A stretch of 64,000 nucleotides of DNA, taken from contig JAPPBT010000025.1 of assembly GCA_026702745.1 (NCBI GenBank), positions 62,001 through 126,000 of the forward strand. The letters are read 5' to 3'. Origin of the DNA: Gemmatimonadota bacterium. Lineage in GTDB: Bacteria > JAAXHH01. The position numbers were made by a program, and so were the translations under genes. The notes under the pieces were generated by a model. It saw only the letters and a program-made list of their open reading frames with translations, searched no databases and had not been told where the DNA came from. Shown here one piece after another: positions 1 through 64,000 of this stretch; position 1 is the first letter of the stretch, and every line of letters begins with the position of its first letter.

Positions 1-1
1 G

Positions 2-481
2 AATAAGGAAGGCGCTAAGAAGAAAAAGCCTCGCAACCAGGTTTTCATCGACATGACGCCCATGGTGGACATCGCATTCCTCCTGCTCATCTTCTTCATG
101 GTCACCACGGTTTTCAGGGCGCCGCAGACCATGGAGCTCAACATTCCGCCCGACAAGGACGACAAGGTCGAGATCGCGGAATCGAACGTGCTGCTGATTT
201 ACATGCTGGACGACGATCGCATGTTCTGGCAGATCGGCCGGGACATGACGCCGGAGGAGTTGACGCTGGATGACGTCCAGGAATTCATCAAGGAGAAGGA
301 AGTGGAGAACGCCGATCTGCACGACGGCGAATCCAAGCTGGTGACCCTGGTGATGATCCAGCGCACGAGTCCCTACGAACAGATGGTCAACGTCATGGAC
401 GAACTTCAGTTGGGCGCCATCGACCGGTTCAGCATCACGGTCCTGGAGCAGGATAAGTTCGAGGAGGTGTTTGGCTCATGA
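2..481 (+). CDS. exbD: ExbD/TolR biopolymer transport protein (5' end outside window)
   Basis: The reading frame is open from the left edge, so the true start lies outside the window; 159 residues are visible. A basic N-terminal stretch precedes one membrane helix. That helix carries the ExbD signature PMVDIAFLLLIFF, whose Asp is the proton-translocating residue of the family. The rest is the periplasmic domain. With ExbB it would use the proton motive force to energise TonB in the inner membrane. The stop overlaps the tonB start (ATGA), so the two are translationally coupled and an exbB gene is expected just upstream. The family call is firm; only the N-terminus is missing. Confidence 0.92.
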   Translation, partial: NKEGAKKKKPRNQVFIDMTPMVDIAFLLLIFFMVTTVFRAPQTMELNIPPDKDDKVEIAESNVLLIYMLDDDRMFWQIGRDMTPEELTLDDVQEFIKEKEVENADLHDGESKLVTLVMIQRTSPYEQMVNVMDELQLGAIDRFSITVLEQDKFEEVFGS

Positions 482-1218
482 TGGGTTCGCTGCTCAGCAT
501 CGAACATTTTCCCCTGAAGAAAGAATCCCCCATGAAGTTCTTCTACCAGCGGAACGCGAAGCGGGGCATTGTGGCGGCCGTGATCATCCACGCGCTGGCC
601 CTGGGGACCTACTGGGGCGTCTGGTGGTACCAGGAGCAGAGCCGGGTCTACGCGACGCGGATCCTGGATTACGCCGACCTGGGGCCGCCCCCGGCGCTGA
701 CCGACGCGCCGGAAATGCTGGAAGTACCGGTGGAAGCGCCTTCCAGGCCGGTGATCGGTATACCCGAGCCCGTGGATGACGCCGAGGTGTCCGCCGAGAT
801 GACGATCGCCACCCAGACCGAGATGAGCCAGCAGATCGCCCCGGTGATCCAGGACATCGAGGAGGAGAACATCATCATCGAGGCGCCGGAGGAGGAGAAC
901 ATCGTCATCGAGGATGAGGCTCTGCCTCCGCCCGATGCGTTTACGCCCCACGAGACGCCTCCGGCACCGGTATACCAGGTTCAGCCCGAGTATCCTGAAC
1001 TGGCCCGCAAGGCGGGGATCGAGGGAAGAGTCTATATCAAGATCCTGGTCGACAAGGAAGGCAAGGTCCGTGACGCATTGTTGGTGCGGGGCATCGGCGC
1101 GGGTCTAGATGAATCGGCACTCGAGGCCGTGCGGCAGTGGGTGTATACCCCGGCCATTCAGAACAACCGGCCGGTGGCCGTATGGGTAGCGCAGCCGGTC
1201 GATTTCAAGCTCCGCTGA
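478..1218 (+). CDS. tonB: TonB family energy transducer
   Basis: TonB couples the ExbB/ExbD motor to outer-membrane receptors. The 246 residues show a single N-terminal membrane helix (about residues 29-47), then an acidic and proline-rich periplasmic stretch with two near-identical EEENI(I/V)IE blocks. The C-terminal TonB domain covers about 160-246 and includes YPELARKAGIEGRV and the ...VRQWVYTPAIQNN motif. The ATG at 478 overlaps the exbD stop and has GAGGAGG ten bases upstream. A second ATG at 532 (MKFFYQ) would shorten it by 18 residues but has a weaker ribosome site. A stem-loop follows the gene. Confidence 0.92.
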   Translation: MMGSLLSIEHFPLKKESPMKFFYQRNAKRGIVAAVIIHALALGTYWGVWWYQEQSRVYATRILDYADLGPPPALTDAPEMLEVPVEAPSRPVIGIPEPVDDAEVSAEMTIATQTEMSQQIAPVIQDIEEENIIIEAPEEENIVIEDEALPPPDAFTPHETPPAPVYQVQPEYPELARKAGIEGRVYIKILVDKEGKVRDALLVRGIGAGLDESALEAVRQWVYTPAIQNNRPVAVWVAQPVDFKLR

Positions 1219-1258
1219 TCTCGCGATGCCGCGGTACAGAACTGTTGAACGTTAGCTG

Positions 1259-1287
1259 CAGAGGGCGGGTTTCTGACCCGCCCTCTG
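1259..1287 (+). terminator. stem-loop after tonB
   Basis: An 11 bp perfect inverted repeat (CAGAGGGCGGG ... CCCGCCCTCTG) with a 7-base loop lies 40 bases after the tonB stop. It is followed by a TG-rich tract rather than a run of T, so it may be a weak intrinsic terminator or an mRNA 3'-end stabiliser separating the Ton operon from hppA. Confidence 0.55.
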
Positions 1288-1337
1288 TGTGTGTAGTCAT
1301 CAGGGCAGACAGGTTTCAAGGGAGAAGGTAAAGGGAC

Positions 1338-3500
1338 ATGATCGAGAACGAGTTGATGTACGGTGTGATCGTCGCGGGCCTGCTGGGAATGATCTACGCT
1401 GTCTGGAGGGCGGCCTGGATCAACGGGCAGGATGAGGGGACGGACAGGATGAAAGCCATCGGCGCCAGCATTTCCGAAGGCGCCATGGCCTTCCTCAAGG
1501 CGGAGTACCGGGTCCTGGCTATCTTCGTCGTGGTCGTGGCCGTGTTGCTGGCCGTGGCGAACATGGGCAAGGTCGAGTCCAGCGCCCTCATCGCCCTGTC
1601 CTTCGTCACCGGCGCCCTGGCTTCCGGTCTGGCCGGATTCCTGGGCATGCGCGTGGCCGTACGGGCCAATACGCGGACGACCCACGCGGCGCGGTCCGGA
1701 CTGGCCCAGGCGCTGCACGTGGCCTTTGCCGGCGGGTCGGTCATGGGTCTGAACGTGGTGGGTCTGGGTGTCCTGGGACTCGGCGGCCTGTTCATCCTCT
1801 ACACGGGGCTTTTCGGAATCGACGAGTCGGGTATCGGCCGCGTGCTGAACGTCATCTCCGGCTTCTCACTGGGCGCTTCGTCCATCGCCCTTTTCGCCCG
1901 CGTGGGCGGGGGCATCTACACCAAGGCGGCCGACGTGGGCGCCGACCTGGTGGGCAAGGTGGAGGCCGGCATTCCCGAGGACCATCCCCTTAATCCTGCC
2001 TCCATCGCCGATAACGTGGGCGACAACGTGGGCGACGTGGCGGGTATGGGCGCCGACCTCTTCGAGTCCTACGTGGGCTCCATCCTCGGTTCCATGGTGC
2101 TGGGCGCCGGCATTCTCGTGGCGGGCGTCTACGATCCGGTCTTCATTACCCTGCCCCTCATCATCGCGGGCGCGGGCATCATCATCTCGATTCTCGGCAC
2201 CTTCATGGTCTCGGTCAAGGAGGGCGGCAATCCCCAGTCCGGCCTGAACAAGGGCGAATTCGGCTCATCGGCCATCATGGTCGCCGTCATGTACCTGCTC
2301 ATCGACTACCTCCTGCCCGGCGACTTCACCCTGGGCGGCGAGACCTACACCAGCCTGGGCGTTTTCATCGCGGCTACCATCGGCCTGCTGGCCGGTCTCG
2401 GCATCGGCCTTATTACCGAACACTACACGGGCACCCATACGGGTCCGGTCACGTCCATATCGCGGCAGTCCGTGACGGGCACCGCGACCAACATCATCGC
2501 CGGCCTGGGCATCGGCATGCGGTCCACGGCCATCCCCATCCTGATCATCGCCGCCGGCATCATAGGCGCCTACTACTTTGCCGGGCTCTACGGGATCGCC
2601 ATGGCGGCCCTGGGCATGCTGTCCAACACGGGCATCCAGCTGGCGGTGGACGCCTACGGCCCCATTTCCGACAACGCGGGCGGCGTGGCCGAGATGGCGG
2701 AGCTGCCCCCCGAGGTCCGGCAGCGGACCGACAAGCTCGACGCGGTGGGCAACACGACTGCGGCCATCGGCAAGGGATTCGCCATCGGCTCCGCGGCCCT
2801 GACCGCGCTGGCGCTCTTCGCGGCCTACATGGTGCAGGTGGGCATTTCGAGCATCGACATCGCCAATCCCCGCGTCATGGCGGGGCTCTTCGTAGGAGGC
2901 ATGCTGCCCTTCCTCTTCTCCGCCCTCGCCATGAACGCCGTGGGCCAGGCGGCCATGGCCATGATCGAGGAGGTCCGGCGCCAGTTTAACGCCATCCCGG
3001 AACTCAAGAACGCGCTGTCGGTGATGAAGAAGAACGACGGGGTGGACGAAGGGGACTGGTCCCAGGAGGACCGGGAAGTCTTCGAGGCGGCGAGCGGCAA
3101 GCCGGAGTACGCCCGGTGTGTCGAGATCTCCACCAAGGCGGCCATCCGCCGCATGGTCCTTCCCGGCCTGCTGGCCGTATTGACACCCGTCGTCGTGGGA
3201 TTCGTCTTCGGCCCGGAGACCCTGGGCGGCCTGCTGGCCGGCGTCACCGTGTGCGGCGTGCTGATGGCGATCTTCCAGGCCAACGCGGGCGGCGCGTGGG
3301 ACAACGCCAAGAAGATGATCGAAGAGGGACTGACCATCGACGGTGTGCGTTACGAGAAGGGATCGGAGGCCCACAAGGCCGCCGTCGTGGGAGACACGGT
3401 CGGCGATCCATTCAAGGACACGTCCGGCCCGTCGCTGAACATCCTGATCAAGCTGATGTCGGTGGTTTCCCTGGTCATCGCCCCGCTCATCGCGCTGTAG
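1338..3500 (+). CDS. hppA: membrane-bound proton/sodium-translocating pyrophosphatase
   Basis: Hydrolyses pyrophosphate to pump H+ or Na+ across the cytoplasmic membrane. At 720 residues it has the full family length and about 16 membrane helices. The substrate-binding motif [11 protein letters not shown] (about residue 196) is intact, as are the Asp-rich [18 protein letters not shown] and the C-terminal [15 protein letters not shown]. The K+-dependence position reads [10 protein letters not shown]: Ala rather than Lys is typical of K+-stimulated enzymes. I cannot decide between H+ and Na+ specificity by eye. A good ribosome site (GGGAGAAGG) precedes the ATG. The gene appears to stand alone. 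Confidence 0.96.
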
Positions 3501-3546
3501 CCGCGTGATGGCGTTATCCTGTACCCGCGTGGCCCTTTAGCCGACT

Positions 3547-4323
3547 ATGACCGCTTTTCTCTCCTTCCTTGGCAGGCGCGTCCTCTGGGCGCTGACGAAT
3601 ATCGGCGACTTCGGCATGATGATGGTCGAAGTCGTCCGTAACCTTCCGAAGATCCGGACGTACTGGGGGTTGATGGTCCACCAGATGTTCGAGATCGGCA
3701 TCCACTCCATGCCGATCGTCCTGATCATTGCCTTCTTCGCCGGTCTGGTGACCGCGGTGCAGACCGGTTACCAGTTCCAGGGATACGTACCTGCCTACCT
3801 GGTGGGCAGCGTCGTCCTGTCATCGGTGGTGCTCGAACTCGCGCCGGTCCTGGGCGCCCTGGTGCTGTCGGGACGGGTGGGCGCCACCATCGCGGCGGAA
3901 CTCGGTACGATGCGGGTGACCGAGCAGATCGACGCCTACGAGGTGATGGCCATGAACCCCATCGTCTACCTGGCGATCCCCCGCATCATCGCGGGCATGT
4001 TCATGTTGCCGGTCCTCGTGGTCTTCGCCGACCTGATCGGCACGCTTTCCGGCATGGTCGCGGCCATCGACCGGATGGGGGTGAGCATCCCGGATTTCGA
4101 GCGGGGGATGCGGGAGTTCTTCCGGACCCAGGACGCCTTCTTCGGGCTGTCCAAGGCCTTCTGCTTCGGGATAACGATCACCACGGTCGCCTGCTACCAG
4201 GGTTTCAAGGTGAAACCGGGTTCGGGCGCCGAAGGCGTGGGCAAGGCGACCACCAACACCGTGGTGGTCTCGTGCATTCTGATCCTGTGCCTGGACTACC
4301 TGCTGGCCAGGACGATATTGTAA
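3547..4323 (+). CDS. mlaE: MlaE/YrbE-type ABC transporter permease
   Basis: Inner-membrane permease of MCE-type lipid transporters, which move phospholipids or other hydrophobic molecules across the envelope. At 258 residues it has typical family length. The diagnostic segment ELAPVLGALVLSGRVGATI followed by AAELGTMRVTEQIDA (about 96-130) is complete, and there are about five hydrophobic helices. It lies 14 bases before the MCE-domain gene, as in mla operons. The ATPase (MlaF), normally between or next to these genes, is absent here and must be supplied from elsewhere. Assignment is strong; the substrate is unknown. Confidence 0.93.
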   Translation: MTAFLSFLGRRVLWALTNIGDFGMMMVEVVRNLPKIRTYWGLMVHQMFEIGIHSMPIVLIIAFFAGLVTAVQTGYQFQGYVPAYLVGSVVLSSVVLELAPVLGALVLSGRVGATIAAELGTMRVTEQIDAYEVMAMNPIVYLAIPRIIAGMFMLPVLVVFADLIGTLSGMVAAIDRMGVSIPDFERGMREFFRTQDAFFGLSKAFCFGITITTVACYQGFKVKPGSGAEGVGKATTNTVVVSCILILCLDYLLARTIL

Positions 4324-4337
4324 ACCGGGGGTGTGAC

Positions 4338-5267
4338 GTGACGTACACAAAAAACAGCCTGCTGCCCGACGAGGCGAAACTGGGCATGGTCTTCCTCCTG
4401 GCGATCATCATTTTCGTCTGGGGTCTGTTCTATCTGAAAGAGTGGCGGGTAACGGGGGATACCTACCTCGTCGACGTGCGCCTGAGCAGCGCCGTCGGGG
4501 TCAAGTCCTCCGACCCGATCCTCGTAGGCGGCGTGCGTATCGGCAAGGTGGAGGCCGTGACGCTCGACGACATGTCGCCCATTATCACCCTGCGTGTCGA
4601 CGAGCCCTACGAAATCCCCGAGGACTCACAGGTAGAGGTGATCTCGCGCAGCGTCATGGGCGAGAAATCCATCAACATCCGCAAGGGGGTCAGCGCGGTG
4701 ATGGTGCCGCCGGGCGGCACGATCGAGGGAACGGCCGCACCGGGGATTTCCGACATGTTTACGCAGGTCGATTCCGTCACTGTAAACATGCGCAACCTGC
4801 TCAAGAACGCCAACATCCTCCTGGACCCCGAGCGTGAAAAGTCAATCAAGAGCAGTATCTCCGGCGTGCATGACCTGACCATCGAACTGCGGGAGACCCT
4901 GAAACGGGAGAGCGGCCAGATCAACCGGGTCATGGCGAATATGGACTCGCTGGTGACCAACGTGAGGGACCTGAGCGAGACCGAGCGGTCCAAGGTATCC
5001 AGCACGCTGGACAATCTGGAAGACACTTCGGGTCGGCTGAGTTCCATGATGGACGAACTGCAAAGCACGACCACGGCGCTCGGTAATATCCTCACGCGGA
5101 TCGACCGGGGCGAAGGCACGATAGGGAAACTGCTTCAGGATGAAAGGCTGTATGAAGACGCGGTCCGCGTGGCCGGAAAAATGGACCGGCTGGTGACCAG
5201 TCTCGATGAACTCGTCGTTGATCTCAAATCCAATCCCGGCCGGTACGTGACTGTCGAGATATTCTGA
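4338..5267 (+). CDS. mlaD: MCE-domain protein MlaD-like
   Basis: Substrate-binding subunit anchored in the inner membrane and facing the periplasm. The GTG at 4338 is chosen because it follows a G-rich ribosome site and gives the normal MlaD start (TYTKNSLLPDEAKLG). The longer frame back to 4272 would run through the mlaE coding region. Residues 16-36 form the membrane anchor. An MCE domain follows at about 45-125 (AVGVKSSDPILVGGVRIGKV, then EVISRSVMGEKSI). The remaining 180 residues are helical, probably coiled-coil, as in MCE proteins that form a hydrophobic channel. The stop overlaps the next start (TGATG). Confidence 0.9.
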   Translation: MTYTKNSLLPDEAKLGMVFLLAIIIFVWGLFYLKEWRVTGDTYLVDVRLSSAVGVKSSDPILVGGVRIGKVEAVTLDDMSPIITLRVDEPYEIPEDSQVEVISRSVMGEKSINIRKGVSAVMVPPGGTIEGTAAPGISDMFTQVDSVTVNMRNLLKNANILLDPEREKSIKSSISGVHDLTIELRETLKRESGQINRVMANMDSLVTNVRDLSETERSKVSSTLDNLEDTSGRLSSMMDELQSTTTALGNILTRIDRGEGTIGKLLQDERLYEDAVRVAGKMDRLVTSLDELVVDLKSNPGRYVTVEIF

Positions 5268-5923
5268 TGTCTGAAAACAGGAGCAACAACCCCATGCCCA
5301 ACGTACTTTCGGAAGCGCTGGACGGCTACCTGACGGAGTTGATGCCCGACAGGGACGAGGTGCTGGCCGAGATGGAAGAGAAGGCGCAGGCGGAGCGGAT
5401 CCCCATCGTCGGCCCGCTGGTCGGCCGCGTGCTGCACCAGATGGCCGTGCTGAGCGGCGCCAAACGCGTTTTCGAGATGGGCTCGGCCATCGGCTATTCG
5501 ACCATCTGGCTCGCCCGGGCGGTGGGGCCGGAAGGCCGGGTCTACTACACCGACGGCAGCGAGCAGAACGCCGCGCAGGCCCGGAAGTTCATCGAGCGCG
5601 CCGGCGTGGCGGACCGCGTCGTGATCCAGGTGGGCGACGCGTTGGAACTGCTCGAGCAGACCGAGGGCAGCTTCGACCTGATCTTCAACGACGTGGACAA
5701 GCACGACTATCCCCGCGTGTTTGACCTGGCGCTGCCGCGCGTCCGGCCGGGCGGCCTGCTGATCACCGACAACGTGCTCTGGAGCGGCCGCGTGACCGAA
5801 CCGTCCGACGACCGCTGGACCTCGGCCATCCAGGAATACAACCGGAAGGCCTACGGCACCGGCGAGGTCTGGACGACGATCATCCCCTTAAGGGACGGCG
5901 TGGCCGTAAGCCTGAAGAGGTAG
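5267..5923 (+). CDS. SAM-dependent O-methyltransferase (caffeoyl-CoA OMT-like)
   Basis: Class I methyltransferase of the O-methyltransferase family 3 type, 218 residues, the usual length. Motif I reads VFEMGSAIGYSTIWLARAVG (about residue 65). The metal/substrate region DLIFNDVDKHDYPRVF and the later GGLLITDNVLWSGRV match the divalent-metal-dependent catechol/caffeoyl-CoA group. The natural substrate cannot be read from sequence. The ATG overlaps the mlaD stop; an alternative ATG at 5294 (MPNVLSEAL) would drop nine residues. Translational coupling with the Mla-like genes may be coincidental. Confidence 0.88.
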   Translation: MSENRSNNPMPNVLSEALDGYLTELMPDRDEVLAEMEEKAQAERIPIVGPLVGRVLHQMAVLSGAKRVFEMGSAIGYSTIWLARAVGPEGRVYYTDGSEQNAAQARKFIERAGVADRVVIQVGDALELLEQTEGSFDLIFNDVDKHDYPRVFDLALPRVRPGGLLITDNVLWSGRVTEPSDDRWTSAIQEYNRKAYGTGEVWTTIIPLRDGVAVSLKR

Positions 5924-5931
5924 GATCCGCC

Positions 5932-6915
5932 GTGCGGATATCCGAAAGGCCGCCTGGGCCGCCTGGGCCGCCAGAACTGGACATCATCTCGATCGGCGAA
6001 TGCATGATCGAGATGTTCTGCGAAGGTCCCCTCGCCACGACCGACACCTATACCCGCACCTTCGCCGGCGACACGATGAACATGCTCGTAGCGGCCTCCC
6101 GCCTCGGCGCAAAGACCGGGTACGTCACCCACGTGGGCAACGATCCTTTCCAGGACTTCCTGACCGAAGCGTGGCGGTCTGAGGGCATCGACCTGCGTTG
6201 CGCCACGCCCCTCGACCGGCCCAACGGCCTCTACTTCATCTCCATTCTTCCCGGCGGCGAACGGGAGTTCACCTACTACCGTGCGGGCAGCGCCGCGAGC
6301 TTCCTCGAGCCGGCCGACATCGACCCGGACTACATCGGCAGCGCGAAGGTCGTCTATGCCAGCGGCATCACCCAGGCCATTTCGCAGAGCAGCCGGGCGG
6401 CCGTGCTGGAGGCCTTCCGGATCGCGCGCGAGCACAACGTCACGACCGCATTCGATACCAACCTGAGACTCGGCCTGTGGTCCCTGGAGGAAGCCCGGGA
6501 CGCCCTGGACGAGATCATCCCCCACGTGGACATCCTCCTGCCCAGCGCGCCTGAGGAGAGCGCGTCGCTCTTCGGAACAGAGGACGCCCGCGCGGTGATC
6601 GAATGGGCCCGTGAGCGGGGCGTGGCCATGGTCGCGGTGAAGTGCGGCGCGGAAGGCGCCTTGCTGGGTCTGGACGACGGAATCCACGAAATCCCGGCCT
6701 ACGTCCCTGAGCGCGTGTCCGACACCTCGGGGGCCGGGGACGTGTTCAACGGCGGCCTGCTCTACGGAATGACCCACGGTATGGACGCCGTCGAATCCGC
6801 CCGGCTGGGTGTCGTCATGGCGGGTCTCAAAGTCCGCGGCCGTGGGGCGACCTACTCGATTCCGACACGGGAAGAGGCTTTCGGCGTGTATGAGGGGTTA
6901 AGTGAGGCTACGTGA
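5932..6915 (+). CDS. PfkB-family sugar kinase (2-keto-3-deoxygluconate kinase-like)
   Basis: Ribokinase/PfkB kinase, 327 residues, starting at GTG. After a short GPPGPPGPP-rich N-terminus the family fold begins with DIISIGECMIEMF. A substrate segment contains FAGDTMNMLVAASRLG. The C-terminal signature DTSGAGDVFNGGLLYG carries the catalytic Asp and anion hole. The combination resembles KdgK, which phosphorylates 2-keto-3-deoxygluconate in uronate breakdown, but other sugars are possible. The GPP-repeat N-terminus is unusual and is probably encoded by a local repeat expansion (CCGCCTGGG units at 5950-5972). A second tandem repeat overlaps the stop codon. Confidence 0.85.
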   Translation: MRISERPPGPPGPPELDIISIGECMIEMFCEGPLATTDTYTRTFAGDTMNMLVAASRLGAKTGYVTHVGNDPFQDFLTEAWRSEGIDLRCATPLDRPNGLYFISILPGGEREFTYYRAGSAASFLEPADIDPDYIGSAKVVYASGITQAISQSSRAAVLEAFRIAREHNVTTAFDTNLRLGLWSLEEARDALDEIIPHVDILLPSAPEESASLFGTEDARAVIEWARERGVAMVAVKCGAEGALLGLDDGIHEIPAYVPERVSDTSGAGDVFNGGLLYGMTHGMDAVESARLGVVMAGLKVRGRGATYSIPTREEAFGVYEGLSEAT

Positions 6916-6953
6916 GGGAACGTGAGGCTACGTGAGGGAACGCGAGGCTACGT
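6902..6953. repeat. 20 bp tandem repeat overlapping the kinase stop
   Basis: The unit GTGAGGCTACGTGAGGGAAC occurs twice in tandem (6902-6921, 6922-6941), followed by a partial third copy to 6953. It overlaps the last codons of the sugar kinase and runs into the short gap before the acidic repeat gene. Confidence 0.9.
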
Positions 6954-6987
6954 CAGCTTATGCGCACGGCCAGGCAGGCTGGCGGAA

Positions 6988-7425
6988 TCACGTAGCTTCC
7001 AGTTCACCGTCCTCATCGGTCGCTTCGACGTCTGATGCGCTGCCCTCGTCGTCCACGGTGCTGCCCTCGTTGTCCGCGGCGCTGCCCTCTTTCACCGCGA
7101 CACCGTTTGATTCCTCGTCTACCGCGACGCCATTCGATTCCTCGTCTACCGCGACGCCGTTCGATTCCTCGTCTACCGCGACGCTGTCCGCTCCGTCGCC
7201 CGCTTCATCGTCCGCCTCATCGTCCGCCGGAACATCGTTCTCCCGCATCTCGTCGATGAGGTGGTTCACCTTCGCACGCAGGGCGTCGGCCTGCCGTCCC
7301 AGTTCGTCCATTTCTTCGAGCAATTTCTCGAATTCCGCGTCGTCCGCCGCGGAACCGTTTGCCCGCTTCGCGGAACCGTTTGCCCGCTTCGCGGAACCGT
7401 TCGCTCGCCTGTCTTTGTCTGCCAT
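6988..7425 (-). CDS. acidic repeat protein with central coiled coil, function unknown
   Basis: 145 residues in three parts: an N-terminal basic repeat (RANGSAK about three times, from a 21 bp DNA repeat), a central 35-residue heptad-like helix (EFEKLLEEMDELGRQADALR onward), and a very acidic C-terminus with VAVDEESNG repeated about three times from a 27 bp DNA repeat. The minus strand is chosen over the long opposite ORF because it has an ATG with GGAG six bases upstream and a TTGACA promoter further up. No membrane segment or signal peptide is visible. I do not recognise a family. A helical core with disordered charged arms suggests a scaffold or chaperone-like role, but this is a guess. Confidence 0.6.
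   Translation of the reverse strand: MADKDRRANGSAKRANGSAKRANGSAADDAEFEKLLEEMDELGRQADALRAKVNHLIDEMRENDVPADDEADDEAGDGADSVAVDEESNGVAVDEESNGVAVDEESNGVAVKEGSAADNEGSTVDDEGSASDVEATDEDGELEAT
7091..7190. repeat. 27 bp tandem repeat inside the acidic protein gene
   Basis: Three full and one partial copies of a 27 bp unit (7091-7117, 7118-7144, 7145-7171, 7172-7190) encode the nine-residue repeat VAVDEESNG. A separate 21 bp unit is repeated three times at 7349-7411 and encodes RANGSAK. Confidence 0.9.
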
Positions 7426-7487
7426 GTCATGCTCCAGTCAGGGCCGGGCCGGAGTACCTGGCGCCACGGCCGTGAGTCGACGTGGTA

Positions 7488-7516
7488 AAACTAAACGTAT
7501 GAGTACCTGTTGTCAA
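7488..7516 (-). promoter_or_regulatory. sigma70-type promoter for the acidic repeat gene
   Basis: On the minus strand TTGACA (7511-7516) is followed after 17 bases by TAGTTT (7488-7493). Transcription would start near 7481, about 55 bases before the ATG at 7425. The -35 is perfect; the -10 matches three of six. Confidence 0.45.
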
Positions 7517-7656
7517 TAGAAAGCGCTACGGCACGGGGCGGACCGGGCGAACCGGGCGGACCATGCGGCACGGGGCGGACCGGTATTCGCGGATTGACGG
7601 GAACCCCATGTGCTGTATATTGAAACTCGTCGATTCAAGCACCCGAAAACCCATGG

Positions 7657-8478
7657 ATGGATATGGCTACTCACCACAGTCCGGCGTCCGATTGGTACAA
7701 GACCGCCTTTCGTTACGACTACCTGCGGGTATATCCCCACCGGAACGACGAGGAGGCGCGGCGGCAGGTCGATTTCCTCGTGGATAAACTGGACGTGCCT
7801 CATACGTGCGAGGTGCTGGACCTGGGTTGCGGCGACGGGCGGCACAGCCTGGAGCTCACCCGGCGCGGCTTCAGGGTTACCGGGCTCGACCTGTCGGAAG
7901 AACTGCTGGAACGGGCGCGGCACCGTACGGCGGACGAGGGGCTGGACATCACGTTCATCCAGGGCGACATGCGCGACCCGCCCGCGGTCCGCGCATACGA
8001 TCTCGTGGTGAACTTTTTCACCAGTTTCGGCTATTTCCGAGAGGACAGCGAGAATGCCCGGGTCCTCGAAGCCATATCGCGGGCGCTGCGTCCCGGCGGA
8101 CGTTTCCTCATGGACTACCTGAACCGCGCATACGTGATCTCCACGCTCGTTCCGTCGGACCGTCGCACCGTGGAAGGCATGGAAGTCGAGCAGCGGCGCT
8201 GGATCACCGGAGACCCGTCAACGGCGGGCGGGCACGTGCGCATCAACAAACAGGTGCGGATCAGGGAAGACGGGGCGGAGAGAAGCTACGACGAGTCCGT
8301 CCGGATGTATACCCTGGATGAGCTCGAAGCCATGATGGACCGCGCCGGACTGATGGTCACGCATACCTACGGTGATTTCGACGGCCGACCGGTCACCGGC
8401 GACGCCCCCCGAAACATTCTGGTGGGCCGATCGAAATCGCCCACGGATGCCGCATCCCGCGACGAGAAACCGGCTTAG
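7657..8478 (+). CDS. class I SAM-dependent methyltransferase
   Basis: 273 residues with a Rossmann methyltransferase fold: motif I VLDLGCGDGRHSLELTRRGF (about residue 51), motif II VTGLDLSEELLERAR and motif IV DLVVNFFTSFGYF. It resembles small-molecule methyltransferases often annotated only as 'methyltransferase domain 25'. The substrate is unknown. The ATG at 7657 is used; an ATG two codons downstream is an alternative. It ends two bases before the SAM-hydrolase gene, so the two are probably co-transcribed, linking SAM use and SAM breakdown. Confidence 0.88.
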   Translation: MDMATHHSPASDWYKTAFRYDYLRVYPHRNDEEARRQVDFLVDKLDVPHTCEVLDLGCGDGRHSLELTRRGFRVTGLDLSEELLERARHRTADEGLDITFIQGDMRDPPAVRAYDLVVNFFTSFGYFREDSENARVLEAISRALRPGGRFLMDYLNRAYVISTLVPSDRRTVEGMEVEQRRWITGDPSTAGGHVRINKQVRIREDGAERSYDESVRMYTLDELEAMMDRAGLMVTHTYGDFDGRPVTGDAPRNILVGRSKSPTDAASRDEKPA

Positions 8479-8480
8479 CC

Positions 8481-9266
8481 ATGTCCGTGATCACGCTGCT
8501 TACCGACTTCGGCCTCAGCGACGCCTTTGTGGGCACCATGAAGGGGGTCATCCTGGGGGTCTGCCCGGAGGCCCGGATCGTGGACCTGTCCCACGGGATC
8601 GCGCCCCAGAGGATCCAAGAAGGCGCCTTCGTCCTGCGCACCGCCTATTCGTACTTCCCGAACGGCACGGTGCACCTGGCGGTGGTCGACCCGGGTGTAG
8701 GCGGCGCGCGGCGGGCCCTGGTCGTGGAAACGCCCAAGTACCGGTTCGTGGGACCGGACAACGGCCTTTTCGCCCACGTGTACGCGAAGGAGACGGATCT
8801 CCGGGTCGTTTCAGTGACCGAGCCCCGTTTCATGCTGCCGGAAATCAGCAACACGTTCCACGGACGGGACGTCTTCGCGCCCGTGGCCGCCCATCTCGCC
8901 CTCGGCGCGCCCGTTTCGGACTTCGGACCCGAGATCGACGATTACGTTACCGGAACGGTCACCGAACCCGCGGTGCACGAAGGCGGGATCACCGGTCGCG
9001 TATTGCATATCGACCGGTATGGCAATATAATAACGGATATCGGCGATTCCCTCTTCCTGGAAAAGACCCGGGGGAAGCGATTCCGGATCCGGCTGGCCGA
9101 CCTGGCGCTGGACCGCGTCAGCATATCCTACGACGAAGCCGCCTCCGGCGCGTCCCTGGCGATCCTGGACAGCGCGGGACTGCTCGAGATCGCCGTCAAC
9201 GGCGGCAGCGCGGCCGAGACACTGGGCGCGTCGACCGGAGACCGCGTGGACGTGGAAGTGGAGTAG
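8481..9266 (+). CDS. SAM hydrolase (SAM hydroxide adenosyltransferase, DUF62 family)
   Basis: Member of the fluorinase/chlorinase fold family that cleaves S-adenosylmethionine with water to adenosine and methionine. At 261 residues it has typical length. The N-terminal ITLLTDFGLSDAFVGTMKG, the VVDPGVGG loop and the NTFHGRDVFAP segment supply the Asp-Arg-His triad used by the hydroxide-type enzymes. The C-terminal beta-barrel domain contains IDRYGNIITDI. Nothing suggests halogenase specificity. Its physiological role is unclear in general; here it sits directly after a SAM methyltransferase. Confidence 0.92.
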   Translation: MSVITLLTDFGLSDAFVGTMKGVILGVCPEARIVDLSHGIAPQRIQEGAFVLRTAYSYFPNGTVHLAVVDPGVGGARRALVVETPKYRFVGPDNGLFAHVYAKETDLRVVSVTEPRFMLPEISNTFHGRDVFAPVAAHLALGAPVSDFGPEIDDYVTGTVTEPAVHEGGITGRVLHIDRYGNIITDIGDSLFLEKTRGKRFRIRLADLALDRVSISYDEAASGASLAILDSAGLLEIAVNGGSAAETLGASTGDRVDVEVE

Positions 9267-9330
9267 GCAGTCAACTACGCTCGAAGACAGGCATCACCCG
9301 CAAGCCTAAACTGAAGACCGGAGACCGAAC

Positions 9331-11298
9331 ATGTCCGACCTGTATCAGCCCAATGAGACCTTTCGCAACAAGGCACACCTGAAGAGCCTGGAAGAATACC
9401 GGCGGGAATACGAGCGTTCCGTCGCCGACCCGGAGGCCTTCTGGGCCGAGAAGGCGGAATCGTTCCACTGGTTCAGGAAGTGGGACCGGATCCGATCCTA
9501 TAACTACGATATGCGGAAGGGTCCCGTGTCCATCAAGTGGTTTGAAGGCGGCAAGACGAACATCGTGCATAACTGCATCGACCGCCATCTCGAGACGCGC
9601 GGCGACCAGAAGGCCATCATCTGGGAAGGCAACGAGCCGGGCGAGGACGCGCACCTCACCTACCGGGAACTGCACGAGCAGGTCTGCAAGTTCGCCAACG
9701 TGCTCAAGTCGCGGGGCGTCGGGAAGGGCGACAGGGTATCGATCTACCTCCCCATGATCCCCGAACTGGCCGTCGCCATGCTGGCCTGTGCCCGGATCGG
9801 CGCGGTCCATTCCATCGTGTTCGGCGGGTTCTCGGCCGATTCGCTGTCGGACCGCATCGTGGATTCGACCTGCAAGACGGTCATCACCGCCAACGGGACC
9901 CATCGCGGCGACAAGCCGGTCTTCATGAAGCCGGTGGCGGACGAAGCCATGGCTTCGGCGGAAAAGGAGATGGGCGAGCCGGTCACTACCTGCATCGTGG
10001 TCGACCGGGTCAAGGACGATCCGGACTTTCAGTTTCCCATGCAGGAAGTACGGGACTTCTGGTGGCATGACCTGATGGCCGGGGCCGACGCCGACTGTCC
10101 GTGCGAGGAGATGGACGCCGAGGATCCCCTGTTCATTCTCTACACCTCCGGGTCCACGGGCAAGCCGAAGGGCGTGCAGCATACCGTGGGTGGATACATG
10201 GTCTATACCGGCGTCACCCACCGCTACGTCTTCGATTACCACGAGGGCGACATCTACTTCTGCGGCGCGGACATCGGTTGGGTCACGGGACATTCCTATA
10301 TCATCTACGGCCCCCTGGGCAACGGCGCCACGACGATCATGTTCGAGGGCATTCCGACCTACCCGGCGCCCGACCGGTGCTGGGAGATCATCGAGAAGTA
10401 CGGCGTCAACCAGTTCTACACGGCGCCGACCGCCATCCGGGCGCTGGCACGGGAAGGCGAAGACTGGCCGGCACGCCATCCTATGCCCACACTCCAGCTC
10501 CTGGGCACGGTGGGAGAACCGATCAATCCCGAGGCCTGGCGGTGGTACCACGTGAACGTGGGCAAGGAGCGGTGCCCGATCGTAGACACGTGGTGGCAGA
10601 CCGAGACCGGCGGGATCATGATCACCCCGCTTCCAGGCGCCATCCCTACCAAGCCGGGTTCCGCCACCCTGCCCTTCTTCGGCGTGAAGCCCGTGCTGCT
10701 GGACGGCGAGAGCGGAAGAGAACTCGAAGGCAACGGCATCATGGGCGTGCTGGCCATCCGGGAGCCCTGGCCCGGGCAGATGCGCACCGTTTACGGAGAC
10801 CACCAGCGGTTCGAGGAAACCTACTTTCAGCAGTACAAGGGGTATTACTTTACCGGGGACGGCTGCCGAAGGGACGAGGACGGATACTACTGGATCACGG
10901 GCCGGGTGGACGACGTCATCAACGTCTCCGGCCACCGGATGGGCACGGCCGAGGTGGAAAGCGCCCTGGTGGCCCACGGCTCGGTGGCCGAAGCGGCCGT
11001 GGTTGGGTTCCCCCACGAGATCAAGGGGCAGGGGATATACGCCTACGTGACGCTGAACGTGGGTGAGGAATACACGGAAGACTTGCGCGGCGACCTGAAG
11101 AAGCAGGTGCGCTCGATCATCGGTCCCATCGCCACGCCCGACGTGATCCACTGGGCGCCGGCCCTGCCCAAGACGCGTTCCGGCAAGATCATGCGCCGCA
11201 TCCTGCGGAAGATCGCCACCAACGAGCTGGACCAGATCGGCGATACGACCACGCTGGCGGACCCGGCCGTGGTGGACCAGTTGATCGAAAACAGGTAG
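9331..11298 (+). CDS. acs: acetyl-CoA synthetase
   Basis: AMP-forming acetate-CoA ligase, 655 residues, full length. The P-loop-like [19 protein letters not shown] (about residue 271) binds ATP phosphates. WWQTETGG contributes to substrate binding. [20 protein letters not shown] is the hinge, and [13 protein letters not shown] carries the catalytic Lys, normally regulated by acetylation. It activates acetate for central metabolism. No regulator lies next to it. The family could include propionyl-CoA synthetases, but the motifs fit Acs best. Confidence 0.96.
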
Positions 11299-11314
11299 GT
11301 CAGGATATCCAGAC

Positions 11315-11343
11315 GTATCAATCCCGGACGCTAGAATTGATAC
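11315..11343. terminator. inverted repeat between convergent acs and outer-membrane gene
   Basis: An 8 bp inverted repeat (GTATCAAT ... ATTGATAC) with a 13-base loop spans the 3' end of the minus-strand outer-membrane gene and lies 16 bases after acs. It could be a weak bidirectional terminator. It has no strong GC stem and no T-run. Confidence 0.25.
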
Positions 11344-12383
11344 CTGATCGCTACGTTGATCCCGAATAGTTCGGTATCATCCGTGGATTGCTGGTATTCC
11401 ACCGGTGCGCTGCCGTCAACGCGCAGGTTGGACTCGTGGCTACGCAGACGCTCATAGGAATCGCTGTCGTGGAATGAGCTGAAGTTGGTCCAGCGTCCCC
11501 TGACATCCAGTGAAACCGCATCGGTCAGCGCGCGATTCACCCCCAACAGAACCTGGAATCCCAACAGCGTATCATTCAACTCGGTCTGTGCGCTTGTAGT
11601 CGTTCCCGCCAGTCTGGATTGAATCGCTTCGGTGTCGTCTTCGCTGAACTTGCCTTCGACCGACGTGATATGGGCAGGATTGAGATTCCGCGCCCAAAGC
11701 GCGCCAAAGTCCATGTCTGCGAACCCACCACCGATCCCGAGGCCTATGTATGGGGTGAAGCGACTGCGATTCGGAAAGTCGAAGTAGAAGTTGCCAAACA
11801 GATTGTGCGAGGTGATGCTGCCGACCCGGAGTTCAGCCCGTTGAAGCTCAGCGGCAAGTTTGTCCGCAATTGAGCCGCCTCCGCCGAGCACCGGGTCAGT
11901 CTGATCGTATTCCGAATCCCGATAGAAGTACTCGACTTCAAGACGGAGTCGGTTTCGCAGGCGATAGCCTACGACAGCGTTCGCCAGTATCCCGGCGGCA
12001 CCGTCAAAGCGGTTGTTCCAGCTATCCCCCCGGTTTCCGAGGTTGCAGAAGTCGTACTGTGTGGCGTTTGGATTGATGAACTCGTCGCATCCGCTGCCCA
12101 TGCTGTGATCGTTGTCCTTTCCAGCCAGATTTACCGCCGGGGCGAAATTTGCGCCCAGACCGCTGCCGAGATAGAAGCCCGGCGCCTCCTGAGCCCAGCT
12201 CGGCGTAGTGGTGCAGGCTGCCAGAATGACAAGGGCAGCGACAAAGAGGCGATATACGGGACAGTCGCTTTTCCAGACAGTATTCGTCTGCGAAGAGAGG
12301 TCCTGATCGCTGTTGCTTGTCCGGGCGTAGCCGTTCTGGCGTCTTGGGAGAAGAGTGTGCGCCGTCATCTTCCGGGTTGTCAT
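11331..12383 (-). CDS. predicted outer-membrane beta-barrel protein
   Basis: 350 residues from the ATG at 12383 (another at 12368). A hydrophobic export segment FVAALVILAACTTTPSWA lies at about 47-64, with likely cleavage before QEAPG. The mature part alternates short amphipathic strands and ends in ...NVAIRYQF, the terminal Phe recognised by the BAM machinery. GLGIGGGFADM and the loops resemble OmpW/porin-like small barrels. Two oddities: about 45 residues precede the hydrophobic core, which is long for a signal peptide, and LAAC could also be read as a lipobox. GC content looks lower than in the neighbours. The function is unknown. Confidence 0.65.
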   Translation of the reverse strand: MTTRKMTAHTLLPRRQNGYARTSNSDQDLSSQTNTVWKSDCPVYRLFVAALVILAACTTTPSWAQEAPGFYLGSGLGANFAPAVNLAGKDNDHSMGSGCDEFINPNATQYDFCNLGNRGDSWNNRFDGAAGILANAVVGYRLRNRLRLEVEYFYRDSEYDQTDPVLGGGGSIADKLAAELQRAELRVGSITSHNLFGNFYFDFPNRSRFTPYIGLGIGGGFADMDFGALWARNLNPAHITSVEGKFSEDDTEAIQSRLAGTTTSAQTELNDTLLGFQVLLGVNRALTDAVSLDVRGRWTNFSSFHDSDSYERLRSHESNLRVDGSAPVEYQQSTDDTELFGINVAIRYQF

Positions 12384-12495
12384 AGATGGTCGCAGGTTAC
12401 ACGCTCCCGCAAGAAACCTGCACAACAGGACTGTTTCGAGCAGGATTGGGCTTTGAGCGTGCCGGTGTACCTTATGAACGGGAACTACTTAACAA

Positions 12496-12524
12496 ATTTA
12501 AGCTCTCCACCCAGGAGGTTTCAA
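12496..12524 (-). promoter_or_regulatory. candidate promoter for the outer-membrane protein gene
   Basis: Minus-strand TTGAAA (12519-12524), a 17-base spacer and TTAAAT (12496-12501) lie in an AT-richer gap about 110 bases upstream of the likely start. The position fits the outer-membrane gene. Both boxes deviate from consensus. Confidence 0.35.
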
Positions 12525-12614
12525 GGAAAAAGAGTCGGTGTATCTTATCCTTACCATTTATATATGTAATCTCACCGCTGCCGTTTCGGCTTTGCACTCC
12601 GGGACACCCGCCGC

Positions 12615-13433
12615 TCAGCTCCGGCCGCCGCAGGCCGTGACGGTCTGGCCGGTCACGAAGCTTGAGTCTTCCGAAAGCAGGAACCGGATCACCGAGGCCA
12701 TTTCCCCGGGCTGGGCTATTCGGCCCATGGGCGTGGAAGCAATGAGCCGGTCGATCATGCCCGGGTTGCCCGATCCGGCCAGGTCGGTATCGGTCAGCCC
12801 CGGCGCCACGCAGTTCACGCGGACGTTATGGGGCGCGAAGGCCTCTGCGCAGTGCCGCGTGAGGGAGATGACCGCCGCCTTGGTCGTGGCGTAGTGGATC
12901 ATGTCCTTCTTCAGGATGATGCCGGCGAGCGATGCCACGTTGACGATGCGGCCGAATCCGCGTTCGATCATTTCGTCCTTCACCGCCCAGGTCGCGAGGA
13001 ACACCCCGTCCACGTTCACCTCGAACATGCGTTTCCAGTCCGCGAAGGCGAGTTCCGAATGGGGCTGGTTCTTCGCGATCCCCGCGTTATTGACCAGCAG
13101 GTCTACGGGTCCCAGGCGCGCCCGTACTTCCGCGGCCATCCGGTTCACGTCGGCCTCCGATGATACGTCGGCCTGTACGATCATGCCTTCCGTGCCGGCC
13201 TCCTCTACCATGGCGAGGGACGCTCTTGCCGCTTCCTCGTTGCGCGCGTAGTTGATCGCCACCCGGGCGCCCTGTTCCGCCAGCATGCGGCACGTGGACC
13301 TTCCGATCCCCCGGGAACCGCCGGTCACCAGGGCGGTGCGTCCCGAGAATTCCGCGGACCGATTGACCCGTTCGGACCGTCCTGATAGCCCGGATTGATC
13401 GGACCCTGCGGACTCTGTCGATGAATCAGCCAT
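12615..13433 (-). CDS. short-chain dehydrogenase/reductase (FabG-like)
   Basis: 272 residues. After a Ser-rich, probably disordered 30-residue N-terminus, the Rossmann NAD(P) motif TGGSRGIG appears, then NNAG, the catalytic Ser (NVASLAG) and YATTK with Tyr and Lys. The closest general type is 3-oxoacyl-ACP reductase, but genomic context suggests a catabolic alcohol/ketone oxidoreductase. The ATG at 13433 overlaps the PhyH stop as TGATG, so it is translationally coupled. The longer frame back to 13499 would read through the PhyH 3' end and is rejected. Confidence 0.88.
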   Translation of the reverse strand: MADSSTESAGSDQSGLSGRSERVNRSAEFSGRTALVTGGSRGIGRSTCRMLAEQGARVAINYARNEEAARASLAMVEEAGTEGMIVQADVSSEADVNRMAAEVRARLGPVDLLVNNAGIAKNQPHSELAFADWKRMFEVNVDGVFLATWAVKDEMIERGFGRIVNVASLAGIILKKDMIHYATTKAAVISLTRHCAEAFAPHNVRVNCVAPGLTDTDLAGSGNPGMIDRLIASTPMGRIAQPGEMASVIRFLLSEDSSFVTGQTVTACGGRS

Positions 13434-14269
13434 CAGCCGTACGCTCCTTTGCTGTGGCGTCCCAGCATGCGCTGCAGGCGGGGCGACGCCTCGGCCCAAA
13501 CGTGATCGGGCATGCGGTAGTCGATGAAGGGGTAGTATTTCTGAGCGATGAACCGCTTGCTGTACGTGACGCCGGCCATCAGCCTGGTGCGGTCCGACGC
13601 GTTCGGCGCTCCGCGGTGCCAGATCTGGTTGTTGAACATGTAGGCGTCGCCCTTCCGGACGAGGAAGGAGTGAGGTCCCTGTCCGTCGAATGTGGGCCGG
13701 TCCTGCTCATGGGGCAGGTGCGGCTGGCGTCCCGCTAAATGGCTGCCGGGAACGACCTGCGTGGGACCGTAACGCACCTCCTCCACATCGGTCAGCGGCG
13801 TGAAAATCTGCAGGACGAAACAGGGCGGAGGCACGGCGGAGTCGTGGCGCGGTACGCCGTCCGGCAGGGGGAAATGGACCAGGTCGTCCAGGTGCCATCC
13901 TCCGGGACCGTCCTCGACCGCCTTTGGATTGGGCGGCGTGTAAAGCGCGTTCTGTGACATGCAGTGGCAGTCGTCGCCGAGAATGGCCTCTGCCAGGCTC
14001 GCGAACGGTTCTCGCACGATGAGGTCGCGGAAAGCATAGGAATACTCGAACATGCGCATCAGGCTGGTACCGCGGATCTGGTCCCGCGCCGGTTCGTGCA
14101 TGCGGGGATCGTCCCACTTACGCTGCATGTCCGCCCGCAGGGTCTCCACCTCTTCGTCTTCCATCAACCGGCCGAAGGCGTAGTAGCCGTCCCGCTGTAA
14201 GCAACTGCGGATTTGATCGGTCTCTTCGTCGGTGAACCGTTCGCCGGTCTGGATGGCGCTCAGTGCCAT
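13433..14269 (-). CDS. phytanoyl-CoA dioxygenase (PhyH) family protein
   Basis: Non-haem Fe(II)/2-oxoglutarate oxygenase, 278 residues. The iron ligands are visible as HLD (GGWHLDDLVHFPLP, about residue 124) and the distal His in NQIWHRGAPN (about 214). The 2OG-binding Arg lies in SDRTRLMAGVTY. Family members hydroxylate many small molecules. Large PhyH expansions are known in marine Latescibacterota and related heterotrophs, where substrates are mostly undefined. It is coupled to the downstream SDR, which could oxidise the hydroxylated product. The substrate is not predictable. Confidence 0.9.
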   Translation of the reverse strand: MALSAIQTGERFTDEETDQIRSCLQRDGYYAFGRLMEDEEVETLRADMQRKWDDPRMHEPARDQIRGTSLMRMFEYSYAFRDLIVREPFASLAEAILGDDCHCMSQNALYTPPNPKAVEDGPGGWHLDDLVHFPLPDGVPRHDSAVPPPCFVLQIFTPLTDVEEVRYGPTQVVPGSHLAGRQPHLPHEQDRPTFDGQGPHSFLVRKGDAYMFNNQIWHRGAPNASDRTRLMAGVTYSKRFIAQKYYPFIDYRMPDHVWAEASPRLQRMLGRHSKGAYG

Positions 14270-14363
14270 GGCTACTCCTGGTTTTTGTTACGGGGAGCAA
14301 GAATCGCGGACGATTTTCGGGCGCGCGACGGTAACACTTCGGACGTACGGTCCGGTTCCCGAC

Positions 14364-15416
14364 CTACAGTCTGACCTTGGCCAGGTAGATGTTCGCCGGA
14401 TAGAGAAAGTGCTTCTCGCCCGTTTCCACCTCGTGCTGCGAGTAGTAGCTCAGCAGCAGGGCGCCGTCTTCATGCTGCACCGCGCCGACGTAGGACGTAT
14501 CGCCGCCCGAGGGCAGGTCCAGCATGTGGACGACGCCGTCCTCTTCCACCCGCCAGATGCTTGTGCGCCGTTCGACGATCCGCCCGGGGTCATCGGCATC
14601 GCCCGCCTCGCCTGGTCCGCCTCGCCCGCCTCGACCGCCTGGTCTGCCCGCTCCGCCTCGACCGCCTGGCTCGCGCATGTGCTGCCGTCCGATGACGTAT
14701 TCCCGTCCGCCGGCCACCACGAGCCGGGGCGCAGGGATCACGTACCCCATGTCCTGGAGCCGCCAGTCCGTGTACGGAGGTTCCGCGGAGGCCAGGGTGA
14801 ATCGCTTTTCGTCGCCGCCGCGGATGGCGATTCGCATGGTACCGGTGTCGGTGATGCGAAAGGTGGCTTCACTGCCGTTTCGCGTGACCACGGACACCCA
14901 TTCCCAGTCCAGCCCGTCCGCAGACTGCAACAGGTGTAGCTCTGTCGGTTTTCGGTTCCATTCCGCCGGTTCGTTTCCATAGGCGAGCCCGTAGAACCGG
15001 TTGTTTCCTCGCCCGATGCCCCAGAGCCAGTACCCGTCCCGGTACACCTGCCGGGGTTCCGTCCAAGCCTCGCCGTCTTCGCTGAATGAACAAACGGACC
15101 GTATGAGGCGCGGCCCCTCATCGCCGTGCTGCACCGGGTCAGGGCGGGTGACGTTTCCGGCGTATAAGAACAGTCGGTCTTCGGTCGCGACCATATGGGG
15201 GTCCCGGTCATCGCCTGTGGTGTTGACCGGCACGCCCGCCCGATGCCAGTCCACCAGGTCGTCGCTGGCGATAACTACTGCCTTCCCGTCGGGACTCACG
15301 TGGGAAAGGCCGTTGCGGAAGCAGATGTAGTACCGGCCCTTGAAGAACTGGAAATCCGTAAAGGCGTTGTGCCAGCCGTCTTCGTAGATGCGCCGGACCC
15401 ATTCGATTTTCGCCAT
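14364..15416 (-). CDS. sialidase/glycosidase-like beta-propeller protein
   Basis: 350 residues with repeated propeller-type blades (for example FFKGRYYICFRNGLSH, RLFLYAGNVT, CSFSEDGEAWTEPRQV and LLQSADGLDWEW). The S-x-D-G-x-x-W style Asp-box repeats are typical of exo-sialidase and GH43/GH33-like folds. No signal peptide is visible. Residues about 245-277 form a Gly/Arg/Pro-rich low-complexity insert between two blades, encoded by GC-rich repeats. The enzymatic activity is not certain; it could be a carbohydrate-binding or hydrolytic propeller. It lies 94 bases upstream of the PhyH gene on the same strand. Confidence 0.65.
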   Translation of the reverse strand: MAKIEWVRRIYEDGWHNAFTDFQFFKGRYYICFRNGLSHVSPDGKAVVIASDDLVDWHRAGVPVNTTGDDRDPHMVATEDRLFLYAGNVTRPDPVQHGDEGPRLIRSVCSFSEDGEAWTEPRQVYRDGYWLWGIGRGNNRFYGLAYGNEPAEWNRKPTELHLLQSADGLDWEWVSVVTRNGSEATFRITDTGTMRIAIRGGDEKRFTLASAEPPYTDWRLQDMGYVIPAPRLVVAGGREYVIGRQHMREPGGRGGAGRPGGRGGRGGPGEAGDADDPGRIVERRTSIWRVEEDGVVHMLDLPSGGDTSYVGAVQHEDGALLLSYYSQHEVETGEKHFLYPANIYLAKVRL

Positions 15417-15648
15417 GATTCCCGTGTCTCGATGCTAGCTGTATCCGGTCGGAGCGATGGCCTGTTCGATGGCTATTATACTGTGGGGTTTCGGGGGGTG
15501 CAAGAAGGAATGACGGGCCCGTCGGCGCCCCTGGCATCGCATGGACCAACCACGTGTAAGCACGCAGCGCGATGGCCGGAAAACGAGGTGTTTCCGGGAA
15601 GCCAGGCCACGATCGATTGCAGATTGGATTGGGGAGTTGGAAGTTGCA

Positions 15649-15720
15649 AGGCGGCAGCCGGATTCGAACCGGCGATCGAGGATTTGCAGTCCCGTGCCTT
15701 AGCCACTTGGCTATGCCGCC
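15649..15720 (-). tRNA. tRNA-Cys (GCA)
   Basis: The minus strand folds as a complete tRNA: 7 bp acceptor GGCGGCA/TGCCGCC, D arm GCC..GGC, anticodon loop CTGCAAA with anticodon GCA, and a perfect T arm GCCGG-TTCGAAT-CCGGC. The 3' CCA is not encoded. The first anticodon-stem pair is a C-C mismatch. It lies ten bases downstream of tRNA-Gly and is probably co-transcribed. Confidence 0.95.
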
Positions 15721-15729
15721 ACGTCCGAA

Positions 15730-15801
15730 GGCGGGAGACGGGGCTTGAACCCGCGACCCTCACCTTGGCAAGGTGATGCTCTACCGCTGAGCTACTCCCG
15801 C
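15730..15801 (-). tRNA. tRNA-Gly (GCC)
   Basis: The minus strand folds as a tRNA: acceptor GCGGGAG/CTCCCGC, D arm GCTC..GAGC, 5 bp anticodon stem with loop TTGCCAA (anticodon GCC), and T arm GCGGG-TTCAAGC-CCCGT. CCA is not encoded. It is first in a two-tRNA unit behind a strong promoter. Confidence 0.95.
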
Positions 15802-15847
15802 TGATAACACGCAAACCTTCGAAAACCGTACTGCAAACTTCCCCGGA

Positions 15848-15876
15848 AATATCTTGATCCGGTCGCCCGGTGTCAA
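15848..15876 (-). promoter_or_regulatory. promoter of the tRNA-Gly/tRNA-Cys unit
   Basis: Minus-strand TTGACA (15871-15876), a 17-base spacer and GATATT (15848-15853). The start point falls about 40 bases before tRNA-Gly. The sequence just upstream of the -35 is AAAACAC, the same as at the sigma-factor promoter. Confidence 0.65.
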
Positions 15877-16055
15877 GTGTTTTGTTCCCCCGTATCGGGA
15901 CATCGGGACTTGACCCGTGAAGGCAACCGATATATGTTACGACTCATTAAAGCGTCCTGTAACAGCGACGTGCGAGTCGGAGTCCGATCCGCGGCTTCTA
16001 AGGGACTTTCCAGGACCGGCGAGCTACAGTGGATCGTCTTGCCTTCGTGTGCGCC

Positions 16056-16325
16056 ATGGACAGTACGACCCTATTGCAGGAATTCGAAGACCTGGCGGAA
16101 CGGATGTCGATCCGGGTCCGCTACGGCAAGCTGGACGGCGACGGCGGGCTGTGCCGGTACCGTGGCAGGTACCATATCGTCATCAACAAGCGGCTCGATA
16201 CCGACGGCCGGATCAACCTCCTCGGCCGCGCCTTCTCCGAATTTCCCCTGGAAAACGTATTCCTGATTCCCGCGGTCCGGGATGCGATAGACCGCAACCG
16301 GTCCGGGCCTGAGTTCCGGGCCTGA
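16056..16325 (+). CDS. small conserved-type hypothetical protein
   Basis: 89 residues from the ATG at 16056 (MDSTTLLQEFEDLAERM); a GTG at 16029 would add nine. It reads as a soluble alpha/beta protein: an N-terminal helix, a strand with RVRYGKL, GGLCRYRGRYHIVINKRL and a C-terminal ENVFLIPAVRDAI. I recall small proteins of this pattern in Gemmatimonadota/FCB genomes, but no function is known to me. It has no clear Shine-Dalgarno sequence. It converges with the penicillin-binding protein gene, 58 bases away. Confidence 0.6.
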   Translation: MDSTTLLQEFEDLAERMSIRVRYGKLDGDGGLCRYRGRYHIVINKRLDTDGRINLLGRAFSEFPLENVFLIPAVRDAIDRNRSGPEFRA

Positions 16326-16383
16326 GCACCCGCACGGGAATTGACCTCCCGCGTAGACCCACGAACATCGAACGCCAGCCCTG

Positions 16384-18762
16384 TTAATCAACCGGTCCGC
16401 CTGGTCCGCCTGGTCCGCCTGGCCCGCCTGGTCCGCCTGGCCCGCCTGGTCCGCCTGGTTCGTCCCTTCCGCCCGGTCCGCCGGATCCGGTCTCTTCGGG
16501 TGCTGTCCTGTCTGCTGGTCCGCCTGGCTCCAGCAATCCTGTCTCTTCGGTTGCGGCTCCGCCCGATGGGATCATCTCCGTCCTTACCCTGGGATTCGTG
16601 CCCCGTACGGTCACGACCAGGGAGCGTTCCAGGTCCCGGGACAGCCGGCCCGTGCGGAAGTCGACGCGGATCTTCTCGATGCCCAGCGGCATGGGGAAAG
16701 CCGGAGGAGGTTTCACTTCCTCGTCTGAGGTCGTTTCATCCCCGGCTTCCGGTCCGCCGTCCTCAATGCCGATGCCTTCGGCCGGTAGAACGGCCAGCCG
16801 TCCGTCCGCGGTATCGGCCGCCGCCATCGCCGCCTGGACTTCACGCTGCTCCTGCAGTTCCGCGGCCTGTTTCATGAAGGGCGCCCAGACGGGTATGGCG
16901 CCCGAAGCGCCGGTAATCTCCTCGTCTTCCACGATGGACAGGAGGGGCCGGGCATCGTCGTATCCCACCCAGACGGAGGTCGCAAGGTCCTTCGTAAATC
17001 CGTTGAACCAGACGTCCCTGGATTCGCTTGAAGTCCCCGTTTTACCGCCGCTCGGGGCCGTGAAGCCATATCTGTAGCGTGCGCCGACCCCCGTGCCGCC
17101 AATTATGACACCGCGCAGGAGGTCGAGCATCAGGTACGCGGATTGCTCACTGATCACGCGACGCGATTCCGGTTCGGTTTCCTCGATCACCCTGCCCTCG
17201 GAATCTTCCACGCGGGTGATGACGTAGGGCCTGTGGTAGATCCCGCCCGTGGCGAACACGGAGTAGGCGGAAGCCATCTCCAGCGGCGAGACGCCGTTGG
17301 TACCCAGCGCCAGGGAGAGTATGGGCTCCAGCGGGCTGGTTATCCCCAGGCGGCGGGCATACTCGATGACCGTCGAGGGACCGACCTCACTGACCAGTTT
17401 CGCGGAGACCACGTTGATCGAACGCATGAAAGCGCGTTTAAGGATGACGGGTCCTTCGTACTCCCGGGTGAAGTTCTGCGGTTCCCAGAGATCCCCCAGT
17501 TCGGTGGTATAGGCCACGGGCTCGTCCACCACGACCGTATTGGCAGAATATCCCAGGTGGTCCAGCGCCGCCAGGTAGACGACCGGCTTGAAGCCGGACC
17601 CCGGTTGCCGGTTGCTTTCGACGGCCCGGTTGAATTCGCTCGCCGTGTAGTCGCGGCCCCCGGCCAGCGCCCGTACCGCTCCGGTGCGCGTGTCGACGGC
17701 GACCAGGGCCGCCTCGAGCGCCTGCTTCCGCTCTTCCGCCGTGGCCGTTCCGTAGGTCGGGTCGCCGACCAGCGAATCCACGTAGGCCATCCGGTTGCTG
17801 ATGGTCTCCTCGGCGAGTTCCTGCAGGTCCAGGTCCATGGCGATGTGCACGGTGAGCCCGCCGTTGAAGACCAGGTTGCTGCCGAAGCGGCGGATCAGGA
17901 GGTCTTCGACGTAATCGAGGTAGTAAGGACCCCTGGCCGGACCGATACTCGTCCCCTTCAGCGTGATCTCCTGCTCCCGGGCCAGCGCGGCATCTTCCTC
18001 CGTGATGTACCCGTTGTCTATCATGCGGCGGAACACGGTCTCCCTGCGGCTGAGCGCACGGTCCATGCGATAGTAGGGGTTGTAATCGCTCGGCCGCTGG
18101 ACCAGCCCGGCGAGCAGTGCCGATTCGCCGAGTGTGAGCTCGCTCGCGCGCTTGCTGAAGAACCGTTGCGCGGCCTCTTCCACGCCGTAGGCGTCGGCGC
18201 CGAAATACATGTTGTTGCAGTAGGCGGACAGGATTTCGTCTTTGCTGAACCTCGCCTCGATCTGCATGGAGGCCATGGCTTCGCGGATCTTGCGGATCCA
18301 TACCTTCTCGCGGGTGAAGAAGAGGTGGCGCGCCAGTTGCTGGGTGATCGTGCTCGCGCCCTGCCCCAGGATCTGGCCCTCGCGGAGATTGGTCACGAAG
18401 GCCCGGATGATGCCGGGTTTGTCCACGCCCCGATGATGGAAGAAATCGGCGTCTTCGGTGGCGATGATCGCGTCCCGGAACACCGGCGCGATTTCTTCCA
18501 GCGCGACCCGGCGATGGCCGCCCAGGGTATGTACCAGGCGGGGATTGCCCTCCTGGTCCTTGGCATAGATCCGGGTCATCCGTCCGAAGATGTCGTTCAG
18601 GTCGTCCGGAAGGCGGGGAATGGACGGCACGGTGAGGTAGAACAGCACGACGGCCACGAACGCGCCGAAGAACAGCAAGCCGAATCCGGCGTATATCACA
18701 CGCCTGATATATCTGAATGACCGCGCGATCGGGGTTTCCCGGTGTTCTCTTAAATCGTCCAT
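16384..18762 (-). CDS. class A penicillin-binding protein (glycosyltransferase + transpeptidase)
   Basis: Bifunctional peptidoglycan synthase of 792 residues. One N-terminal membrane helix (about 25-47) is followed by a GT51 glycosyltransferase domain with the catalytic Glu in ATEDADFFHHRG and GQGASTITQQLAR. The transpeptidase carries SxxK (GSGFKP), SxN (RSINVVSAKL) and KTG (GGKTGTSSES). After a 100-residue charged linker the protein ends in seven GGP triplets plus VD, a collagen-like tail encoded by 9 bp DNA repeats. Such tails are not part of the PBP1a family. It is probably co-transcribed with the upstream membrane-anchored unknown (31-base gap). Confidence 0.94.
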   Translation of the reverse strand: MDDLREHRETPIARSFRYIRRVIYAGFGLLFFGAFVAVVLFYLTVPSIPRLPDDLNDIFGRMTRIYAKDQEGNPRLVHTLGGHRRVALEEIAPVFRDAIIATEDADFFHHRGVDKPGIIRAFVTNLREGQILGQGASTITQQLARHLFFTREKVWIRKIREAMASMQIEARFSKDEILSAYCNNMYFGADAYGVEEAAQRFFSKRASELTLGESALLAGLVQRPSDYNPYYRMDRALSRRETVFRRMIDNGYITEEDAALAREQEITLKGTSIGPARGPYYLDYVEDLLIRRFGSNLVFNGGLTVHIAMDLDLQELAEETISNRMAYVDSLVGDPTYGTATAEERKQALEAALVAVDTRTGAVRALAGGRDYTASEFNRAVESNRQPGSGFKPVVYLAALDHLGYSANTVVVDEPVAYTTELGDLWEPQNFTREYEGPVILKRAFMRSINVVSAKLVSEVGPSTVIEYARRLGITSPLEPILSLALGTNGVSPLEMASAYSVFATGGIYHRPYVITRVEDSEGRVIEETEPESRRVISEQSAYLMLDLLRGVIIGGTGVGARYRYGFTAPSGGKTGTSSESRDVWFNGFTKDLATSVWVGYDDARPLLSIVEDEEITGASGAIPVWAPFMKQAAELQEQREVQAAMAAADTADGRLAVLPAEGIGIEDGGPEAGDETTSDEEVKPPPAFPMPLGIEKIRVDFRTGRLSRDLERSLVVTVRGTNPRVRTEMIPSGGAATEETGLLEPGGPADRTAPEETGSGGPGGRDEPGGPGGPGGPGGPGGPGGPGGPVD
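16387..16470. repeat. 9 bp GC-rich repeat encoding the GGP tail
   Basis: On the plus strand, variants of the unit GGTCCGCCT/GGCCCGCCT are repeated head to tail. In the PBP frame each 9 bp unit gives Gly-Gly-Pro. Related but degenerate units continue to about 16530. Confidence 0.85.
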
Positions 18763-18793
18763 CGCCTATCCCGGTCCGTCCGCTGTGGACGGA

Positions 18794-19741
18794 TCAAAGC
18801 GCTCCGAGCGCTACGTACAGTTCCACGAACAGGTCCGCGGACACCGGTATGGTGACCACGGCGATCCGGCCGTCGACCAGCCGTTCGATCTGGATGATCC
18901 GCTGGTTCTCCGATACCCCTACCCGCTGCGCGGTCTCTTCCAGGTCCCTGAACCGGATCGGATCGATGATTTCGTCCCGCATTTCCATGTCCAGGCTGCG
19001 CAGCGTGTCGAAGAACACCCCGGCCTCGTACACGTGCTCCATGTCTTCGTGCATCCGTCCCTCGGACGCCGATGCGTATGCGTCGATGAGATCGAATTGC
19101 CCGGCCGATATGGGCATGCGGTGCAGGATGTAGTTTTCGTCGTCCACCATGTAGACCTCGCCCCGGCGAATCCACCCCGGGCGGATAACGACCGTGCGCG
19201 TCCAGGCTGTAAGGGAATCGGGTTCGAAGGCCGCCTGTGACCGGGAAAGTGAATCCGCCTCCGTGGCAACAGGCGTGTCGGCCGGCTCATCCGGTCCCAC
19301 GGCAACGGGCGTGACCACCGGCTCATAGGGCCTGAAGCCGGTCCGGGCCGCGGTACGCGTCCCGGGAGGACTGTCCGCGCCGGTCAGCCATTCGGGCATG
19401 GCCAGGAAACGGTCCCGGGTCATGATCAGCTTCTGCCCGCGATCCAGCCGGACGACGTCGGACGGCGGCGCGAACCCGGCTTCCGGCCGGCCCGGATCCT
19501 CTCCTTCGTCCAGCGTGAACTGGCTGCGCTGTTCAATCAACTCGTTCGCCGTCTCCAGCGCCTGGTTGGTCCGGCTCTCCTGGTCGACGAACCGCTCCAA
19601 CCGGTCCCGGGAATCGTTGCGGGCGTCCATGTACGCGCCGACAAACCGTTCGATGACATGCCAGCGCAATTCGACCAGGCCCACGGCAACCAGCGCGACG
19701 GCCAGCGACGCGGTGAGCGCTGCGTGGATCACGTTCTTCAT
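18794..19741 (-). CDS. membrane-anchored protein of unknown function upstream of PBP1a
   Basis: 315 residues. One N-terminal membrane helix (HAALTASLAVALVAVGLVEL, about 6-25) is followed by a charged helical region likely to form a coiled coil (residues 35-75). A Pro/Thr-rich disordered stretch spans about 120-175. The C-terminal 140-residue domain contains GEVYMVDDENYILHRMP and ...GRIAVVTIPVSADLFVEL. The topology suggests a periplasmic or envelope protein. Its position directly before the penicillin-binding protein suggests a cell-wall partner, but no family is recognised. Confidence 0.7.
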   Translation of the reverse strand: MKNVIHAALTASLAVALVAVGLVELRWHVIERFVGAYMDARNDSRDRLERFVDQESRTNQALETANELIEQRSQFTLDEGEDPGRPEAGFAPPSDVVRLDRGQKLIMTRDRFLAMPEWLTGADSPPGTRTAARTGFRPYEPVVTPVAVGPDEPADTPVATEADSLSRSQAAFEPDSLTAWTRTVVIRPGWIRRGEVYMVDDENYILHRMPISAGQFDLIDAYASASEGRMHEDMEHVYEAGVFFDTLRSLDMEMRDEIIDPIRFRDLEETAQRVGVSENQRIIQIERLVDGRIAVVTIPVSADLFVELYVALGAL

Positions 19742-19822
19742 GACCTTTCAACATAGCCAACAAACCCGCCCAAGTCAAAGGAAAAGGCGCGTCGGCGGCC
19801 GCCGGAAGAAGCCAAAAAAAGG

Positions 19823-19851
19823 TTGACAGGACGGGCCTCGCGGGATAGAAT
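19823..19851 (+). promoter_or_regulatory. promoter of the MoxR/Mg-chelatase-like ATPase gene
   Basis: TTGACA (19823-19828), exactly 17 bases, then TAGAAT (19846-19851, five of six). A run of seven A precedes the -35. The ATG at 19929 follows about 70 bases after the expected start point. This is one of the best promoters in the window. Confidence 0.7.
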
Positions 19852-19928
19852 CCGTCGACTGTCGGAAGGGAAATCCACGCCACGGATCCTCCCCTCGAAT
19901 CCATCCATTTTCGGACGCCCGGGAGCAC

Positions 19929-21386
19929 ATGGACTACACCGCTGCCACGACCATCGGTGCGCTGCGCGGCATGGGATATCCGCAACGGACCGTCAAGGAC
20001 GAAATGCGGGACAATCTGATGGTCAAGCTTGCCCGCGGCGAGCAGGTCTTTCCCGGCATCGTCGGTTATGACAAGACCGTCATCCCCGAACTGGTCAACG
20101 CGATCCTTTCCCGGCACGACTTCATTCTCCTCGGGTTGCGGGGACAGGCGAAGACCCGTATCCTGAGAGCCCTGGTCACGCTGCTCGACGAGTACCTGCC
20201 CGTGATCGCGGGATGCGAAATCAACAGTTCGCCCTACGCGCCCGTCAGCCGGCGCGCCCGGGACCTCGTGTCCGAACACGGGGACGACACCCCCATCGAA
20301 TGGATCGGCCGGTCGCGGCGGTACGGCGAGAAGCTCGCCACGCCCGACGTGACCATATCCGATCTGATCGGCGACATCGATCCCATCAAAGCGGCCTCCC
20401 AGCGGCTTCACTACGCCCACGAAGGCGTGATCCATTTCGGCATCATCCCGAGGATGAACCGGGGCGTTTTCGCCGTAAACGAACTGCCCGATCTCCAGCC
20501 CCGCATCCAGGTCGGCCTATTGAACATCATGGAGGAGAAAGACATCCAGATCCGGGGATTCCCGGTGCGGATCCCTCTGGACGTTATGATCGTCTTCTCG
20601 GCGAACCCGGAAGACTATACCAACCGCGGCACTATCATCACCCCGCTCAAGGACCGGATCGATTCGCAGATTCTGACCCACTATCCCGTCAGCCGCGAAT
20701 ACGCCATGGCCATCACCGACCAGGAGGCCTGGACCGAGCGGCCCGGCGGCGTGCGGGTCGACATGCCGCCGTTTCTGCGTGAAACAGTGGAGGAGATCGC
20801 CTTCCAGGCCCGGAGCAGCGAGTTCATCGACCAGACCTCCGGCGTAAGCACGCGCATGACCATCGCCGCCATGGAGAACCTGGTGAGCCAGGTCGAGAAG
20901 CGATGCATCCTGCTGGGCAAGCGGTCTGTCGTGCCCCGCATGTGCGACCTGTCCGCCGTGATCCCGGCGATGACGGGTAAGCTGGAACTCGTGTACGAGG
21001 GCGAGCAGGAAGGCGAAGTCAAAGTGGCCGAGGCGCTGATCGGCCGGGCCGTGAAGGAGGTCTTCGGGCACTATTTCCCCGCGGCCTTCGGCGAGGATGA
21101 TGAACGCGACGCGTGCTACCAGGAAGTCCTCGCCTGGTTCGAAGAAGGACAGACAGTCGAGATTTCGGACACCATGGACGACAGATCCTATTATAGCGCG
21201 CTGAACGGCGTCGACGGGTTGCGGAAGCTGGCGGGCCGGCACGTCCGGACGGAAAACCGGGCGGAACTTTCCGTTGCCATGGAGTTCCTGCTCGAGGGTC
21301 TGCACCAGCATTCGAGGATCAGCAAGAACGTCGCCGACGGCCGGCGTTCCTACAGCGATATGATGGGCAGCCTGTTCGAACAATGA
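19929..21386 (+). CDS. MoxR/magnesium-chelatase-like AAA+ ATPase
   Basis: 485 residues of the AAA+ helix-2-insert group (ChlI/BchI, MoxR). The Walker A-like loop is GLRGQAKTR, so the usual last Gly is Ala. Walker B is GVFAVNELPDL with Asn-Glu instead of Asp-Glu, a known feature of this COG1239-like group. GSSAN-type sensor 1 appears as FSANPEDYTN and the Arg finger region as TPLKDRIDSQI. Such ATPases normally act with a von Willebrand A-domain partner encoded next door, but the next gene is thrS. The specific substrate is unknown. The ATG has GGGAG immediately upstream. Confidence 0.82.
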   Translation: MDYTAATTIGALRGMGYPQRTVKDEMRDNLMVKLARGEQVFPGIVGYDKTVIPELVNAILSRHDFILLGLRGQAKTRILRALVTLLDEYLPVIAGCEINSSPYAPVSRRARDLVSEHGDDTPIEWIGRSRRYGEKLATPDVTISDLIGDIDPIKAASQRLHYAHEGVIHFGIIPRMNRGVFAVNELPDLQPRIQVGLLNIMEEKDIQIRGFPVRIPLDVMIVFSANPEDYTNRGTIITPLKDRIDSQILTHYPVSREYAMAITDQEAWTERPGGVRVDMPPFLRETVEEIAFQARSSEFIDQTSGVSTRMTIAAMENLVSQVEKRCILLGKRSVVPRMCDLSAVIPAMTGKLELVYEGEQEGEVKVAEALIGRAVKEVFGHYFPAAFGEDDERDACYQEVLAWFEEGQTVEISDTMDDRSYYSALNGVDGLRKLAGRHVRTENRAELSVAMEFLLEGLHQHSRISKNVADGRRSYSDMMGSLFEQ

Positions 21387-21412
21387 GGGGATTTTCAGGC
21401 ATGGTAAATCTA

Positions 21413-21441
21413 TTGACAAATACAGGCGCGCGTTATATTTT
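21413..21441 (+). promoter_or_regulatory. promoter of the thrS-infC-rpmI-rplT-pheST operon
   Basis: TTGACA (21413-21418), a 17-base spacer and TATTTT (21436-21441); an overlapping TATATT at 15-base spacing is an alternative. About 100 bases of leader follow. Confidence 0.6.
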
Positions 21442-21493
21442 TTCCTGTTTGTCCGGTAGGTAGAAGGGCCTTGCTTAACCGGGCGGTCCAGCT

Positions 21494-21510
21494 TGGCCCA
21501 GCCTGGGCCA
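21494..21510 (+). promoter_or_regulatory. leader hairpin before thrS
   Basis: The thrS leader contains TGGCCCA-GCC-TGGGCCA, a perfect 7 bp stem with a 3-base loop, about 40 bases before the TTG start. No T-box or threonine-rich leader peptide is visible, and no T-run follows. A regulatory role is possible but unproven. Confidence 0.3.
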
Positions 21511-21548
21511 GCCTGGCATACGTTGTGGAGTAAACCGGGAGTCAGTCA

Positions 21549-23492
21549 TTGAAAAACGTCAGGATCACACTTCCCGACGGCGGGCACTTCGAAATGGAGC
21601 AGGGATCTACGGTTATGGACGCGGTGGCGCGCATTGGTCCCGGACTGGGCAAGGCTGCGCTCGCGGCCAAGATCGACGGCGCCCAGGTCGACCTGGACCA
21701 CCGGCTGGACGGGGACGCTTCCCTTGAGGTGCTGACTTTCAGCAATCCCGAGGGCCGGGAAGTGTACTGGCACAGCACGACGCACCTGATGGCCCAGGCC
21801 ACCAAGGAGCTGTTCCCCGAAGCGCAACTCACCATCGGTCCGCCGATCGATGAGGGATTCTATTACGACTTCGACATGCCGGAGCCGTTCACGACCGATG
21901 ATCTCGAGCGCATCGAAGGCCGTATGGTCGAGCTGTCCCGGGCGGACATGCCCATCCGGCGCCACGAGCTCTCCCGCGAGGATGCCCGCGCCTTGTTCAA
22001 CGACCGGGGCGAGTCCTACAAGGTCGAGATGATCGACGACCTCGCCGCGGACGAAGTGATCAGCATCTACGAGCAGGGAGATTTTATCGACCTCTGCCGG
22101 GGCCCGCACATCCCGTCGACCGGAAAGATCAAGGCCTTCAAGCTGCTCAACGTCGCGGCCGCCTACTGGCACGGGGACGAGAACAACCAGAGCCTGCAGC
22201 GGATATACGGCGTGTCCTATCCCCGCAAAAAGGACCTGGACGAGTACCTGGAACGGCGCGCAGAGGCCGAACGGCGGGACCACCGCAAGCTGGGCAGGCA
22301 ACTCGAGCTGTTCATGTTCCACCCCTCTTCGCCGGCGTCGCCCTTCTTCTTCCCGAAAGGCGCCCGGGTTTACAACACCCTGACCGACTATGTGCGCGAA
22401 CTGTATAAGAAGTATGGGTACGACGAAGTCATCACGCCGCTGATCTACGAAGCCGACCTGTGGAAGACCTCCGGCCACTACGAGCATTTCTGGGACGAGA
22501 TGTTCACCATAAACGCCGACGACCGGGAATACGCGCCTAAGCCGATGAACTGTCCCAGCCACTGCCTCATGTACGCGGCAGGCCATCATTCCTACCGCGA
22601 TCTGCCCGTCCGGTACGCCGATTTCGCCCGGTTGCACCGGCACGAACGTTCCGGGGTGACGGCCGGCCTGATGCGGGTGCGCTCCTTCGCGCAGGACGAC
22701 GCCCACATCTACTGCCGCCCCGAGCAGATCGGCGACGAGGTCAATGATTTCATCAAGATGCTGTCGGATGCTTACACCATGCTGGGCTTCGACGACATCG
22801 GCATCTACCTGTCCACGCGCTCGGACAAACGCGCCGGTTCCGACGAGATCTGGGATCACTCGGAGGAGACCCTGGCCAGCGTGCTGGACGACCTGGGTGT
22901 CGCTTACGAAGTGTCGCCCGGCGAAGCGGCCTTCTACGGACCGAAAGTGGATTTCTTCGTGAAGGACGCCCTGCAGCGCCCCTGGCAACTGGGTACGTGC
23001 CAGCTTGATTTCAACATGCCGGAACTCTTCAATCTCGAATACATTACCGAAACCGGAAAGCCCGCCCGCCCGGTGCTGATCCACCGTGCCATGCTCGGCA
23101 GCCTGGAACGGTTCCTCGGCGTGTACATCGAACACTGCGCCGGTGCGTTCCCGACCTGGCTCGCGCCGGTCCAGGTCATCGTGATCGGGATTTCGGAACA
23201 CCAGACCGAGTACGTCCGCGGTGTGGCGCGCAGGCTCGAAGACGCCGGATTCTGGGTCGAGACGGACGTGAGAAACGAGAAAGTCGGGTACAAGATCCGC
23301 GAGGCGGAGACGAAGAAGATCCCCTACATGGCCATTGCCGGAGCACGCGAGATGGAGGCTGGCGACGTGTCCGTACGCCGTCACGGCAAGGGTGACCAGG
23401 GGAACATGCCGGTGGATGCCCTGATCGGCGCGATTGAGAAAGAAATCGACCGGACCGTCCGGACAAGCCGGACCGTCCAGGCAGCGGTATGA
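21549..23492 (+). CDS. thrS: threonyl-tRNA synthetase
   Basis: Class II synthetase, 647 residues. It has an N-terminal TGS domain (about 1-62) and an editing domain with HxxxH-type HSTTHLMAQA (about 75). The catalytic core follows with motif 2 region FARLHRHERSGVTAGLMRVRSFAQDDAHIYC, and the C-terminal anticodon-binding domain starts at about 540. The zinc ligands are Cys in MNCPSHC and His residues. The start is TTG with GGGAG seven bases upstream; an ATT overlaps the same place. It heads a translation operon in the canonical order. Confidence 0.96.
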   Translation: MKNVRITLPDGGHFEMEQGSTVMDAVARIGPGLGKAALAAKIDGAQVDLDHRLDGDASLEVLTFSNPEGREVYWHSTTHLMAQATKELFPEAQLTIGPPIDEGFYYDFDMPEPFTTDDLERIEGRMVELSRADMPIRRHELSREDARALFNDRGESYKVEMIDDLAADEVISIYEQGDFIDLCRGPHIPSTGKIKAFKLLNVAAAYWHGDENNQSLQRIYGVSYPRKKDLDEYLERRAEAERRDHRKLGRQLELFMFHPSSPASPFFFPKGARVYNTLTDYVRELYKKYGYDEVITPLIYEADLWKTSGHYEHFWDEMFTINADDREYAPKPMNCPSHCLMYAAGHHSYRDLPVRYADFARLHRHERSGVTAGLMRVRSFAQDDAHIYCRPEQIGDEVNDFIKMLSDAYTMLGFDDIGIYLSTRSDKRAGSDEIWDHSEETLASVLDDLGVAYEVSPGEAAFYGPKVDFFVKDALQRPWQLGTCQLDFNMPELFNLEYITETGKPARPVLIHRAMLGSLERFLGVYIEHCAGAFPTWLAPVQVIVIGISEHQTEYVRGVARRLEDAGFWVETDVRNEKVGYKIREAETKKIPYMAIAGAREMEAGDVSVRRHGKGDQGNMPVDALIGAIEKEIDRTVRTSRTVQAAV

Positions 23493-23523
23493 ATCGAAGG
23501 CACTAGGATCCGGGAGGAAAGCC

Positions 23524-24036
23524 ATTCAAAAGAGAACCGTCAGAGTCAACGGAATGATTCGCGTGCCCCAGGTGCGGGTCATCAGCGCGGAAGGCGAGCA
23601 GGTCGGCATCATGGAGACCAGGGAGGCCCTGCAGCTTGCGTCCGGCGCCGACCTCGACCTCGTGGAAGTGTCGCCCGATGCCCGCCCGCCCGTCTGCAAG
23701 ATCATGGACTTTGGCAAGTACAAGTACGAGCAGAGCAAGCGGGTGAAGGAATCGCGCAAGAAGCAGCACGTAACGCAACTGAAGGAAATCCGGTTCAAGA
23801 CGCCCAAGATCAGCGAACACGACCTGGAGTACCGGGCCGCCCAGGCCCGTGATTTCCTGAAGCACGGGAACAAGGTCAAGGTGTCCGTGCGGTTCTGGGG
23901 CCGTGAGATGACGCATGTGGAACTGGGCCAGCGAAAGCTCGAGCACATGGCGCAGATACTGGAAGACGTAGGCACCATCGAACAGCGGCCCAGGCTGGAA
24001 GGCCGCAGCATGTCGCTGGTCCTCATGCCCAGGTAG
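23524..24036 (+). CDS. infC: translation initiation factor IF-3, ATT start
   Basis: 170 residues. The initiation codon is taken as ATT at 23524 because GGGAGGAAA sits just before it and the protein then begins QKRTVRVNGMIRVPQVRVI, the normal IF-3 N-terminus. No ATG, GTG or TTG is suitably placed; the frame back to 23434 reads thrS sequence. AUU starts are known for infC, where IF-3 represses its own translation by discriminating against them. The N-domain, the Lys-rich linker (YKYEQSKRVKESRKKQ) and the C-domain are all present. It lies between thrS and rpmI as in most bacteria. Confidence 0.95.
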   Translation: MQKRTVRVNGMIRVPQVRVISAEGEQVGIMETREALQLASGADLDLVEVSPDARPPVCKIMDFGKYKYEQSKRVKESRKKQHVTQLKEIRFKTPKISEHDLEYRAAQARDFLKHGNKVKVSVRFWGREMTHVELGQRKLEHMAQILEDVGTIEQRPRLEGRSMSLVLMPR

Positions 24037-24052
24037 ATACCAGGAGTAGATC

Positions 24053-24247
24053 ATGCCGAAAATCAAGACGTTGAAAGCGGCGGCGAAACGATTCAAGAAG
24101 GTCGCCTCCGGCAAGTTCAAACGCAGCCATTCCCACGCGACCCACAATAAGTTGTCCAAGAACGGCAAGCGCACGAGAGGGCTTCGCGGCACCGCCATGG
24201 CGAGCAAGGCCGACACGCCGCGCCTCAAGCGGATGATGCCGAACTAG
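24053..24247 (+). CDS. rpmI: 50S ribosomal protein L35
   Basis: 64 residues, the standard size. [20 protein letters not shown] and the central [14 protein letters not shown] are typical of bL35. AGGAG lies seven bases before the ATG. It sits between infC and rplT. Confidence 0.96.
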
Positions 24248-24333
24248 ATGTCATGGTGTGCCTAACCGCACGGCCTGGGACGCTGAACCAGATGTCATGG
24301 TGTGCCTGACCGCACGGCCTGGGACGCTGAACC
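24246..24333. repeat. 44 bp direct tandem repeat between rpmI and rplT
   Basis: Two copies of a 44 bp unit (24246-24289, 24290-24333) differ at one base. The first begins at the rpmI stop codon and the second ends just before the rplT ribosome site. Confidence 0.93.
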
Positions 24334-24351
24334 AGATAAGGAACAAGAAAC

Positions 24352-24708
24352 ATGCCACGTGCCACGAACGCCGCCGCCTCGCACAGGCGGCGCAAGAAGA
24401 CCATCAAGCTGGCCAGGGGATATTGGGGCCGTCGCAACCGGCTTTACCGGACGGCCCGTGAAGCCGTCAACCGGGGCTGGGCTTACGCGTACCGCGACCG
24501 CCGCCGGCGCCGGCGCGATTTCCGCCGTCTGTGGATCACCCGGATCAACGCGGCGGCCAGGCTCAACGGCCTTACGTACGGTCAACTCATACACGGCATG
24601 AAGCTGGCCCGAATCGAAATCGACCGGAAACTCCTTGCCGAACTCGCCGTCAACGATCCGCCCGCCTTCGCCGTGGTGGCAGACGCGGCCAAAGCGCAGT
24701 TTTCCTGA
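24352..24708 (+). CDS. rplT: 50S ribosomal protein L20
   Basis: 118 residues, normal length. Basic N-terminus [20 protein letters not shown], then [13 protein letters not shown] and [21 protein letters not shown], characteristic of bL20. AAGGA precedes the ATG. In some bacteria L20 autoregulates rpmI-rplT; the duplicated 44 bp spacer upstream might affect such control here. Confidence 0.96.
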
Positions 24709-24752
24709 GGCTCACCACGGAAGACCGCTGAAGGACCGGGACCGGACCATCC

Positions 24753-25763
24753 ATGGTACAGGAAGCAGAAGCGATTGAAGCCCGGGCGCTGGAGGAAATC
24801 GCCCGCGCCGCCGACCCGTCGGACCTGGAAGATATCCGCATCAGGTACATGGGGAAGAACGGCGACCTGACCCGCGTTCTGCGGTCCGTGGGCAAGGCGG
24901 ATCCCCAAGAACGTCCCCGCATCGGTCAGCGGGTCAACCAGGCCAAGAAGACCATCGGCGAAGCCCTGGAAGCGCGCAGGGCGGCGTGCGAAGCGGGAGG
25001 GGAATCCGCGGCCGGCGCCCTGGACGTCACGCTGCCGGGACGCCCCCCGCCCCTCGGAAGCAAGCATCCGCTGACGCTGATCCGCGAGGAAGTCACCGAG
25101 ATCTTCCGGGACATGGGATTCTCGGTGGTGGACGGTCCCGAGGTGGAGTGGGACTACTACAACTTCGAAGCGCTGAACATCCCGCGCGACCATCCGGCAC
25201 GGGATACCCAGGACACCTTCTACCTCGGCAGCGACATCGTGCTCAGGACCCATACCTCGCCGGTACAGGTCCGGGTCATGGAACAGCAGAAACCCCCGGT
25301 GCGGGTGATTGTGCCGGGACGTACCTACCGCCACGAGAACCCCGACGCCACCCACGCCTTCACCTTCCATCAGTGCGAAGGCCTGTACGTGGACAAAGGG
25401 GTCACGATGGCGCAGCTCAAGGGCGACATGACCTACTTCGCCCAGCGGCTCTTCGGCGGGAAGGTCAAGGTCCGTTTCCTCCCCGATTTCTTCCCCTTCA
25501 CCGAACCCAGCGTACAGTACGACTTCTCCTGTGTCGCGTGCGGCGGCAAAGGCTGCCGGATCTGCAAGTACACGGGTTGGCTGGAGATCTCGGGCGCCGG
25601 AATGGTCGACCCGGCCGTCTTCGGATTCGTGGACTACGATCCGGAAGTATACACCGGCTACGCCTTCGGCATGGGGCTGGACCGCCTCGCCATGTTCAAG
25701 TACGGCATCGACAGTATCCACATGTTTCTGGAGAACGACCTGCGCCAGCTCGAAGGCAGCTGA
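24753..25763 (+). CDS. pheS: phenylalanyl-tRNA synthetase alpha subunit
   Basis: 336 residues. An N-terminal coiled-coil tRNA-binding arm (about 1-85) is followed by the class II core with motif 1 (...HPLTLIREEVTEIFRDMGF), motif 2 (LLRTHTSPVQVR as VLRTHTSPVQVR, then GRTYRHENPDATHAFTFHQ) and motif 3 (GMGLDRLAMFKYGI). The conserved CGGKGCRICKYTGWLEI loop of bacterial PheS is present. It forms the heterotetramer with PheT. Confidence 0.96.
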   Translation: MVQEAEAIEARALEEIARAADPSDLEDIRIRYMGKNGDLTRVLRSVGKADPQERPRIGQRVNQAKKTIGEALEARRAACEAGGESAAGALDVTLPGRPPPLGSKHPLTLIREEVTEIFRDMGFSVVDGPEVEWDYYNFEALNIPRDHPARDTQDTFYLGSDIVLRTHTSPVQVRVMEQQKPPVRVIVPGRTYRHENPDATHAFTFHQCEGLYVDKGVTMAQLKGDMTYFAQRLFGGKVKVRFLPDFFPFTEPSVQYDFSCVACGGKGCRICKYTGWLEISGAGMVDPAVFGFVDYDPEVYTGYAFGMGLDRLAMFKYGIDSIHMFLENDLRQLEGS

Positions 25764-25811
25764 GCGCGGTGCGTCCGTGAGTGCGCCGGAAGTGAGCGCG
25801 CCGGACATCCC

Positions 25812-25873
25812 GGCAAGGAGCCAAGCGTCCCGGGCAGGGAGCCGGGCGTCCCGGGCAAGGAGCCAAGCGTCCC
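25812..25873. repeat. 21 bp x3 tandem repeat forming the pheT leader
   Basis: Units at 25812-25832, 25833-25853 and 25854-25873 abut the pheT ATG. Each contains an AAGGAG or AGGGAG core, so the ribosome-binding region itself is triplicated. Confidence 0.88.
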
Positions 25874-28294
25874 ATGGTGATTAAAGTACCCCTTTCGTGG
25901 CTGCAGGCGTACTGCGACGTCCCGTGGTCCGTCGAAGAACTGGTGGACCGGCTGGTCATGTCCGGCCTGGAAGTCGACGGCGTCGATACGGTGGGCAGCG
26001 ATTTCGAGGGGTTCGTCGTCGGACACGTGGAGCGCGTGGAGCGCCATCCCAACGCCGATCGCCTTTCCCTCTGCACCGTGGATGTGGGCGGCGAGTCCCT
26101 GCAGGTCATCTGCGGGGCGCCGAACGTGGCCGCCGGCCAGAAGGTGCCGGTCGCGCGGGTCGGCGCGGTGCTGCCCGGCGGGATGGAGATCCGGAAGGCG
26201 AAGATCCGCGGGGTGGAGTCCTTCGGGATGATCTGCTCCGAGGCCGAACTGAACCTTTCCGACGACCACGAAGGCATCATGGTGCTCGATGGCGGTATCG
26301 AGCCCGGACGGCCCCTGAAGGACATCGTGGGCGGACCGGAAACGGTACTGAGCATCGACGTGGGCACCAACCGGCCCGACTGCCTCTCTCTGGTCGGCGT
26401 AGCCCGGGAGATTACGGCCCTGTCGGGCGGCGAACTGCGCCCACCGTCCGGCGTCGTCGATGAAGCGGGCCCTCCCGTCGATACCCTGGCCAGCGTCCGC
26501 GTCGACGCCCCCGGTGACTGCCCCCGGTTCGTGGGCCGCGTGATCACCGGCGTCCGGATCGGGCCTTCGCCCGACTGGCTGAAGCGGCGGATCGAAGCCG
26601 CCGGGATCCGGTCCATCAGCAACGTGGTCGACGTGACGAACTACGTCATGCTCGAAATGGGACAGCCGCTGCACGCCTACGACCTGGACCGGCTGGCGGG
26701 ACGGGGCATCGTCGTCCGCCGCGCCGGGGACGAGGAGGCCTTCACCACCCTGGACGGGGTGGACCGTACCCTCGACAGCGAGGTATTGATGATCGCCGAC
26801 CATGAAACGGGCATCGGCGTCGGCGGCGTGATGGGCGGACTGGATACCGAGATCACCCCTGAAACCGACCGGGTCTTCCTGGAAGGCGCCTGTTTCGACG
26901 CGGTGCGGGTCCGGCGGGGTTCGAAGGCGCTGCAGCTGCAGACGGACGCGTCGCGCCGGTTCGAGCGGGGCATGGACCCGGAACTGCAGGGCGAGGCTGT
27001 GGGCAGGGCCGCGGGACTGATCGCCGAGGTGGCCGGCGGCGTGGTGGCGGAAGGCATGATCGACGTCCGGACCCCGGCCGGACCCGACCCGGTGATCCGG
27101 TTGCGCACGAGGCGCGTGAACGGGCTGCTGGGCACCGGCCTGGACCGGGACGAAATCGTCGCGTTGCTGCGGCGGCTGCGGTTCGACGCCCGGCCCGACG
27201 GCGCGGATATCGAGGTCGGCGTGCCGTCGTTCAGGCGGGACGTGTCCCGCGAAGTGGACCTGATCGAGGAGGTCGCCCGCCAATATGGCTACGACAAGAT
27301 CGAACCGGTGGCTTCGACGCCGCCCCGCGACGATTCGGCCGAAGCCCGGGGACGGGAGGAAGCCCGTCGCGGCCGGCAGGACGACCAGCGACGCCTGCGG
27401 GACGCAATGACCGGGTTCGGTTTCACGGAGGTGGTTACCCACAGTCTCCTTCACCCGGACCTGAACCAGCTCATAGATCCGTCCCGTCCCAGCGTCATGA
27501 TCGACAATCCCCTGAGCCCCGAACTCTCCGCCATGCGCACAAGCCTGGCGGCCTCGGTTCTGGGCGTCTTGCGCTGGAACGCCAACCGCAAGGTGCGGGA
27601 CATCCGGATATTCGAGGCCGGGCGCGTTTTCTGGGCGAACGAAGAAGGCCTTCCCGACGAACCCGAACAACTCTGTATCGCCGTCACGGGGCAGCGCCAC
27701 AGCCCGCATTGGGACGGCCCTCCGGGGGCCTTCGATTTCTTCGATTTGAAGGGTCTGGCGGAGGCGCTGCTCGCCCGGTTAGGACTTGACAGGGTCGAAA
27801 CCGTCCCGTATGATAAGGTCGATCCTCTGTTCGAAGCCGACCGGACCGGAGAACTGCTCGCGGACGGGGTGCGGGCGGGCCGTTTCGGCGCGGTGGCGCA
27901 ACGGGTCCTCGACCATTACGAGATCCGGGAACCCGTATGGATGGGGGTGATCGACTGCGGTGTCCTCTTCGGCCAGGCGTCTGATCGAAGGACCTATCGT
28001 GCGCCGCCCAAGTACCCCGCGGTCGAGAGAGACCTGGCAATTGTCGTGCCCGAAGAGGTTACTCATCGGGACATACTGAAAGAAATCCGCGCGTGTAGCG
28101 GCGACCTCCTGGAATCGATCGAACTGTTCGACGTGTACCGGGGAACGCAGATCGCGGCCCAAAGCAAGAGCATGGCGTACGCCATGCGGTTCAGGTCCGG
28201 TGAACGGACGCTGACGGACGCTGAAGTCACGCGGCTTCAGGACAAGGTGCTGCGCCGGCTGGTGAGCCGGTACCGGGCGGAACTTCGCTCCTAG
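25874..28294 (+). CDS. pheT: phenylalanyl-tRNA synthetase beta subunit
   Basis: 806 residues, full length. Order: N-terminal B1 domain (KVPLSWLQAYCDVPWSVEEL), an OB-fold EMAP-like tRNA-binding domain (about 40-155, ICGAPNVAAGQKV), the B3/B4 editing domain, the B5 domain, a catalytic-like core (about 480-690, SLLHPDLNQL) and the ferredoxin-like anticodon domain (KYPAVERDLAIVV). The ATG is immediately preceded by three 21 bp repeats carrying Shine-Dalgarno cores. Confidence 0.96.
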   Translation: MVIKVPLSWLQAYCDVPWSVEELVDRLVMSGLEVDGVDTVGSDFEGFVVGHVERVERHPNADRLSLCTVDVGGESLQVICGAPNVAAGQKVPVARVGAVLPGGMEIRKAKIRGVESFGMICSEAELNLSDDHEGIMVLDGGIEPGRPLKDIVGGPETVLSIDVGTNRPDCLSLVGVAREITALSGGELRPPSGVVDEAGPPVDTLASVRVDAPGDCPRFVGRVITGVRIGPSPDWLKRRIEAAGIRSISNVVDVTNYVMLEMGQPLHAYDLDRLAGRGIVVRRAGDEEAFTTLDGVDRTLDSEVLMIADHETGIGVGGVMGGLDTEITPETDRVFLEGACFDAVRVRRGSKALQLQTDASRRFERGMDPELQGEAVGRAAGLIAEVAGGVVAEGMIDVRTPAGPDPVIRLRTRRVNGLLGTGLDRDEIVALLRRLRFDARPDGADIEVGVPSFRRDVSREVDLIEEVARQYGYDKIEPVASTPPRDDSAEARGREEARRGRQDDQRRLRDAMTGFGFTEVVTHSLLHPDLNQLIDPSRPSVMIDNPLSPELSAMRTSLAASVLGVLRWNANRKVRDIRIFEAGRVFWANEEGLPDEPEQLCIAVTGQRHSPHWDGPPGAFDFFDLKGLAEALLARLGLDRVETVPYDKVDPLFEADRTGELLADGVRAGRFGAVAQRVLDHYEIREPVWMGVIDCGVLFGQASDRRTYRAPPKYPAVERDLAIVVPEEVTHRDILKEIRACSGDLLESIELFDVYRGTQIAAQSKSMAYAMRFRSGERTLTDAEVTRLQDKVLRRLVSRYRAELRS

Positions 28295-28336
28295 CGTCGC
28301 CGAGGCGCGCTGGAATACACCTTTGCGGAGGGATTC

Positions 28337-28600
28337 ATGCAAGAACAATCCATCGAGCTGCTGCTGGGCCGGATCGAAACCATGATCGACCTGATCCAGC
28401 GGCTGAAGGACGAGAACGCGGATCTGCGCGGCCGGAACCAGAACCTCGAGACGCAGGTCCAGGAACTGCAGCAGCAGCAGGAGCATTCGGTTACCTCCAA
28501 GGAAGAACTGGAACAGGAAAACGAGGCGCTGCGCGTCAAGCAGGACGACATCAAGGCGCGTATAGACACGATGCTGTCGCGCCTGGACGTCATCGAGTAA
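28337..28600 (+). CDS. small coiled-coil protein, ZapB-like
   Basis: 87 residues, almost entirely heptad-pattern helix (LLLGRIETMIDLIQRLKDEN onward). Position directly before zapA and the size suggest a ZapB-like divisome coiled coil that bundles FtsZ-ring components through ZapA. Sequence alone supports only a short soluble coiled coil. GGAGG lies seven bases upstream of the ATG. Confidence 0.7.
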   Translation: MQEQSIELLLGRIETMIDLIQRLKDENADLRGRNQNLETQVQELQQQQEHSVTSKEELEQENEALRVKQDDIKARIDTMLSRLDVIE

Positions 28601-28684
28601 GTTCAGTCCCTGTTTTGTCCGCCGCAGTTCGCCTGGCGTCCGGCATGCGTTTCCTGGCCGGTTGCTCACCGGGATGGACCCATT

Positions 28685-29035
28685 ATGGATGACGAGAAAG
28701 TCACCGTACGCGTCAACATCTGCGGGACCGAATATCCGATCCAGGCGGAAGAGGAAGCCGAATACATCCAGCGGATCGCCGCCTATGTCGACGAGCGCAT
28801 GCGCGAGGTACCCGTCAGCGTGACCATGCAGTCCCTCACCAGCGTGGCGGTCCTCACGGCGATCAGGATCGCCGACGAACTGCACAAGGAACGTGAAAAA
28901 CAGCAGAACCAGGTCGTATCGGAGTCCGTGCATCACGATCGGATCGCAGAGTTGATCCGGCGCATGGACGAGTTGCTGGAGCACCCGGTTCCTGAACAGG
29001 ATGAAGAGAAGGAAGACCATGACCAATCTTGTTGA
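28685..29035 (+). CDS. zapA: cell division protein ZapA
   Basis: 116 residues. The N-terminal globular domain (VTVRVNICGTEYPIQAEEE, then YIQRIAAYVDERMREV) is the ZapA fold, followed by a helical coiled-coil tail. It cross-links FtsZ protofilaments at the division site. It sits between the ZapB-like gene and rny. The frequent neighbour 6S RNA is not seen; the gap to rny is only tens of bases. Confidence 0.88.
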   Translation: MDDEKVTVRVNICGTEYPIQAEEEAEYIQRIAAYVDERMREVPVSVTMQSLTSVAVLTAIRIADELHKEREKQQNQVVSESVHHDRIAELIRRMDELLEHPVPEQDEEKEDHDQSC

Positions 29036-29088
29036 GGAACGGACCATGTCCGGAACAACCGTCATAATTGAAGAAGGTGGCTGCCACT

Positions 29089-30645
29089 ATGCTTGTGACG
29101 ATCAGTCTCTACGCCGGCACCGCCCTGATCATGTTTCTCTTCGGATGGTTCATTCGAAAGCGTGTCGAAAAACGTAAGACGGACAGTATGGAGCGCTTGG
29201 CAGAGAGCATCCTCACAGAGGCGGTGGAAGAAGCTGAAACGATAAAGAATACGGCAAGGATCGAAACGGAGGAGGAATCCTACCAGGCCAAGGCAAAATT
29301 CGAGCGAGAAAGCAACCAGACCCGCCAGGACTTCCAGCGCGTCGAAAAGCGGATCGCGATCAGGGAGCAGAACCTGGAGCGCAAGGCCGACTACGTGGCC
29401 AAGCGCGAAAAAGGCATTCAGAAGCACCTCCAGTCGCTGCAGGAACGGGACGAGAAACTGGTGGAGTCCGAAGAGCGGCTAGATCAGCTGATCAAGCGGC
29501 AGACCGAACAACTCGAGCAGTCCGCCGGCATGACGACGGAGGAGGCGAGAAAGTCGCTGCTCAGCAACATCGACGCCCGGATACGCGCCGAAGCCGGCCA
29601 GCAAGCCCGCAGCATCATCGAAGAAGCCCGCCAGAACGCGGAGGTCGAAGCCCGGGAAATCATCACGCACGCGATGCAGAAGTACACGCTGGATCACGTG
29701 ACGGAAACGACGACGTCGGTCATATCCCTGCCCGATAATGAAATGAAGGGACGCATCATCGGGCGCGACGGACGCAACATCCAGGCGTTCGAAATGTCCA
29801 CGGGGATCGACGTTATCGTCGACGACACCCCCAATGCCGTCGTCCTCTCCGGTTTCAACCCCATGCGCCGCGAAATCGCGAAGCTCTCCATGGAGAAGCT
29901 GATCCAGGACGGGAGAATCCATCCCGGATTCATCGAGCAGGTCGTCACCAAAACCCAGGAAGAAATCAGCGATCTGATTCAGGATACGGGCGAGCAGGTG
30001 CTCTTCGACCTGGGCATTACCGGCGTCCGTCCCGAGCTGGCTATGCTGCTCGGGCAACTGAAGTACCGGATGACCGGCGGACAGAACGCGCTGCATCACT
30101 GCCGCGAAGTGGCCGAACTGGCGGGGATCATGGCGCAGGAACTGGACCTGGACGTGACCCTGGCCCGGCGCTGCGGACTGCTCCATGACATCGGCAAGGC
30201 CGTGGAAGGCGGTCCGGAAGGCGCGCACGGAGAGCTGGGTAGATCGGTCGCGGAGAAGTATGGAGAACCGCCCGAAGTGCTGGAGTGCATCGACGCCATC
30301 CACGACAATATGGAAGAAGTCAGCCCCATGGCCGTAGTGGTCCGAACCGCCGACAGCCTCTCCATGTCCAGGCCGGGCGCGCTCCGGGAACCGCTGGAAA
30401 AGTACGTCCGCCGCCTACGGGAGATGGAACGGTTGGTGAGTTCCTTCGACGGCGTATCCAGGGCCTTCGTCATGAAGGCGGGGAAAGAAGTGCGGGTCAT
30501 GATCGATCACGAGGAAGTCGACGACCTCCGCGCGGTCCAGCTCGCAACGGAAATCGCCCGAAAGATCCAGGTCCGGATGGAATACTCGGGCCAGATCAAG
30601 GTAACGGTCATCCGGCAGACCCGGGCGGTCGAAATCGCCAGGTAG
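29089..30645 (+). CDS. rny: ribonuclease Y
   Basis: Membrane-anchored endoribonuclease that initiates mRNA decay. 518 residues from the ATG at 29089, preceded by AAGGTGG; an in-frame TTG at 29068 would add seven. One N-terminal helix (ISLYAGTALIMFLFGWFI) precedes about 170 residues of charged coiled coil. A KH domain (GRIIGRDGRNIQAFE, about 220) and an HD domain (HHCREVAELAG ... GLLHDIGKAVEGG, about 335-430) follow. All key His-Asp residues are present. Confidence 0.95.
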   Translation: MLVTISLYAGTALIMFLFGWFIRKRVEKRKTDSMERLAESILTEAVEEAETIKNTARIETEEESYQAKAKFERESNQTRQDFQRVEKRIAIREQNLERKADYVAKREKGIQKHLQSLQERDEKLVESEERLDQLIKRQTEQLEQSAGMTTEEARKSLLSNIDARIRAEAGQQARSIIEEARQNAEVEAREIITHAMQKYTLDHVTETTTSVISLPDNEMKGRIIGRDGRNIQAFEMSTGIDVIVDDTPNAVVLSGFNPMRREIAKLSMEKLIQDGRIHPGFIEQVVTKTQEEISDLIQDTGEQVLFDLGITGVRPELAMLLGQLKYRMTGGQNALHHCREVAELAGIMAQELDLDVTLARRCGLLHDIGKAVEGGPEGAHGELGRSVAEKYGEPPEVLECIDAIHDNMEEVSPMAVVVRTADSLSMSRPGALREPLEKYVRRLREMERLVSSFDGVSRAFVMKAGKEVRVMIDHEEVDDLRAVQLATEIARKIQVRMEYSGQIKVTVIRQTRAVEIAR

Positions 30646-30683
30646 GGGTGTGGCTGGCTCAGCGGTATTGACGGCAGCGCGGT

Positions 30684-30739
30684 ATGGCCGATAAAGCGGC
30701 GTTGCAGGTAGTGCGACATGGCCGGTAAAGCGGCGGTGC
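30684..30739. repeat. imperfect direct repeat before xseA
   Basis: A 22-base element starting ATGGCCGATAAAGCGGCG is repeated 34 bases downstream (30684-30705 and 30718-30739) with two differences. It lies in the rny-xseA gap. Confidence 0.7.
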
Positions 30740-30767
30740 CGGAACAGGCAAGGGAGGAAGGCCAGGC

Positions 30768-32078
30768 TTGGTGCACGAGAGCGACAACGGCGTTCTGACC
30801 GTTACCGAACTGACCGCGGGGATCAAGACGCTCCTCGAAGAATCGTTTCCCTACGTATCGGTATCCGGTGAAATCTCCAACTACAAGCGGCACTCGTCCG
30901 GCCATGCCTACTTCTCGCTGAAAGACGACCGCAGCCAGCTGCGGTGCGTCATGTGGCGGTCGGCGAACCGCAAACTGACCTTCGAACCCGAAGACGGCAT
31001 GGAAGTGCTGGCCCGGGGTGCCCTTTCCGTCTACGACGTGCAGGGACAGTACCAGCTCGTCGCCCAGCAACTGAAGCCCGTGGGCGCGGGCGCGCTCCAG
31101 GCGGCCTTCGAGCGGCTCAAGGCCCGGCTCGAGAGTGAGGGCCTGTTCCGCGAGGAACACAAGCAGGCGCTGCCTTCCTTCCCGGAACGGGTGGGTGTGG
31201 TCACCTCCGCGTCCGGCGCTGCGATCCGGGACATCATCCAGGTCCTGCGCCGTCGCGCGCCGTGGGTCTCGATCATTCTCCGGCCGACGCCCGTGCAGGG
31301 TGAAGGCGCCGCTGCGGAGATCGCGGCCGCCATCGAAGAAATGAACGACTACGGCGAGTTGGACGTGCTGATCGTCGGCCGGGGAGGCGGATCGGTGGAG
31401 GACCTGTGGGCGTTCAACGAAGAGGCGGTGGTCCGGGCGGTTTTCCAGTCCCGAATCCCGGTAGTCTCCGCCGTGGGACACGAAACGGACTACACGCTGA
31501 CCGACTTCGCGGCCGATGTCCGGGCGCCCACGCCGTCGGGCGCGGCCGAAATCGTCGTCCGCGACCTGCGGGAGTTGAAGGAGCGGTCGGAGGCCGTGCT
31601 GAGACGGCTCTGCGGCAGCATGACGGGGTATCTGGACCGGTCCCGCCAGCGCGTCGCCACGGCGCTGACCAGTTACGGACTCAGGCGGCCCGTGGACCAG
31701 ATCGGCCAGTTCGCCCAGTTCACCGATGAACTGACCCGCCGCCTGGCCGACCGGTGCTTCCACGACCACGAAACACGCGTCCAGCTTGTCGGCGGACTGG
31801 CCGGACGGCTCCAGGCCCTTAGCCCGCTCTCGGTCCTGGAACGCGGATACGCCGTATGCCAGCGCGCGTCGGACGGGCGCATCGTCCGCGACGCCGATGA
31901 ACTCAGCGTCGACGACCGCGTGAATGTACGCCTGCGCAAAGGCGAAGCGCTCTGCCGGGTCGAGCACCTGCATGACGGGGCGGAACCCTCCGGGGCCTCC
32001 GCCCACGGGAAACGGCGCGAGGAAGCGCCGGCCAATTTCGGCCTGTTCGATGAATCGGATACCTCCGAACCGGCCTGA
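30768..32078 (+). CDS. xseA: exodeoxyribonuclease VII large subunit
   Basis: 436 residues. N-terminal OB fold (ISNYKRHSSGHAYFSLKDD, about 30-110) and the XseA catalytic core with GVVTSASGAAIRDIIQVL, RPTPVQGEGAA and DVLIVGRGGGSVEDLWAFNEE, then AVGHETDYTLTDFAADVRAPTPS. The shorter-than-usual helical region and a C-terminal domain with ...PLSVLERGYAV follow. It degrades single-stranded DNA with XseB. The start is TTG (30768) or the next-codon GTG (30771), behind GGGAGGAAGG. Confidence 0.95.
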   Translation: MVHESDNGVLTVTELTAGIKTLLEESFPYVSVSGEISNYKRHSSGHAYFSLKDDRSQLRCVMWRSANRKLTFEPEDGMEVLARGALSVYDVQGQYQLVAQQLKPVGAGALQAAFERLKARLESEGLFREEHKQALPSFPERVGVVTSASGAAIRDIIQVLRRRAPWVSIILRPTPVQGEGAAAEIAAAIEEMNDYGELDVLIVGRGGGSVEDLWAFNEEAVVRAVFQSRIPVVSAVGHETDYTLTDFAADVRAPTPSGAAEIVVRDLRELKERSEAVLRRLCGSMTGYLDRSRQRVATALTSYGLRRPVDQIGQFAQFTDELTRRLADRCFHDHETRVQLVGGLAGRLQALSPLSVLERGYAVCQRASDGRIVRDADELSVDDRVNVRLRKGEALCRVEHLHDGAEPSGASAHGKRREEAPANFGLFDESDTSEPA

Positions 32079-32095
32079 CCGACGGGATACCAAGG

Positions 32096-32362
32096 ATGAA
32101 CGAGAAGGAAAAACCGACTTTCGAGGAGGCGCTTAAACGCCTCGAGCACATCGTCGAACGCATGGAACAGGGCGATCTCCCGCTGGATGAATCACTCGCC
32201 CTCTTCCAGGAGGGCATCGAACTCTCCCGGATCTGCACCCGGCAGCTGAACGCGGCGGACGAACACGTGCGCAAGCTGGTACGCGTGGAGAACGGCCGGT
32301 TCGTCATCGAGCCCTTCGAACCGGAATCGCCACCCAGCCAGGGCAACGACCTGCAGTTCTAG
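32096..32362 (+). CDS. xseB: exodeoxyribonuclease VII small subunit
   Basis: 88 residues. The family signature FEEALKRLEHIVERMEQGDL followed by LDESLALFQEGIELSRIC is complete. It lies 17 bases after xseA, the usual arrangement, and would wrap around the XseA helices. Confidence 0.94.
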   Translation: MNEKEKPTFEEALKRLEHIVERMEQGDLPLDESLALFQEGIELSRICTRQLNAADEHVRKLVRVENGRFVIEPFEPESPPSQGNDLQF

Positions 32363-32409
32363 ATTCCGGCGACCCCCATCGAGCGTTCCGACAGGGCCGC
32401 ACCAAATGA

Positions 32410-33519
32410 ATGGCGTCGTATATGACCGATACCCCGGGCAAGCAGGACTTCCTCGACGCGCTGGCCGTGCGCAAGGAATGGGTGCGCGAGTACCTGGCGC
32501 AGGACCGCCGCAGTGTCCTGTTCGTACCGGAAGACATACACGACGGGGTGTTCAGCTACCTGAAGACGTCCGGCAAGGTGCTCCGTCCGTGCGTGCTCTA
32601 CTTCTCCTGTGGTGCCGTGGGCGGCCGGGAGCAGGCCGCAACGCCCGCGGCGGTCGCGGTGGAACTGTTCCACACCTGGACCATCGTGCATGACGACATC
32701 ATGGACCGGGACGCGCTGCGCCGCGGCACGCCCACCGTCCACGAGGAGTTCCGGAGGCGGGCGCTGGCCGGCGGGGCTTTCGACGAAAGGGAAGCCGCCC
32801 ATTACGGCCTGTCCATCGGGATCATGACCGGAGAGGTCCAGCACGGGTGGGCCACCGGGCTCCTGACCGAACTGTACGACGCGGACGCGGACAACTGCGA
32901 GGTGGTGATCGAACTCATCCGCTACCTGGAGACGGAAGTCCTCCTTTCCCTCGTCGGCGGACAGGCGCTGGACATTCAGTACGCCAAGGCACCCATGGAC
33001 AGCCTGGACGAAGCGTCCGTGATCGACATGTTCTGGCGTAAAACCGGCGCGCTCTACGCCTTCGCGGGCGCGGCCGGCGCGATGATCGGCCTGAATACGC
33101 CGGACCGGAACCACCCCATGGTGCGCGCGATTTCATCGTTCACCGGGCAATGCGGCGTGGCCTTCCAGCTGCAGGACGACATCCTGGGCCTCACGGCCGA
33201 CGAGGCCACGCTGGGGAAACCGGTGTGCTCCGACCTCCGGGAAGGGAAGCGCACGCTGCTGCTCGTCCACACCTATCAAAAAGCTACAGCCGCCGAGCGG
33301 CGGTTTCTGCTGGACGTCGTCGGAAAACCGGGGGCTACCGACGAGCAGATCGCGGAAGTACGCGACCTCATCCTGTCCTACGGCGGTCTCGACCACGCCC
33401 GGACGCTTATGGAACGCCGCGTGGCAGATGCCATTCGAAATCTCGACGCGATTCCCGACTCTTCTTATAAGGGATATCTGGTCAACTGGGCGGAGTACCT
33501 GATCGGAAGGACCTTCTGA
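32410..33519 (+). CDS. polyprenyl (geranylgeranyl/farnesyl-type) diphosphate synthase
   Basis: Class I trans-prenyltransferase, 369 residues, longer than E. coli IspA (about 300). The first Asp-rich motif is DDIMD in TIVHDDIMDRDALRRGTPTVH and the second is QDDILGLTAD. Lys and Gln of the allylic site (...GKPVCSDLREGKRTLL) are visible. Chain length cannot be fixed by eye. The position after xseB resembles the xseB-ispA arrangement of many bacteria, but dxs does not follow. The start is 32410 or 32422. The stop overlaps nadK (TGATG). Confidence 0.88.
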   Translation: MASYMTDTPGKQDFLDALAVRKEWVREYLAQDRRSVLFVPEDIHDGVFSYLKTSGKVLRPCVLYFSCGAVGGREQAATPAAVAVELFHTWTIVHDDIMDRDALRRGTPTVHEEFRRRALAGGAFDEREAAHYGLSIGIMTGEVQHGWATGLLTELYDADADNCEVVIELIRYLETEVLLSLVGGQALDIQYAKAPMDSLDEASVIDMFWRKTGALYAFAGAAGAMIGLNTPDRNHPMVRAISSFTGQCGVAFQLQDDILGLTADEATLGKPVCSDLREGKRTLLLVHTYQKATAAERRFLLDVVGKPGATDEQIAEVRDLILSYGGLDHARTLMERRVADAIRNLDAIPDSSYKGYLVNWAEYLIGRTF

Positions 33520-34400
33520 TGCATCGCGTGGGCATCATCGCCAATCCGGCCCGGCCCGTCGTCACCGGCCTGATACCGGAGCTTGTTCGACTGATCTCGT
33601 CTCGGTCCGGAACGCCGACGCTCGCGGCCGACCTGGCGGCCACGGTCGTCGAGGAGGAAGCCCGCAGGTCGTGCGTGGTCGTGGATTCGGACGAACGCGC
33701 CGTGGAGGGAGTCGACTGGGTCATCGCCATCGGCGGGGACGGCACCCTGCTCAAGACCGCGCGGCTGGTGGGCGCTTCCGGCACGCCCATTCTCGGCGTC
33801 AATTCCGGAAAGCTCGGTTTCATGATGCAGACGACGCCCGGCGATCTGGACGACGCCCTGGGACGCGTCTTCGAGGGGCGGTACACGCTGGACAAGCGGC
33901 TGGTCCTGCAGGGACGGATCGCCAACGGGGCGCTGTCGGACGCAGCCGGCGCGTTTTCGGCGCTGAACGACATCGTGATCGACAAGGGCGCGATCTGCCG
34001 GGTCATCGAACTGGGCATCTATGTAAATGACGAATACGTAAACGACGTCATGGCCGACGGGCTGATCGTGTCGACTCCGACCGGTTCCACGGCCTATTCA
34101 CTGGCGGCGGGAGGCCCGATTCTGGCGCCCGACATGGAAGCGATGGTCGTGTCGCCCATCTGTCCGCATACACTTTCCAACCGCGCCATGGTACTCGCCG
34201 CCCGGGACCGCGTCCGGATCGAAGTCCGTGCGGATCATCCCGATCTCCTGCTTACCGTGGACGGCCAGGAGAACGTGGTCATCCAGCCTGGCAGTACCGT
34301 CGAGCTTTACCGGGCGGACCACACCATACACCTGATCCGGTTCACGGATCGTTCCTTTTACGATGTCCTGCGCACGAAGCTGAAATGGGGGGAACGCTGA
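33519..34400 (+). CDS. nadK: NAD kinase
   Basis: Phosphorylates NAD to NADP. 293 residues with GGDGTLLKTARL (about 71), NSGKLGFMM, the NE/D region LNDIVIDKG and the second domain TPTGSTAYSLAAGGPIL. ATG overlaps the stop of the prenyl synthase, indicating translational coupling. Confidence 0.95.
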   Translation: MHRVGIIANPARPVVTGLIPELVRLISSRSGTPTLAADLAATVVEEEARRSCVVVDSDERAVEGVDWVIAIGGDGTLLKTARLVGASGTPILGVNSGKLGFMMQTTPGDLDDALGRVFEGRYTLDKRLVLQGRIANGALSDAAGAFSALNDIVIDKGAICRVIELGIYVNDEYVNDVMADGLIVSTPTGSTAYSLAAGGPILAPDMEAMVVSPICPHTLSNRAMVLAARDRVRIEVRADHPDLLLTVDGQENVVIQPGSTVELYRADHTIHLIRFTDRSFYDVLRTKLKWGER

Positions 34401-34491
34401 ACCACCCGGTCCGCATGGTCCCGGACGCACCTGCCCGCTCCCGGCCTTGCTCGACCGGTATCGTTTGGTCCCGCCGTTCTTGTTGTAGCCT

Positions 34492-36201
34492 ATGCTCGCG
34501 AACTTGAGAGTCAGAAACTACGCGCTCCTGGACGAGGTGGACATCGAGTTCACTCCCGGATTGAACGTGCTCACGGGTGAAACCGGCTCCGGGAAGTCCA
34601 TCCTGATCGGCGCGCTGGGACTCATTCTCGGCGGCCGGGCCGCGTCGGATACCATTCGGGGCGGTGCACGGACCGCGATCGTCGAGGGGCTGTTCGAAGG
34701 GGAGCGCGACCCGCACCTGCGGGACCTGCTTTCGGAGATCGGCGTGGCCCCGGAGGAGGATGGGCTGATTGTCCGTCGGGAGGTCAGCCGCGACGGGCGC
34801 AACCGGTGCACCATAAACGGCAGCCTGGTCACCGTTTCCGTCCTCAGGAAACTGGGCGTCCTGCTGGTTGACCTGCACGGACAGCACGATCACCAGACGC
34901 TGCTGAACCCGCGGACGCACCGGGACTTCCTTGACGGTTTCGAGGACGTGCGAACGCCGAAGCAACGCGTCGCGGAAGCCTACCGCCGGTTCACTGAACG
35001 GTCGGAGGCCCTGCGGCAACTGGAGGAAGAACTCGCCGCCACCCGGGAACGGGAGGAACTCCACCGCTTCCAGCTCGACGAACTCGACCAGGCGGACCTT
35101 TCGCCGGGGGAGGACGAGGAACTGGAAAGGGAACGGGCCGTCCTTGAGCACGCGGAGCAGTTGATCCGGGTCGCTTCCGAGGCTTCCGAGGCGCTTTCCG
35201 AAGGAGAGGACGCGTTCGTTGACGGACTGGTCCGTGTCATCCGCGCGCTGGAGGAAGCGGAACGTATCGACCCCTCTCTGGGCGAGGCCCTTGAAAGCGT
35301 GCGCACCGCGCGATACCAGCTCGACGACTGCACCGATTTCCTGCGTCGTTACCGCGACCGCGTCGAATATGACCCGGCGCGCCTGGAAGAGGTGCTGGAC
35401 CGGCTGGATCTCATCGGACGGCTCAAGCGGAAATACGGTGCCACGATCGAGGAGGTCGCGGGCCACCGCAACCGGATCGCCGGAGAACTGGAGCGGATGG
35501 ACACGGCCGACGAGCGGCGGAACCACCTTCGCGTGGAGGTGGAAGCAGCACGGCAGGAACTGGCCGAAAGGGCGAAGGCCCTGTCGGACCGGCGTAAACA
35601 GGTTGCCCACAAGCTGGAAGGCCGGGTGGTGGCGGAACTGGCCGAACTGGGCATGGAGAAGACCGGTTTCCAGGTGGGGATCGAGTGGCAGGAGTCCGAT
35701 GATGGACCTGTGCGGATCGACGGGCGCAGCTACCGCGTGGACGGCCACGGGATGGACCGGATCGAGTTCCTGATATCACCCAATGCGGGAGAGACCCTGA
35801 AACCGCTGGCGAGCATCGCTTCCGGCGGCGAGATCTCCCGCGTCATGTTGGCGCTGAAAGTGATCCTGGCCGAATCCGACCGCATGCCGACGCTGATATT
35901 CGACGAGTTGGACATCGGGATCGGCGGCCGCATTGCCGAATCGGTCGGCCACCGCCTGAAGTTGCTTTCCCGGGACCACCAGGTGCTGTGCATCACCCAT
36001 CTTCATCAGGTGGCCTGCTGGGGTCGTACGCATTTCACTGTGCACAAGCAGTCGGCCCGCGGCCGGTCGATCACGCTGGTAGATCACCTGGACGAGGACG
36101 GCCGGGTCAGGGAGATCGCGCGCATGCTGGCCGGAGAAACGGTGGACGCCATGGCCCTATCCCATGCCCGCGAGATGCTCCGGCGCACGGCGGCCGCGTG
36201 A
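34492..36201 (+). CDS. recN: DNA repair protein RecN
   Basis: SMC-like ATPase for double-strand-break repair, 569 residues. N-terminal half-ATPase with Walker A GETGSGKSILIGAL (about 29), a Q-loop region, two coiled-coil arms (about 150-350), and the C-terminal half with the ABC signature IASGGEISRVMLALK and Walker B PTLIFDELDIGIGGR. No SOS box is obvious. The coding order nadK-recN is common in many bacteria. Confidence 0.95.
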   Translation: MLANLRVRNYALLDEVDIEFTPGLNVLTGETGSGKSILIGALGLILGGRAASDTIRGGARTAIVEGLFEGERDPHLRDLLSEIGVAPEEDGLIVRREVSRDGRNRCTINGSLVTVSVLRKLGVLLVDLHGQHDHQTLLNPRTHRDFLDGFEDVRTPKQRVAEAYRRFTERSEALRQLEEELAATREREELHRFQLDELDQADLSPGEDEELERERAVLEHAEQLIRVASEASEALSEGEDAFVDGLVRVIRALEEAERIDPSLGEALESVRTARYQLDDCTDFLRRYRDRVEYDPARLEEVLDRLDLIGRLKRKYGATIEEVAGHRNRIAGELERMDTADERRNHLRVEVEAARQELAERAKALSDRRKQVAHKLEGRVVAELAELGMEKTGFQVGIEWQESDDGPVRIDGRSYRVDGHGMDRIEFLISPNAGETLKPLASIASGGEISRVMLALKVILAESDRMPTLIFDELDIGIGGRIAESVGHRLKLLSRDHQVLCITHLHQVACWGRTHFTVHKQSARGRSITLVDHLDEDGRVREIARMLAGETVDAMALSHAREMLRRTAAA

Positions 36202-36212
36202 ACTACCCCATC

Positions 36213-36258
36213 CCGCGAAGGGCGGCGGCATGAGTCCGCGAAGGGCGGCGGCATGAGT
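36213..36258. repeat. 23 bp duplication covering the pgsA ribosome site and start codon
   Basis: The unit CCGCGAAGGGCGGCGGCATG plus AGT occurs at 36213-36235 and 36236-36258. It duplicates a ribosome site and an ATG. The upstream copy opens a nine-codon frame (see next entry). Confidence 0.9.
36230..36256 (+). CDS. possible eight-residue leader peptide before pgsA
   Basis: ATG at 36230 starts MSPRRAAA and stops with TGA at 36254-36256, overlapping the pgsA ATG at 36253 as ATGA. It arises from the 23 bp duplication. It may be translated and couple to pgsA, or it may be an inert by-product; sequence alone cannot tell. Confidence 0.35.
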   Translation: MSPRRAAA

Positions 36259-36813
36259 CCGGATTCCGGAGGGAACGGTAGAACGGGACGGTTCTGGACG
36301 CCGCCCAACGTGCTGTCCCTTTCACGCATCGCCGCCGTTCCTTTCATCTACTGGAGTTTCGCCGGGGATGTACTCGTTGCCCTGTATTTACTCGTCGGGT
36401 GGGCTTTTCTGACGGACGCGGCCGACGGTTACCTGGCGCGCCGCTTCCGCTGGTCATCCAGATGGGGGCTCGTACTCGACCCGCTGGCCGACAAGATCCT
36501 GGTCGGCAGCCTGTCGGTCTTCCTGGTCCTGTTCCGGGAATTCCCTCTGTGGGCGGCCGCGCTGATCATCGCCCGCGACCTGTCCATTCTGACTGCGGGC
36601 GCGTATCTGTATCTCAAGCCCGGGAACGTGGTCCTGCCGGCCGACCGGGTCGGCAAGCTGACCACCCTGGCCATGGGCGTCGCACTGGTCCTCTACGTGG
36701 TGGAGTGGCAGCCGTACGGAACGTGGGCTCTCTGGGCGGCCCTCTGCTGCGTGGTCGGATCGGGTCTGCACTACATACTGGAATTCACGCGGCGGGAAAG
36801 ATCGGTCACATGA
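36253..36813 (+). CDS. pgsA: CDP-diacylglycerol-glycerol-3-phosphate phosphatidyltransferase-like protein
   Basis: Membrane CDP-alcohol phosphatidyltransferase, 186 residues, about five helices. The catalytic motif D-G-x2-A-R-x8-G-x3-D-x3-D reads DGYLARRFRWSSRWGLVLDP then LADK, all eight key residues present. It most likely makes phosphatidylglycerophosphate, though other CDP-alcohol substrates are possible. The ATG is the second copy in a 23 bp duplication. The stop overlaps the next gene's ATG (ATGA), linking it to the PqqD/ABC cluster. Confidence 0.88.
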   Translation: MSPDSGGNGRTGRFWTPPNVLSLSRIAAVPFIYWSFAGDVLVALYLLVGWAFLTDAADGYLARRFRWSSRWGLVLDPLADKILVGSLSVFLVLFREFPLWAAALIIARDLSILTAGAYLYLKPGNVVLPADRVGKLTTLAMGVALVLYVVEWQPYGTWALWAALCCVVGSGLHYILEFTRRERSVT

Positions 36814-37763
36814 ATCGAGGGGCATCGAAATGGGTGGTCACCGGTTGGCATCACCTGTCGTTCGAGCGGCCGGAAGACTGGAGCATCGGCGCGGTATCGG
36901 GCGATTTTTCGACGGGCTATCTTCGGCTCGACGATGCGGAGATGCCCCGTTTCGAGCTGAGATGGGAGCGCACGCGCGGCCAGGAATCGGCCGATCAGGT
37001 GGTCGCGAGATACCTCAGGAACCTCACCGGGAAGGGCGGGAGGGGCGGAAAGAAGGCGCCGCCCGTCAAGGTCCGGCGCGACCTGGCGCTCATCAAGGAC
37101 GAGACCGTACTGGCGGACCGCACCGTGGAGGGGTTTCACTGGCGGACGGAAGGACCCGAGCCCCTGCAGGCCTACGGCTGCCTGTGGATGTGCGAAATCT
37201 GCGGTCGCACGGTCTTCGCCCAGGTCCTCGGACGCGGGGGAGAGTCCATGATGACCCGGGCCTCGAGACTGCTGAATACTCTGGACGACCACGCGCGCGG
37301 CGACACCGCCACCTGGGCCGTATACGGACTGCGTATCGAGCTGCCGGCCGACTGCGTCCTGAAGCACCACTCCTTCATGACGGGCCGTATCGAGTTGACT
37401 TTCCAGCGCGGCAACGCCAGATTGGAACTGTTAAGGATGAGCCTTGCCGAAATGCACATGGAGGGCCGGACGTTCCCGGACTGGTTCCAGGACACCTATG
37501 GCAGCGAAATCGACGTCTGGATCGACGACGCCGGTCTCACGGGCGGCCACCCGTCCATCGGCGGGACGGGCCAGGGCGTTGATCCCGAGTCGGTTCACAA
37601 CCACATGGCGTGGCTGCCGTGGCGGCGACCGCGCAAAAAACCATTGAGTTGTCGCGGCTGGCATTGTATCGATGGCAATAGGATATACGTGCTGCGCCAC
37701 CTGGACGAATCACACCGGCCCGAGTTCCTGGACGAAATAGCCGGTACGGTGGTCTGCCACTGA
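36810..37763 (+). CDS. unknown protein with CxxC motif, first gene of PqqD/ABC cluster
   Basis: 317 residues, no signal peptide or membrane helix. The start is taken at 36810 because it overlaps the pgsA stop; the same frame is open back into pgsA but that part is out-of-frame shadow. The N-terminus (SKWVVTGWHHLSFERPEDWS) is beta-rich. A CEIC motif sits at about residue 128, and a second Cys-rich patch (SCRGWHCIDGNRIYVLRH) is near the end. Between them lies a two-fold-looking W...L...P pattern. Possibly metal-binding. Its partners are PqqD-like and ABC exporter genes, which suggests a role in making or handling an exported peptide or lipid, but this is inference. I do not recognise the family. 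Confidence 0.72.
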   Translation: MNRGASKWVVTGWHHLSFERPEDWSIGAVSGDFSTGYLRLDDAEMPRFELRWERTRGQESADQVVARYLRNLTGKGGRGGKKAPPVKVRRDLALIKDETVLADRTVEGFHWRTEGPEPLQAYGCLWMCEICGRTVFAQVLGRGGESMMTRASRLLNTLDDHARGDTATWAVYGLRIELPADCVLKHHSFMTGRIELTFQRGNARLELLRMSLAEMHMEGRTFPDWFQDTYGSEIDVWIDDAGLTGGHPSIGGTGQGVDPESVHNHMAWLPWRRPRKKPLSCRGWHCIDGNRIYVLRHLDESHRPEFLDEIAGTVVCH

Positions 37764-37821
37764 TCTCGCGGGAAGGGTGAGACCGCGTCCATGACCGGGA
37801 ACTTTCACGAGGGTCGTCACC

Positions 37822-38217
37822 ATGCCGTTGTTTCGAAAGAAGCCGCCCCCGCTGCCCCGAAGGGAGTTATTGCGCGCAAAGCCGGTTCGCAACGAGAAGC
37901 TGACCTGCGAGGAGAACTCCGACGGGGAGATCGTGCTGGGCATCCCGAGGCGCAAGACCTGGTGGATCAACACCATGTCCCGGATGTTTTACGTGCCGAG
38001 CCGGCGGACGGTGGTGCTGGACCGGATCGGTTCGTTCCTCTGGGGATTGTGTGACGGGCAGAATACGGTGGACCATGTCATATCGACGATCCGGACCGAA
38101 TACAAGCTGGAACGCAAGGAAGCGGAGGTCTCCACGCTGACCTACCTGAAACAACTCACGGAGAAGGGGTTGATCGGACTGGCCGTGGCAAACAGAAAAG
38201 GAGAAAGGAACGCATGA
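37822..38217 (+). CDS. PqqD-like (RRE) protein
   Basis: 131 residues. A basic N-terminal extension (about 1-35) precedes a PqqD/RRE fold: ...RRKTWWINTMSRMFYVPSRRTVVLDRIGSFLWGLCDGQNTVDHVI and then a winged-helix half ...LERKEAEVSTLTYLKQLTEKGLIGL. RiPP recognition elements normally bind a precursor peptide's leader and hand it to a radical-SAM or other maturase. None is seen here. The stop overlaps the permease ATG (ATGA), so it is co-translated with the transporter. A non-RiPP role is possible. Confidence 0.82.
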   Translation: MPLFRKKPPPLPRRELLRAKPVRNEKLTCEENSDGEIVLGIPRRKTWWINTMSRMFYVPSRRTVVLDRIGSFLWGLCDGQNTVDHVISTIRTEYKLERKEAEVSTLTYLKQLTEKGLIGLAVANRKGERNA

Positions 38218-38876
38218 CGACGGAATCGGCCGCGACGGCCGGCACGACGGAGAAACAGATTTCGCTGCCCCTGTCCAAGGCGATCGAGATCAGTTTCCGC
38301 AGCCTGAGGATCCGGTTCTGGCGGTCGCTGATCACGATCGGAGGCATCTTCTTCGGCATCGCCTTTCTCATGTCCATCCTGACCAGCGCCTCCATCAACG
38401 AAGCGCTCGTGGAAGGTGGTTCCCCTCAGGTCCGGGCGTTGCTGGAACAAAAGGGCGCGGACGGCGATTCGGCGACTCAGCAGGTATGGCTAGTTTCCCT
38501 CTCTCTGCTCGTGTGCGTCGTCGGCATCACCAACGCCATGTTGATGTCGGTAACCGAAAGGTACCGTGAAATCGGAACCATGAAGTGCCTGGGGGCACTG
38601 GACAAGTTCATCATTCAACTTTTCGTGCTGGAGTCCACCTTCCAGGGATTGGTCGGATCGGTAGGCGGGGTCATCATGGGCTGCCTGTTCATGCTGGTCT
38701 CGATGATGACCTCCTATGGATGGGATCCCCTGGTGCTATTCCCGGTACTGGATGTGGTCCAGAGCGGCCTGTATTCGCTGGGGGCCGGGCTGGGTCTTGC
38801 CATCATCGGGGCGCTGTACCCCGCGTACAGGGCATCCCAGATGCCGCCGGCCGACGCCATGCGCACGGAAGTCTGA
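38214..38876 (+). CDS. minimal FtsX/MacB-type ABC permease
   Basis: 220 residues. The N-terminal helix (SLITIGGIFFGIAFLMSIL, about 40-58) is followed by only about 40 residues of loop. The FtsX core comes next, with three helices and the hallmark ITNAMLMSVTERYREIGTMKCLGA (about 102-125), then the C-terminal SLGAGLGLAIIGALYPAYRASQMPPADAMR. Normal MacB/LolCE permeases carry a 200-residue periplasmic domain in that loop, which is absent here. It is probably a dimer with the ATPase encoded next, acting as mechanotransmitter or exporter. Confidence 0.85.
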   Translation: MTTESAATAGTTEKQISLPLSKAIEISFRSLRIRFWRSLITIGGIFFGIAFLMSILTSASINEALVEGGSPQVRALLEQKGADGDSATQQVWLVSLSLLVCVVGITNAMLMSVTERYREIGTMKCLGALDKFIIQLFVLESTFQGLVGSVGGVIMGCLFMLVSMMTSYGWDPLVLFPVLDVVQSGLYSLGAGLGLAIIGALYPAYRASQMPPADAMRTEV

Positions 38877-38925
38877 CGAGGGACTACCGGCGTACGAGGA
38901 GTACCACCGGAACACTTTCCTGGAG

Positions 38926-38973
38926 ATGGAATCAATCTGGAAAGTCGACCTGAAAGGGGCGGGAAATGACTGA
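38926..38973 (+). CDS. possible 15-residue peptide overlapping the ABC ATPase start
   Basis: An ATG at 38926 opens MESIWKVDLKGAGND, ending eight bases inside the ATPase gene. It lies in the 89-base gap between permease and ATPase. A GGAG abuts the ATG, which is too close for a normal ribosome site. It is listed because a peptide-coding frame beside a PqqD-like gene deserves a check; it may be non-coding. Confidence 0.2.
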   Translation: MESIWKVDLKGAGND

Positions 38974-39742
38974 AGAACAGACCGCGGTAATGGACGCGCC
39001 GGATACCGAAACCCAGAACATTGTGCGCACGCGCGGGGTCAAGCGGGTGTACCAGATGGGCAAGCTCTCCCTGGAGGCGCTCAAGGGCATCGACATGGAG
39101 GTCCAGCGCGGGGAGTACATCTCCATCATGGGCCCGTCGGGCTCGGGCAAGTCTACCCTGTTCAACATGATCGGCGCGCTGGACAAGCCCACGGAGGGTA
39201 AGGTCTACATCGACGAGGTCGACGTCGCCCAGCTGGACGCCTACGAACTCGCCTGGCTTCGGTGCCGCAAGATCGGCTACATCTTTCAGACCTTCAACCT
39301 GATCCCGGTCATGACCGCCCTGGAGAACGTTACCCTGCCGATGATTTTCGCAGGACTGGCGACGGACGAGGCCATCGACAAGGGCGTCGACCTGCTTACA
39401 CTGGTGGGGCTCGGTGAACGGGTCCAGCACAAGCCGCTGGAACTGTCCGGCGGGCAGCAGCAGCGCGTCGCCGTAGCCCGCGCACTGGCCAACGATCCGG
39501 CCATCGTCCTCGCGGACGAGCCCACGGGTAACCTGGACCGGAAAACGGGACGGGAGATCATCGAGCTGTTGCGGGAACTGAACCAGGAAAAGCAGGTGAC
39601 GATCATTTCGGCGACCCACGATCTGAAGATGCTGGACGTTTCAGACCGCATCCTGTGGGTGCAGGACGGCAGGATCACCAAGAACCAGCGTCGTGACGAG
39701 CTGGATCTGGACCTGGGCCAGATCGGCGCCGAAGAAGAATAA
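38966..39742 (+). CDS. LolD/MacB-type ABC transporter ATP-binding protein
   Basis: 258 residues. Walker A GPSGSGKSTLF, Q-loop FQTFNLIPVMTALENV, signature LSGGQQQRVAVARALANDPA, Walker B VLADEPTGNLDRKTG and H-loop SATHDLKML are all intact. The Q-loop/LNLIP style is that of the LolD-MacB-FtsE group. It partners the minimal permease upstream. The acidic C-terminal tail (DELDLDLGQIGAEEE) is unusual but short. Confidence 0.93.
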   Translation: MTEEQTAVMDAPDTETQNIVRTRGVKRVYQMGKLSLEALKGIDMEVQRGEYISIMGPSGSGKSTLFNMIGALDKPTEGKVYIDEVDVAQLDAYELAWLRCRKIGYIFQTFNLIPVMTALENVTLPMIFAGLATDEAIDKGVDLLTLVGLGERVQHKPLELSGGQQQRVAVARALANDPAIVLADEPTGNLDRKTGREIIELLRELNQEKQVTIISATHDLKMLDVSDRILWVQDGRITKNQRRDELDLDLGQIGAEEE

Positions 39743-39804
39743 TACGGATTTCTGGTGGGAATGAATTCAGGTGTTCAGGGTGGCTGACACGCGCCTCGGA
39801 TTCG

Positions 39805-42800
39805 TCAGGCGACGCCGGCTCCGCAGCACTTCTTGTACTTCTTCCCGCTGCCGCAGGGACAGGGCGCGTTGCGGCCGATTTTCTGCTCGACCTTGACCGG
39901 ACGGGACGGGTCCCTGTCGGAATGGCCGCCGCGACGTCCGGACCGCCTGGACCGTCCTGACCGCCCGAGTTGCTGGACGTCGGCATCCGCGTCGGATTCT
40001 TCGGTGGCCGCGCCGGCCATGCCGGCCATGGCCGGGGCTTCCTGGTGAATCGCCCGCATGTTGGTCGGAGTTTCCTGGCGGGGCATGCGCGTTTCGGCCA
40101 GTTCGGCGTTGAAGACGGTCTTGACGATCTCCTCGTCCAGCCGGTCCCACAACTCCTCGAACATGGCGTAGGCTTCCTTCTTGTACTGGATCAGCGGATC
40201 CAGCTGGCCGTAGGCACGCAGGCCGATGCCCTCCCGCATCCGGTCGATCTCGTACAGGTGCTCCTGCCAGGCGTTGTCGATGACGTGCAGGGTGGCAAAG
40301 CGCTCCAGGTCGCGCATCAGTTCCGGCGAAGGCGCCAGGGCCGCTTCCTTCCGCTCGTAGGACTCGAGCATCTTCTCGTTGGCCAGTTCCACCAGTGATT
40401 CCACGTTCAGATCCGCCATTTCCTCTTCGGCCACGGCCACGGCCACGTGGAAGTTCCGGGCCAGGTCGCCGCTCAGACCGTCCAGGTCCCAGTCCTCGGG
40501 ATAGGTCTTGGGATCGGTATATTCCGCCACCTTCCGTTCCGCCACACCTCGGATCATCTCGTTGACATCTTCCCTGAGGTTCTTGCGCTCCAGGGCGTGC
40601 AGGCGGCGGTCGTACACGGCTTCGCGCTGCTGGTTCATGACGTTGTCGTATTCGAGCACGTGCTTCCGCATGTCGAAATGCTGGGCCTCCACCCGCTTCT
40701 GGGCGCGTTCGATGGACCGGGTCACCATGGAGTGCTCGATCACTTCTCCGTCCGGAATTTTCAGGCGGTCCATGACGGAGGCGATGCGCTCGGAGCCGAA
40801 GAGCCGCATCAGGTCGTCCTCGAGCGAGAGGTAGAATCGCGACGAACCCGGATCTCCCTGGCGTCCGGAGCGACCCCGGAGCTGGCGATCGATGCGCCGG
40901 GCTTCGTGGCGTTCGGTCCCGATGATGTGGAGGCCGCCGAGATCGACTACGCCCGTACCGAGCTTGATGTCGGTGCCCCGGCCCGCCATGTTCGTAGCGA
41001 TGGTCACCGAGCCGGGCTGGCCGGCTTTCGCGATAATCTCGGACTCCTGCTGGTGGAACTTGGCGTTCAGCACGTTGTGCTTGATGCCCCGGCGCTTCAG
41101 CATGCGGCTCAGCGTTTCCGAGGCGTCGACGGAGGTGGTCCCGATCAGGATGGGCTGGCGCTTCCCGTTCAATTCCTCGATCTCATCGATGACCGCGTTA
41201 TACTTCTCGCGACGGGTGCGGAAGACCACGTCGTCGTGGTCGGTGCGCCGGATCGGTTGATTGGTCGGAATCTCCACCACGTCCATCTTGTATATCGCGA
41301 AGAACTCGCTCGCTTCCGTCACGGCCGTGCCGGTCATGCCCGCCAGCTTCTCGTACATGCGGAAGTAATTCTGTATGGTGATGGACGCGACCGTGCGCGT
41401 TTCCTGCTCGATCTTCACGCCTTCCTTGGCTTCGATGGCCTGGTGCAGGCCCTCGGCCAGCCGCCTGCCGTACATCAGCCGGCCCGTGAAGGTGTCGACC
41501 AGAACGACCTTCCCGTTCTCGATAACGTAATCGATGTCCTTTTCGTAGATCGCGTAGGCCTGGAGCAGCTGGTGCATGTTGTGGATGCGTTCGCTGCGTT
41601 CGGAGTACAGTTTCTCCAGCTCGGCCTTCCGTTCGTTCTTTTGCTCATCGGTAAGACCCGCGTCGGAGTCGATTTCCACGATGCCTTCGCCGAGATCGGG
41701 AATGATGAAGAGTTCCTGCTCGCCCGGTGAAAGAAGTTCCCGGCCCTTCTCGTTGATTTCGGTATGGCGGGTCTTCTCGTCGACTGTAAAGTAGAGCTCG
41801 TCGTCCAGCACGGGCATCTTCTTTTCCCGGATGTAGTCCCCCTCCACCTGCTGGATCAGCTTCTTTATGCCGGGTTCCTGCTGCAGTTTCAGGAGTTTCT
41901 TGTTCTTCGGCATGCCCCGCTGTGCCTGCAGCAGCTTGATCCCGGCTTCGTAGTCGTCCTCCTCGTTGTCCAGCATCGCTTCCGCATCCGCGATGATCTT
42001 CGCCGCGAAGCGGGTCTGGGCGCGCACGAGCTTCTGCACGTCTGGCAGGGACTCGGCGTATTTACCGCTGTTCGACTCGCTCACCTGTCCCGCGATGATG
42101 AGAGGCGTGCGGGCTTCGTCGATCAGGATGGAATCCACCTCGTCTACGATCGCGTAAGGGTGGCCCTGTTGCACGCGGTCCTCCAGGCGCCACTTCATGT
42201 TGTCCCGGAGGTAGTCGAATCCGAATTCGTTGGTGGTCCCGTAGGTCACGTCCGCCTGGTAGCCGGCTTTCTTCCGCTCCACGTCGGGATCGTTGTTCTG
42301 CAAGCACTCGACCGTGAGCCCGAGAAACTCGAAGACCGGTCCCATCCAGGCCCGGTCGCGCTTGGCGAGGAACTCGTTGTGCGTCACCAGGTGGGCGCCG
42401 CGGCCGGTCAGTCCGTTGAGATACATGGGGAAAAGGGCTACGAGCGTCTTGCCCTCACCGGTTGCCATCTCGGCGATCTTGCCTTCGTGGAGCACGATCC
42501 CGCCGATGATCTGCACGTCGTAGGGCGTCATGTCCCACACCATGTCGCCCTGGCCGGGGACAAACCACGACCTGCCGATCATGCGCCTGCAGGCTTCCTT
42601 GACCAGGCCATAGGCTTCCGGAAGGATGTCGTCCAGGTCCTCACCGTCTTCCCAACGGGCCCGGAACTCCCGCGTTTTCTCGGGGAACTGGGCTTCGTCA
42701 AGCGTCTGGTATTCGTCGGCCCATTCATTGACGGCCTCGACGAGCGGTTCCATCCGCTTGACGTCCCGGTCGTGCTTGGTCCCGAAAGCGCTGGCGATCA

Positions 42801-42822
42801 GGTTTTTGATCGGGGTGATCAT
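39805..42822 (-). CDS. secA: protein translocase ATPase SecA
   Basis: 1005 residues from the ATG at 42822 (MITPIKNLIASAFG), with AAGGA nine bases upstream. The frame open to 42912 would add an improbable Pro/Arg-rich leader. Walker A MATGEGKTLVALFP, DEVDSILIDEARTPL, the preprotein cross-linking domain and helical scaffold are present. The C-terminal SEC-C zinc motif CPCGSGKKYKKCC is also present. The segment before the zinc motif (about 940-985) contains RSGRSRRSGRRGG-type low complexity. SecA drives Sec-dependent export, needed here for the secreted protease and outer-membrane proteins. Confidence 0.97.
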   Translation of the reverse strand: MITPIKNLIASAFGTKHDRDVKRMEPLVEAVNEWADEYQTLDEAQFPEKTREFRARWEDGEDLDDILPEAYGLVKEACRRMIGRSWFVPGQGDMVWDMTPYDVQIIGGIVLHEGKIAEMATGEGKTLVALFPMYLNGLTGRGAHLVTHNEFLAKRDRAWMGPVFEFLGLTVECLQNNDPDVERKKAGYQADVTYGTTNEFGFDYLRDNMKWRLEDRVQQGHPYAIVDEVDSILIDEARTPLIIAGQVSESNSGKYAESLPDVQKLVRAQTRFAAKIIADAEAMLDNEEDDYEAGIKLLQAQRGMPKNKKLLKLQQEPGIKKLIQQVEGDYIREKKMPVLDDELYFTVDEKTRHTEINEKGRELLSPGEQELFIIPDLGEGIVEIDSDAGLTDEQKNERKAELEKLYSERSERIHNMHQLLQAYAIYEKDIDYVIENGKVVLVDTFTGRLMYGRRLAEGLHQAIEAKEGVKIEQETRTVASITIQNYFRMYEKLAGMTGTAVTEASEFFAIYKMDVVEIPTNQPIRRTDHDDVVFRTRREKYNAVIDEIEELNGKRQPILIGTTSVDASETLSRMLKRRGIKHNVLNAKFHQQESEIIAKAGQPGSVTIATNMAGRGTDIKLGTGVVDLGGLHIIGTERHEARRIDRQLRGRSGRQGDPGSSRFYLSLEDDLMRLFGSERIASVMDRLKIPDGEVIEHSMVTRSIERAQKRVEAQHFDMRKHVLEYDNVMNQQREAVYDRRLHALERKNLREDVNEMIRGVAERKVAEYTDPKTYPEDWDLDGLSGDLARNFHVAVAVAEEEMADLNVESLVELANEKMLESYERKEAALAPSPELMRDLERFATLHVIDNAWQEHLYEIDRMREGIGLRAYGQLDPLIQYKKEAYAMFEELWDRLDEEIVKTVFNAELAETRMPRQETPTNMRAIHQEAPAMAGMAGAATEESDADADVQQLGRSGRSRRSGRRGGHSDRDPSRPVKVEQKIGRNAPCPCGSGKKYKKCCGAGVA

Positions 42823-42995
42823 GGTCTCTGGTCCTTGGTTCGGCGCCCCGCGGGCGCGCGCTGGCCGGAAGCTGGTCCGGTCTAGCCCAGGCTCGACGGC
42901 CGTATTCTCCAACCATGAAACTTAAGGGAGCGGCCGGATGGGGACAACCCTTTTCTTCGAATCGGAACGGTCGGATCGGGCCTTCTGCCGCCCAT

Positions 42996-43032
42996 GAAAA
43001 AACCCCGGCGGGCAGGCGTGCGCGCCGGGGTT
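42996..43032 (-). terminator. intrinsic terminator of the sigma-factor gene
   Basis: On the minus strand AACCCCGGCG pairs with CGCCGGGGTT around a 12-base loop, followed by TTTTTT. It lies 35 bases past the sigma-factor stop. This is the clearest rho-independent terminator in the window. Confidence 0.85.
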
Positions 43033-43066
43033 GCGTGCGGTTTTCGAACGGCAGGACATGCCCCTG

Positions 43067-43942
43067 TCAGTCGTCGTCTCTGAGGTAGGGGCTGAGCTTG
43101 CCGCTGCGGGTCGCGTGACGCAAACGCTGCAGCGCCCGTTCCTTGATCTGGCGGATCCGTTCCCGCGTCAGGCCGAAACGAATGCCGATCTCCTCGAGCG
43201 TGTGGGCCCTTTCCGAACCCACGCCGAAGTACAGTCGGATCACTTCCGCCTCGCGGGGCGGAAGGGTGTCCAGCACCTTGCCGACGTCCGACTTCAGAAA
43301 CTGCAGCATGGTGCTCTCGTCCGGCGCCGTCTGCATTTCATCGGGCAGCAGGTCGAGCAGGCTGCGGTCGTCGTCGTGATTGAAGGGTACGTCCAGGGAA
43401 ATGCAGTGGCTGAACGAACTGAGAGCCTCGTTGATCTCTTCGACCGAAATATCCATTTCCTCGGCGATTTCATCGATATCGGGCTTGCGGCCGAGTTCGT
43501 GCTGCAAATGCTTCGAGGTCTGTTTGATGCGGCGTAGTTCTTCGGAGCGGTTGACGGGTACGCGAACGGTCCTCGACTGGTTGGCGATGGACTGTATGAT
43601 GGCCTGGCGTATCCACCAGACGGCATAGGAGATGAACTTGTAACCCCTGGTTTCGTCGAATTTCTTGGCGGCCCGCATGAGGCCCATGTTGCCCTCGTTG
43701 ATCATGTCCAGCAGGGGCAGGCCGTAGTTCTGGTACTGACGGGCCACGCTGACGACGAACCTGAGATTGGCCTTCACCAGCTTGTCCAGCGCATTCTGGT
43801 CGCCCTGCTTGATCAGACGGGCCAGCCGCACTTCCTCCTCGGCCGTGATCAAGGGATACTTCGACATTTCGGCCAGATAGCGGTACAGCGCCTGCTCGTA
43901 CCTGGCCCCGTTTCCATAGGATTCCTGGTATGATGTGCCGAT
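43067..43942 (-). CDS. rpoD: RNA polymerase sigma factor, RpoD-like, ATC start
   Basis: 291 residues if started at ATC 43942. This codon follows GGGAGGTGA by six bases, and the frame has a stop seven bases farther up (TGA 43949-43951). The first ATG in frame (43867) would cut region 1.2 (...ALYRYLAEM-SKYPLITAEEE), whose upstream half is conserved. Regions: 1.2 at about 16-45, 2 (NLRFVVSVARQYQNYGLPLLD, then FISYAVWWIRQAI), 3, and 4 (LPPREAEVIRLYFGVG and the HTH LTRERIRQIKERALQRL). Region 1.1 is absent, as in the short primary sigma of Bacteroidota. It is a likely housekeeping sigma factor of this genome, but only one is visible. Confidence 0.85.
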   Translation of the reverse strand: MGTSYQESYGNGARYEQALYRYLAEMSKYPLITAEEEVRLARLIKQGDQNALDKLVKANLRFVVSVARQYQNYGLPLLDMINEGNMGLMRAAKKFDETRGYKFISYAVWWIRQAIIQSIANQSRTVRVPVNRSEELRRIKQTSKHLQHELGRKPDIDEIAEEMDISVEEINEALSSFSHCISLDVPFNHDDDRSLLDLLPDEMQTAPDESTMLQFLKSDVGKVLDTLPPREAEVIRLYFGVGSERAHTLEEIGIRFGLTRERIRQIKERALQRLRHATRSGKLSPYLRDDD

Positions 43943-44302
43943 CTTGCCTCACCTCCCCCTCGCGACATGCGCAATGCGCTTCTGTCCCGTCCGCTCCGGC
44001 CTATGCGGGCCCGTTTCCCGTTATCCCGTGATCGAATGTGGTGTGAACGGTGTGCTGAACGATGCGTGCCATACGGGGTCCTGTAAAAGCTGTCCAGAAT
44101 ATGCGAACGGCATAGACGCCATCGTCAGACAGACGGAAAGGACAATACAGCGGGTGCGCGTTCGAAATCGATAATTGCGTCGTTGCTTAAGCCAGTGGGA
44201 ACCGGGATGGACCGCCGTCGAATGCGACCGCGATCCAACATGCAAGGTCCATACGGACCATCGACAAGGACTGGCCCGGACGAACGGTCCCAGTGTGAGT
44301 AA

Positions 44303-44329
44303 ATTATACCGAAACGCCCGTCAAGTCAA
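44303..44329 (-). promoter_or_regulatory. promoter of the sigma-factor gene
   Basis: Minus-strand TATAAT (44303-44308) is perfect. TTGACT (44324-44329) lies 15 bases away; CTTGAC one base farther gives a 16-base spacer. AAAACAC lies just upstream, matching the tRNA promoter. The leader to the coding start is about 350 bases. Confidence 0.6.
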
Positions 44330-44346
44330 GTGTTTTCCCTTTAAGA

Positions 44347-44375
44347 TTGACAGGTGAAGGGCCGGTGGATAGATT
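44347..44375 (+). promoter_or_regulatory. promoter of the purSLQ genes
   Basis: TTGACA (44347-44352), 17 bases, TAGATT (44370-44375, four of six). It is divergent from the sigma-factor promoter, and the two -35 boxes lie 18 bases apart. The purS ATG follows at 44443. Confidence 0.6.
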
Positions 44376-44442
44376 GGGCACGCTCAAAACCGGACGCCGA
44401 CCCCACGAATGGAGATCCTTCCCGCGAAGGAAACAGGAGCGG

Positions 44443-44931
44443 ATGGCCGCGGAATCGAAGACCCGGCGTATTGCCGTCGTGAACAGGAAAGACGTGGTGG
44501 ACGCCGTAGGCGAAGGTCTCCGCGGCGATATCCTCGACCTGGGCATCGGGGGCGTCGAGGGCGTTCGGCACGTCCGCCTCTACGCGCTCCACGGCGCCCT
44601 GTCGACCGCCGAACTGGACCGGATCACCACCGGTCTGCTCGCCGATCCGGTCACCCAGGAACATCTCGAAATCGCCGAAACGGGCCTGCCTGTCGTCCCC
44701 GGAGAGTGGGGCGTGGAAGTGTGGTTCAGGCCCGGAGTGACCGACGCCGTGGGCGAAACGGCACTGAAAGGCAGCCGCGACCTGGGCGTCGCGGGGATTG
44801 AATCGGTGGACACCGGGCGAGGCTACATCCTTGCGGGTTCGCTCATCCGGTCGCAGGTCGACACCATTTGCCGTCGGCTGCTGGCCAACGACGTGATCGA
44901 AAGATACGCGTGTTACGAAGGGGGACAATGA
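44443..44931 (+). CDS. purS: phosphoribosylformylglycinamidine synthase PurS-like subunit (two repeats)
   Basis: 162 residues from the ATG at 44443. Usual PurS has about 80 residues. Here two PurS-like halves are visible, about 8-80 (RRIAVVNRKDVVDAVGEGL, then ...LYALHGALSTAELDRI) and about 88-160 (VEVWFRPGVTDAVGETALKG, then GIESVDTGRGYIL). The second half is more canonical. PurS bridges PurL and PurQ in the FGAM synthase complex of purine synthesis. The stop overlaps the purL ATG (ATGA). The frame back to 44347 starts inside the promoter and is rejected. Confidence 0.8.
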   Translation: MAAESKTRRIAVVNRKDVVDAVGEGLRGDILDLGIGGVEGVRHVRLYALHGALSTAELDRITTGLLADPVTQEHLEIAETGLPVVPGEWGVEVWFRPGVTDAVGETALKGSRDLGVAGIESVDTGRGYILAGSLIRSQVDTICRRLLANDVIERYACYEGGQ

Positions 44932-47357
44932 CCTTCGAGTCCGACGACACCGTCGAGACCTTCTCCCTGCTGAAGGCGACCGACGATGAAATGACGCAGC
45001 TGAGCCGGGACGGCATGCTGGCGCTCAACCTGGAGGAAATGCGGTCGATCCGGCAACATTTCAGCGTGCTGGGCCGCGACCCGACGGACGTGGAAATGGA
45101 GACGCTCGCCCAGACCTGGTCCGAGCACTGCAAGCACAAGGTCTTCAACGGGGTCATCGACTACGTATCGGGCCGGAAGACGGAGCGTATCGACAACCTC
45201 TTCGCCCGCACCATCAGGAAGGCGACCGAAGACATCCGCCAGGCCCAGGGGCCGAAGGACCGATGTGTATCCGTGTTCGTCGACAACGCCGGGATCATCG
45301 AATTCGACGACGACTATCATCTCGTCTTCAAGGTAGAAACGCATAACCATCCCTCGGCGCTGGATCCCTACGGCGGCGCCAACACGGGCATCGGCGGGGT
45401 CATCCGCGATCCGCTCGGGACGGGCCTGGGCGGCAAGCCCATTTTCAACACGGACGTCTTCTGCTTCGCGCCGCCCGACTTCCCCTATGAGGATCTGCCG
45501 GAAGGCGTATTGCACCCGAAACGCGTCTTCAAGGGCGTCGTGGCCGGCGTCCGGGATTACGGCAACCGCATGGGCATACCGACCGTCAACGGGGCCATCC
45601 TGTTCGACGAGCGGTACCTGGGCAACCCGCTGGTCTACTGCGGCACGGCGGCCATCATACCGGTCGACCGTTGCGAGAAATCGGCCAAACCGGGCGATCT
45701 CGTCGTCACCATCGGCGGGCGGACGGGCCGAGACGGGATCCACGGGGCCACGTTCTCGTCCATCGAACTGACCGACGCTTCGGAATCCACCGCCACGCAG
45801 GCCGTTCAAATCGGGAATCCCATCGAGGAGAAGAAGATCCTCGACGTCCTGATGCAGGCGCGGGACCGCGGGCTCTACCGGAACATCACCGACTGCGGCG
45901 CCGGCGGGTTCTCATCGGCCATCGGCGAAATGGGAGAGGATACGGGCGCGGAAGTGCACCTGGAGAAGGCGCCCTTGAAATACGGCGGCCTGAAACCGTG
46001 GGAGATCTTTCTCTCGGAATCCCAGGAACGCATGATTCTGGCCGTTCCCCCCGAGCACATCGAGTCCTTAAGGGACCTCTGCGCGAGCGAGGATGTCGAG
46101 GCCTCGGTGATCGGCGAATTCACCGGCGACCGGCGGCTCAGGGTCACCCACAAGCCCGATGCGGGAGAAAGCCGGATCACCGTCGCGGACCTGGATATGG
46201 AGTTCCTGCACAAAGGGGTGCCGCGCATCGTCCGGACGGCCCGGTGGGATCCTCCGGACCATCCCGAGCCTCCCGTGGCCGGCCGCCCCGGTCCCGCGCA
46301 GAGCCTGGTCCGGCTGCTGTCGTCCTGGAACGTGGCGAGCAAGGAGTGGGTCGTCCGCCAGTACGATCACGAGGTACAGGGCGGAAGCGTGCTGAAACCG
46401 CTGCAGGGCGCTCGCAACGACGGTCCGGGCGACGCCGCTATCGTGCGTCCCGTGCTCTCGTCGGACCGGGGCGTCATCGTCGCAAACGGCATCAACCCCG
46501 CCTATGGCGACGTAGATCCGTACTGGATGGCGGCATCGGCCATCGACGAGGCCCTGCGCCAGATCACTTGCGTCGGAGGCCGTATCGACCGGACCGCGCT
46601 GCTGGACAACTTCTGCTGGGGCAACCCGGACAAACCGGACCGCCTCGCCGCGCTGGTCCGCGCGGCCAAGGCCTGTTACGACGTCGCGGTAGCCTACGGC
46701 ACGCCTTTCATCTCGGGGAAGGACAGTTTTTATAACGAGTTCTCCGACGGCGAACGGACCATCGCCATCCCGCCCACGCTGCTCATTTCAGCCATCTGCG
46801 TGATGGACGATGTCCGCAAAGCGGTCAGCATGGACGTCAAGTCGCCCGGAAACAGCATTTACGTCGTGGGACGCACGGGCGACGAACTGGGCGGTTCCCG
46901 GTACTACCGCATGCTCGGATACATCGGCCGGAACGTGCCGACCGTGGACGCCGCCGCCGGGAGCGGGACCATGAACCGGTTGCACGGGGCCATCTCGCAA
47001 GGCCTCGTGGCCGCCTGCCACGACTGCTCCGAGGGCGGCCTTGCCGTGGCCGCGGCGGAAATGGCCTTCGCGGGTGGATACGGCATGGCCCTGGACTTAA
47101 GCGCCCTGCCCCGGGACCCGGAATCGGACCGTGACGACACCGTCCTCTTTTCCGAGTCGAACAGCCGCTTCGTGGTGGAGGTGCCCGGTGGCCGGGAAGC
47201 CGAATTCGAAGCCCAATTGGAAGGAAGCCCATTCGGCCGCGTGGGGACCGTGACCGGGGAGGACCGCTTCCTCGTGCGCGGACTGGGCGGCGATGAGATC
47301 GTTTCTACGGAACTGTCCATATTGAAGGAAGCATGGCAGCGGCCCCTGCGGTGGTGA
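44928..47357 (+). CDS. purL: phosphoribosylformylglycinamidine synthase, PurL subunit
   Basis: 809 residues, longer than the small PurL (about 740) and shorter than the fused form. Linker EMETLAQTWSEHCKHKVF, the ATP/substrate loop VETHNHPSALDPYGGANTGIGG, GGRTGRDGIHGATFSS and the second half GKDSFYNE and SEGGLAVAAAEMAFAGGYG match the family. It makes FGAM from FGAR with ammonia from PurQ. Start 44928 is chosen because it overlaps purS; the frame back to 44868 reads purS in another frame. Confidence 0.95.
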   Translation: MTFESDDTVETFSLLKATDDEMTQLSRDGMLALNLEEMRSIRQHFSVLGRDPTDVEMETLAQTWSEHCKHKVFNGVIDYVSGRKTERIDNLFARTIRKATEDIRQAQGPKDRCVSVFVDNAGIIEFDDDYHLVFKVETHNHPSALDPYGGANTGIGGVIRDPLGTGLGGKPIFNTDVFCFAPPDFPYEDLPEGVLHPKRVFKGVVAGVRDYGNRMGIPTVNGAILFDERYLGNPLVYCGTAAIIPVDRCEKSAKPGDLVVTIGGRTGRDGIHGATFSSIELTDASESTATQAVQIGNPIEEKKILDVLMQARDRGLYRNITDCGAGGFSSAIGEMGEDTGAEVHLEKAPLKYGGLKPWEIFLSESQERMILAVPPEHIESLRDLCASEDVEASVIGEFTGDRRLRVTHKPDAGESRITVADLDMEFLHKGVPRIVRTARWDPPDHPEPPVAGRPGPAQSLVRLLSSWNVASKEWVVRQYDHEVQGGSVLKPLQGARNDGPGDAAIVRPVLSSDRGVIVANGINPAYGDVDPYWMAASAIDEALRQITCVGGRIDRTALLDNFCWGNPDKPDRLAALVRAAKACYDVAVAYGTPFISGKDSFYNEFSDGERTIAIPPTLLISAICVMDDVRKAVSMDVKSPGNSIYVVGRTGDELGGSRYYRMLGYIGRNVPTVDAAAGSGTMNRLHGAISQGLVAACHDCSEGGLAVAAAEMAFAGGYGMALDLSALPRDPESDRDDTVLFSESNSRFVVEVPGGREAEFEAQLEGSPFGRVGTVTGEDRFLVRGLGGDEIVSTELSILKEAWQRPLRW

Positions 47358-47493
47358 TGCCGCGAGGGAGGCCGTACGGGGGCTCGATGGCTGGCGACCC
47401 GTCCGGCAGCGTCCCGGCGAACGTCGGCCCAACCGGTGGCGTCGCGTCCAGCGGCCGTCCTCCATGCCGTTCCTATATGACCCTGGAGCATCC

Positions 47494-48342
47494 ATGTCCA
47501 AAGTCTCGGTCCTGATACTGCGCGCCGCGGGGATCAACTGCGACGAGGAAACGGCCCACGCCTTCCGCCTCGCCGGCGCGGAGCGGGTGGATCCCGTCCA
47601 CATCAATGCCTTCATCCAGGGGCGCCGCCGCCTGTCCGAGTACGACGTGCTGGTCCTGTCCGGCGGGTTTTCCTACGGCGACGATCTCTCCGGAGGCAAA
47701 GTGCTCGCCAACGAGATGCAGTGCAAGCTGATGGAGGACGTGGAATCGTTCATCGGGGCAGGCAAACTCATCCTCGGCATCTGCAACGGATTCCAGGTGC
47801 TGGTCAAGATGGGGCTGCTTCCCCAGACGGAAACGGGTGGCAGGCGGCAGGAAGCAACGGTGTTCTACAACGACTCCGGCAAGTTCGAGTGCCGCTGGGT
47901 CTACCTGCGCAGGAACCCCGGCAGTCCCTGCGTCTTCACCCGGGACATGCCGGAGACTATTTACATACCGGTCGCGAACGGGGAAGGCAAGGTCATGCTG
48001 GCGTCCGAGGATGTGCGGCTTCGGCTGGGGCCGGGCGGCCACATCGCATTGCAGTACGTCAACCCGCCCTGGGTGGATGTAGGGGCGGCCACGAGTGAGG
48101 TGATCGGGGCGGCCGCCCTGGAGGCAACGGCTGAGACGGCCTATCCCTGGAGTCCCAACGGCTCGGTGGACGCCATTGCCGGGATCTGCGACGCCACGGG
48201 ACGGATCTTCGGGCTCATGCCTCATCCGGAGCGTTATACCCACCCGACCCATCATCCCCGGTGGACCCGGGAGGGAGGCAGGGAGCCGGACGGCCTGCAT
48301 ATCTTCCGGAACGCCGTGAACTATGTCCGCGGGGTCCTGTAG
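47494..48342 (+). CDS. purQ: phosphoribosylformylglycinamidine synthase, glutaminase subunit PurQ
   Basis: 282 residues from the ATG at 47494 (MSKVSVLILRAAGINCDEE). Class I glutamine amidotransferase: nucleophile Cys in LILGICNGFQVL (about 95), and His/Glu in MPHPERYTH near the C-terminus. GGFSYGDDLSGGK is diagnostic for PurQ. It supplies ammonia to PurL. A 136-base gap separates it from purL. Confidence 0.94.
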   Translation: MSKVSVLILRAAGINCDEETAHAFRLAGAERVDPVHINAFIQGRRRLSEYDVLVLSGGFSYGDDLSGGKVLANEMQCKLMEDVESFIGAGKLILGICNGFQVLVKMGLLPQTETGGRRQEATVFYNDSGKFECRWVYLRRNPGSPCVFTRDMPETIYIPVANGEGKVMLASEDVRLRLGPGGHIALQYVNPPWVDVGAATSEVIGAAALEATAETAYPWSPNGSVDAIAGICDATGRIFGLMPHPERYTHPTHHPRWTREGGREPDGLHIFRNAVNYVRGVL

Positions 48343-48364
48343 CTGCCGAAGGGAGCGCGCTTAA

Positions 48365-48910
48365 ATGAGCTTCCCTCCGTTCACCCGAGCCATCGAACGC
48401 CGCATGTACGTGATCGGGATCCTCCTGGTCCCCGTCGCGCTCTTCGTGCTGCTCAGTCTCGTAACCCACGCCGAAACCGACTACCCCAATTCGAGCCGGA
48501 GTCCGGGTGAAGTCACCAACCTGGGCGGTCTGCCCGGCGCCCTGGTATCTCACGGCGTGATGCTCGCCCTGGGATACGGGGGATACGTCGTCCCCGTCCT
48601 CATTGGATTGCTGGCATGGAACCGGATCCGGGGGCAGCACCCGGTGAGACTGTGCGTGCAAGCCGCCTGGCTCCTGGTGCTCGTATTAGCCGGGGTTTCC
48701 ACGGGGAGCCTGATACCGGTGCTTCCCGAGACCCTCAGGTTCAGGATCGGCGGCGTGCTGGGGTTCTACCTGGGCGGTCGGATGGCGGGTGCGCTGGGTG
48801 TGGACTGGTCTCTGGTACTGGGCGGCGCCTTATTTCTGGTTGTCCTGGTGGCCATGTTGTATTGGACTGTCAGGCGCCGTGCACGCCGGCAGGTCAAATC
48901 CAGCTCCTGA
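48365..48910 (+). CDS. FtsK N-terminal membrane domain without motor
   Basis: 181 residues with four or five hydrophobic helices (IGILLVPVALFVLLSLVTHA, then the GALVSHGVMLALGYGGYVV region and two more). The pattern ...SSRSPGEVTNLGGLPGALVSHG... matches the 4TM region of FtsK/SpoIIIE. It stops with RRRARRQVKSSS and has no ATPase. FtsK normally continues for 500-1000 residues with a DNA translocase motor. Either this is a truncated ftsK left after a rearrangement, or a separate small membrane protein. The subtilase gene follows after 45 bases. Confidence 0.72.
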   Translation: MSFPPFTRAIERRMYVIGILLVPVALFVLLSLVTHAETDYPNSSRSPGEVTNLGGLPGALVSHGVMLALGYGGYVVPVLIGLLAWNRIRGQHPVRLCVQAAWLLVLVLAGVSTGSLIPVLPETLRFRIGGVLGFYLGGRMAGALGVDWSLVLGGALFLVVLVAMLYWTVRRRARRQVKSSS

Positions 48911-48955
48911 ACCAGCGAGGTCCACCCATGGCCTCGACCGGACCAAACCAGAGCA

Positions 48956-51034
48956 ATGTCTATGAAGCAATGTGCCGTAATTCTGTTCATACTCGCCGCA
49001 TCTCCGGCGATCGTTGCGGATCCGGTTGACCAACGTACCTTCGAGCCTGGTGCTGTTCCGTTGGCGCTCAGAATTTCCGAAAGCCTACAGGAAGCGCTTT
49101 CGACTGGATTGCCGGATGACCACATGAAAGTGTGGATCTACCTGGCGGATAAGGGGGACGCCAACGGTACAGGATACGCCCTGGCCGTGGCTGCGGCGGA
49201 AGACCGACTGACCCCACGCACACGGCGCAGACTCGCGGTCAGAGGGAATCGTCCTGCTGGATGGGAAGACATCCCGATCCACACACCCTATGTAAACCGG
49301 ATCGCGGAGTCGGGCGGACTGATCCACCATATGTCCCGCTGGCACAACGCGGTAAGCGTATCGGGCGATGCGAAGGTGATTCAAAGCCTTGCAGAACTGC
49401 CCTTCGTCCTGAGGATAGAAGCGGTCGACCGCCTGCGACGTCCGCGACCTGTTTTACCGCGCCCGTCCGTGTCGCAGGAGACAACACCGAGTCATCGTCG
49501 GACCCTGGCCAATCGATTCGATTATGGACCGTCTTTCGTCCAATTGAACCAGTTGCAGATACCTGCGTTGCACGATATCGGCTTGTCGGGCCAGGGCGTG
49601 TTGGTGGCGTTGTTCGACACGGGATTCAGCCTGCAGCACGTGGCCTTCGACAGCCTGCGAACCCGGGTGGAGGCACAGCGCGATTTCGTGGAGGATCACT
49701 TGGGAATGGCGGGATCCCCTTACGATTTGCATGGCACCCAGGTGCTCGCGGCAATTGGTGGGTTTGCGCCGGGTAAACTGGTCGGACCGGCCTTCGGCGC
49801 CCGTTACCTCCTCGCGAGTACGGAGGCCGTTACCTTCGAGGACGAGATAGAGGAGGACTGGTGGATTGCCGCGCTGGAGTGGGCCGACAGCCTCGGCGTG
49901 GACGTAATCAGTAGTTCACTCGGCTACATCGACTGGTATGCCTTTGAAGACATGGACGGCAAATCCGCCATGATTTCCCGGGCGGCTTCCATGGCGGCGG
50001 ACCGCGGCATCGTAGTTGTGAGCGCCATGGGCAACTTAGGCGGCCAGCCCTACGAGAAGATGAGCGCTCCCGCTGACGCGGAGAAGGTGATATCCGTTGG
50101 CGCTGTCGACGCCTCAGGTAATCGGTGGGCATCTTCGTCTATTGGACCTACGTACGACGGACGTATAAAGCCGGACGTGATGGCCATGGGCCAAGGCGTC
50201 TACACAGTGCAGCCGTTTTCCGCCCAGTCCTATGCCCGCACCAACGGCACATCTTTTTCCACGCCCCTGGTGGCCGGGGTCGTCGCGCTACTGCTGGAGG
50301 CCTACCCCCACTGGACCCCTGAAAAAGTGCAAAAGGTTCTTCACCAGACGGCTAGCCAGACCGCCGCCCCGGATACCCTGTACGGGTACGGCATCGTCCA
50401 GGCTGCCGATGCCCTGATGACCGAGTCGCGAGGAACCGTGCGGTCATTCACTGCCGAAAGCGGACCGAGTGGTGTGTTCCTCTCCTGGACTGCAGGGTTG
50501 GAAATCAACCTGCGGTCCTACCGGATCGAACGCAGGGACTATCCCGATGGAACATTCGAAGTGCTGGCCTCGGTACCGGTAACCCGGTCCGGGGAAGCTC
50601 CCCCGGGCTCGAACGCTTACGACTATACGGATACGGCCGCGCAACCGGGAACATCCTACGAGTACCGGTTGCAGCCCATGGGCCGCGCGGGGCTGGCGTT
50701 GACGGCGGAACCGGTCGTGATTCGCATCGACTACGAGTCCGGCGCGTCCGGTGAACTGGCGGCGGTCCTCTATCCGAACGCGCCGAATCCCTTCGCCGGT
50801 AGAACGGATATTCGCTTTGAACTGACGGAATCTACTACGGTCAACTTGACGATCTACGATCTGCTAGGAAGGCGAGTACGGGTCCTGGCGGACCGGATGT
50901 ATGGACCTGGCCGTTACGCCCTGCCCTGGAACGGCATGGACGGCGACGGCCGCGCCGTACCCAGCGGCGTGTACCTGTACCGCATGACCGCGGGCGGAAT
51001 CGAGCAGAGTGGCAAGATGCTGCTGCTGCGTTAG
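48956..51034 (+). CDS. secreted subtilisin-like serine protease with FlgD/T9SS-like C-terminal module
   Basis: 692 residues. Signal peptide (MKQCAVILFILAASPAIVA), a propeptide-like region to about 190, then the S8 catalytic domain: Asp in VALFDTGF (about 219), His in DLHGTQVLA (about 260), oxyanion Asn in SAMGNLGG and Ser in NGTSFSTPLVAG (about 430). A fibronectin-like segment (about 505-595) follows. The last 85 residues, LYPNAPNPFAGRTDIRF onward ending SGKMLLLR, are a FlgD-Ig/type-A-sorting-like C-terminal domain common in FCB phyla. It is probably exported and cell-surface retained. The start could be a codon or two downstream. GC looks lower than in surrounding genes. Confidence 0.9.
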   Translation: MSMKQCAVILFILAASPAIVADPVDQRTFEPGAVPLALRISESLQEALSTGLPDDHMKVWIYLADKGDANGTGYALAVAAAEDRLTPRTRRRLAVRGNRPAGWEDIPIHTPYVNRIAESGGLIHHMSRWHNAVSVSGDAKVIQSLAELPFVLRIEAVDRLRRPRPVLPRPSVSQETTPSHRRTLANRFDYGPSFVQLNQLQIPALHDIGLSGQGVLVALFDTGFSLQHVAFDSLRTRVEAQRDFVEDHLGMAGSPYDLHGTQVLAAIGGFAPGKLVGPAFGARYLLASTEAVTFEDEIEEDWWIAALEWADSLGVDVISSSLGYIDWYAFEDMDGKSAMISRAASMAADRGIVVVSAMGNLGGQPYEKMSAPADAEKVISVGAVDASGNRWASSSIGPTYDGRIKPDVMAMGQGVYTVQPFSAQSYARTNGTSFSTPLVAGVVALLLEAYPHWTPEKVQKVLHQTASQTAAPDTLYGYGIVQAADALMTESRGTVRSFTAESGPSGVFLSWTAGLEINLRSYRIERRDYPDGTFEVLASVPVTRSGEAPPGSNAYDYTDTAAQPGTSYEYRLQPMGRAGLALTAEPVVIRIDYESGASGELAAVLYPNAPNPFAGRTDIRFELTESTTVNLTIYDLLGRRVRVLADRMYGPGRYALPWNGMDGDGRAVPSGVYLYRMTAGGIEQSGKMLLLR

Positions 51035-51162
51035 GGGCGGCGCGCTGCCGCTTCAGGGGCGGCGTGAATCGGGGTCGCGTCATGCGGTTTCAGGCTGGCC
51101 GAAGCACCGTTACGGCACGTCGAAATGCGGTGAAGGCAGTCCGGTGATCTTCGATAAAGAGG

Positions 51163-51191
51163 TTGACATCCAGGAAGGTTCTGGTTTATAT
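51163..51191 (+). promoter_or_regulatory. promoter of the A-type Fe-S carrier gene
   Basis: TTGACA (51163-51168), 17 bases, TTATAT (51186-51191); TATATA one base on is an alternative -10. The ATG at 51295 lies about 100 bases downstream. A Shine-Dalgarno GGGGG-rich stretch is close to the ATG. Confidence 0.55.
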
Positions 51192-51294
51192 AGCCTTAGC
51201 GACTAACGGTACAGGTTTCCGGTCGTGCATGACGGATACAAGTCAGCGCAAACAAAGCTACTTACGCCATTCATTCGCAAGGGGGTTGGACATC

Positions 51295-51618
51295 ATGGTC
51301 ACCGTGACGGACGTTGCCGCCGACAAGATCAAAACCATGATCGAGGACCAGGAAAATCCGGATCTCGGACTGCGCGTCATGATCTCCGGTGGTGGGTGTT
51401 CCGGTTTTCAGTACAAGCTTGCTTTCGACAAGAACGCGACCGACAACGACCAGATTATCGAGCAGAACGGCATCAAGGTTTTCGTCGACAACAAGAGCGC
51501 CATCTACCTGATGGGTGCGGAACTGGACTATGTGGAAGGGCTGATGGGCGCCGGGTTCAAGGTCAGCAATCCCAATGCCAAGGGCACCTGCGGCTGCGGC
51601 GAGTCGTTTTACGTATAG
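51295..51618 (+). CDS. A-type iron-sulfur cluster carrier (IscA/ErpA/SufA family)
   Basis: 107 residues from the ATG at 51295 (MVTVTDVAADKIKTMI). The three ligand cysteines are present: GGGCSGFQYKL and the C-terminal TCGCGESF. It transfers Fe-S clusters to apoproteins. The longer frame to 51163 begins in the promoter. It is followed 81 bases later by the Mrp ATPase gene, another Fe-S carrier, suggesting a joint Fe-S assembly unit. Confidence 0.92.
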   Translation: MVTVTDVAADKIKTMIEDQENPDLGLRVMISGGGCSGFQYKLAFDKNATDNDQIIEQNGIKVFVDNKSAIYLMGAELDYVEGLMGAGFKVSNPNAKGTCGCGESFYV

Positions 51619-51699
51619 GTCCGAAAGGCGCGGGATCGGTCCCGCGCATCCCGGACAGCTCGGACAGCCCAGGTAGTCCGTAAACGCGGATCGAGCACT

Positions 51700-52524
51700 T
51701 TGGCTGCGGAAACCGATATCCCCCGTGACGCGCTGACCGGTATCCGACACGTCATCGCCGTGGCCAGCGGCAAGGGCGGCGTGGGCAAGTCGACGGTAAG
51801 CGTCAACCTGTCCCTCGCCCTCGCGGAAGCCGGCCATGCGGTGGGCCTGCTCGACGCGGATATTTACGGCCCGAACGTGCCCCAGATGATGGGCGTTTCC
51901 GGGTCCCTCGAGAAAGATCCTTCCGGCAGCATCCAACCCGTTGTAAATCATGGTATCCGGCTGGTCTCCGTCGGTTTCGTCGCGGGGCCGTCTGACGCGG
52001 TGATCTACCGGGGCCCCCTGGTCGGCAAGATGGTGAAGAGTTTCCTCGGGAACGTTTCATGGGGGGAACTGGACTACCTGGTGGTCGATCTGCCGCCCGG
52101 CACCGGCGACGCGTCGCTGACCCTAGCCCAGTCGGTCGAACTCACCGGGGCCGTCATCGTCACGACCCCCCAGCAGGTCGCCCTGTCTGACGTGCGCAAG
52201 GCGATTGCCATGTTCCAGCGGTTGCGGGTCCCCGTCCTGGGCATCGTCGAAAACATGAGTTATTTTCTTAACGCCGCGACGGGTGAACGGACCCACATCT
52301 TCGGCCGGGGCGGCGGCGGTGCGTTGGCCGATGAACTGGGCCTGCCCTTTCTGGGTGAGATTCCCCTCTCGCCGGCCGTCTGCGCGGGAGGAGACGCAGG
52401 AAAACCCATCTTCCTCGAGCCCGGGAACACCGTCGAAACTGCGGCGTTCAAGGGTGTCCGGGCGGCCGTCGAGGCCGAGATCGAGAACCAGCCGGCGCCA
52501 TTGCCCGGTCCGGTCCGGACCTGA
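51700..52524 (+). CDS. Mrp/NBP35-family P-loop ATPase (Fe-S carrier), CxxC absent
   Basis: 274 residues, TTG start. SGKGGVGKSTVSVNL Walker A (about 24), DADIYGPNVPQMMG and VVDLPPGTGD are diagnostic of Mrp (ApbC). The N-terminal MIP18 domain of longer Mrp proteins is missing. The C-terminal CPxCG that bridges the shared [4Fe-4S] cluster in many members is replaced by FLNAATG in ENMSYFLNAATGERTHIFG. Similar losses are known in Bacteroidota-type Mrp. The stop overlaps the next ATG. Confidence 0.85.
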   Translation: MAAETDIPRDALTGIRHVIAVASGKGGVGKSTVSVNLSLALAEAGHAVGLLDADIYGPNVPQMMGVSGSLEKDPSGSIQPVVNHGIRLVSVGFVAGPSDAVIYRGPLVGKMVKSFLGNVSWGELDYLVVDLPPGTGDASLTLAQSVELTGAVIVTTPQQVALSDVRKAIAMFQRLRVPVLGIVENMSYFLNAATGERTHIFGRGGGGALADELGLPFLGEIPLSPAVCAGGDAGKPIFLEPGNTVETAAFKGVRAAVEAEIENQPAPLPGPVRT

Positions 52525-53093
52525 TGCTGCGGCTTCCCCGGACCGTCTACGAAGGCATGGCCGCCCATGCCGTGGCGGAGTATCCAAAGGAGTGCTGCGG
52601 GTTCCTGACCGGTATGGGCGATCCGGGCGATCCGGGCGATCCGGGCGATCCGGGCGATCCGGGCGATCCGGGCGACCTCGCCGACCCCGCCAACCCGACG
52701 GAACCTTTCGACTCGGTCGACTCGGTAGACCCGGCATCCTGGCAGGTGCACCGGTGCAGGAACATCCAGGACGAGCTGCACGCGAAAGACCCGGCGGAAC
52801 ATCCCCGGGATGCCCGCACCGCGTACGCATTCAGCCGGGAGGACATGGAGCGGCTGTTCTTCGGGAAGTTCGACCCTCCGGGTGCGCGGGTCCAGGGATT
52901 CTATCATTCCCATCCGGACGCGCCGGCCTATTTCTCGGAGAAGGACCGGATGGACGCTCTGACCGGCTGGCTGGACCCGGAACCCGGTTACCTGGTCCTT
53001 TCCGTCACGAGGGGCGTCGTAAGCGATATCAAGATGTTCCGTTGGGTGGACGATAAGACGGGTTTCGAGGAGTTGCCCGTGGAACTGGTCTGA
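52524..53093 (+). CDS. JAMM/MPN metalloprotease with a Gly-Asp-Pro insert
   Basis: 189 residues. JAMM catalytic residues: Glu in YPKECCGFLTG (about 22) and HSHPDAPAYFSEKD (about 131-144) with H-x-H and Asp for zinc. An insert of six GDP triplets (about 33-50) and an acidic linker follow the first strand, encoded by a 9 bp DNA repeat. JAMM peptidases of this type often process ubiquitin-like sulfur carriers (CysO/ThiS-type) or act in Fe-S/cofactor sulfur mobilisation. No sulfur-carrier gene is adjacent. It follows Mrp with overlap. Confidence 0.82.
   Translation: MLRLPRTVYEGMAAHAVAEYPKECCGFLTGMGDPGDPGDPGDPGDPGDPGDLADPANPTEPFDSVDSVDPASWQVHRCRNIQDELHAKDPAEHPRDARTAYAFSREDMERLFFGKFDPPGARVQGFYHSHPDAPAYFSEKDRMDALTGWLDPEPGYLVLSVTRGVVSDIKMFRWVDDKTGFEELPVELV
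52620..52673. repeat. 9 bp x6 tandem repeat
   Basis: GATCCGGGC repeats six times head to tail, encoding Gly-Asp-Pro triplets in the JAMM protease. Confidence 0.95.
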
Positions 53094-53114
53094 TACTTTA
53101 GTGGAGATGTGCGC

Positions 53115-54224
53115 ATGAAAGAAGTTTTCGACGAGGTCGTGAACGTCCTGTCGCGAGGTGAGAAGGCGGCGCTTTCCACCATCGTGTCGAGCAAGGGATC
53201 GCTGCCGATGAGCAAGAAGGCGAAAATGCTCGTCAAGGGCGACGGTTCGTTCACCGGCACGGTGGGCGGCGGCTGCCTGGAAGCCGACGTGTGGGCCGAG
53301 GCCCGCGAAGTCATGGACCGCTCCGCTCCCAGGTTGCAGCACTTCATCCTGACCGAGAAGCACGCCGGCGATGAGGGATTGAACTGCGGCGGCAACGTGG
53401 AGATCTTCACGGAGCCGATCCGGACGGGCCCCATGCAGGAGATCTTCGAGGCGATCCGCGGGCTTCACGACGCGCGGCGCATCGGACTCCTGGCCACGCT
53501 GGTGTCGGGCCGGGCCGGAACGGAAGCCGGCAAGATGCTGATCACGGATGCCGGCGAGACCGTCGGCACGCTCGGAGACCCCGTCCTGGACGACCGGATC
53601 CGGCTGGATTCGGATCTGGAAATCACTGAGAACCTGTTGCGGGTGGTCACGTTGGAGCACGAAGGCGTGGAGACCCGGATCTTCCTGGAGTCCATCTGGC
53701 CTGCGCCGCAGCTGTTCCTTTTCGGCGGCGGCCATGTCGCCAGGGCCATTGCCCGGATCGCCGATACCGTCGGGTTCCGCATCATCGTAGTAGACGACCG
53801 GCCGGCCTTCGCGAACCACGAGCGGTTCCCCGAAGCCGACGAGGTGGTCGTGGACGCCTTCGACGAGGTCGTGGGCAAGCTGCCCATCGACGGCTCGTCC
53901 TACCTGGTCGCGGTGACCCGCGGACACCAGTGGGACCAGCCCGTCATCGAGCAGGCGGTTTGGACCGGCGCCGCCTACGTCGGCATGATCGGCAGTCGGC
54001 GCAAGATCGCCCTGATGTGGAAGAACCTGGAGAAAAAAGGCGTGCCCCGGCACCTGCTCGACCAGGTGCACGCGCCGATCGGCAAGGAAATCGGCGCCGA
54101 TACCCCCGAAGAGATCGCCGTCAGTATCATGGCCGAGTTGATCGAATTCCGGCGGTCCGGCGGAAAGCCGGCCCACCTGGTTTCCACGGTGAAGGACGCG
54201 GCCGGTACGGCGGGTGCGGGCTGA
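53115..54224 (+). CDS. XdhC/CoxI-family protein
   Basis: 369 residues from the ATG at 53115, with GGAG eight bases upstream. The N-terminal XdhC_CoxI domain (EVVNVLSRGEKAALSTIVSSKG, then TGTVGGGCLEADV) and a C-terminal Rossmann XdhC_C domain (LFLFGGGHVARAIARIAD, then MIGSRRKIALMWKNL). The family sulfurates and inserts molybdenum cofactor into xanthine dehydrogenase-type enzymes. No xanthine/CO dehydrogenase subunit lies in the window. Confidence 0.9.
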   Translation: MKEVFDEVVNVLSRGEKAALSTIVSSKGSLPMSKKAKMLVKGDGSFTGTVGGGCLEADVWAEAREVMDRSAPRLQHFILTEKHAGDEGLNCGGNVEIFTEPIRTGPMQEIFEAIRGLHDARRIGLLATLVSGRAGTEAGKMLITDAGETVGTLGDPVLDDRIRLDSDLEITENLLRVVTLEHEGVETRIFLESIWPAPQLFLFGGGHVARAIARIADTVGFRIIVVDDRPAFANHERFPEADEVVVDAFDEVVGKLPIDGSSYLVAVTRGHQWDQPVIEQAVWTGAAYVGMIGSRRKIALMWKNLEKKGVPRHLLDQVHAPIGKEIGADTPEEIAVSIMAELIEFRRSGGKPAHLVSTVKDAAGTAGAG

Positions 54225-54255
54225 CGAACGTGCCGCGCGCTAGCGTCCGCGCTGA

Positions 54256-55488
54256 CTAACCTTCCCCCAGCTCGCCGCGATGTTCCCCGATCTTCGTGAC
54301 CGCCCGGACGATGTCCTCCATGTCGTCCCGGCCCCCCAGCAGCACATTCTGCGAGAACCAGACCGCCTCCGAACGGCAGGCCCGTTCCGTTACCGGCAGA
54401 TGCAGCGCGTCATAGTCTACGGCAGACAACGCCGGGCTATGGTATATGCCGTAATTCCGTTCCGTAAAAACCGGTTGTTTGTACAGGGGGATGGAGTAGC
54501 CCGGACTGGCGGGGATCCCCTCGGCGCGCAGCGCCTCGATGAACCGTGTTTTCGGGACGCCTCCGAAGGATGCTTCATTGTACCTGAACATGTAGATGTG
54601 CCGCGCGTGGCGGTCGGCCTTCGCGGGCCTGGCCACCGGGACGACGCCCGGAATCGCCCCGAGGCGTTCGGTCAGGTACTCGCCGTTCGCGTGGCGCAGG
54701 TCGGCCTGGGTCTCCAGGTGATCCATCTGGTCCAGGAGCAGGGCGCCCTGTATCTCGGTCATCCGGTTATTGCCGGCCATGCGGAAGTGGTTGTAACGGG
54801 GTCCCTGTTCGGCGTGACCGCAGTCGGCGAGGGACCGCGCCGCCGCCGCCAGGCCGTCGTCGTTGGTGAGCATGATGCCCCCCTCGCCGGCGTTTAGGTT
54901 CTTGGAGGACTGAAAGCTGAAGGCGCCGATCGATCCGATGGCGCCCACGCCCCGGCCTCCCCACCGCGCGCCGTGGGCCTGTGCCGCGTCCTCGATCACC
55001 GCGAGGCCGTGGCGGCCGGCGATGTCGCCGAGCCGGTCCATGTCCGCGGGCAGACCCGCGAAATGCACCGCCACGACGGCCCGGGTCCGTGATGTGACCG
55101 CTTCCTCGACCCGATCGGGGTCCAGGTTGTAGGTAAGGGGATCGATGTCGACGAACACGGGCACGGCGTTCGACATCACGACCGAACTGGCCGATGCGAT
55201 GAACGTATAGGCCGGCACGATGACTTCGTCGCCGGGTTCGATGCCGACCGCCTGCAGCGCGAGGCAAAGGGCCGTGGTGCCGTTGCATACGGCAATGCCG
55301 TAAGCGGCGTGCTGGAAGGACGCGAAGCGCTGTTCGAGGCTGCGCACCTTCTCGCCCTGGATGCTTCCCCAACGGCCGGATCGTACGGTCTCGCCAGCGG
55401 CCCGGGCGCTCGCGTCCAGGTTCATGGGCCAGGCCGGAAAGGGTGCGGTCCGTACCGGCGCCGCGCCGTTTATCGCCAATCGGGGCAT
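54256..55488 (-). CDS. DegT/DnrJ/EryC1/StrS aminotransferase
   Basis: PLP-dependent sugar aminotransferase family, 410 residues. PLP Lys in FSFQSSKNLNAGEGG (about residue 202). VIEDAAQAHG supplies the Asp that contacts the PLP pyridine nitrogen, and NGTTALCLAL helps bind the phosphate. These enzymes transaminate keto-sugar nucleotides for surface glycans or antibiotics. No sugar-nucleotide genes surround it, so the pathway is unknown. Convergent with the XdhC-like gene. Confidence 0.9.
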   Translation of the reverse strand: MPRLAINGAAPVRTAPFPAWPMNLDASARAAGETVRSGRWGSIQGEKVRSLEQRFASFQHAAYGIAVCNGTTALCLALQAVGIEPGDEVIVPAYTFIASASSVVMSNAVPVFVDIDPLTYNLDPDRVEEAVTSRTRAVVAVHFAGLPADMDRLGDIAGRHGLAVIEDAAQAHGARWGGRGVGAIGSIGAFSFQSSKNLNAGEGGIMLTNDDGLAAAARSLADCGHAEQGPRYNHFRMAGNNRMTEIQGALLLDQMDHLETQADLRHANGEYLTERLGAIPGVVPVARPAKADRHARHIYMFRYNEASFGGVPKTRFIEALRAEGIPASPGYSIPLYKQPVFTERNYGIYHSPALSAVDYDALHLPVTERACRSEAVWFSQNVLLGGRDDMEDIVRAVTKIGEHRGELGEG

Positions 55489-55518
55489 CTCATTCTCCTG
55501 TGCATTACGCTCGTGTTA

Positions 55519-56430
55519 TCAGTTGAAGAGGGCGTCCACGAAGGCCGGTGGGTCGAAGTCCTGCAGGTCCTCGATGCTTTCGCCCACGCCGATGAGTTTG
55601 ACGGGGATCCCCAGCTGCACGCCGATGGCGAACACGATGCCGCCCCGGGCGGTCCCGTCCAGCTTCGTCAGCGCGATGCCCGTCAGGCCGCCCAGGGCTT
55701 CGCTGAAGACGCGGGCCTGGGAAAGGGCGTTCTGGCCCGTGGTCCCGTCGAGCACGAGCAGCACCTCGTGGGGTGCGCCGTCCATCTGCTTGCCCGCGGT
55801 GCGCTTGATCTTCTTCAGTTCCTCCATCAGGTTGTCCCTGGTGTGCAGCCGGCCCGCCGTGTCGATGAGGACCACGTCCGCATCCCGGGCGGCAGCGGCC
55901 TCCATGGCGTCGTAGACCACGGCCGAAGGATCGGACCCGTGCTGGTGCCGGATGAAGTCCGCCTCCGCGCGGCGCGCCCAGACTTCCAGCTGGTCGATGG
56001 CCGCCGCCCGAAAGGTATCGGCCGCGGCGATCAGGACCTTCTTCCCTTCCCCGGCGAAACGGGCCGCCATCTTGCCCGCGGTCGTGGTCTTGCCCGAACC
56101 GTTGACCCCGACGATCATGATGACCCGGGGCCGCTGGTCCGATTCGGGGTCCGGCACATCGCCCAGAATGTCCGTCATCTCTTCGCGGAGCAGACCCATG
56201 AGGTCATCGGGATTCCGGGTTCGGCGGTCGACCGCGCGATCCCGCAGTCCGTCGATGATCCGCAGGGTCGTTTCCACGCCCACGTCGGTCTGCAGCAGGA
56301 TGCCTTCGATTTCCTCCAGCAGGTCCTCGTCGATCCGGTCATACCGGCCCACGGCCTGGTGGATCCTTCGCGCCAGCCCGTCCCGCGTCTTGGCGAGTCC
56401 GTCTCTCAGTCTGCGTACGACACCCAGCAT
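55519..56430 (-). CDS. ftsY: signal recognition particle receptor FtsY
   Basis: 303 residues from the ATG at 56430 (MLGVVRRLRDGLAKTR), with GGAG eight bases upstream. The frame to 56523 would add a Pro/Arg-rich stretch and is rejected. An NG GTPase: N-domain helices, G1 GVNGSGKTTTAGKMA, LIAAADTFRAAAIDQLEVW, DTAGRLHTRDNLMEEL and TKLDGTARGG. A long acidic A-domain is absent, as in many bacteria. Targets SRP-ribosome complexes to the Sec translocon. Confidence 0.95.
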   Translation of the reverse strand: MLGVVRRLRDGLAKTRDGLARRIHQAVGRYDRIDEDLLEEIEGILLQTDVGVETTLRIIDGLRDRAVDRRTRNPDDLMGLLREEMTDILGDVPDPESDQRPRVIMIVGVNGSGKTTTAGKMAARFAGEGKKVLIAAADTFRAAAIDQLEVWARRAEADFIRHQHGSDPSAVVYDAMEAAAARDADVVLIDTAGRLHTRDNLMEELKKIKRTAGKQMDGAPHEVLLVLDGTTGQNALSQARVFSEALGGLTGIALTKLDGTARGGIVFAIGVQLGIPVKLIGVGESIEDLQDFDPPAFVDALFN

Positions 56431-56774
56431 GTCCCGGTCTCCGGATTCTCCTGGTGCTGACCTGATGTCCGACCGTCCGTCCGGCCGTCCAGCCGTCTGT
56501 CCGGCCAGCCGGACCGCATACAAAAAACCGGGAGAGCGATGATCGGCCTTCCCGGCTTTCGTCGAATGTCCGTCCCACGTGCATCGCGCCGTGCTTGTTC
56601 GGTCCGGTTGCAGATGGCCTCGCCCGGCCTCGCCCGGCTGCGAGTGGTCCGCTCGGCCTCGCCCGGCTGCAGATGGCCTCGCCCGGCCTCGCCCGGCTGC
56701 GAGTGGTCCGCCCGGCCTCGCCCGGCTGCGAGTGGTCCGCCCGGCCTCGCCCGACCGCGCCTGGTCCCGCTTGT
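56431..56774. repeat. 344 bp gene-free region with 29-30 bp minisatellite between ftsY and trxA
   Basis: 56610-56756 holds tandem copies of two related units, A (30 bp, GCAGATGGCCTCGCCCGGCC...) and B (29 bp, GCGAGTGGTCCGCTCGGCCT...), in order A B A B B plus a degenerate partial unit. No convincing gene is seen; ORFs crossing the region are repeat translations. Confidence 0.85.
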
Positions 56775-57098
56775 CTACAGGTGGCCGTCGATCTTTTCGG
56801 CGAGTTGCTGCTTGGGGAGCGCACCGATGATCCGGTCCACCTCGGCGCCGTCCTTGAAGATCAGGAGGCTAGGGATGCTCCGAATGCCGAAACGGGTGGC
56901 CGCTTCCCGGTTCTCGTCCACGTCGACCTTGACGACCTTCAGGCGTCCGTCGTAATCGCCCGCGAGTTCCACCAGCGTGGGGGCGACGGCCTTGCAGGGT
57001 CCGCACCACTCCGCCCAGAAGTCGACCAGTACGGGCGTGCTGCTGTTAATGACCTCGGTTTCGAATTGATCGTCCGTAATCGCTGTTGGCTGTCCCAC
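56775..57098 (-). CDS. trxA: thioredoxin
   Basis: 107 residues from GTG at 57098, with AAAGGAG eight bases upstream. WAEWCGPCKAVAPTL carries the WCGPC redox active site and SIPSLLIFKDG the cis-Pro loop. The frame open to 57173 would add an unlikely leader containing the -35 box. Confidence 0.94.
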   Translation of the reverse strand: MGQPTAITDDQFETEVINSSTPVLVDFWAEWCGPCKAVAPTLVELAGDYDGRLKVVKVDVDENREAATRFGIRSIPSLLIFKDGAEVDRIIGALPKQQLAEKIDGHL

Positions 57099-57144
57099 TA
57101 TCGATGCTCCTTTCACGTTGATGTATGTAAATCGCTCCCAGCCA

Positions 57145-57173
57145 AATACGGTGTTTAACGGGCGAATTGTCAA
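57145..57173 (-). promoter_or_regulatory. candidate trxA promoter
   Basis: Minus-strand TTGACA (57168-57173), 17 bases, CGTATT (57145-57150, three of six). It is preceded by AAAATGC, resembling the AAAACAC upstream element at other promoters here. The -10 is weak. Confidence 0.35.
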
Positions 57174-57204
57174 GCATTTTCGCAGGGCGAATCACCGGAG
57201 AGGA

Positions 57205-58800
57205 TCAGGCGTATTCGTCCAGGCCGTAGTCCCGGATCTTGCGGTAGATGGACCGTTCGCTGATGCCGAGTTCCCGGGCGGCCCTGCCCCGGTGTCCTCC
57301 GTTTCGCTCGAGGGCTCGGCGTATGGCCTCCCGCTCCCAGTCTTCCATGGAGCGCAACCGATCCAGTCCGTCATCGGCCGGTACAACCTCAGCCGGCCGA
57401 TCGACACCCGGCCCGGTTCCTTCGAGGGACGGCTCGAAGTACTGTGCCGCTTCCGACGGGGGCGTTTCGAGGTCCTGCTCCGCGGTTGCGGGGGGCGGCA
57501 GCTGAATACGGTCACGTAGCGGTTCGGGGTCCCGGCCGAGGGCCGTGGTGATCTTGGCCGGGAGTTCGTGGATGGCGGTCAGGATCTGCCAGAGGATCTT
57601 GTAGAACATCTCGCGGTCCATGTCCTGCGGGTCGCGATTCTGCGGGACCGGCAGCGCCCGGTTCGCCATGGGCGGCGTATAGATGCTGTCCGGCAGGTCT
57701 TCCGCGTCGATCCGGGCCTTGCCGGAAGTCACCACCAGCGATTCGACGAGGTGACGAAGTTCCCGTATGTTGCCCGGCCACTCGTAGTCGGTGAGGGCCG
57801 CCAGGGCTTCCTCCGTGAAGACGGGAGGCGGCGCGCCGGGCTTCCCTGGGGCGTGCCGTATGAAGTGGCTGATCAGCCTGGGGATGTCGTCGCGGCGCTC
57901 GCGCAGGGCGGGCAGGTGGATATGCACGGCGTTGAGCCGGTAGTACAGGTCCTGGCGGAACGTACCGTCGTGGATGTCCCCGGAGAGGTCCCGGTTGGTG
58001 GACGCGATGAGGCGGACGTCGGTCTTCACCGGCGTCGAGCCGCCGACGCGGATGAACTCCTGCTGCTCCAGGACGCGCAGCAGTTTTACCTGGGTCGAAC
58101 GGGGCATGTCGCCGATTTCATCGAGGAGCAGCGTGCCGCCGTTCGCCTGTTCGAAGTACCCTTTCCGCTGTCCCTTGGCGTCCGTGAAGGCGCCTTTTTC
58201 GTGACCGAACAGTTCGCTTTCCAATACCCCTTCGGCAATGGCGCCGCAGTTGATGGGAATGAAAGGACCGTCGCGCCGGTCGCTGAAATGGTGGATCGCC
58301 CGGGCGAATCCCTCCTTGCCGGTACCGCTTTCTCCCGTGAGCAGGACCTGGATACCCGTGGGCGCCACCTGGAGCACCGATTCCATGGCCGCGATGAAGC
58401 GCTCGTCCCTTCCCAGGAGCTGGAACCGCTGTTGGAACTCCCGCCGGAGGTCCAGCATGCGCATTTTCGTAAGCAGTTCCTCGGCGTCGACGGGCTTCTC
58501 GATGAAGTCGCTGACGTCTAATTGGCGGTACTGCCGGGGTGGTTCGTGCTGCCGGGTGGTGACCATGATGTCGGTGTCGGGGTGCTTCGCCGACAGGGTG
58601 CGTATCAGTTGCTCCGGATCGGCGTCGCTCAGGGCGAGATCGACGACGACGACATCCGGCGGGTCCGTCCTCGCCGCGCGCAACGCTTCCGCCGCGGCGG
58701 CGGTCTCCAGCACGTCGTAACCCGCATTCCGCAGGATGCCCGCCGCGTGACGCCGGCTGTCCGTTTCGCCGTCGACGATCAGTATCGACCGACCTTCCAA
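57205..58800 (-). CDS. NtrC-like response regulator (receiver + AAA+ + Fis HTH), variant GAFTDA loop
   Basis: 531 residues. Receiver domain (about 1-115; phospho-Asp in VVVVDLALSDAD and Lys in EKPVD), AAA+ domain with Walker A GESGTGKEGFARAI, the sigma54-contact loop reading GAFTDA instead of GAFTGA, and Walker B GGTLLLDEIGD. The Fis-type HTH ends the protein (GHRGRAARELGISERSIYRKI). No histidine kinase is adjacent. GAFTGA variants can lose sigma54 contact, so this may act on another polymerase form or have co-evolved. It lies 21 bases downstream of a paralogue. Confidence 0.88.
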   Translation of the reverse strand: MEGRSILIVDGETDSRRHAAGILRNAGYDVLETAAAAEALRAARTDPPDVVVVDLALSDADPEQLIRTLSAKHPDTDIMVTTRQHEPPRQYRQLDVSDFIEKPVDAEELLTKMRMLDLRREFQQRFQLLGRDERFIAAMESVLQVAPTGIQVLLTGESGTGKEGFARAIHHFSDRRDGPFIPINCGAIAEGVLESELFGHEKGAFTDAKGQRKGYFEQANGGTLLLDEIGDMPRSTQVKLLRVLEQQEFIRVGGSTPVKTDVRLIASTNRDLSGDIHDGTFRQDLYYRLNAVHIHLPALRERRDDIPRLISHFIRHAPGKPGAPPPVFTEEALAALTDYEWPGNIRELRHLVESLVVTSGKARIDAEDLPDSIYTPPMANRALPVPQNRDPQDMDREMFYKILWQILTAIHELPAKITTALGRDPEPLRDRIQLPPPATAEQDLETPPSEAAQYFEPSLEGTGPGVDRPAEVVPADDGLDRLRSMEDWEREAIRRALERNGGHRGRAARELGISERSIYRKIRDYGLDEYA

Positions 58801-58821
58801 ACCGGAACTCCTTGGCTGACG

Positions 58822-60495
58822 CTACTCCAGGTGATAGGCTTTTATCTTCCGAAACAGGGTGCGCTGGCCGATCCGCAGGACCCGAGCGGTCCGCGCCTTG
58901 TTCCGCCCACAGGCGGCAAGGGTCGCGGCGATCAGTCTCCGTTCGCCTTCCTTCATCGACATGCCCACCCGTATGTCCACCCCGTCTTCGTCCTCGCCGT
59001 CCGCCTCGGCATGGCCGGACCGTTCGGGCAGGAATTCCGCGGGGATGTCCTCCACGTCCAGACCGTCTCCGTCGGCGAGCAATACCATGGTTTCCAGGCA
59101 GCGTCGCAGCGACGCGCCGTCCATCGACCCGCCGACTTCGGCCAGTACGGCCAGGGCCCGATCGGTGATGGACCGGACGGGCACGTGGCGCTGTTCGGCG
59201 ATTTTGCCGGCCAGGTAACGGATGAAGTCCGGCGACAGGTCGTCCGGCCGGTCCGGCCGGTCCAGACGGTCCGGACCATTGTTCAGCGGGACCGCCGTTG
59301 ATGCCGGCCGGGTATGCCTTATGAATTCCGGGACGTCCGCCACGGTCAGGGTCTTCCCCGTTCCCATGACGATCATGCCCTCGATGCAGTTCTCCAGCTG
59401 GCGCACGTTCCCGGGCCAGTGATAGGTGGAAAGCAGTTCCAGGGCCGGCGGGTCGATGCGCTCGATCGGCTTCTTCTCCCGGTCGCCGAACCGGCGGATG
59501 CAGTGGTCGATCAGCAGCGGGAGATCCTCTTTCCGTTCCCGCAGGGGTGGCAGGGAAAGGGTCACCACGCGCAGCCGGTAATAAAGATCCTCCCGGAAGC
59601 GTCCGTTTTCGATCTCGGCTTCGAGGTCGCGGTTCGTCGCCGCGATGACCCGGGTGTCCGTCTGCAGCCAGTTCCCGCTGCCCACCCGCTGGAACTTGCG
59701 TTCCTGGAGGACGCGCAGCAACTTCACCTGGGTGGAAGGCGAGAGTTCGCCCACCTCGTCGAGGAAGAGCGTGCCCCCGTCGGCCAGTTCGAACCGGCCC
59801 TTGTAGGTCTTGACCGCGTTCGTGAAGGCGCCTTTCTCGTGGCCGAAGAGTTCGCTCTCGATCACCCCTTCCGACAGGGCGTTGCAGAAGACGGGCACGA
59901 AGGACCTGTTCCTCCGGGTACTCGCGCGGTGGAGGGCGTGGGCCACCAGCTCCTTGCCCGTACCGCTCTCGCCGAAGATGAGTACCGTGGACTGGGTATC
60001 GGCGATCTGGAGGATCTGCTCCCGGATGCGCTGCATGGACGCGGACCGCCCCACGATGTTCTCGAATCCGTACCGGGTGTCGAGCTGGTGCATCAGCTCC
60101 TGGTTTTCCTGCACGATGCGCTGGCGGTCCAGGATCTTCTCGATTTCCGCCGCGAGCTTCTCCACGTACACGGGTTTTTCGAGTACGTCGTACGCCCCCT
60201 CCTTCATGGCGGCCACAGCCAGGCCCATGGAGCCGGGATCCGTCATCAGGATGACGCCCACTTCGGGATTCCTGCCCAGGGCGACGCCCATCAGGCGCAG
60301 TCCGTCTATACCGGGGGCATCCAGGTCCGAGATGATGATGCTTGGAGATTCTGCCGCGAGGACGTTGAGCGCCTGGTCGCTGTTCTCCACGGCGATCACG
60401 CGGTGATCCCGCTGGGTGAGGCCGTAGTGTTTCTCGTCCCGGCCGCGGGAGGAACCTTCTACCAGCAGGATGACCGATTCTGTCGGACTGTTCAT
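58822..60495 (-). CDS. NtrC-like response regulator paralogue, variant GAFTNA loop
   Basis: 557 residues. Receiver (about 1-125, phospho-Asp in IIISDLDAPG, Lys in EKPVYVEKLA), AAA+ with GESGTGKELVAHAL, the GAFTNA loop, GGTLFLDEVGELSPSTQVKLLRVL and a C-terminal Fis-like HTH (NKARTARVLRIGQRTLFRKIKAYHLE). An inserted DRLDRPDRPDD repeat occurs between AAA+ and HTH. It precedes the other regulator in a probable two-gene operon. No ribosome site is obvious before the ATG at 60495. Confidence 0.88.
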   Translation of the reverse strand: MNSPTESVILLVEGSSRGRDEKHYGLTQRDHRVIAVENSDQALNVLAAESPSIIISDLDAPGIDGLRLMGVALGRNPEVGVILMTDPGSMGLAVAAMKEGAYDVLEKPVYVEKLAAEIEKILDRQRIVQENQELMHQLDTRYGFENIVGRSASMQRIREQILQIADTQSTVLIFGESGTGKELVAHALHRASTRRNRSFVPVFCNALSEGVIESELFGHEKGAFTNAVKTYKGRFELADGGTLFLDEVGELSPSTQVKLLRVLQERKFQRVGSGNWLQTDTRVIAATNRDLEAEIENGRFREDLYYRLRVVTLSLPPLRERKEDLPLLIDHCIRRFGDREKKPIERIDPPALELLSTYHWPGNVRQLENCIEGMIVMGTGKTLTVADVPEFIRHTRPASTAVPLNNGPDRLDRPDRPDDLSPDFIRYLAGKIAEQRHVPVRSITDRALAVLAEVGGSMDGASLRRCLETMVLLADGDGLDVEDIPAEFLPERSGHAEADGEDEDGVDIRVGMSMKEGERRLIAATLAACGRNKARTARVLRIGQRTLFRKIKAYHLE

Positions 60496-60734
60496 GGCAT
60501 GCGGGTCGGGAGGCAGGGTCAGGTTGACGGGGCTTCAAGCCTGGCGGCCGATTCCGATCTTCCGGTTCGGCGTCCACTCGAAATTACGCCAGGACCCGGT
60601 TGCTGTCAAACGTTAAACCGGGCAAACGGGCGGCCTGGAGCACCCGTCGCAGCGGCCCGGCGTGGACTGCCGCCGCACCCTGGGCACCGGCTGCTGCGCC
60701 TTGAAGAGGCGCTGCGTTGCGCCGCACGGAGGCG

Positions 60735-61484
60735 TCAGGGAAGCGGTTGGGCCGATACCTGGTAGGCAGGCATGACCCACATTTCGGGTATGACCACGCG
60801 GGCGGGCCGGCACAGCACGAAAACGACAGTGTCCGCGATGTCTTCGGGGGTGAGCATCAGGGACAGGCGCTTCTCCGACACGGGCTGGGGCCGGTTCTTG
60901 AGGATAGGTGTTTTCACCTCACCGGGCAGGATGGCGCTGGCGCGAAGCCCGAATTCGGCGGCTTCCAGGTTGATCGAATGGGTCAGCGACACCATGCCGT
61001 GCTTGGACGCGCAGTAGGCGGCCCCGCCGAGGAGAGACACCTGGCGTCCGGCCATGGACGCGACATTGATGACAGTGCCTTCACCCCGCGCCTTCATGGG
61101 TTCGTAGACCGCACGGAAACAGTTGAACGCGCCCGTGAGATTGATGTCCACCACGCGGTCCCAGTCCTCCACCGACATCTCGGTCGCCGTGCGCAGGGGC
61201 GTATTGACGCCCGCGTTGTTCACCAGAATCGACACGGGACCCAGTTGATCGACGGCCGGGGCAATCGCGGAATCGATCTGATCCCGGTCGGTCACGTCCA
61301 TGGGGGCGATGGCCGCGCGCCGCCCCGCGGCTTCCACCTCTCCGGCGACGGTTGCAAGGGGCTCGCGCCGCCGGCTGGAAAGGATCACGTCCGCACCTTC
61401 CCGGGCCAGGGCCAGCGCGATCCCGCGTCCGATGCCGGAACCCGCGCCGGTGATCCAGGCCACCTGTCCCTCGAGTCTGTTCAT
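60735..61484 (-). CDS. short-chain dehydrogenase/reductase
   Basis: 249 residues. TGAGSGIG cofactor motif, NNAG, NVASMAG catalytic Ser, YCASKHGMV Tyr and Lys. The C-terminal region EVKTPILKN is common in classical SDRs. Reaction and substrate unknown. It lies between the regulators and the acetamidase, all on the minus strand. Confidence 0.88.
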   Translation of the reverse strand: MNRLEGQVAWITGAGSGIGRGIALALAREGADVILSSRRREPLATVAGEVEAAGRRAAIAPMDVTDRDQIDSAIAPAVDQLGPVSILVNNAGVNTPLRTATEMSVEDWDRVVDINLTGAFNCFRAVYEPMKARGEGTVINVASMAGRQVSLLGGAAYCASKHGMVSLTHSINLEAAEFGLRASAILPGEVKTPILKNRPQPVSEKRLSLMLTPEDIADTVVFVLCRPARVVIPEMWVMPAYQVSAQPLP

Positions 61485-61578
61485 ATTACGCTCCGTTCTA
61501 TGCGATTAGCCGGTGCGTCCCGGGGCTGCCTTCCTGCCGGTGCCGGCCAGCCGCGGCTGGTCAGTCTTCCGCTGCCGT

Positions 61579-62547
61579 TCAGGCGCTCGCCAGGTCGTCA
61601 TGTACCGACCGGGTGTCGATATCCAGGCCGCGCAGCAGGTCTTTCCTGATCTTGCACACCATGGTATAGGCGGGATCGAACACGTTTCCCATGTCGTACT
61701 CGACGCACTGGCCGAGCAGCGTGTGAGCCGCCCTGGGATCGAGACCGTAGTCGGCCTGCAGCCAGCGCAGCATTTCGGTGGTTGCGTGCTGGACGCACTG
61801 GTCGAGGGGCCGGGCGTTGCCCGCCGTGAAAAGGAACTCCGCGTTCTCGCCGCGGGGCCAGGCGCTTGGCTTTCTTTTGAGCACCCTGAAGGTGAACTGC
61901 ACGTCGAAGGAGATCTCGACGCCCGTGCCTACGATCTCTCCGTCGCCCTGCACTGCATGGCCATCGCCGATGTGGAACAGGGCGCCGGGCGCGAACACGG
62001 GGAAGTACGCGGTGACGCCTTCCACGAATCCCCGGTAGTCCATGTTGCCCCCGTGGCTGGCGGAGGTGGCCGTCGAGATCGCCTGCCCCCTGTCCGGCGC
62101 CACGCCGAAACATCCCGTCATGGGCGCCAGGGGCAGGGACATCCGTCCAAGCCGGGTGTCGTCCGGGTCGACCAGCGTGACCGTACTCCGCTCCGAGTCG
62201 ACTTCCCAGCGGCAGAGGTCGTCCCGGCTTTCGATCTCCCCCGCGGTCTCCCGCACGTAATCGGGATCGAGCACATTGGGCGCCACGAGCGGACGCGTCC
62301 AGCCGAAGGGGCGGTTGGGCGTCAACCGGTCCAGGTGCACGGCGAGCGTGTCGCCCGGTTCGGCGCCTTCGATGTGAAAGGGCCCCGTCTGTGGATTCCC
62401 CGGAGACGTCACGGGCGTGTCGGAACGGTCCTTCCCCCGGGCGTCGACCGTCGACGTGACGACAGTATCCCCGTCCTTCACGGGCAGGGCGGGTTCGTGG
62501 GAACCCATGGTGGTGTGATAACGGATAGGTTCGAAGTGGTGGACCAT
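61579..62547 (-). CDS. acetamidase/formamidase family protein
   Basis: 322 residues from the ATG at 62547 (MVHHFEPIRYHTTMG), with GGGAG five bases upstream; the open frame to 62742 is discarded. FmdA/AmdA fold: GDTLAVHLDRLTPNRPFGWTRP, ...PMTGCFGVAPDRG, SHGGNMDYRGF, FHIGDGHAVQGDGEIVGTGVEI. It hydrolyses short amides such as formamide or acetamide, releasing ammonia; other amides possible. Confidence 0.9.
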   Translation of the reverse strand: MVHHFEPIRYHTTMGSHEPALPVKDGDTVVTSTVDARGKDRSDTPVTSPGNPQTGPFHIEGAEPGDTLAVHLDRLTPNRPFGWTRPLVAPNVLDPDYVRETAGEIESRDDLCRWEVDSERSTVTLVDPDDTRLGRMSLPLAPMTGCFGVAPDRGQAISTATSASHGGNMDYRGFVEGVTAYFPVFAPGALFHIGDGHAVQGDGEIVGTGVEISFDVQFTFRVLKRKPSAWPRGENAEFLFTAGNARPLDQCVQHATTEMLRWLQADYGLDPRAAHTLLGQCVEYDMGNVFDPAYTMVCKIRKDLLRGLDIDTRSVHDDLASA

Positions 62548-62683
62548 GATCACTCCCGAATTCCTGTGCTGGGCGAAAGGGTGTTTAGGGCCATGTTCCG
62601 CCGGTAAGAATAACCATGTACGACGCGTACGGTCAAGGTGAATCCGGTTGACCTTACGCCACAGTTCCGCAGCGGGATATCCC

Positions 62684-62712
62684 TTGACAGGACCGCGGTC
62701 CGGATCCATAAA
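62684..62712 (+). promoter_or_regulatory. promoter with palindromic spacer before the small Cys protein
   Basis: TTGACA (62684-62689), 17 bases, CATAAA (62707-62712, four of six). The spacer begins with the perfect 12 bp palindrome GGACCGCGGTCC (62690-62701), which could be an operator. The gene starts at 62775. Confidence 0.45.
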
Positions 62713-62774
62713 TAACACAGCGTTCACGTACATCAAATTCACCGTCGTTTTGCACCGGATCCGGATCGTCGAGC

Positions 62775-63065
62775 ATGCCCATCCGCCCCTATGATGAAAC
62801 CCTGGTCGGCCTGACGCCGGCGGGCGACAAGATCCATCACATCCTGCCCGAATTCCAGCGGACCCGGACGGGCTGTCCCCACGGCGTCGAGTTCTGGGTG
62901 ACGATACGCACAGTGTCCCGGGATGACGAGCCGATTATCCTGCAGTGGTGCATGTCGTGCCGGCAGGTGGAGGTCCTCGGTCCGGAGGAATACGCCTGGC
63001 GGGCGCGCCTGGACGAAATGCATAATGCCGGCGTGCGAGACCGGCCTGGACCGGACCGGGAGTAG
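62775..63065 (+). CDS. small Cys-containing protein of unknown function
   Basis: 96 residues, soluble. Cys-His at GCPHGVEFWV and a CMSC pair (ILQWCMSCRQVEVLG) could form a zinc site. The C-terminus has a disordered RDRPGPDRE tail. No family recognised. Its promoter is divergent from the acetamidase gene. Confidence 0.6.
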   Translation: MPIRPYDETLVGLTPAGDKIHHILPEFQRTRTGCPHGVEFWVTIRTVSRDDEPIILQWCMSCRQVEVLGPEEYAWRARLDEMHNAGVRDRPGPDRE

Positions 63066-63080
63066 CGGTGTACGTCGACG

Positions 63081-63172
63081 CACGGGACGCGGGCGGTAAC
63101 GACGGGACGCGGGCAGTAACGACGGGACGCGGGCGGTAACGACGGGACGCGGGCAGTAACGACGGGACGCGG
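63081..63172. repeat. 20 bp x4.6 tandem repeat upstream of ilvE
   Basis: Units of GACGGGACGCGGGCGGTAAC at 63081, 63101, 63121 and 63141 with alternating GGCGG/GGCAG, and a partial at 63161-63172. No spacer sequences intervene, so it is not a CRISPR array. It ends 49 bases before the ilvE start. Confidence 0.95.
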
Positions 63173-63221
63173 TGGACCGGATCACGTATCGACTGTTCGA
63201 CCATTCATAAGGAGCACGGGC

Positions 63222-64000
63222 ATGGCCAAGAACACGAAAATGTGGGGCGAGGATCATTCAAAGTACATCTGGCAGGACGGGGAACAGATCCCCTGGGACC
63301 AGGGTACGGTGCATGTCACGCAGGGACATATATTCGCCCACGCCATTTTCGAGGGGATCCGGGCCTACTGGAACGACGACCAGGAGAAACTCTTCGTCTT
63401 CCGTTTCAAGGAACACATGGATCGCCTGTACCGGTCGATCAAGCTGATGAGGATGGAAACGCCGTACACGCTGGAGGAAGTGTGGAACGGCTCTCTCGAG
63501 CTGTGCCGGGTCCACGGATACCGGGAGGACGTCTACATATTCCCGACCGTGTATTTCTCGCCGGACGTGTATCTCAACAAAATGGCGGGTCCAGCCCACG
63601 TCTACGTCCACACCTTTGCCTACGGCTCCAACCTGCGCCGAAAGGACGGCGCCCGGTGCTCGGTCAGCTCCTGGACGCGCATTTCGGACAACACGCTGCC
63701 GGCCCGCATCAAGTGCTGGGCCAACTACCGCAACAGCGCCATCGCGTGGACCGACGCCACGCTCAAGGGCTTCGACGAAACGATCATGCTGAACAACCGC
63801 GGCAAGGTCTGTGAAGCGCCCGGCGCCTGCCTGATGATGATCCAGGACGGCGTGCTGATCACGCCGCCGGTGACGGCCGATATCCTGGTGAGCGTCACCC
63901 GGGATACCATATTGAGGATCGGGAGGGACGTCCTCGAGATGTCGGTCGTGGAGCGGGAGATCGACCGGACGGAGCTTTACACGGCCGACGAGGTTTTCCT
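63222..64000 (+). CDS. ilvE: branched-chain amino acid aminotransferase (3' end outside window)
   Basis: Open to the right edge; about 260 residues visible. ATG at 63222 with AAGGAG seven bases upstream. GQIFAHAIFEGIRAYW-type start (QGHIFAHAIFEGIRAYW), PLP Lys in ARIKCWANYRNS, and EAPGACLMMIQDG are typical of class IV aminotransferases of the BCAT type. It transaminates valine, leucine and isoleucine with 2-oxoglutarate. The C-terminus is missing. Confidence 0.93.
   Translation, partial: MAKNTKMWGEDHSKYIWQDGEQIPWDQGTVHVTQGHIFAHAIFEGIRAYWNDDQEKLFVFRFKEHMDRLYRSIKLMRMETPYTLEEVWNGSLELCRVHGYREDVYIFPTVYFSPDVYLNKMAGPAHVYVHTFAYGSNLRRKDGARCSVSSWTRISDNTLPARIKCWANYRNSAIAWTDATLKGFDETIMLNNRGKVCEAPGACLMMIQDGVLITPPVTADILVSVTRDTILRIGRDVLEMSVVEREIDRTELYTADEVF

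Follow-up and report, generated by a model that had tools for sequence, protein, structure and literature searches.

Among described ABC transporters, the closest to the locus reported here are the type VII systems, including MacAB-TolC, LolCDE, FtsEX-EnvC, YbbAP-TesA, and BceAB. Most type VII systems perform work in the periplasm and do not transport a substrate across the membrane (PMC12646458). The present system shares with them FtsX-type permeases, with a putative MacB_PCD-like domain in the giant one, a LolD-type ATPase, and a partner with a large ectodomain. It differs in that one permease has no periplasmic domain whereas the other, a giant protein, carries a predicted M28-like pseudo-peptidase. 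Further differences are the presence of several giants per single small permease and of an OPT transporter, a PqqD-type protein, and a tandem PsbP-type protein as partners.

Composition and order of the four-gene set

The window, the whole 64,000-nucleotide stretch of DNA analysed, is from a sponge-associated Gemmatimonadota bacterium. As proposed in the initial annotation, it contains four linked genes, all on the + strand. These encode a 317-aa protein (36810..37763), a PqqD/RRE-type protein of 131 aa (37822..38217), a mini FtsX-type permease of 220 aa (38214..38876), and a LolD/MacB-type ABC ATPase of 258 aa (38966..39742). Two ATGA overlaps were confirmed: between pgsA and the 317-aa protein gene at 36810-36813, and between the PqqD-type and permease genes at 38214-38217. 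The remaining gaps are 58 bp (317-aa to PqqD) and 89 bp (permease to ATPase).

The ATPase matched PF00005 at 117 bits (cut-off 25), consistent with the LolD/MacB class; the genome encodes other ATPases of this type as well. Its best NCBIfam match was LolD (TIGR02211), at 235 bits and thus under the equivalog cut-off of 307.75. Similarly, the mini-permease is of the FtsX type by PF02687 (73.8 bits, cut-off 25.5) and its TM profile, and its lolCE score, 45.9 bits, is under the cut-off of 362. By these scores, neither protein is a component of LolCDE proper. As only ~35 residues separate TM1 and TM2, the mini-permease lacks the periplasmic domain of MacB and LolE. The description of the pair as a MacB/LolD-type transporter thus holds for the FtsX permease and the LolD-type ATPase but not for the periplasmic domain. 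No relatives of the mini-permease were found among viral contigs, and comparison with phage families yielded nothing informative. A role in defence was rejected: the PADLOC matches of the ATPase were generic, and the CARF_m8 match discussed below was limited to the permease core of the giant.

We scored gene order at 83 loci, some of which are duplicates from the same genome. The window's four-gene order, with no further system genes, occurred at 13 loci (Latescibacterota-type). The predominant arrangement, giant-OPT-317aa-PqqD-ATPase, occurred at 48 loci, with 6 more in which the OPT gene was doubled. The full six-gene operon was found at 3/83. Two loci (G315 and G175, the latter with its giant split by a contig end) had giant-OPT-PqqD-mini-ATPase without the 317-aa gene. 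The PqqD-type gene was kept at most of the loci surveyed. The fixed order giant-OPT-317aa-PqqD-(mini)-ATPase was present as one operon in Poribacteria and several other lineages. As the four-gene order recurs at 13/83 loci and, with extra genes, at most others, it is not unique to this genome and reflects more than chance. In the Poribacteria tested, the mini-permease gene is at a separate locus adjoining a second LolD-type ATPase gene, whose product falls outside the clade of the operon ATPases.

The four genes appear to constitute the ATP-driven core of a conserved and apparently undescribed membrane machine that spans Poribacteria and several other little-studied phyla, sponge-associated bacteria included. 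The initial annotation's proposal of such a system thus stands: the 317-aa protein matched no family with an established role, and no earlier description of such a gene set was found in the open-access literature.

Giant permeases and OPT-fold transporters

The composition of the machine is well supported. In 384 genomes, the giant and the OPT-like transporter were each present in 29, and these genomes were identical. The mini-permease was found in 28 of the 29, as a single match per genome, and nowhere else; the remaining genome is 83% complete. The 317-aa protein was strictly nested within this set, occurring in 23 of the 29 genomes and in none outside. Excluding the window's own order, co-occurrence was 13/13/13 (Fisher p 3e-24, uncorrected for phylogeny). 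The genome of the window encodes three giants and three OPTs. The giants are unlinked from the window's set, and neither an ATPase of the system's family nor a mini-permease is encoded beside them. In this order, giants and OPTs have multiplied and relocated, a single copy of the four-gene set remains, and one mini-permease accompanies several giants per genome. The label "minimal" ABC exporter was therefore misleading, because the two largest partners are encoded elsewhere in the same genome.

The giants comprise 1,460-2,490 aa and combine an M28-peptidase-like ectodomain (PF04389, 35-42 bits, cut-off 21.3) with an FtsX permease (PF02687, 47-56 bits). Giant and mini-permease both thus fit the FtsX type, which is marked by a conserved C-terminal TM2-4 region. 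Their active sites were scored using canonical M28 paralogues as a control. In the 69 scored giants, a count that leaves out 16 further copies that were truncated or off-pattern, HxD was invariably replaced by [YFS]xD, and the EE position was HF in 68 and HS in one. The zinc-ligand histidine and the catalytic/ligand Glu-Glu pair were thus replaced in 69/69, and by sequence the domain appears to be a pseudo-peptidase. PF12704 (MacB_PCD) scored above its cut-off in two giants (L025 and C5, the latter from the genome of the window) and under it in L024; it was unlisted for the other two giants of this genome. The membrane/PCD core of the giants also matched ~600 of the 810 positions of the PADLOC model CARF_m8 LolE_TM (PDLC01991; E 1e-57 to 1e-67). 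However, these matches stopped at positions 593-701 in nearly every giant, earlier in some fragments and later in none, such that the last ~110-200 positions of the model were unmatched in any giant and no match was full-length. The giants have a conserved cytosolic C-terminal domain of their own. We considered this domain as a third PsbP-like unit and rejected the idea, as hhalign detected no similarity.

The OPT-like family was assigned to the OPT fold based on structure. Specifically, the predicted model matched the barley OPT/YSL transporter HvYS1 (7wsr) with a Foldseek E of 1.9e-9 (7wsr/7wst about 2e-9) and TM-scores of 0.59/0.66, at only 14% identity. The sequence-profile link to canonical OPTs was weak (E 0.003): PF03169 matched at all in 4/20 OPT-like members, most of the family lay under its cut-off, and one system member, G433, exceeded it.

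The 317-residue and PqqD-type proteins

The search of Pfam and NCBIfam with the 317-aa protein returned no match above cut-off. Its AF2 model (pLDDT 87.9) matched PsbP (4rth, Foldseek E 5.8e-5), and Mog1, SciW, and Tsi3 were also matched. Nine PDB chains were matched at E<=0.001, every one of them PsbP or a PsbP-containing photosynthetic complex. The two halves of the protein aligned with each other (hhalign, E 5e-8). From the model and this half-versus-half comparison, the protein is a predicted tandem duplication of a PsbP/Mog1/DcrB-type domain, with units at residues 6-163 (36825..37298, +) and 164-317 (37299..37760, +). It thus shares the predicted fold of these proteins, including the Eag chaperone SciW, but differs in its duplication, its lack of a family match at the sequence level, and its gene context. 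No signal peptide or TM segment was seen in the protein, and none of 44 homologues had a TM-like hydropathy peak; from its sequence, it is probably cytosolic. The protein had been described as a CxxC-containing member of an unknown family. The motif is indeed present, as C128/C131, but was kept in only 25/44 homologues, and the segment around it has a counterpart, WHCIDGNR, in the other half of the duplication. The motif thus does not point to a redox or zinc role, which we rejected. As the 317-aa gene was missing from 6/29 genomes with giant and OPT (one of the six incomplete), the protein is accessory. It was present in 81/85 Poribacteria genomes searched.

The PqqD-type protein matched PF05402 at 45.6 bits, well above the cut-off of 23.4, yet scored under every NCBIfam PqqD cut-off. 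Unlike described PqqD proteins and RiPP recognition elements, it belongs to a transporter operon, and the system's genes encode neither a radical SAM or YcaO enzyme nor a protease or peptidase. As first noted, it lies outside any visible RiPP pathway. In the operon gaps, the search for a precursor yielded out-of-frame shadows and one conserved coding small ORF, a two-TM membrane protein specific to Poribacteria, and nothing else; at L025 and L206, the gaps leave no room for a precursor.

Candidate mechanism and alternatives

Our tentatively preferred reading is that the set supplies a type VII (mechanotransmission) ABC machine, similar to MacB, LolCDE, and FtsEX, with its NBD, its mini-permease, and its accessory proteins of the cytosol. 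This machine would pair with the giants and work with OPT-type transporters, probably on peptide-like ligands. We infer that the LolD-type ATPase and the mini-permease would form one transporter half, and that the other half would be one of several giants, with its periplasmic PA and M28-like ectodomain. On the outer face of the inner membrane, this ectodomain may bind ligands of a peptide-like or peptide-chelate kind. Movements of the TM segments, driven by ATP, could then free the ligands or present them for uptake, with the OPT-type transporter as the likeliest recipient; as most type VII systems work in the periplasm, this coupled import step is speculative. The PqqD-type and tandem PsbP/Mog1/DcrB-type proteins may be cytosolic adaptors or chaperones that bind peptides or hydrophobic segments.

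It is possible, though doubtful, that one ATPase/mini-permease/PqqD/PsbP-like module is a shared motor driving interchangeable giants and OPT partners, by analogy to ECF modules and their S components, with the RRE fold used outside RiPP biosynthesis. If so, the machines would form a distinct class of envelope peptide handlers kept in uncultured phyla. The system joins five kinds of protein not known to work together. It suggests that a PqqD/RRE-type protein can serve outside RiPP pathways and that one motor can supply many receptors within a type VII ABC system, and it provides concrete gene sets for probing uptake or sensing by uncultured bacteria.

Alternatively, the giant, mini-permease, and ATPase might extract envelope lipids or lipoproteins, drawing a lipoprotein or some hydrophobic molecule out of the inner membrane as in LolCDE or YbbAP-TesA, with the M28-like ectodomain as receptor. 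The LolD match of the ATPase and the MacB_PCD-like domain of the giant are consistent with such extraction, as is YbbAP-TesA, which couples a type VII ABC system with a periplasmic hydrolase (PMC12646458); SciW-fold Eag chaperones, moreover, are reported to bind transmembrane domains (PMC12881460). We consider this alternative unlikely, as it leaves the strict OPT-fold partnership and the PqqD-type protein unexplained, and the LolD score is under the equivalog cut-off.

In a signalling system, the type VII core would relay ligand binding by the giant to the PqqD- and PsbP-like proteins in the cytosol, as in BceAB or FtsEX-type systems, with the OPT as response target. The giant's C-terminal domain and the relationship of its core to CARF_m8 LolE_TM fit this proposal, and GAF-GGDEF genes adjoin the operon at L025, L192, and L206 and are convergent at L116. 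Such neighbours were not seen in Poribacteria or the window's order, however, and no sensor kinase or regulator was constant across loci, making signalling quite unlikely.

Export of a small peptide by the ATPase and a homodimeric mini-permease, without giants or OPTs, would suit the compact unit that the four genes form in the window's order; it is very improbable, as the mini-permease is perfectly nested with both partners across 28 genomes and shares an operon with them elsewhere. Finally, PF05402 was matched, and transporters with a PqqD-like protein nearby are usually a sign of RiPPs (PMC7470986). However, with no maturase or protease among the system's genes and no conserved precursor ORF in the gaps, RiPP maturation or export is unlikely. 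The suggested "incomplete RiPP exporter" finds no support. The RRE-type protein stands alone here, and another cluster of the same genome, at C83, contains two PqqD proteins; that it is the recognition element of a RiPP cluster is very improbable.

The gene preceding the set encodes a pgsA-type CDP-alcohol phosphatidyltransferase (36253..36813, +; PF01066, 113 bits) and is not counted as a component of the system. Its coupling to the set had been taken as a hint of function, but the gene was not found at six tested loci of other lineages. A functional link was rejected because the synteny is confined to the window's order, in which pgsA was upstream of the set in the members tested (L021, L022, and L023).

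Gene order in the window and across lineages

The four ORFs of the set (36810-39742, plus strand) lie exactly where the initial annotation placed them, and its two ATGA overlaps, of 4 bases each, were confirmed: one joins pgsA to the 317-residue gene, the other the PqqD-like gene to the permease gene. Analysis with Pfam yielded matches above cut-off for the PqqD-like protein (PqqD, 45.6 bits), the permease (FtsX, 73.8 bits) and the ATPase (ABC_tran, 117 bits). The 317-residue protein, described as of no recognized family, indeed returned no Pfam or NCBIfam match above cut-off. TM1 and TM2 of the permease are separated by approximately 35 residues; this mini-permease therefore lacks a MacB/LolE-type periplasmic domain. 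The proposed coupling to pgsA held in the tested members of the genome's own order and was absent from six tested loci of other lineages. The set is followed by a convergent secA in the window and by a DUF6807 protein in other genomes of the order (L021 10517-11668; L022 8906-10045; L023 8794-9945), the DUF6807 assignment being checked using Pfam in L021 alone.

The four genes belong to a larger system. In the two distant phyla that were inspected first, they come after those for an OPT-like transporter and a giant protein (1,460-2,490 residues) combining an M28 peptidase domain with an FtsX permease. Among 83 surveyed loci, which include duplicate records of the same genome, the window's order (317aa-PqqD-mini-ATPase) was conserved in 13, giant-OPT-317aa-PqqD-ATPase occurred in 48, and an order with OPT doubled in six. 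All six genes stood together in three loci (L025, L116 and L146). Two genomes carried giant-OPT-PqqD-mini-ATPase without the 317-residue gene (G315, and G175, whose giant is split by a contig end), and G443 carried giant-OPT-mini-ATPase, the PqqD ORF not being called. In three Poribacteria examined, the mini-permease occupied a separate locus adjoining a second LolD-type ATPase, which fell outside the supported operon-ATPase clade.

In several lineages, GAF-GGDEF diguanylate cyclase genes adjoin the operon (L025 9412-10626, L192 7022-8236, L206 11676-12779, L116 12683-13888). A secreted LamG-type protein was called near the system using Pfam in L205 (2950-3678) and by sequence inspection alone in L116 (1201-2019) and, possibly, downstream in L024 and L075.

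Properties of the components

The giant comprises a signal or anchor, a PA domain, an M28 domain (PF04389, above cut-off), three TM helices, FtsX TM1, a MacB_PCD-like domain, FtsX TM2-4 and a cytosolic C-terminal domain of ~150 residues. Compared with canonical M28 paralogues, the HxD histidine was Tyr, Phe or Ser in all 69 scored copies, and the Glu-Glu pair was HF in 68 and HS in one; 16 more copies, mostly cut short by the end of a contig or region, failed to fit the pattern and received no score. Based on these residues, the giant is probably a pseudo-peptidase. Nicastrin in gamma-secretase is a pseudo-peptidase, offered here as an analogy only. The giant's permease core matches ~600 of the 810 positions of the PADLOC model CARF_m8 LolE_TM, although the end of the model was never matched.

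The OPT-like protein model (pLDDT 81.8) had two significant PDB matches, each to barley YS1, an OPT/YSL transporter. Between the giant and OPT genes, 65 Poribacteria loci (L024, L131-L188) encode a conserved 55-65-residue protein with two predicted TM segments and the motif MEKLA...GGxWQxQ...AHxWEEL. It was not found in lineages other than Poribacteria and is probably an extra subunit specific to them.

Close relatives of the 317-residue protein occur in MAGs that carry the label Candidatus Latescibacterota or Gemmatimonadetes (e.g., JAJEAN010000007, SB0665_bin_8). More distant ones come from ~55 MAGs of Candidatus Poribacteria and a single MAG with the label Firmicutes UBA5435; 81 of 85 Poribacteria genomes searched encode the protein. 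The nine best PDB matches of its AF2 model (pLDDT 87.9, pTM 0.83) were PsbP structures or photosynthetic complexes containing PsbP-type chains, with Mog1, SciW and Tsi3 ranking lower. Aligned with hhalign, its two halves proved homologous (E 5e-8, probability 94.8), and no signal or TM-like segment was detected in 44 homologues.

Distribution among genomes

In a common set of 384 genomes, the giant and OPT-like protein occurred in the same 29, the mini-permease in 28 and the 317-residue protein in 23, all nested; the genome missing the mini-permease, G014, is 83% complete. Outside the taxonomic order of the window's genome, the sets for giant, OPT-like protein and mini-permease were identical: 13 genomes in eleven families (Fisher p 3e-24, kinship ignored).

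The window's genome encodes three giants (contigs C5, C65, C101) and three OPT-like proteins (C7, C10, C101) apart from the set, with single copies of the mini-permease and 317-residue protein. None of the three giants adjoins a mini-permease or ATPase of the set's family. Other members of the order have even more giants to one mini-permease (~7 or 8 in G012, some of them fragments), suggesting that one motor may serve several giants. DUF6785/DUF6784 membrane proteins (~685 residues), for which no paper was found, lie at or near this genome's giants (L088 969-3029, C101; L090 11193-13247, C65) and are possibly a second OPT-related partner family.

Proposed mechanism and the RiPP reading

Overall, this real, conserved and apparently undescribed multi-component system, composed of giant, OPT-like transporter, 317-residue protein, PqqD-like protein, mini-permease and ATPase, is best filed among type VII ABC machines. 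What defines a type VII system is its partners, and its work takes place on the periplasmic side; BceAB is a precedent for a core without one periplasmic domain (PMC12646458). We infer that giant and mini-permease would together make up a type VII core, asymmetric in its permeases and powered by the ATPase. The pseudo-peptidase ectodomain would bind peptide-like ligands, which may then pass to the OPT-type transporter. One report describes Eag chaperones such as SciW as stabilizing effector transmembrane domains (PMC12881460); by analogy, the PqqD-type and PsbP-like proteins could be cytosolic adaptors or chaperones.

PqqD-like proteins beside transporters usually indicate RiPPs (PMC7470986), and an incomplete RiPP exporter had been suggested. 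This reading is unlikely: the system has no RiPP maturase, protease or conserved precursor, the conserved coding small ORF found in the gaps being the two-TM protein. Elsewhere in this genome, C83:96000-114000 (L026) contains two other PqqD-family genes ~7 kb apart, with apparent radical SAM genes and an apparent ABC exporter on sequence inspection; it is likely a genuine RiPP-type cluster.

Follow-up and report, generated by a model that had tools for sequence, protein, structure and literature searches.

The window analysed here, a 64,000-nucleotide stretch of a Gemmatimonadota genome, encodes on its minus strand a sigma-70 factor of group 1/2 type (43067–43942). When opened at an ATC codon (43940–43942, minus strand; AUC in the mRNA), its frame comprises 291 codons, from 43942 to a TGA stop at 43069–43067. 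secA lies further along the same strand, and between the two genes we read from the sequence a likely terminator, a CCCCGGC...GCCGGGG stem followed by T6 (42997–43030, minus strand); a terminator pattern scan did not pick up this stem, probably because of its long loop. purQ-purL-purS lies divergently upstream. This order of pur genes, sigma gene and secA (39808–48339; L151–L154) is common to all three families compared below; the pur names are our reading of the proteins, and the G015 stretch stops inside purL, with purQ not seen there. Also upstream of the sigma gene, GTATGGCACGCATCGTT (44058–44074, minus strand) is identical in 12/12 species of the genus, within an intergenic region that is otherwise variable; it is perhaps a promoter or operator, and the other genera showed no recognisable copy. 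The window further contains infC, the gene for IF3 (23524–24036, plus strand), which begins ATT CAA AAG and serves below both as a positive control and as the proposed regulator.

The sigma frame contains no ATG, GTG or TTG between an in-frame TGA (43949–43951, minus strand) and the first in-frame ATG (43865–43867, minus strand; Met26 of the ATC-started protein), the first canonical codon being at index 27 of the open frame. The TGA excludes an in-frame start farther upstream. CTG occurs in the N-terminal stretch of the frame only at codons 19 and 23, both within a conserved block, and a GTG at 43952 is out of the sigma frame in the window genome. The minus-strand context of the start reads ...AGGGGGAGGTGAGGCAAGATCGGCACATCATAC..., in which an extended Shine-Dalgarno (SD) sequence, GGGAGGTGA (43949–43957, minus strand), includes both this GTG and the TGA and is followed by GGC AAG and then by ATC. 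Thus, ATC 43942 lies six bases downstream of a strong SD, as a sequence-only reading of this DNA had proposed.

That reading had also held that a start at ATG 43867 would cut conserved region 1.2, and the frame, Pfam and structure alignments bear this out. All four Pfam domains (regions 1.2, 2, 3 and 4) score above cut-off in the window protein, which identifies it as a sigma-70 factor of group 1/2 type. Region 1.2 spans residues 22–49; since the match extends across Met26, a start there would truncate the region. Moreover, the protein aligns with the SigA and RpoS structures from residue 10–12 on. Its length, which had been likened to that of the short RpoD of Bacteroidota, indeed falls into that class (about 287–291 aa).

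We compared the locus across 16 species of the phylum, belonging to five genera and three families, and found an ortholog of the sigma gene in 16/16. ATC stands exactly six bases past GGGAGGTG(A/G) in 15 of the 16 species; the spacer bases vary while the SD is kept, as GGGAGGTGA in the ATC species except G003, which has GGGAGGTGG. The remaining species, G012, has ATT at a spacing of 5. The TGA inside the SD is the same in 14/16 species. In G003 it is replaced by TGG, which brings upstream, unconserved GTGs into frame; in G012, an ATG lies two codons past the ATT, and a one-base frame shift places the GTG inside the SD in frame. No canonical alternative start was found in the other 14 species. 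Because of the downstream ATG and the in-frame GTG, G012 is ambiguous and may not use its ATT; the lineage (L016/L180) is possibly shifting to a canonical start. The expectation that the ATC or ATT and its SD would be retained in relatives, with region 1.2 in frame, was thus borne out, and a near-cognate start is strongly supported phylum-wide (15/16 ATC, 1/16 ATT). The opposite outcome, relatives using an ATG elsewhere, was not seen in general, with G012 as the one ambiguous case.

The codons between ATC and Met26 behave as coding sequence. Among the 25 codon columns 2–26, 12, 3 and 22 are variable at positions 1, 2 and 3, respectively, an in-frame coding signature similar to that seen elsewhere in the gene (20/8/67 of 74 and 48/12/179 of 192). 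Fourfold sites differ by 61–66% between genera, near saturation, so that an ATG at codon 1 had ample opportunity to appear. Several internal Ile codons are likewise ATC in 15–16 of the 16 species; the preference for C over T at codon 1 is therefore not special on its own, and the evidence lies in the absence of ATG.

We examined the ribosome-binding site and its possible RNA partners. The 16S tail was taken from relatives, as that of the genome itself was not found; it reads TGGATCACCTCCTT in six of them, was confirmed in G005 as the end of the SSU rRNA, and forms 8 pairs with GGAGGTGA, the complementary part of the SD. The genome has an ordinary tRNA-Met(CAT) whose stem is of the initiator type; a dedicated initiator tRNA bearing a GAT anticodon was not among the tRNA pattern hits. 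No common RNA fold masking the sigma start was seen, the start codon being mostly unpaired, and the start region had no Rfam match.

infC starts at ATT in 16/16 species, including the copy at 23524 for which this start had been claimed, and the layout of GGAGGTGA, five to seven bases and ATT recurs at infC of G012, G013 and G015, which represent three genera. Within the genome itself, GGAGGTGA followed by N5–7 and ATH occurs 10 times, compared with 5 times for the reversed control. The sigma match alone opens a convincing gene; the remaining matches, those that were read, are internal coding sequence or open short or doubtful frames. When the window was compared with its G003 counterpart, in a comparison that left infC concealed behind an antisense frame, 52 coding-like frames were kept and, among those flagged, only the sigma gene was convincing, the others lying at the window edge, being very short, or overlapping or running antisense to other frames. 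The frr gene of G013 was considered as a second ATC start and rejected: a GTG inside GGAGGTGAAACAG is in frame, which makes an ordinary GTG start likely.

AUC is a very rare start codon, and 30S complexes formed on codons other than AUG, GUG or UUG are destabilised by IF3. Comparison across the phylum points with high confidence to initiation of the sigma gene at AUC. We consider it likely that the gene produces a short sigma-70 factor that starts at AUC with fMet, with the SD compensating for the weak codon and IF3 limiting the output. In this mechanism, initiator tRNA-fMet would pair with the first two bases of AUC and mispair at the third, and the 8-base SD pairing, together with the near-fixed spacing, would retain the 30S subunit long enough for initiation. 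IF3, by rejecting codons other than AUG, GUG or UUG, would keep sigma output low, and output would rise as IF3 activity drops, as for infC itself. The low output is inferred; the sensitivity of the sigma start to IF3 is plausible by analogy with infC, sigR and ccpN. Both infC and Streptomyces sigR are repressed through IF3 at starts other than AUG, GUG or UUG (PMC5472188). The first residue of the sigma factor would be Met, and codon 2, Gly or Ser in all species, would suit removal of this initiator Met. The AUC start thus yields a short, testable prediction: residues 2–25 include the predicted N-terminal peptide GTSYQESYGNGAR, and an N-terminal peptide SKYPLITAEEEVR is incompatible with it.

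The AUC codon could instead be a weak-start device that sets a fixed low level, or one fully compensated by the SD, with the level of IF3 carrying no regulatory signal. Nothing in the analysis points to a varying IF3 activity in these bacteria, and for the sigR GTC start a rise in translation upon oxidative stress could not be demonstrated (PMC5472188). On the other hand, sigR does respond to the IF3 level and to IF3 mutants (PMC5472188), and infC of the same genomes retains its ATT start, so that the IF3 feedback loop probably operates. We regard a fixed level as a real possibility, somewhat short of even.

A shorter sigma factor starting at ATG 43867, with the upstream conservation having another cause, is very improbable. 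This ATG is the first canonical in-frame codon and is present in 16/16 species; nevertheless, codons 2–26 carry the coding signature in the sigma frame, Met26 falls inside region 1.2, and the conserved extended SD would be left about 80 nt away without a purpose. We rejected it as the start for these reasons. We give even less credence to a start at the out-of-frame GTG 43952 with a shift of frame in the opening codons. Being part of the SD, this GTG occurs in 16/16 species, but as a start codon it would have to overlap the SD; furthermore, we saw no obvious slippery sequence, conservation of the sigma frame begins already at codon 2, and the same GTG is in frame in G012, so that the shift would not be conserved. 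Finally, that the missing start reflects a sequencing or assembly error, a concern given that the genomes all appear to be metagenome assemblies, is ruled out for practical purposes by the same arrangement in 16 independently assembled species from different genera and projects.

With the AUC start preferred on these grounds, we asked which sigma factor the gene encodes. The sequence-only reading had taken it for the primary, housekeeping sigma; the gene is indeed a sigma-70 gene, of group 1/2 type, whereas its housekeeping role is putative. The genome has four sigma-70 genes, the window gene and three others, and in trees it is the paralog C79 that falls closest to the RpoD proteins of Bacteroidota and other genomes (support for the C79 + RpoD clade, 61/84), with a long separate stem leading to the window gene. 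Placing the window gene with those RpoD proteins was rejected marginally, at a borderline p-AU of 0.047. The window protein also missed the curated RpoD cut-offs, scoring 308 of 555 bits for the best RpoD model and 269 of 354 bits for TIGR02393 (C-terminal domain). By the tree, C79 rather than the window gene is probably the RpoD ortholog. C79 (G000:C79:67038-67865; L002) and its orthologs have an apparent GTG start in most species, with an SD core AGGAG about 12 nt upstream, and ATG in G015; most of the other sigma paralogs have a plausible ATG start. Across genera, however, the window sigma is 86–92% identical and C79 67–81%. Such conservation, higher than that of C79, is unusual for an accessory sigma factor, and the AUC-started sigma may yet have a primary role. 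Were it the main growth sigma of the phylum, the level of IF3 would set that of the principal sigma factor and couple global transcription to translation initiation. The proposed tie of IF3 to global transcription depends on this role, which we consider unlikely.

Gene callers accept only ATG, GTG and TTG as starts, and conserved near-cognate starts are thus easily missed; a caller restricted to canonical starts would truncate the window sigma inside a conserved domain. Several known systems resemble the arrangement described here. The infC gene, which starts at AUU, AUC or AUA, likewise places a near-cognate AUH codon after a strong SD, with ATT in these genomes, but it is self-regulating, whereas IF3 would act on the sigma gene as a distinct target. 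S. aureus and B. subtilis ccpN (AUA) and S. aureus cvfC1 (AUU) also combine a conserved near-cognate start with an extended SD, the S. aureus genes giving about 10–30% of AUG output, and ccpN encodes a transcription regulator. These genes do not encode sigma factors, are conserved within Bacillota, and were demonstrated by ribosome profiling and reporter assays (PMC13009471). The short RpoD of Bacteroidota shares with the window protein the lack of region 1.1, the presence of regions 1.2 to 4 and a similar length, but it starts at ATG in the loci inspected, the nearest outside the phylum, while the window protein falls in a long-stemmed clade of its own.

A further close parallel is Streptomyces sigR, an IF3-repressed gene with a GTC start and the SD AGGAGGTG, in which 34 species comprise 32 with GTC and 2 with GTT (PMC5472188). 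Both are sigma-factor genes with a non-canonical start, an extended SD and group-wide conservation that includes a third-base variant. SigR, a stress sigma, has RsrA as its anti-sigma partner, and experiments have demonstrated that IF3 controls sigR; no anti-sigma gene was recognised next to the window gene, which uses AUC, encodes a group 1/2-type sigma-70 factor and is known here from sequence. The window gene thus represents a second lineage of sigma factors, not related to that of Streptomyces sigR, that joins an extended SD to a codon of the kind IF3 rejects. The same layout in two unrelated lineages suggests more than one origin for this way of limiting sigma-factor supply.
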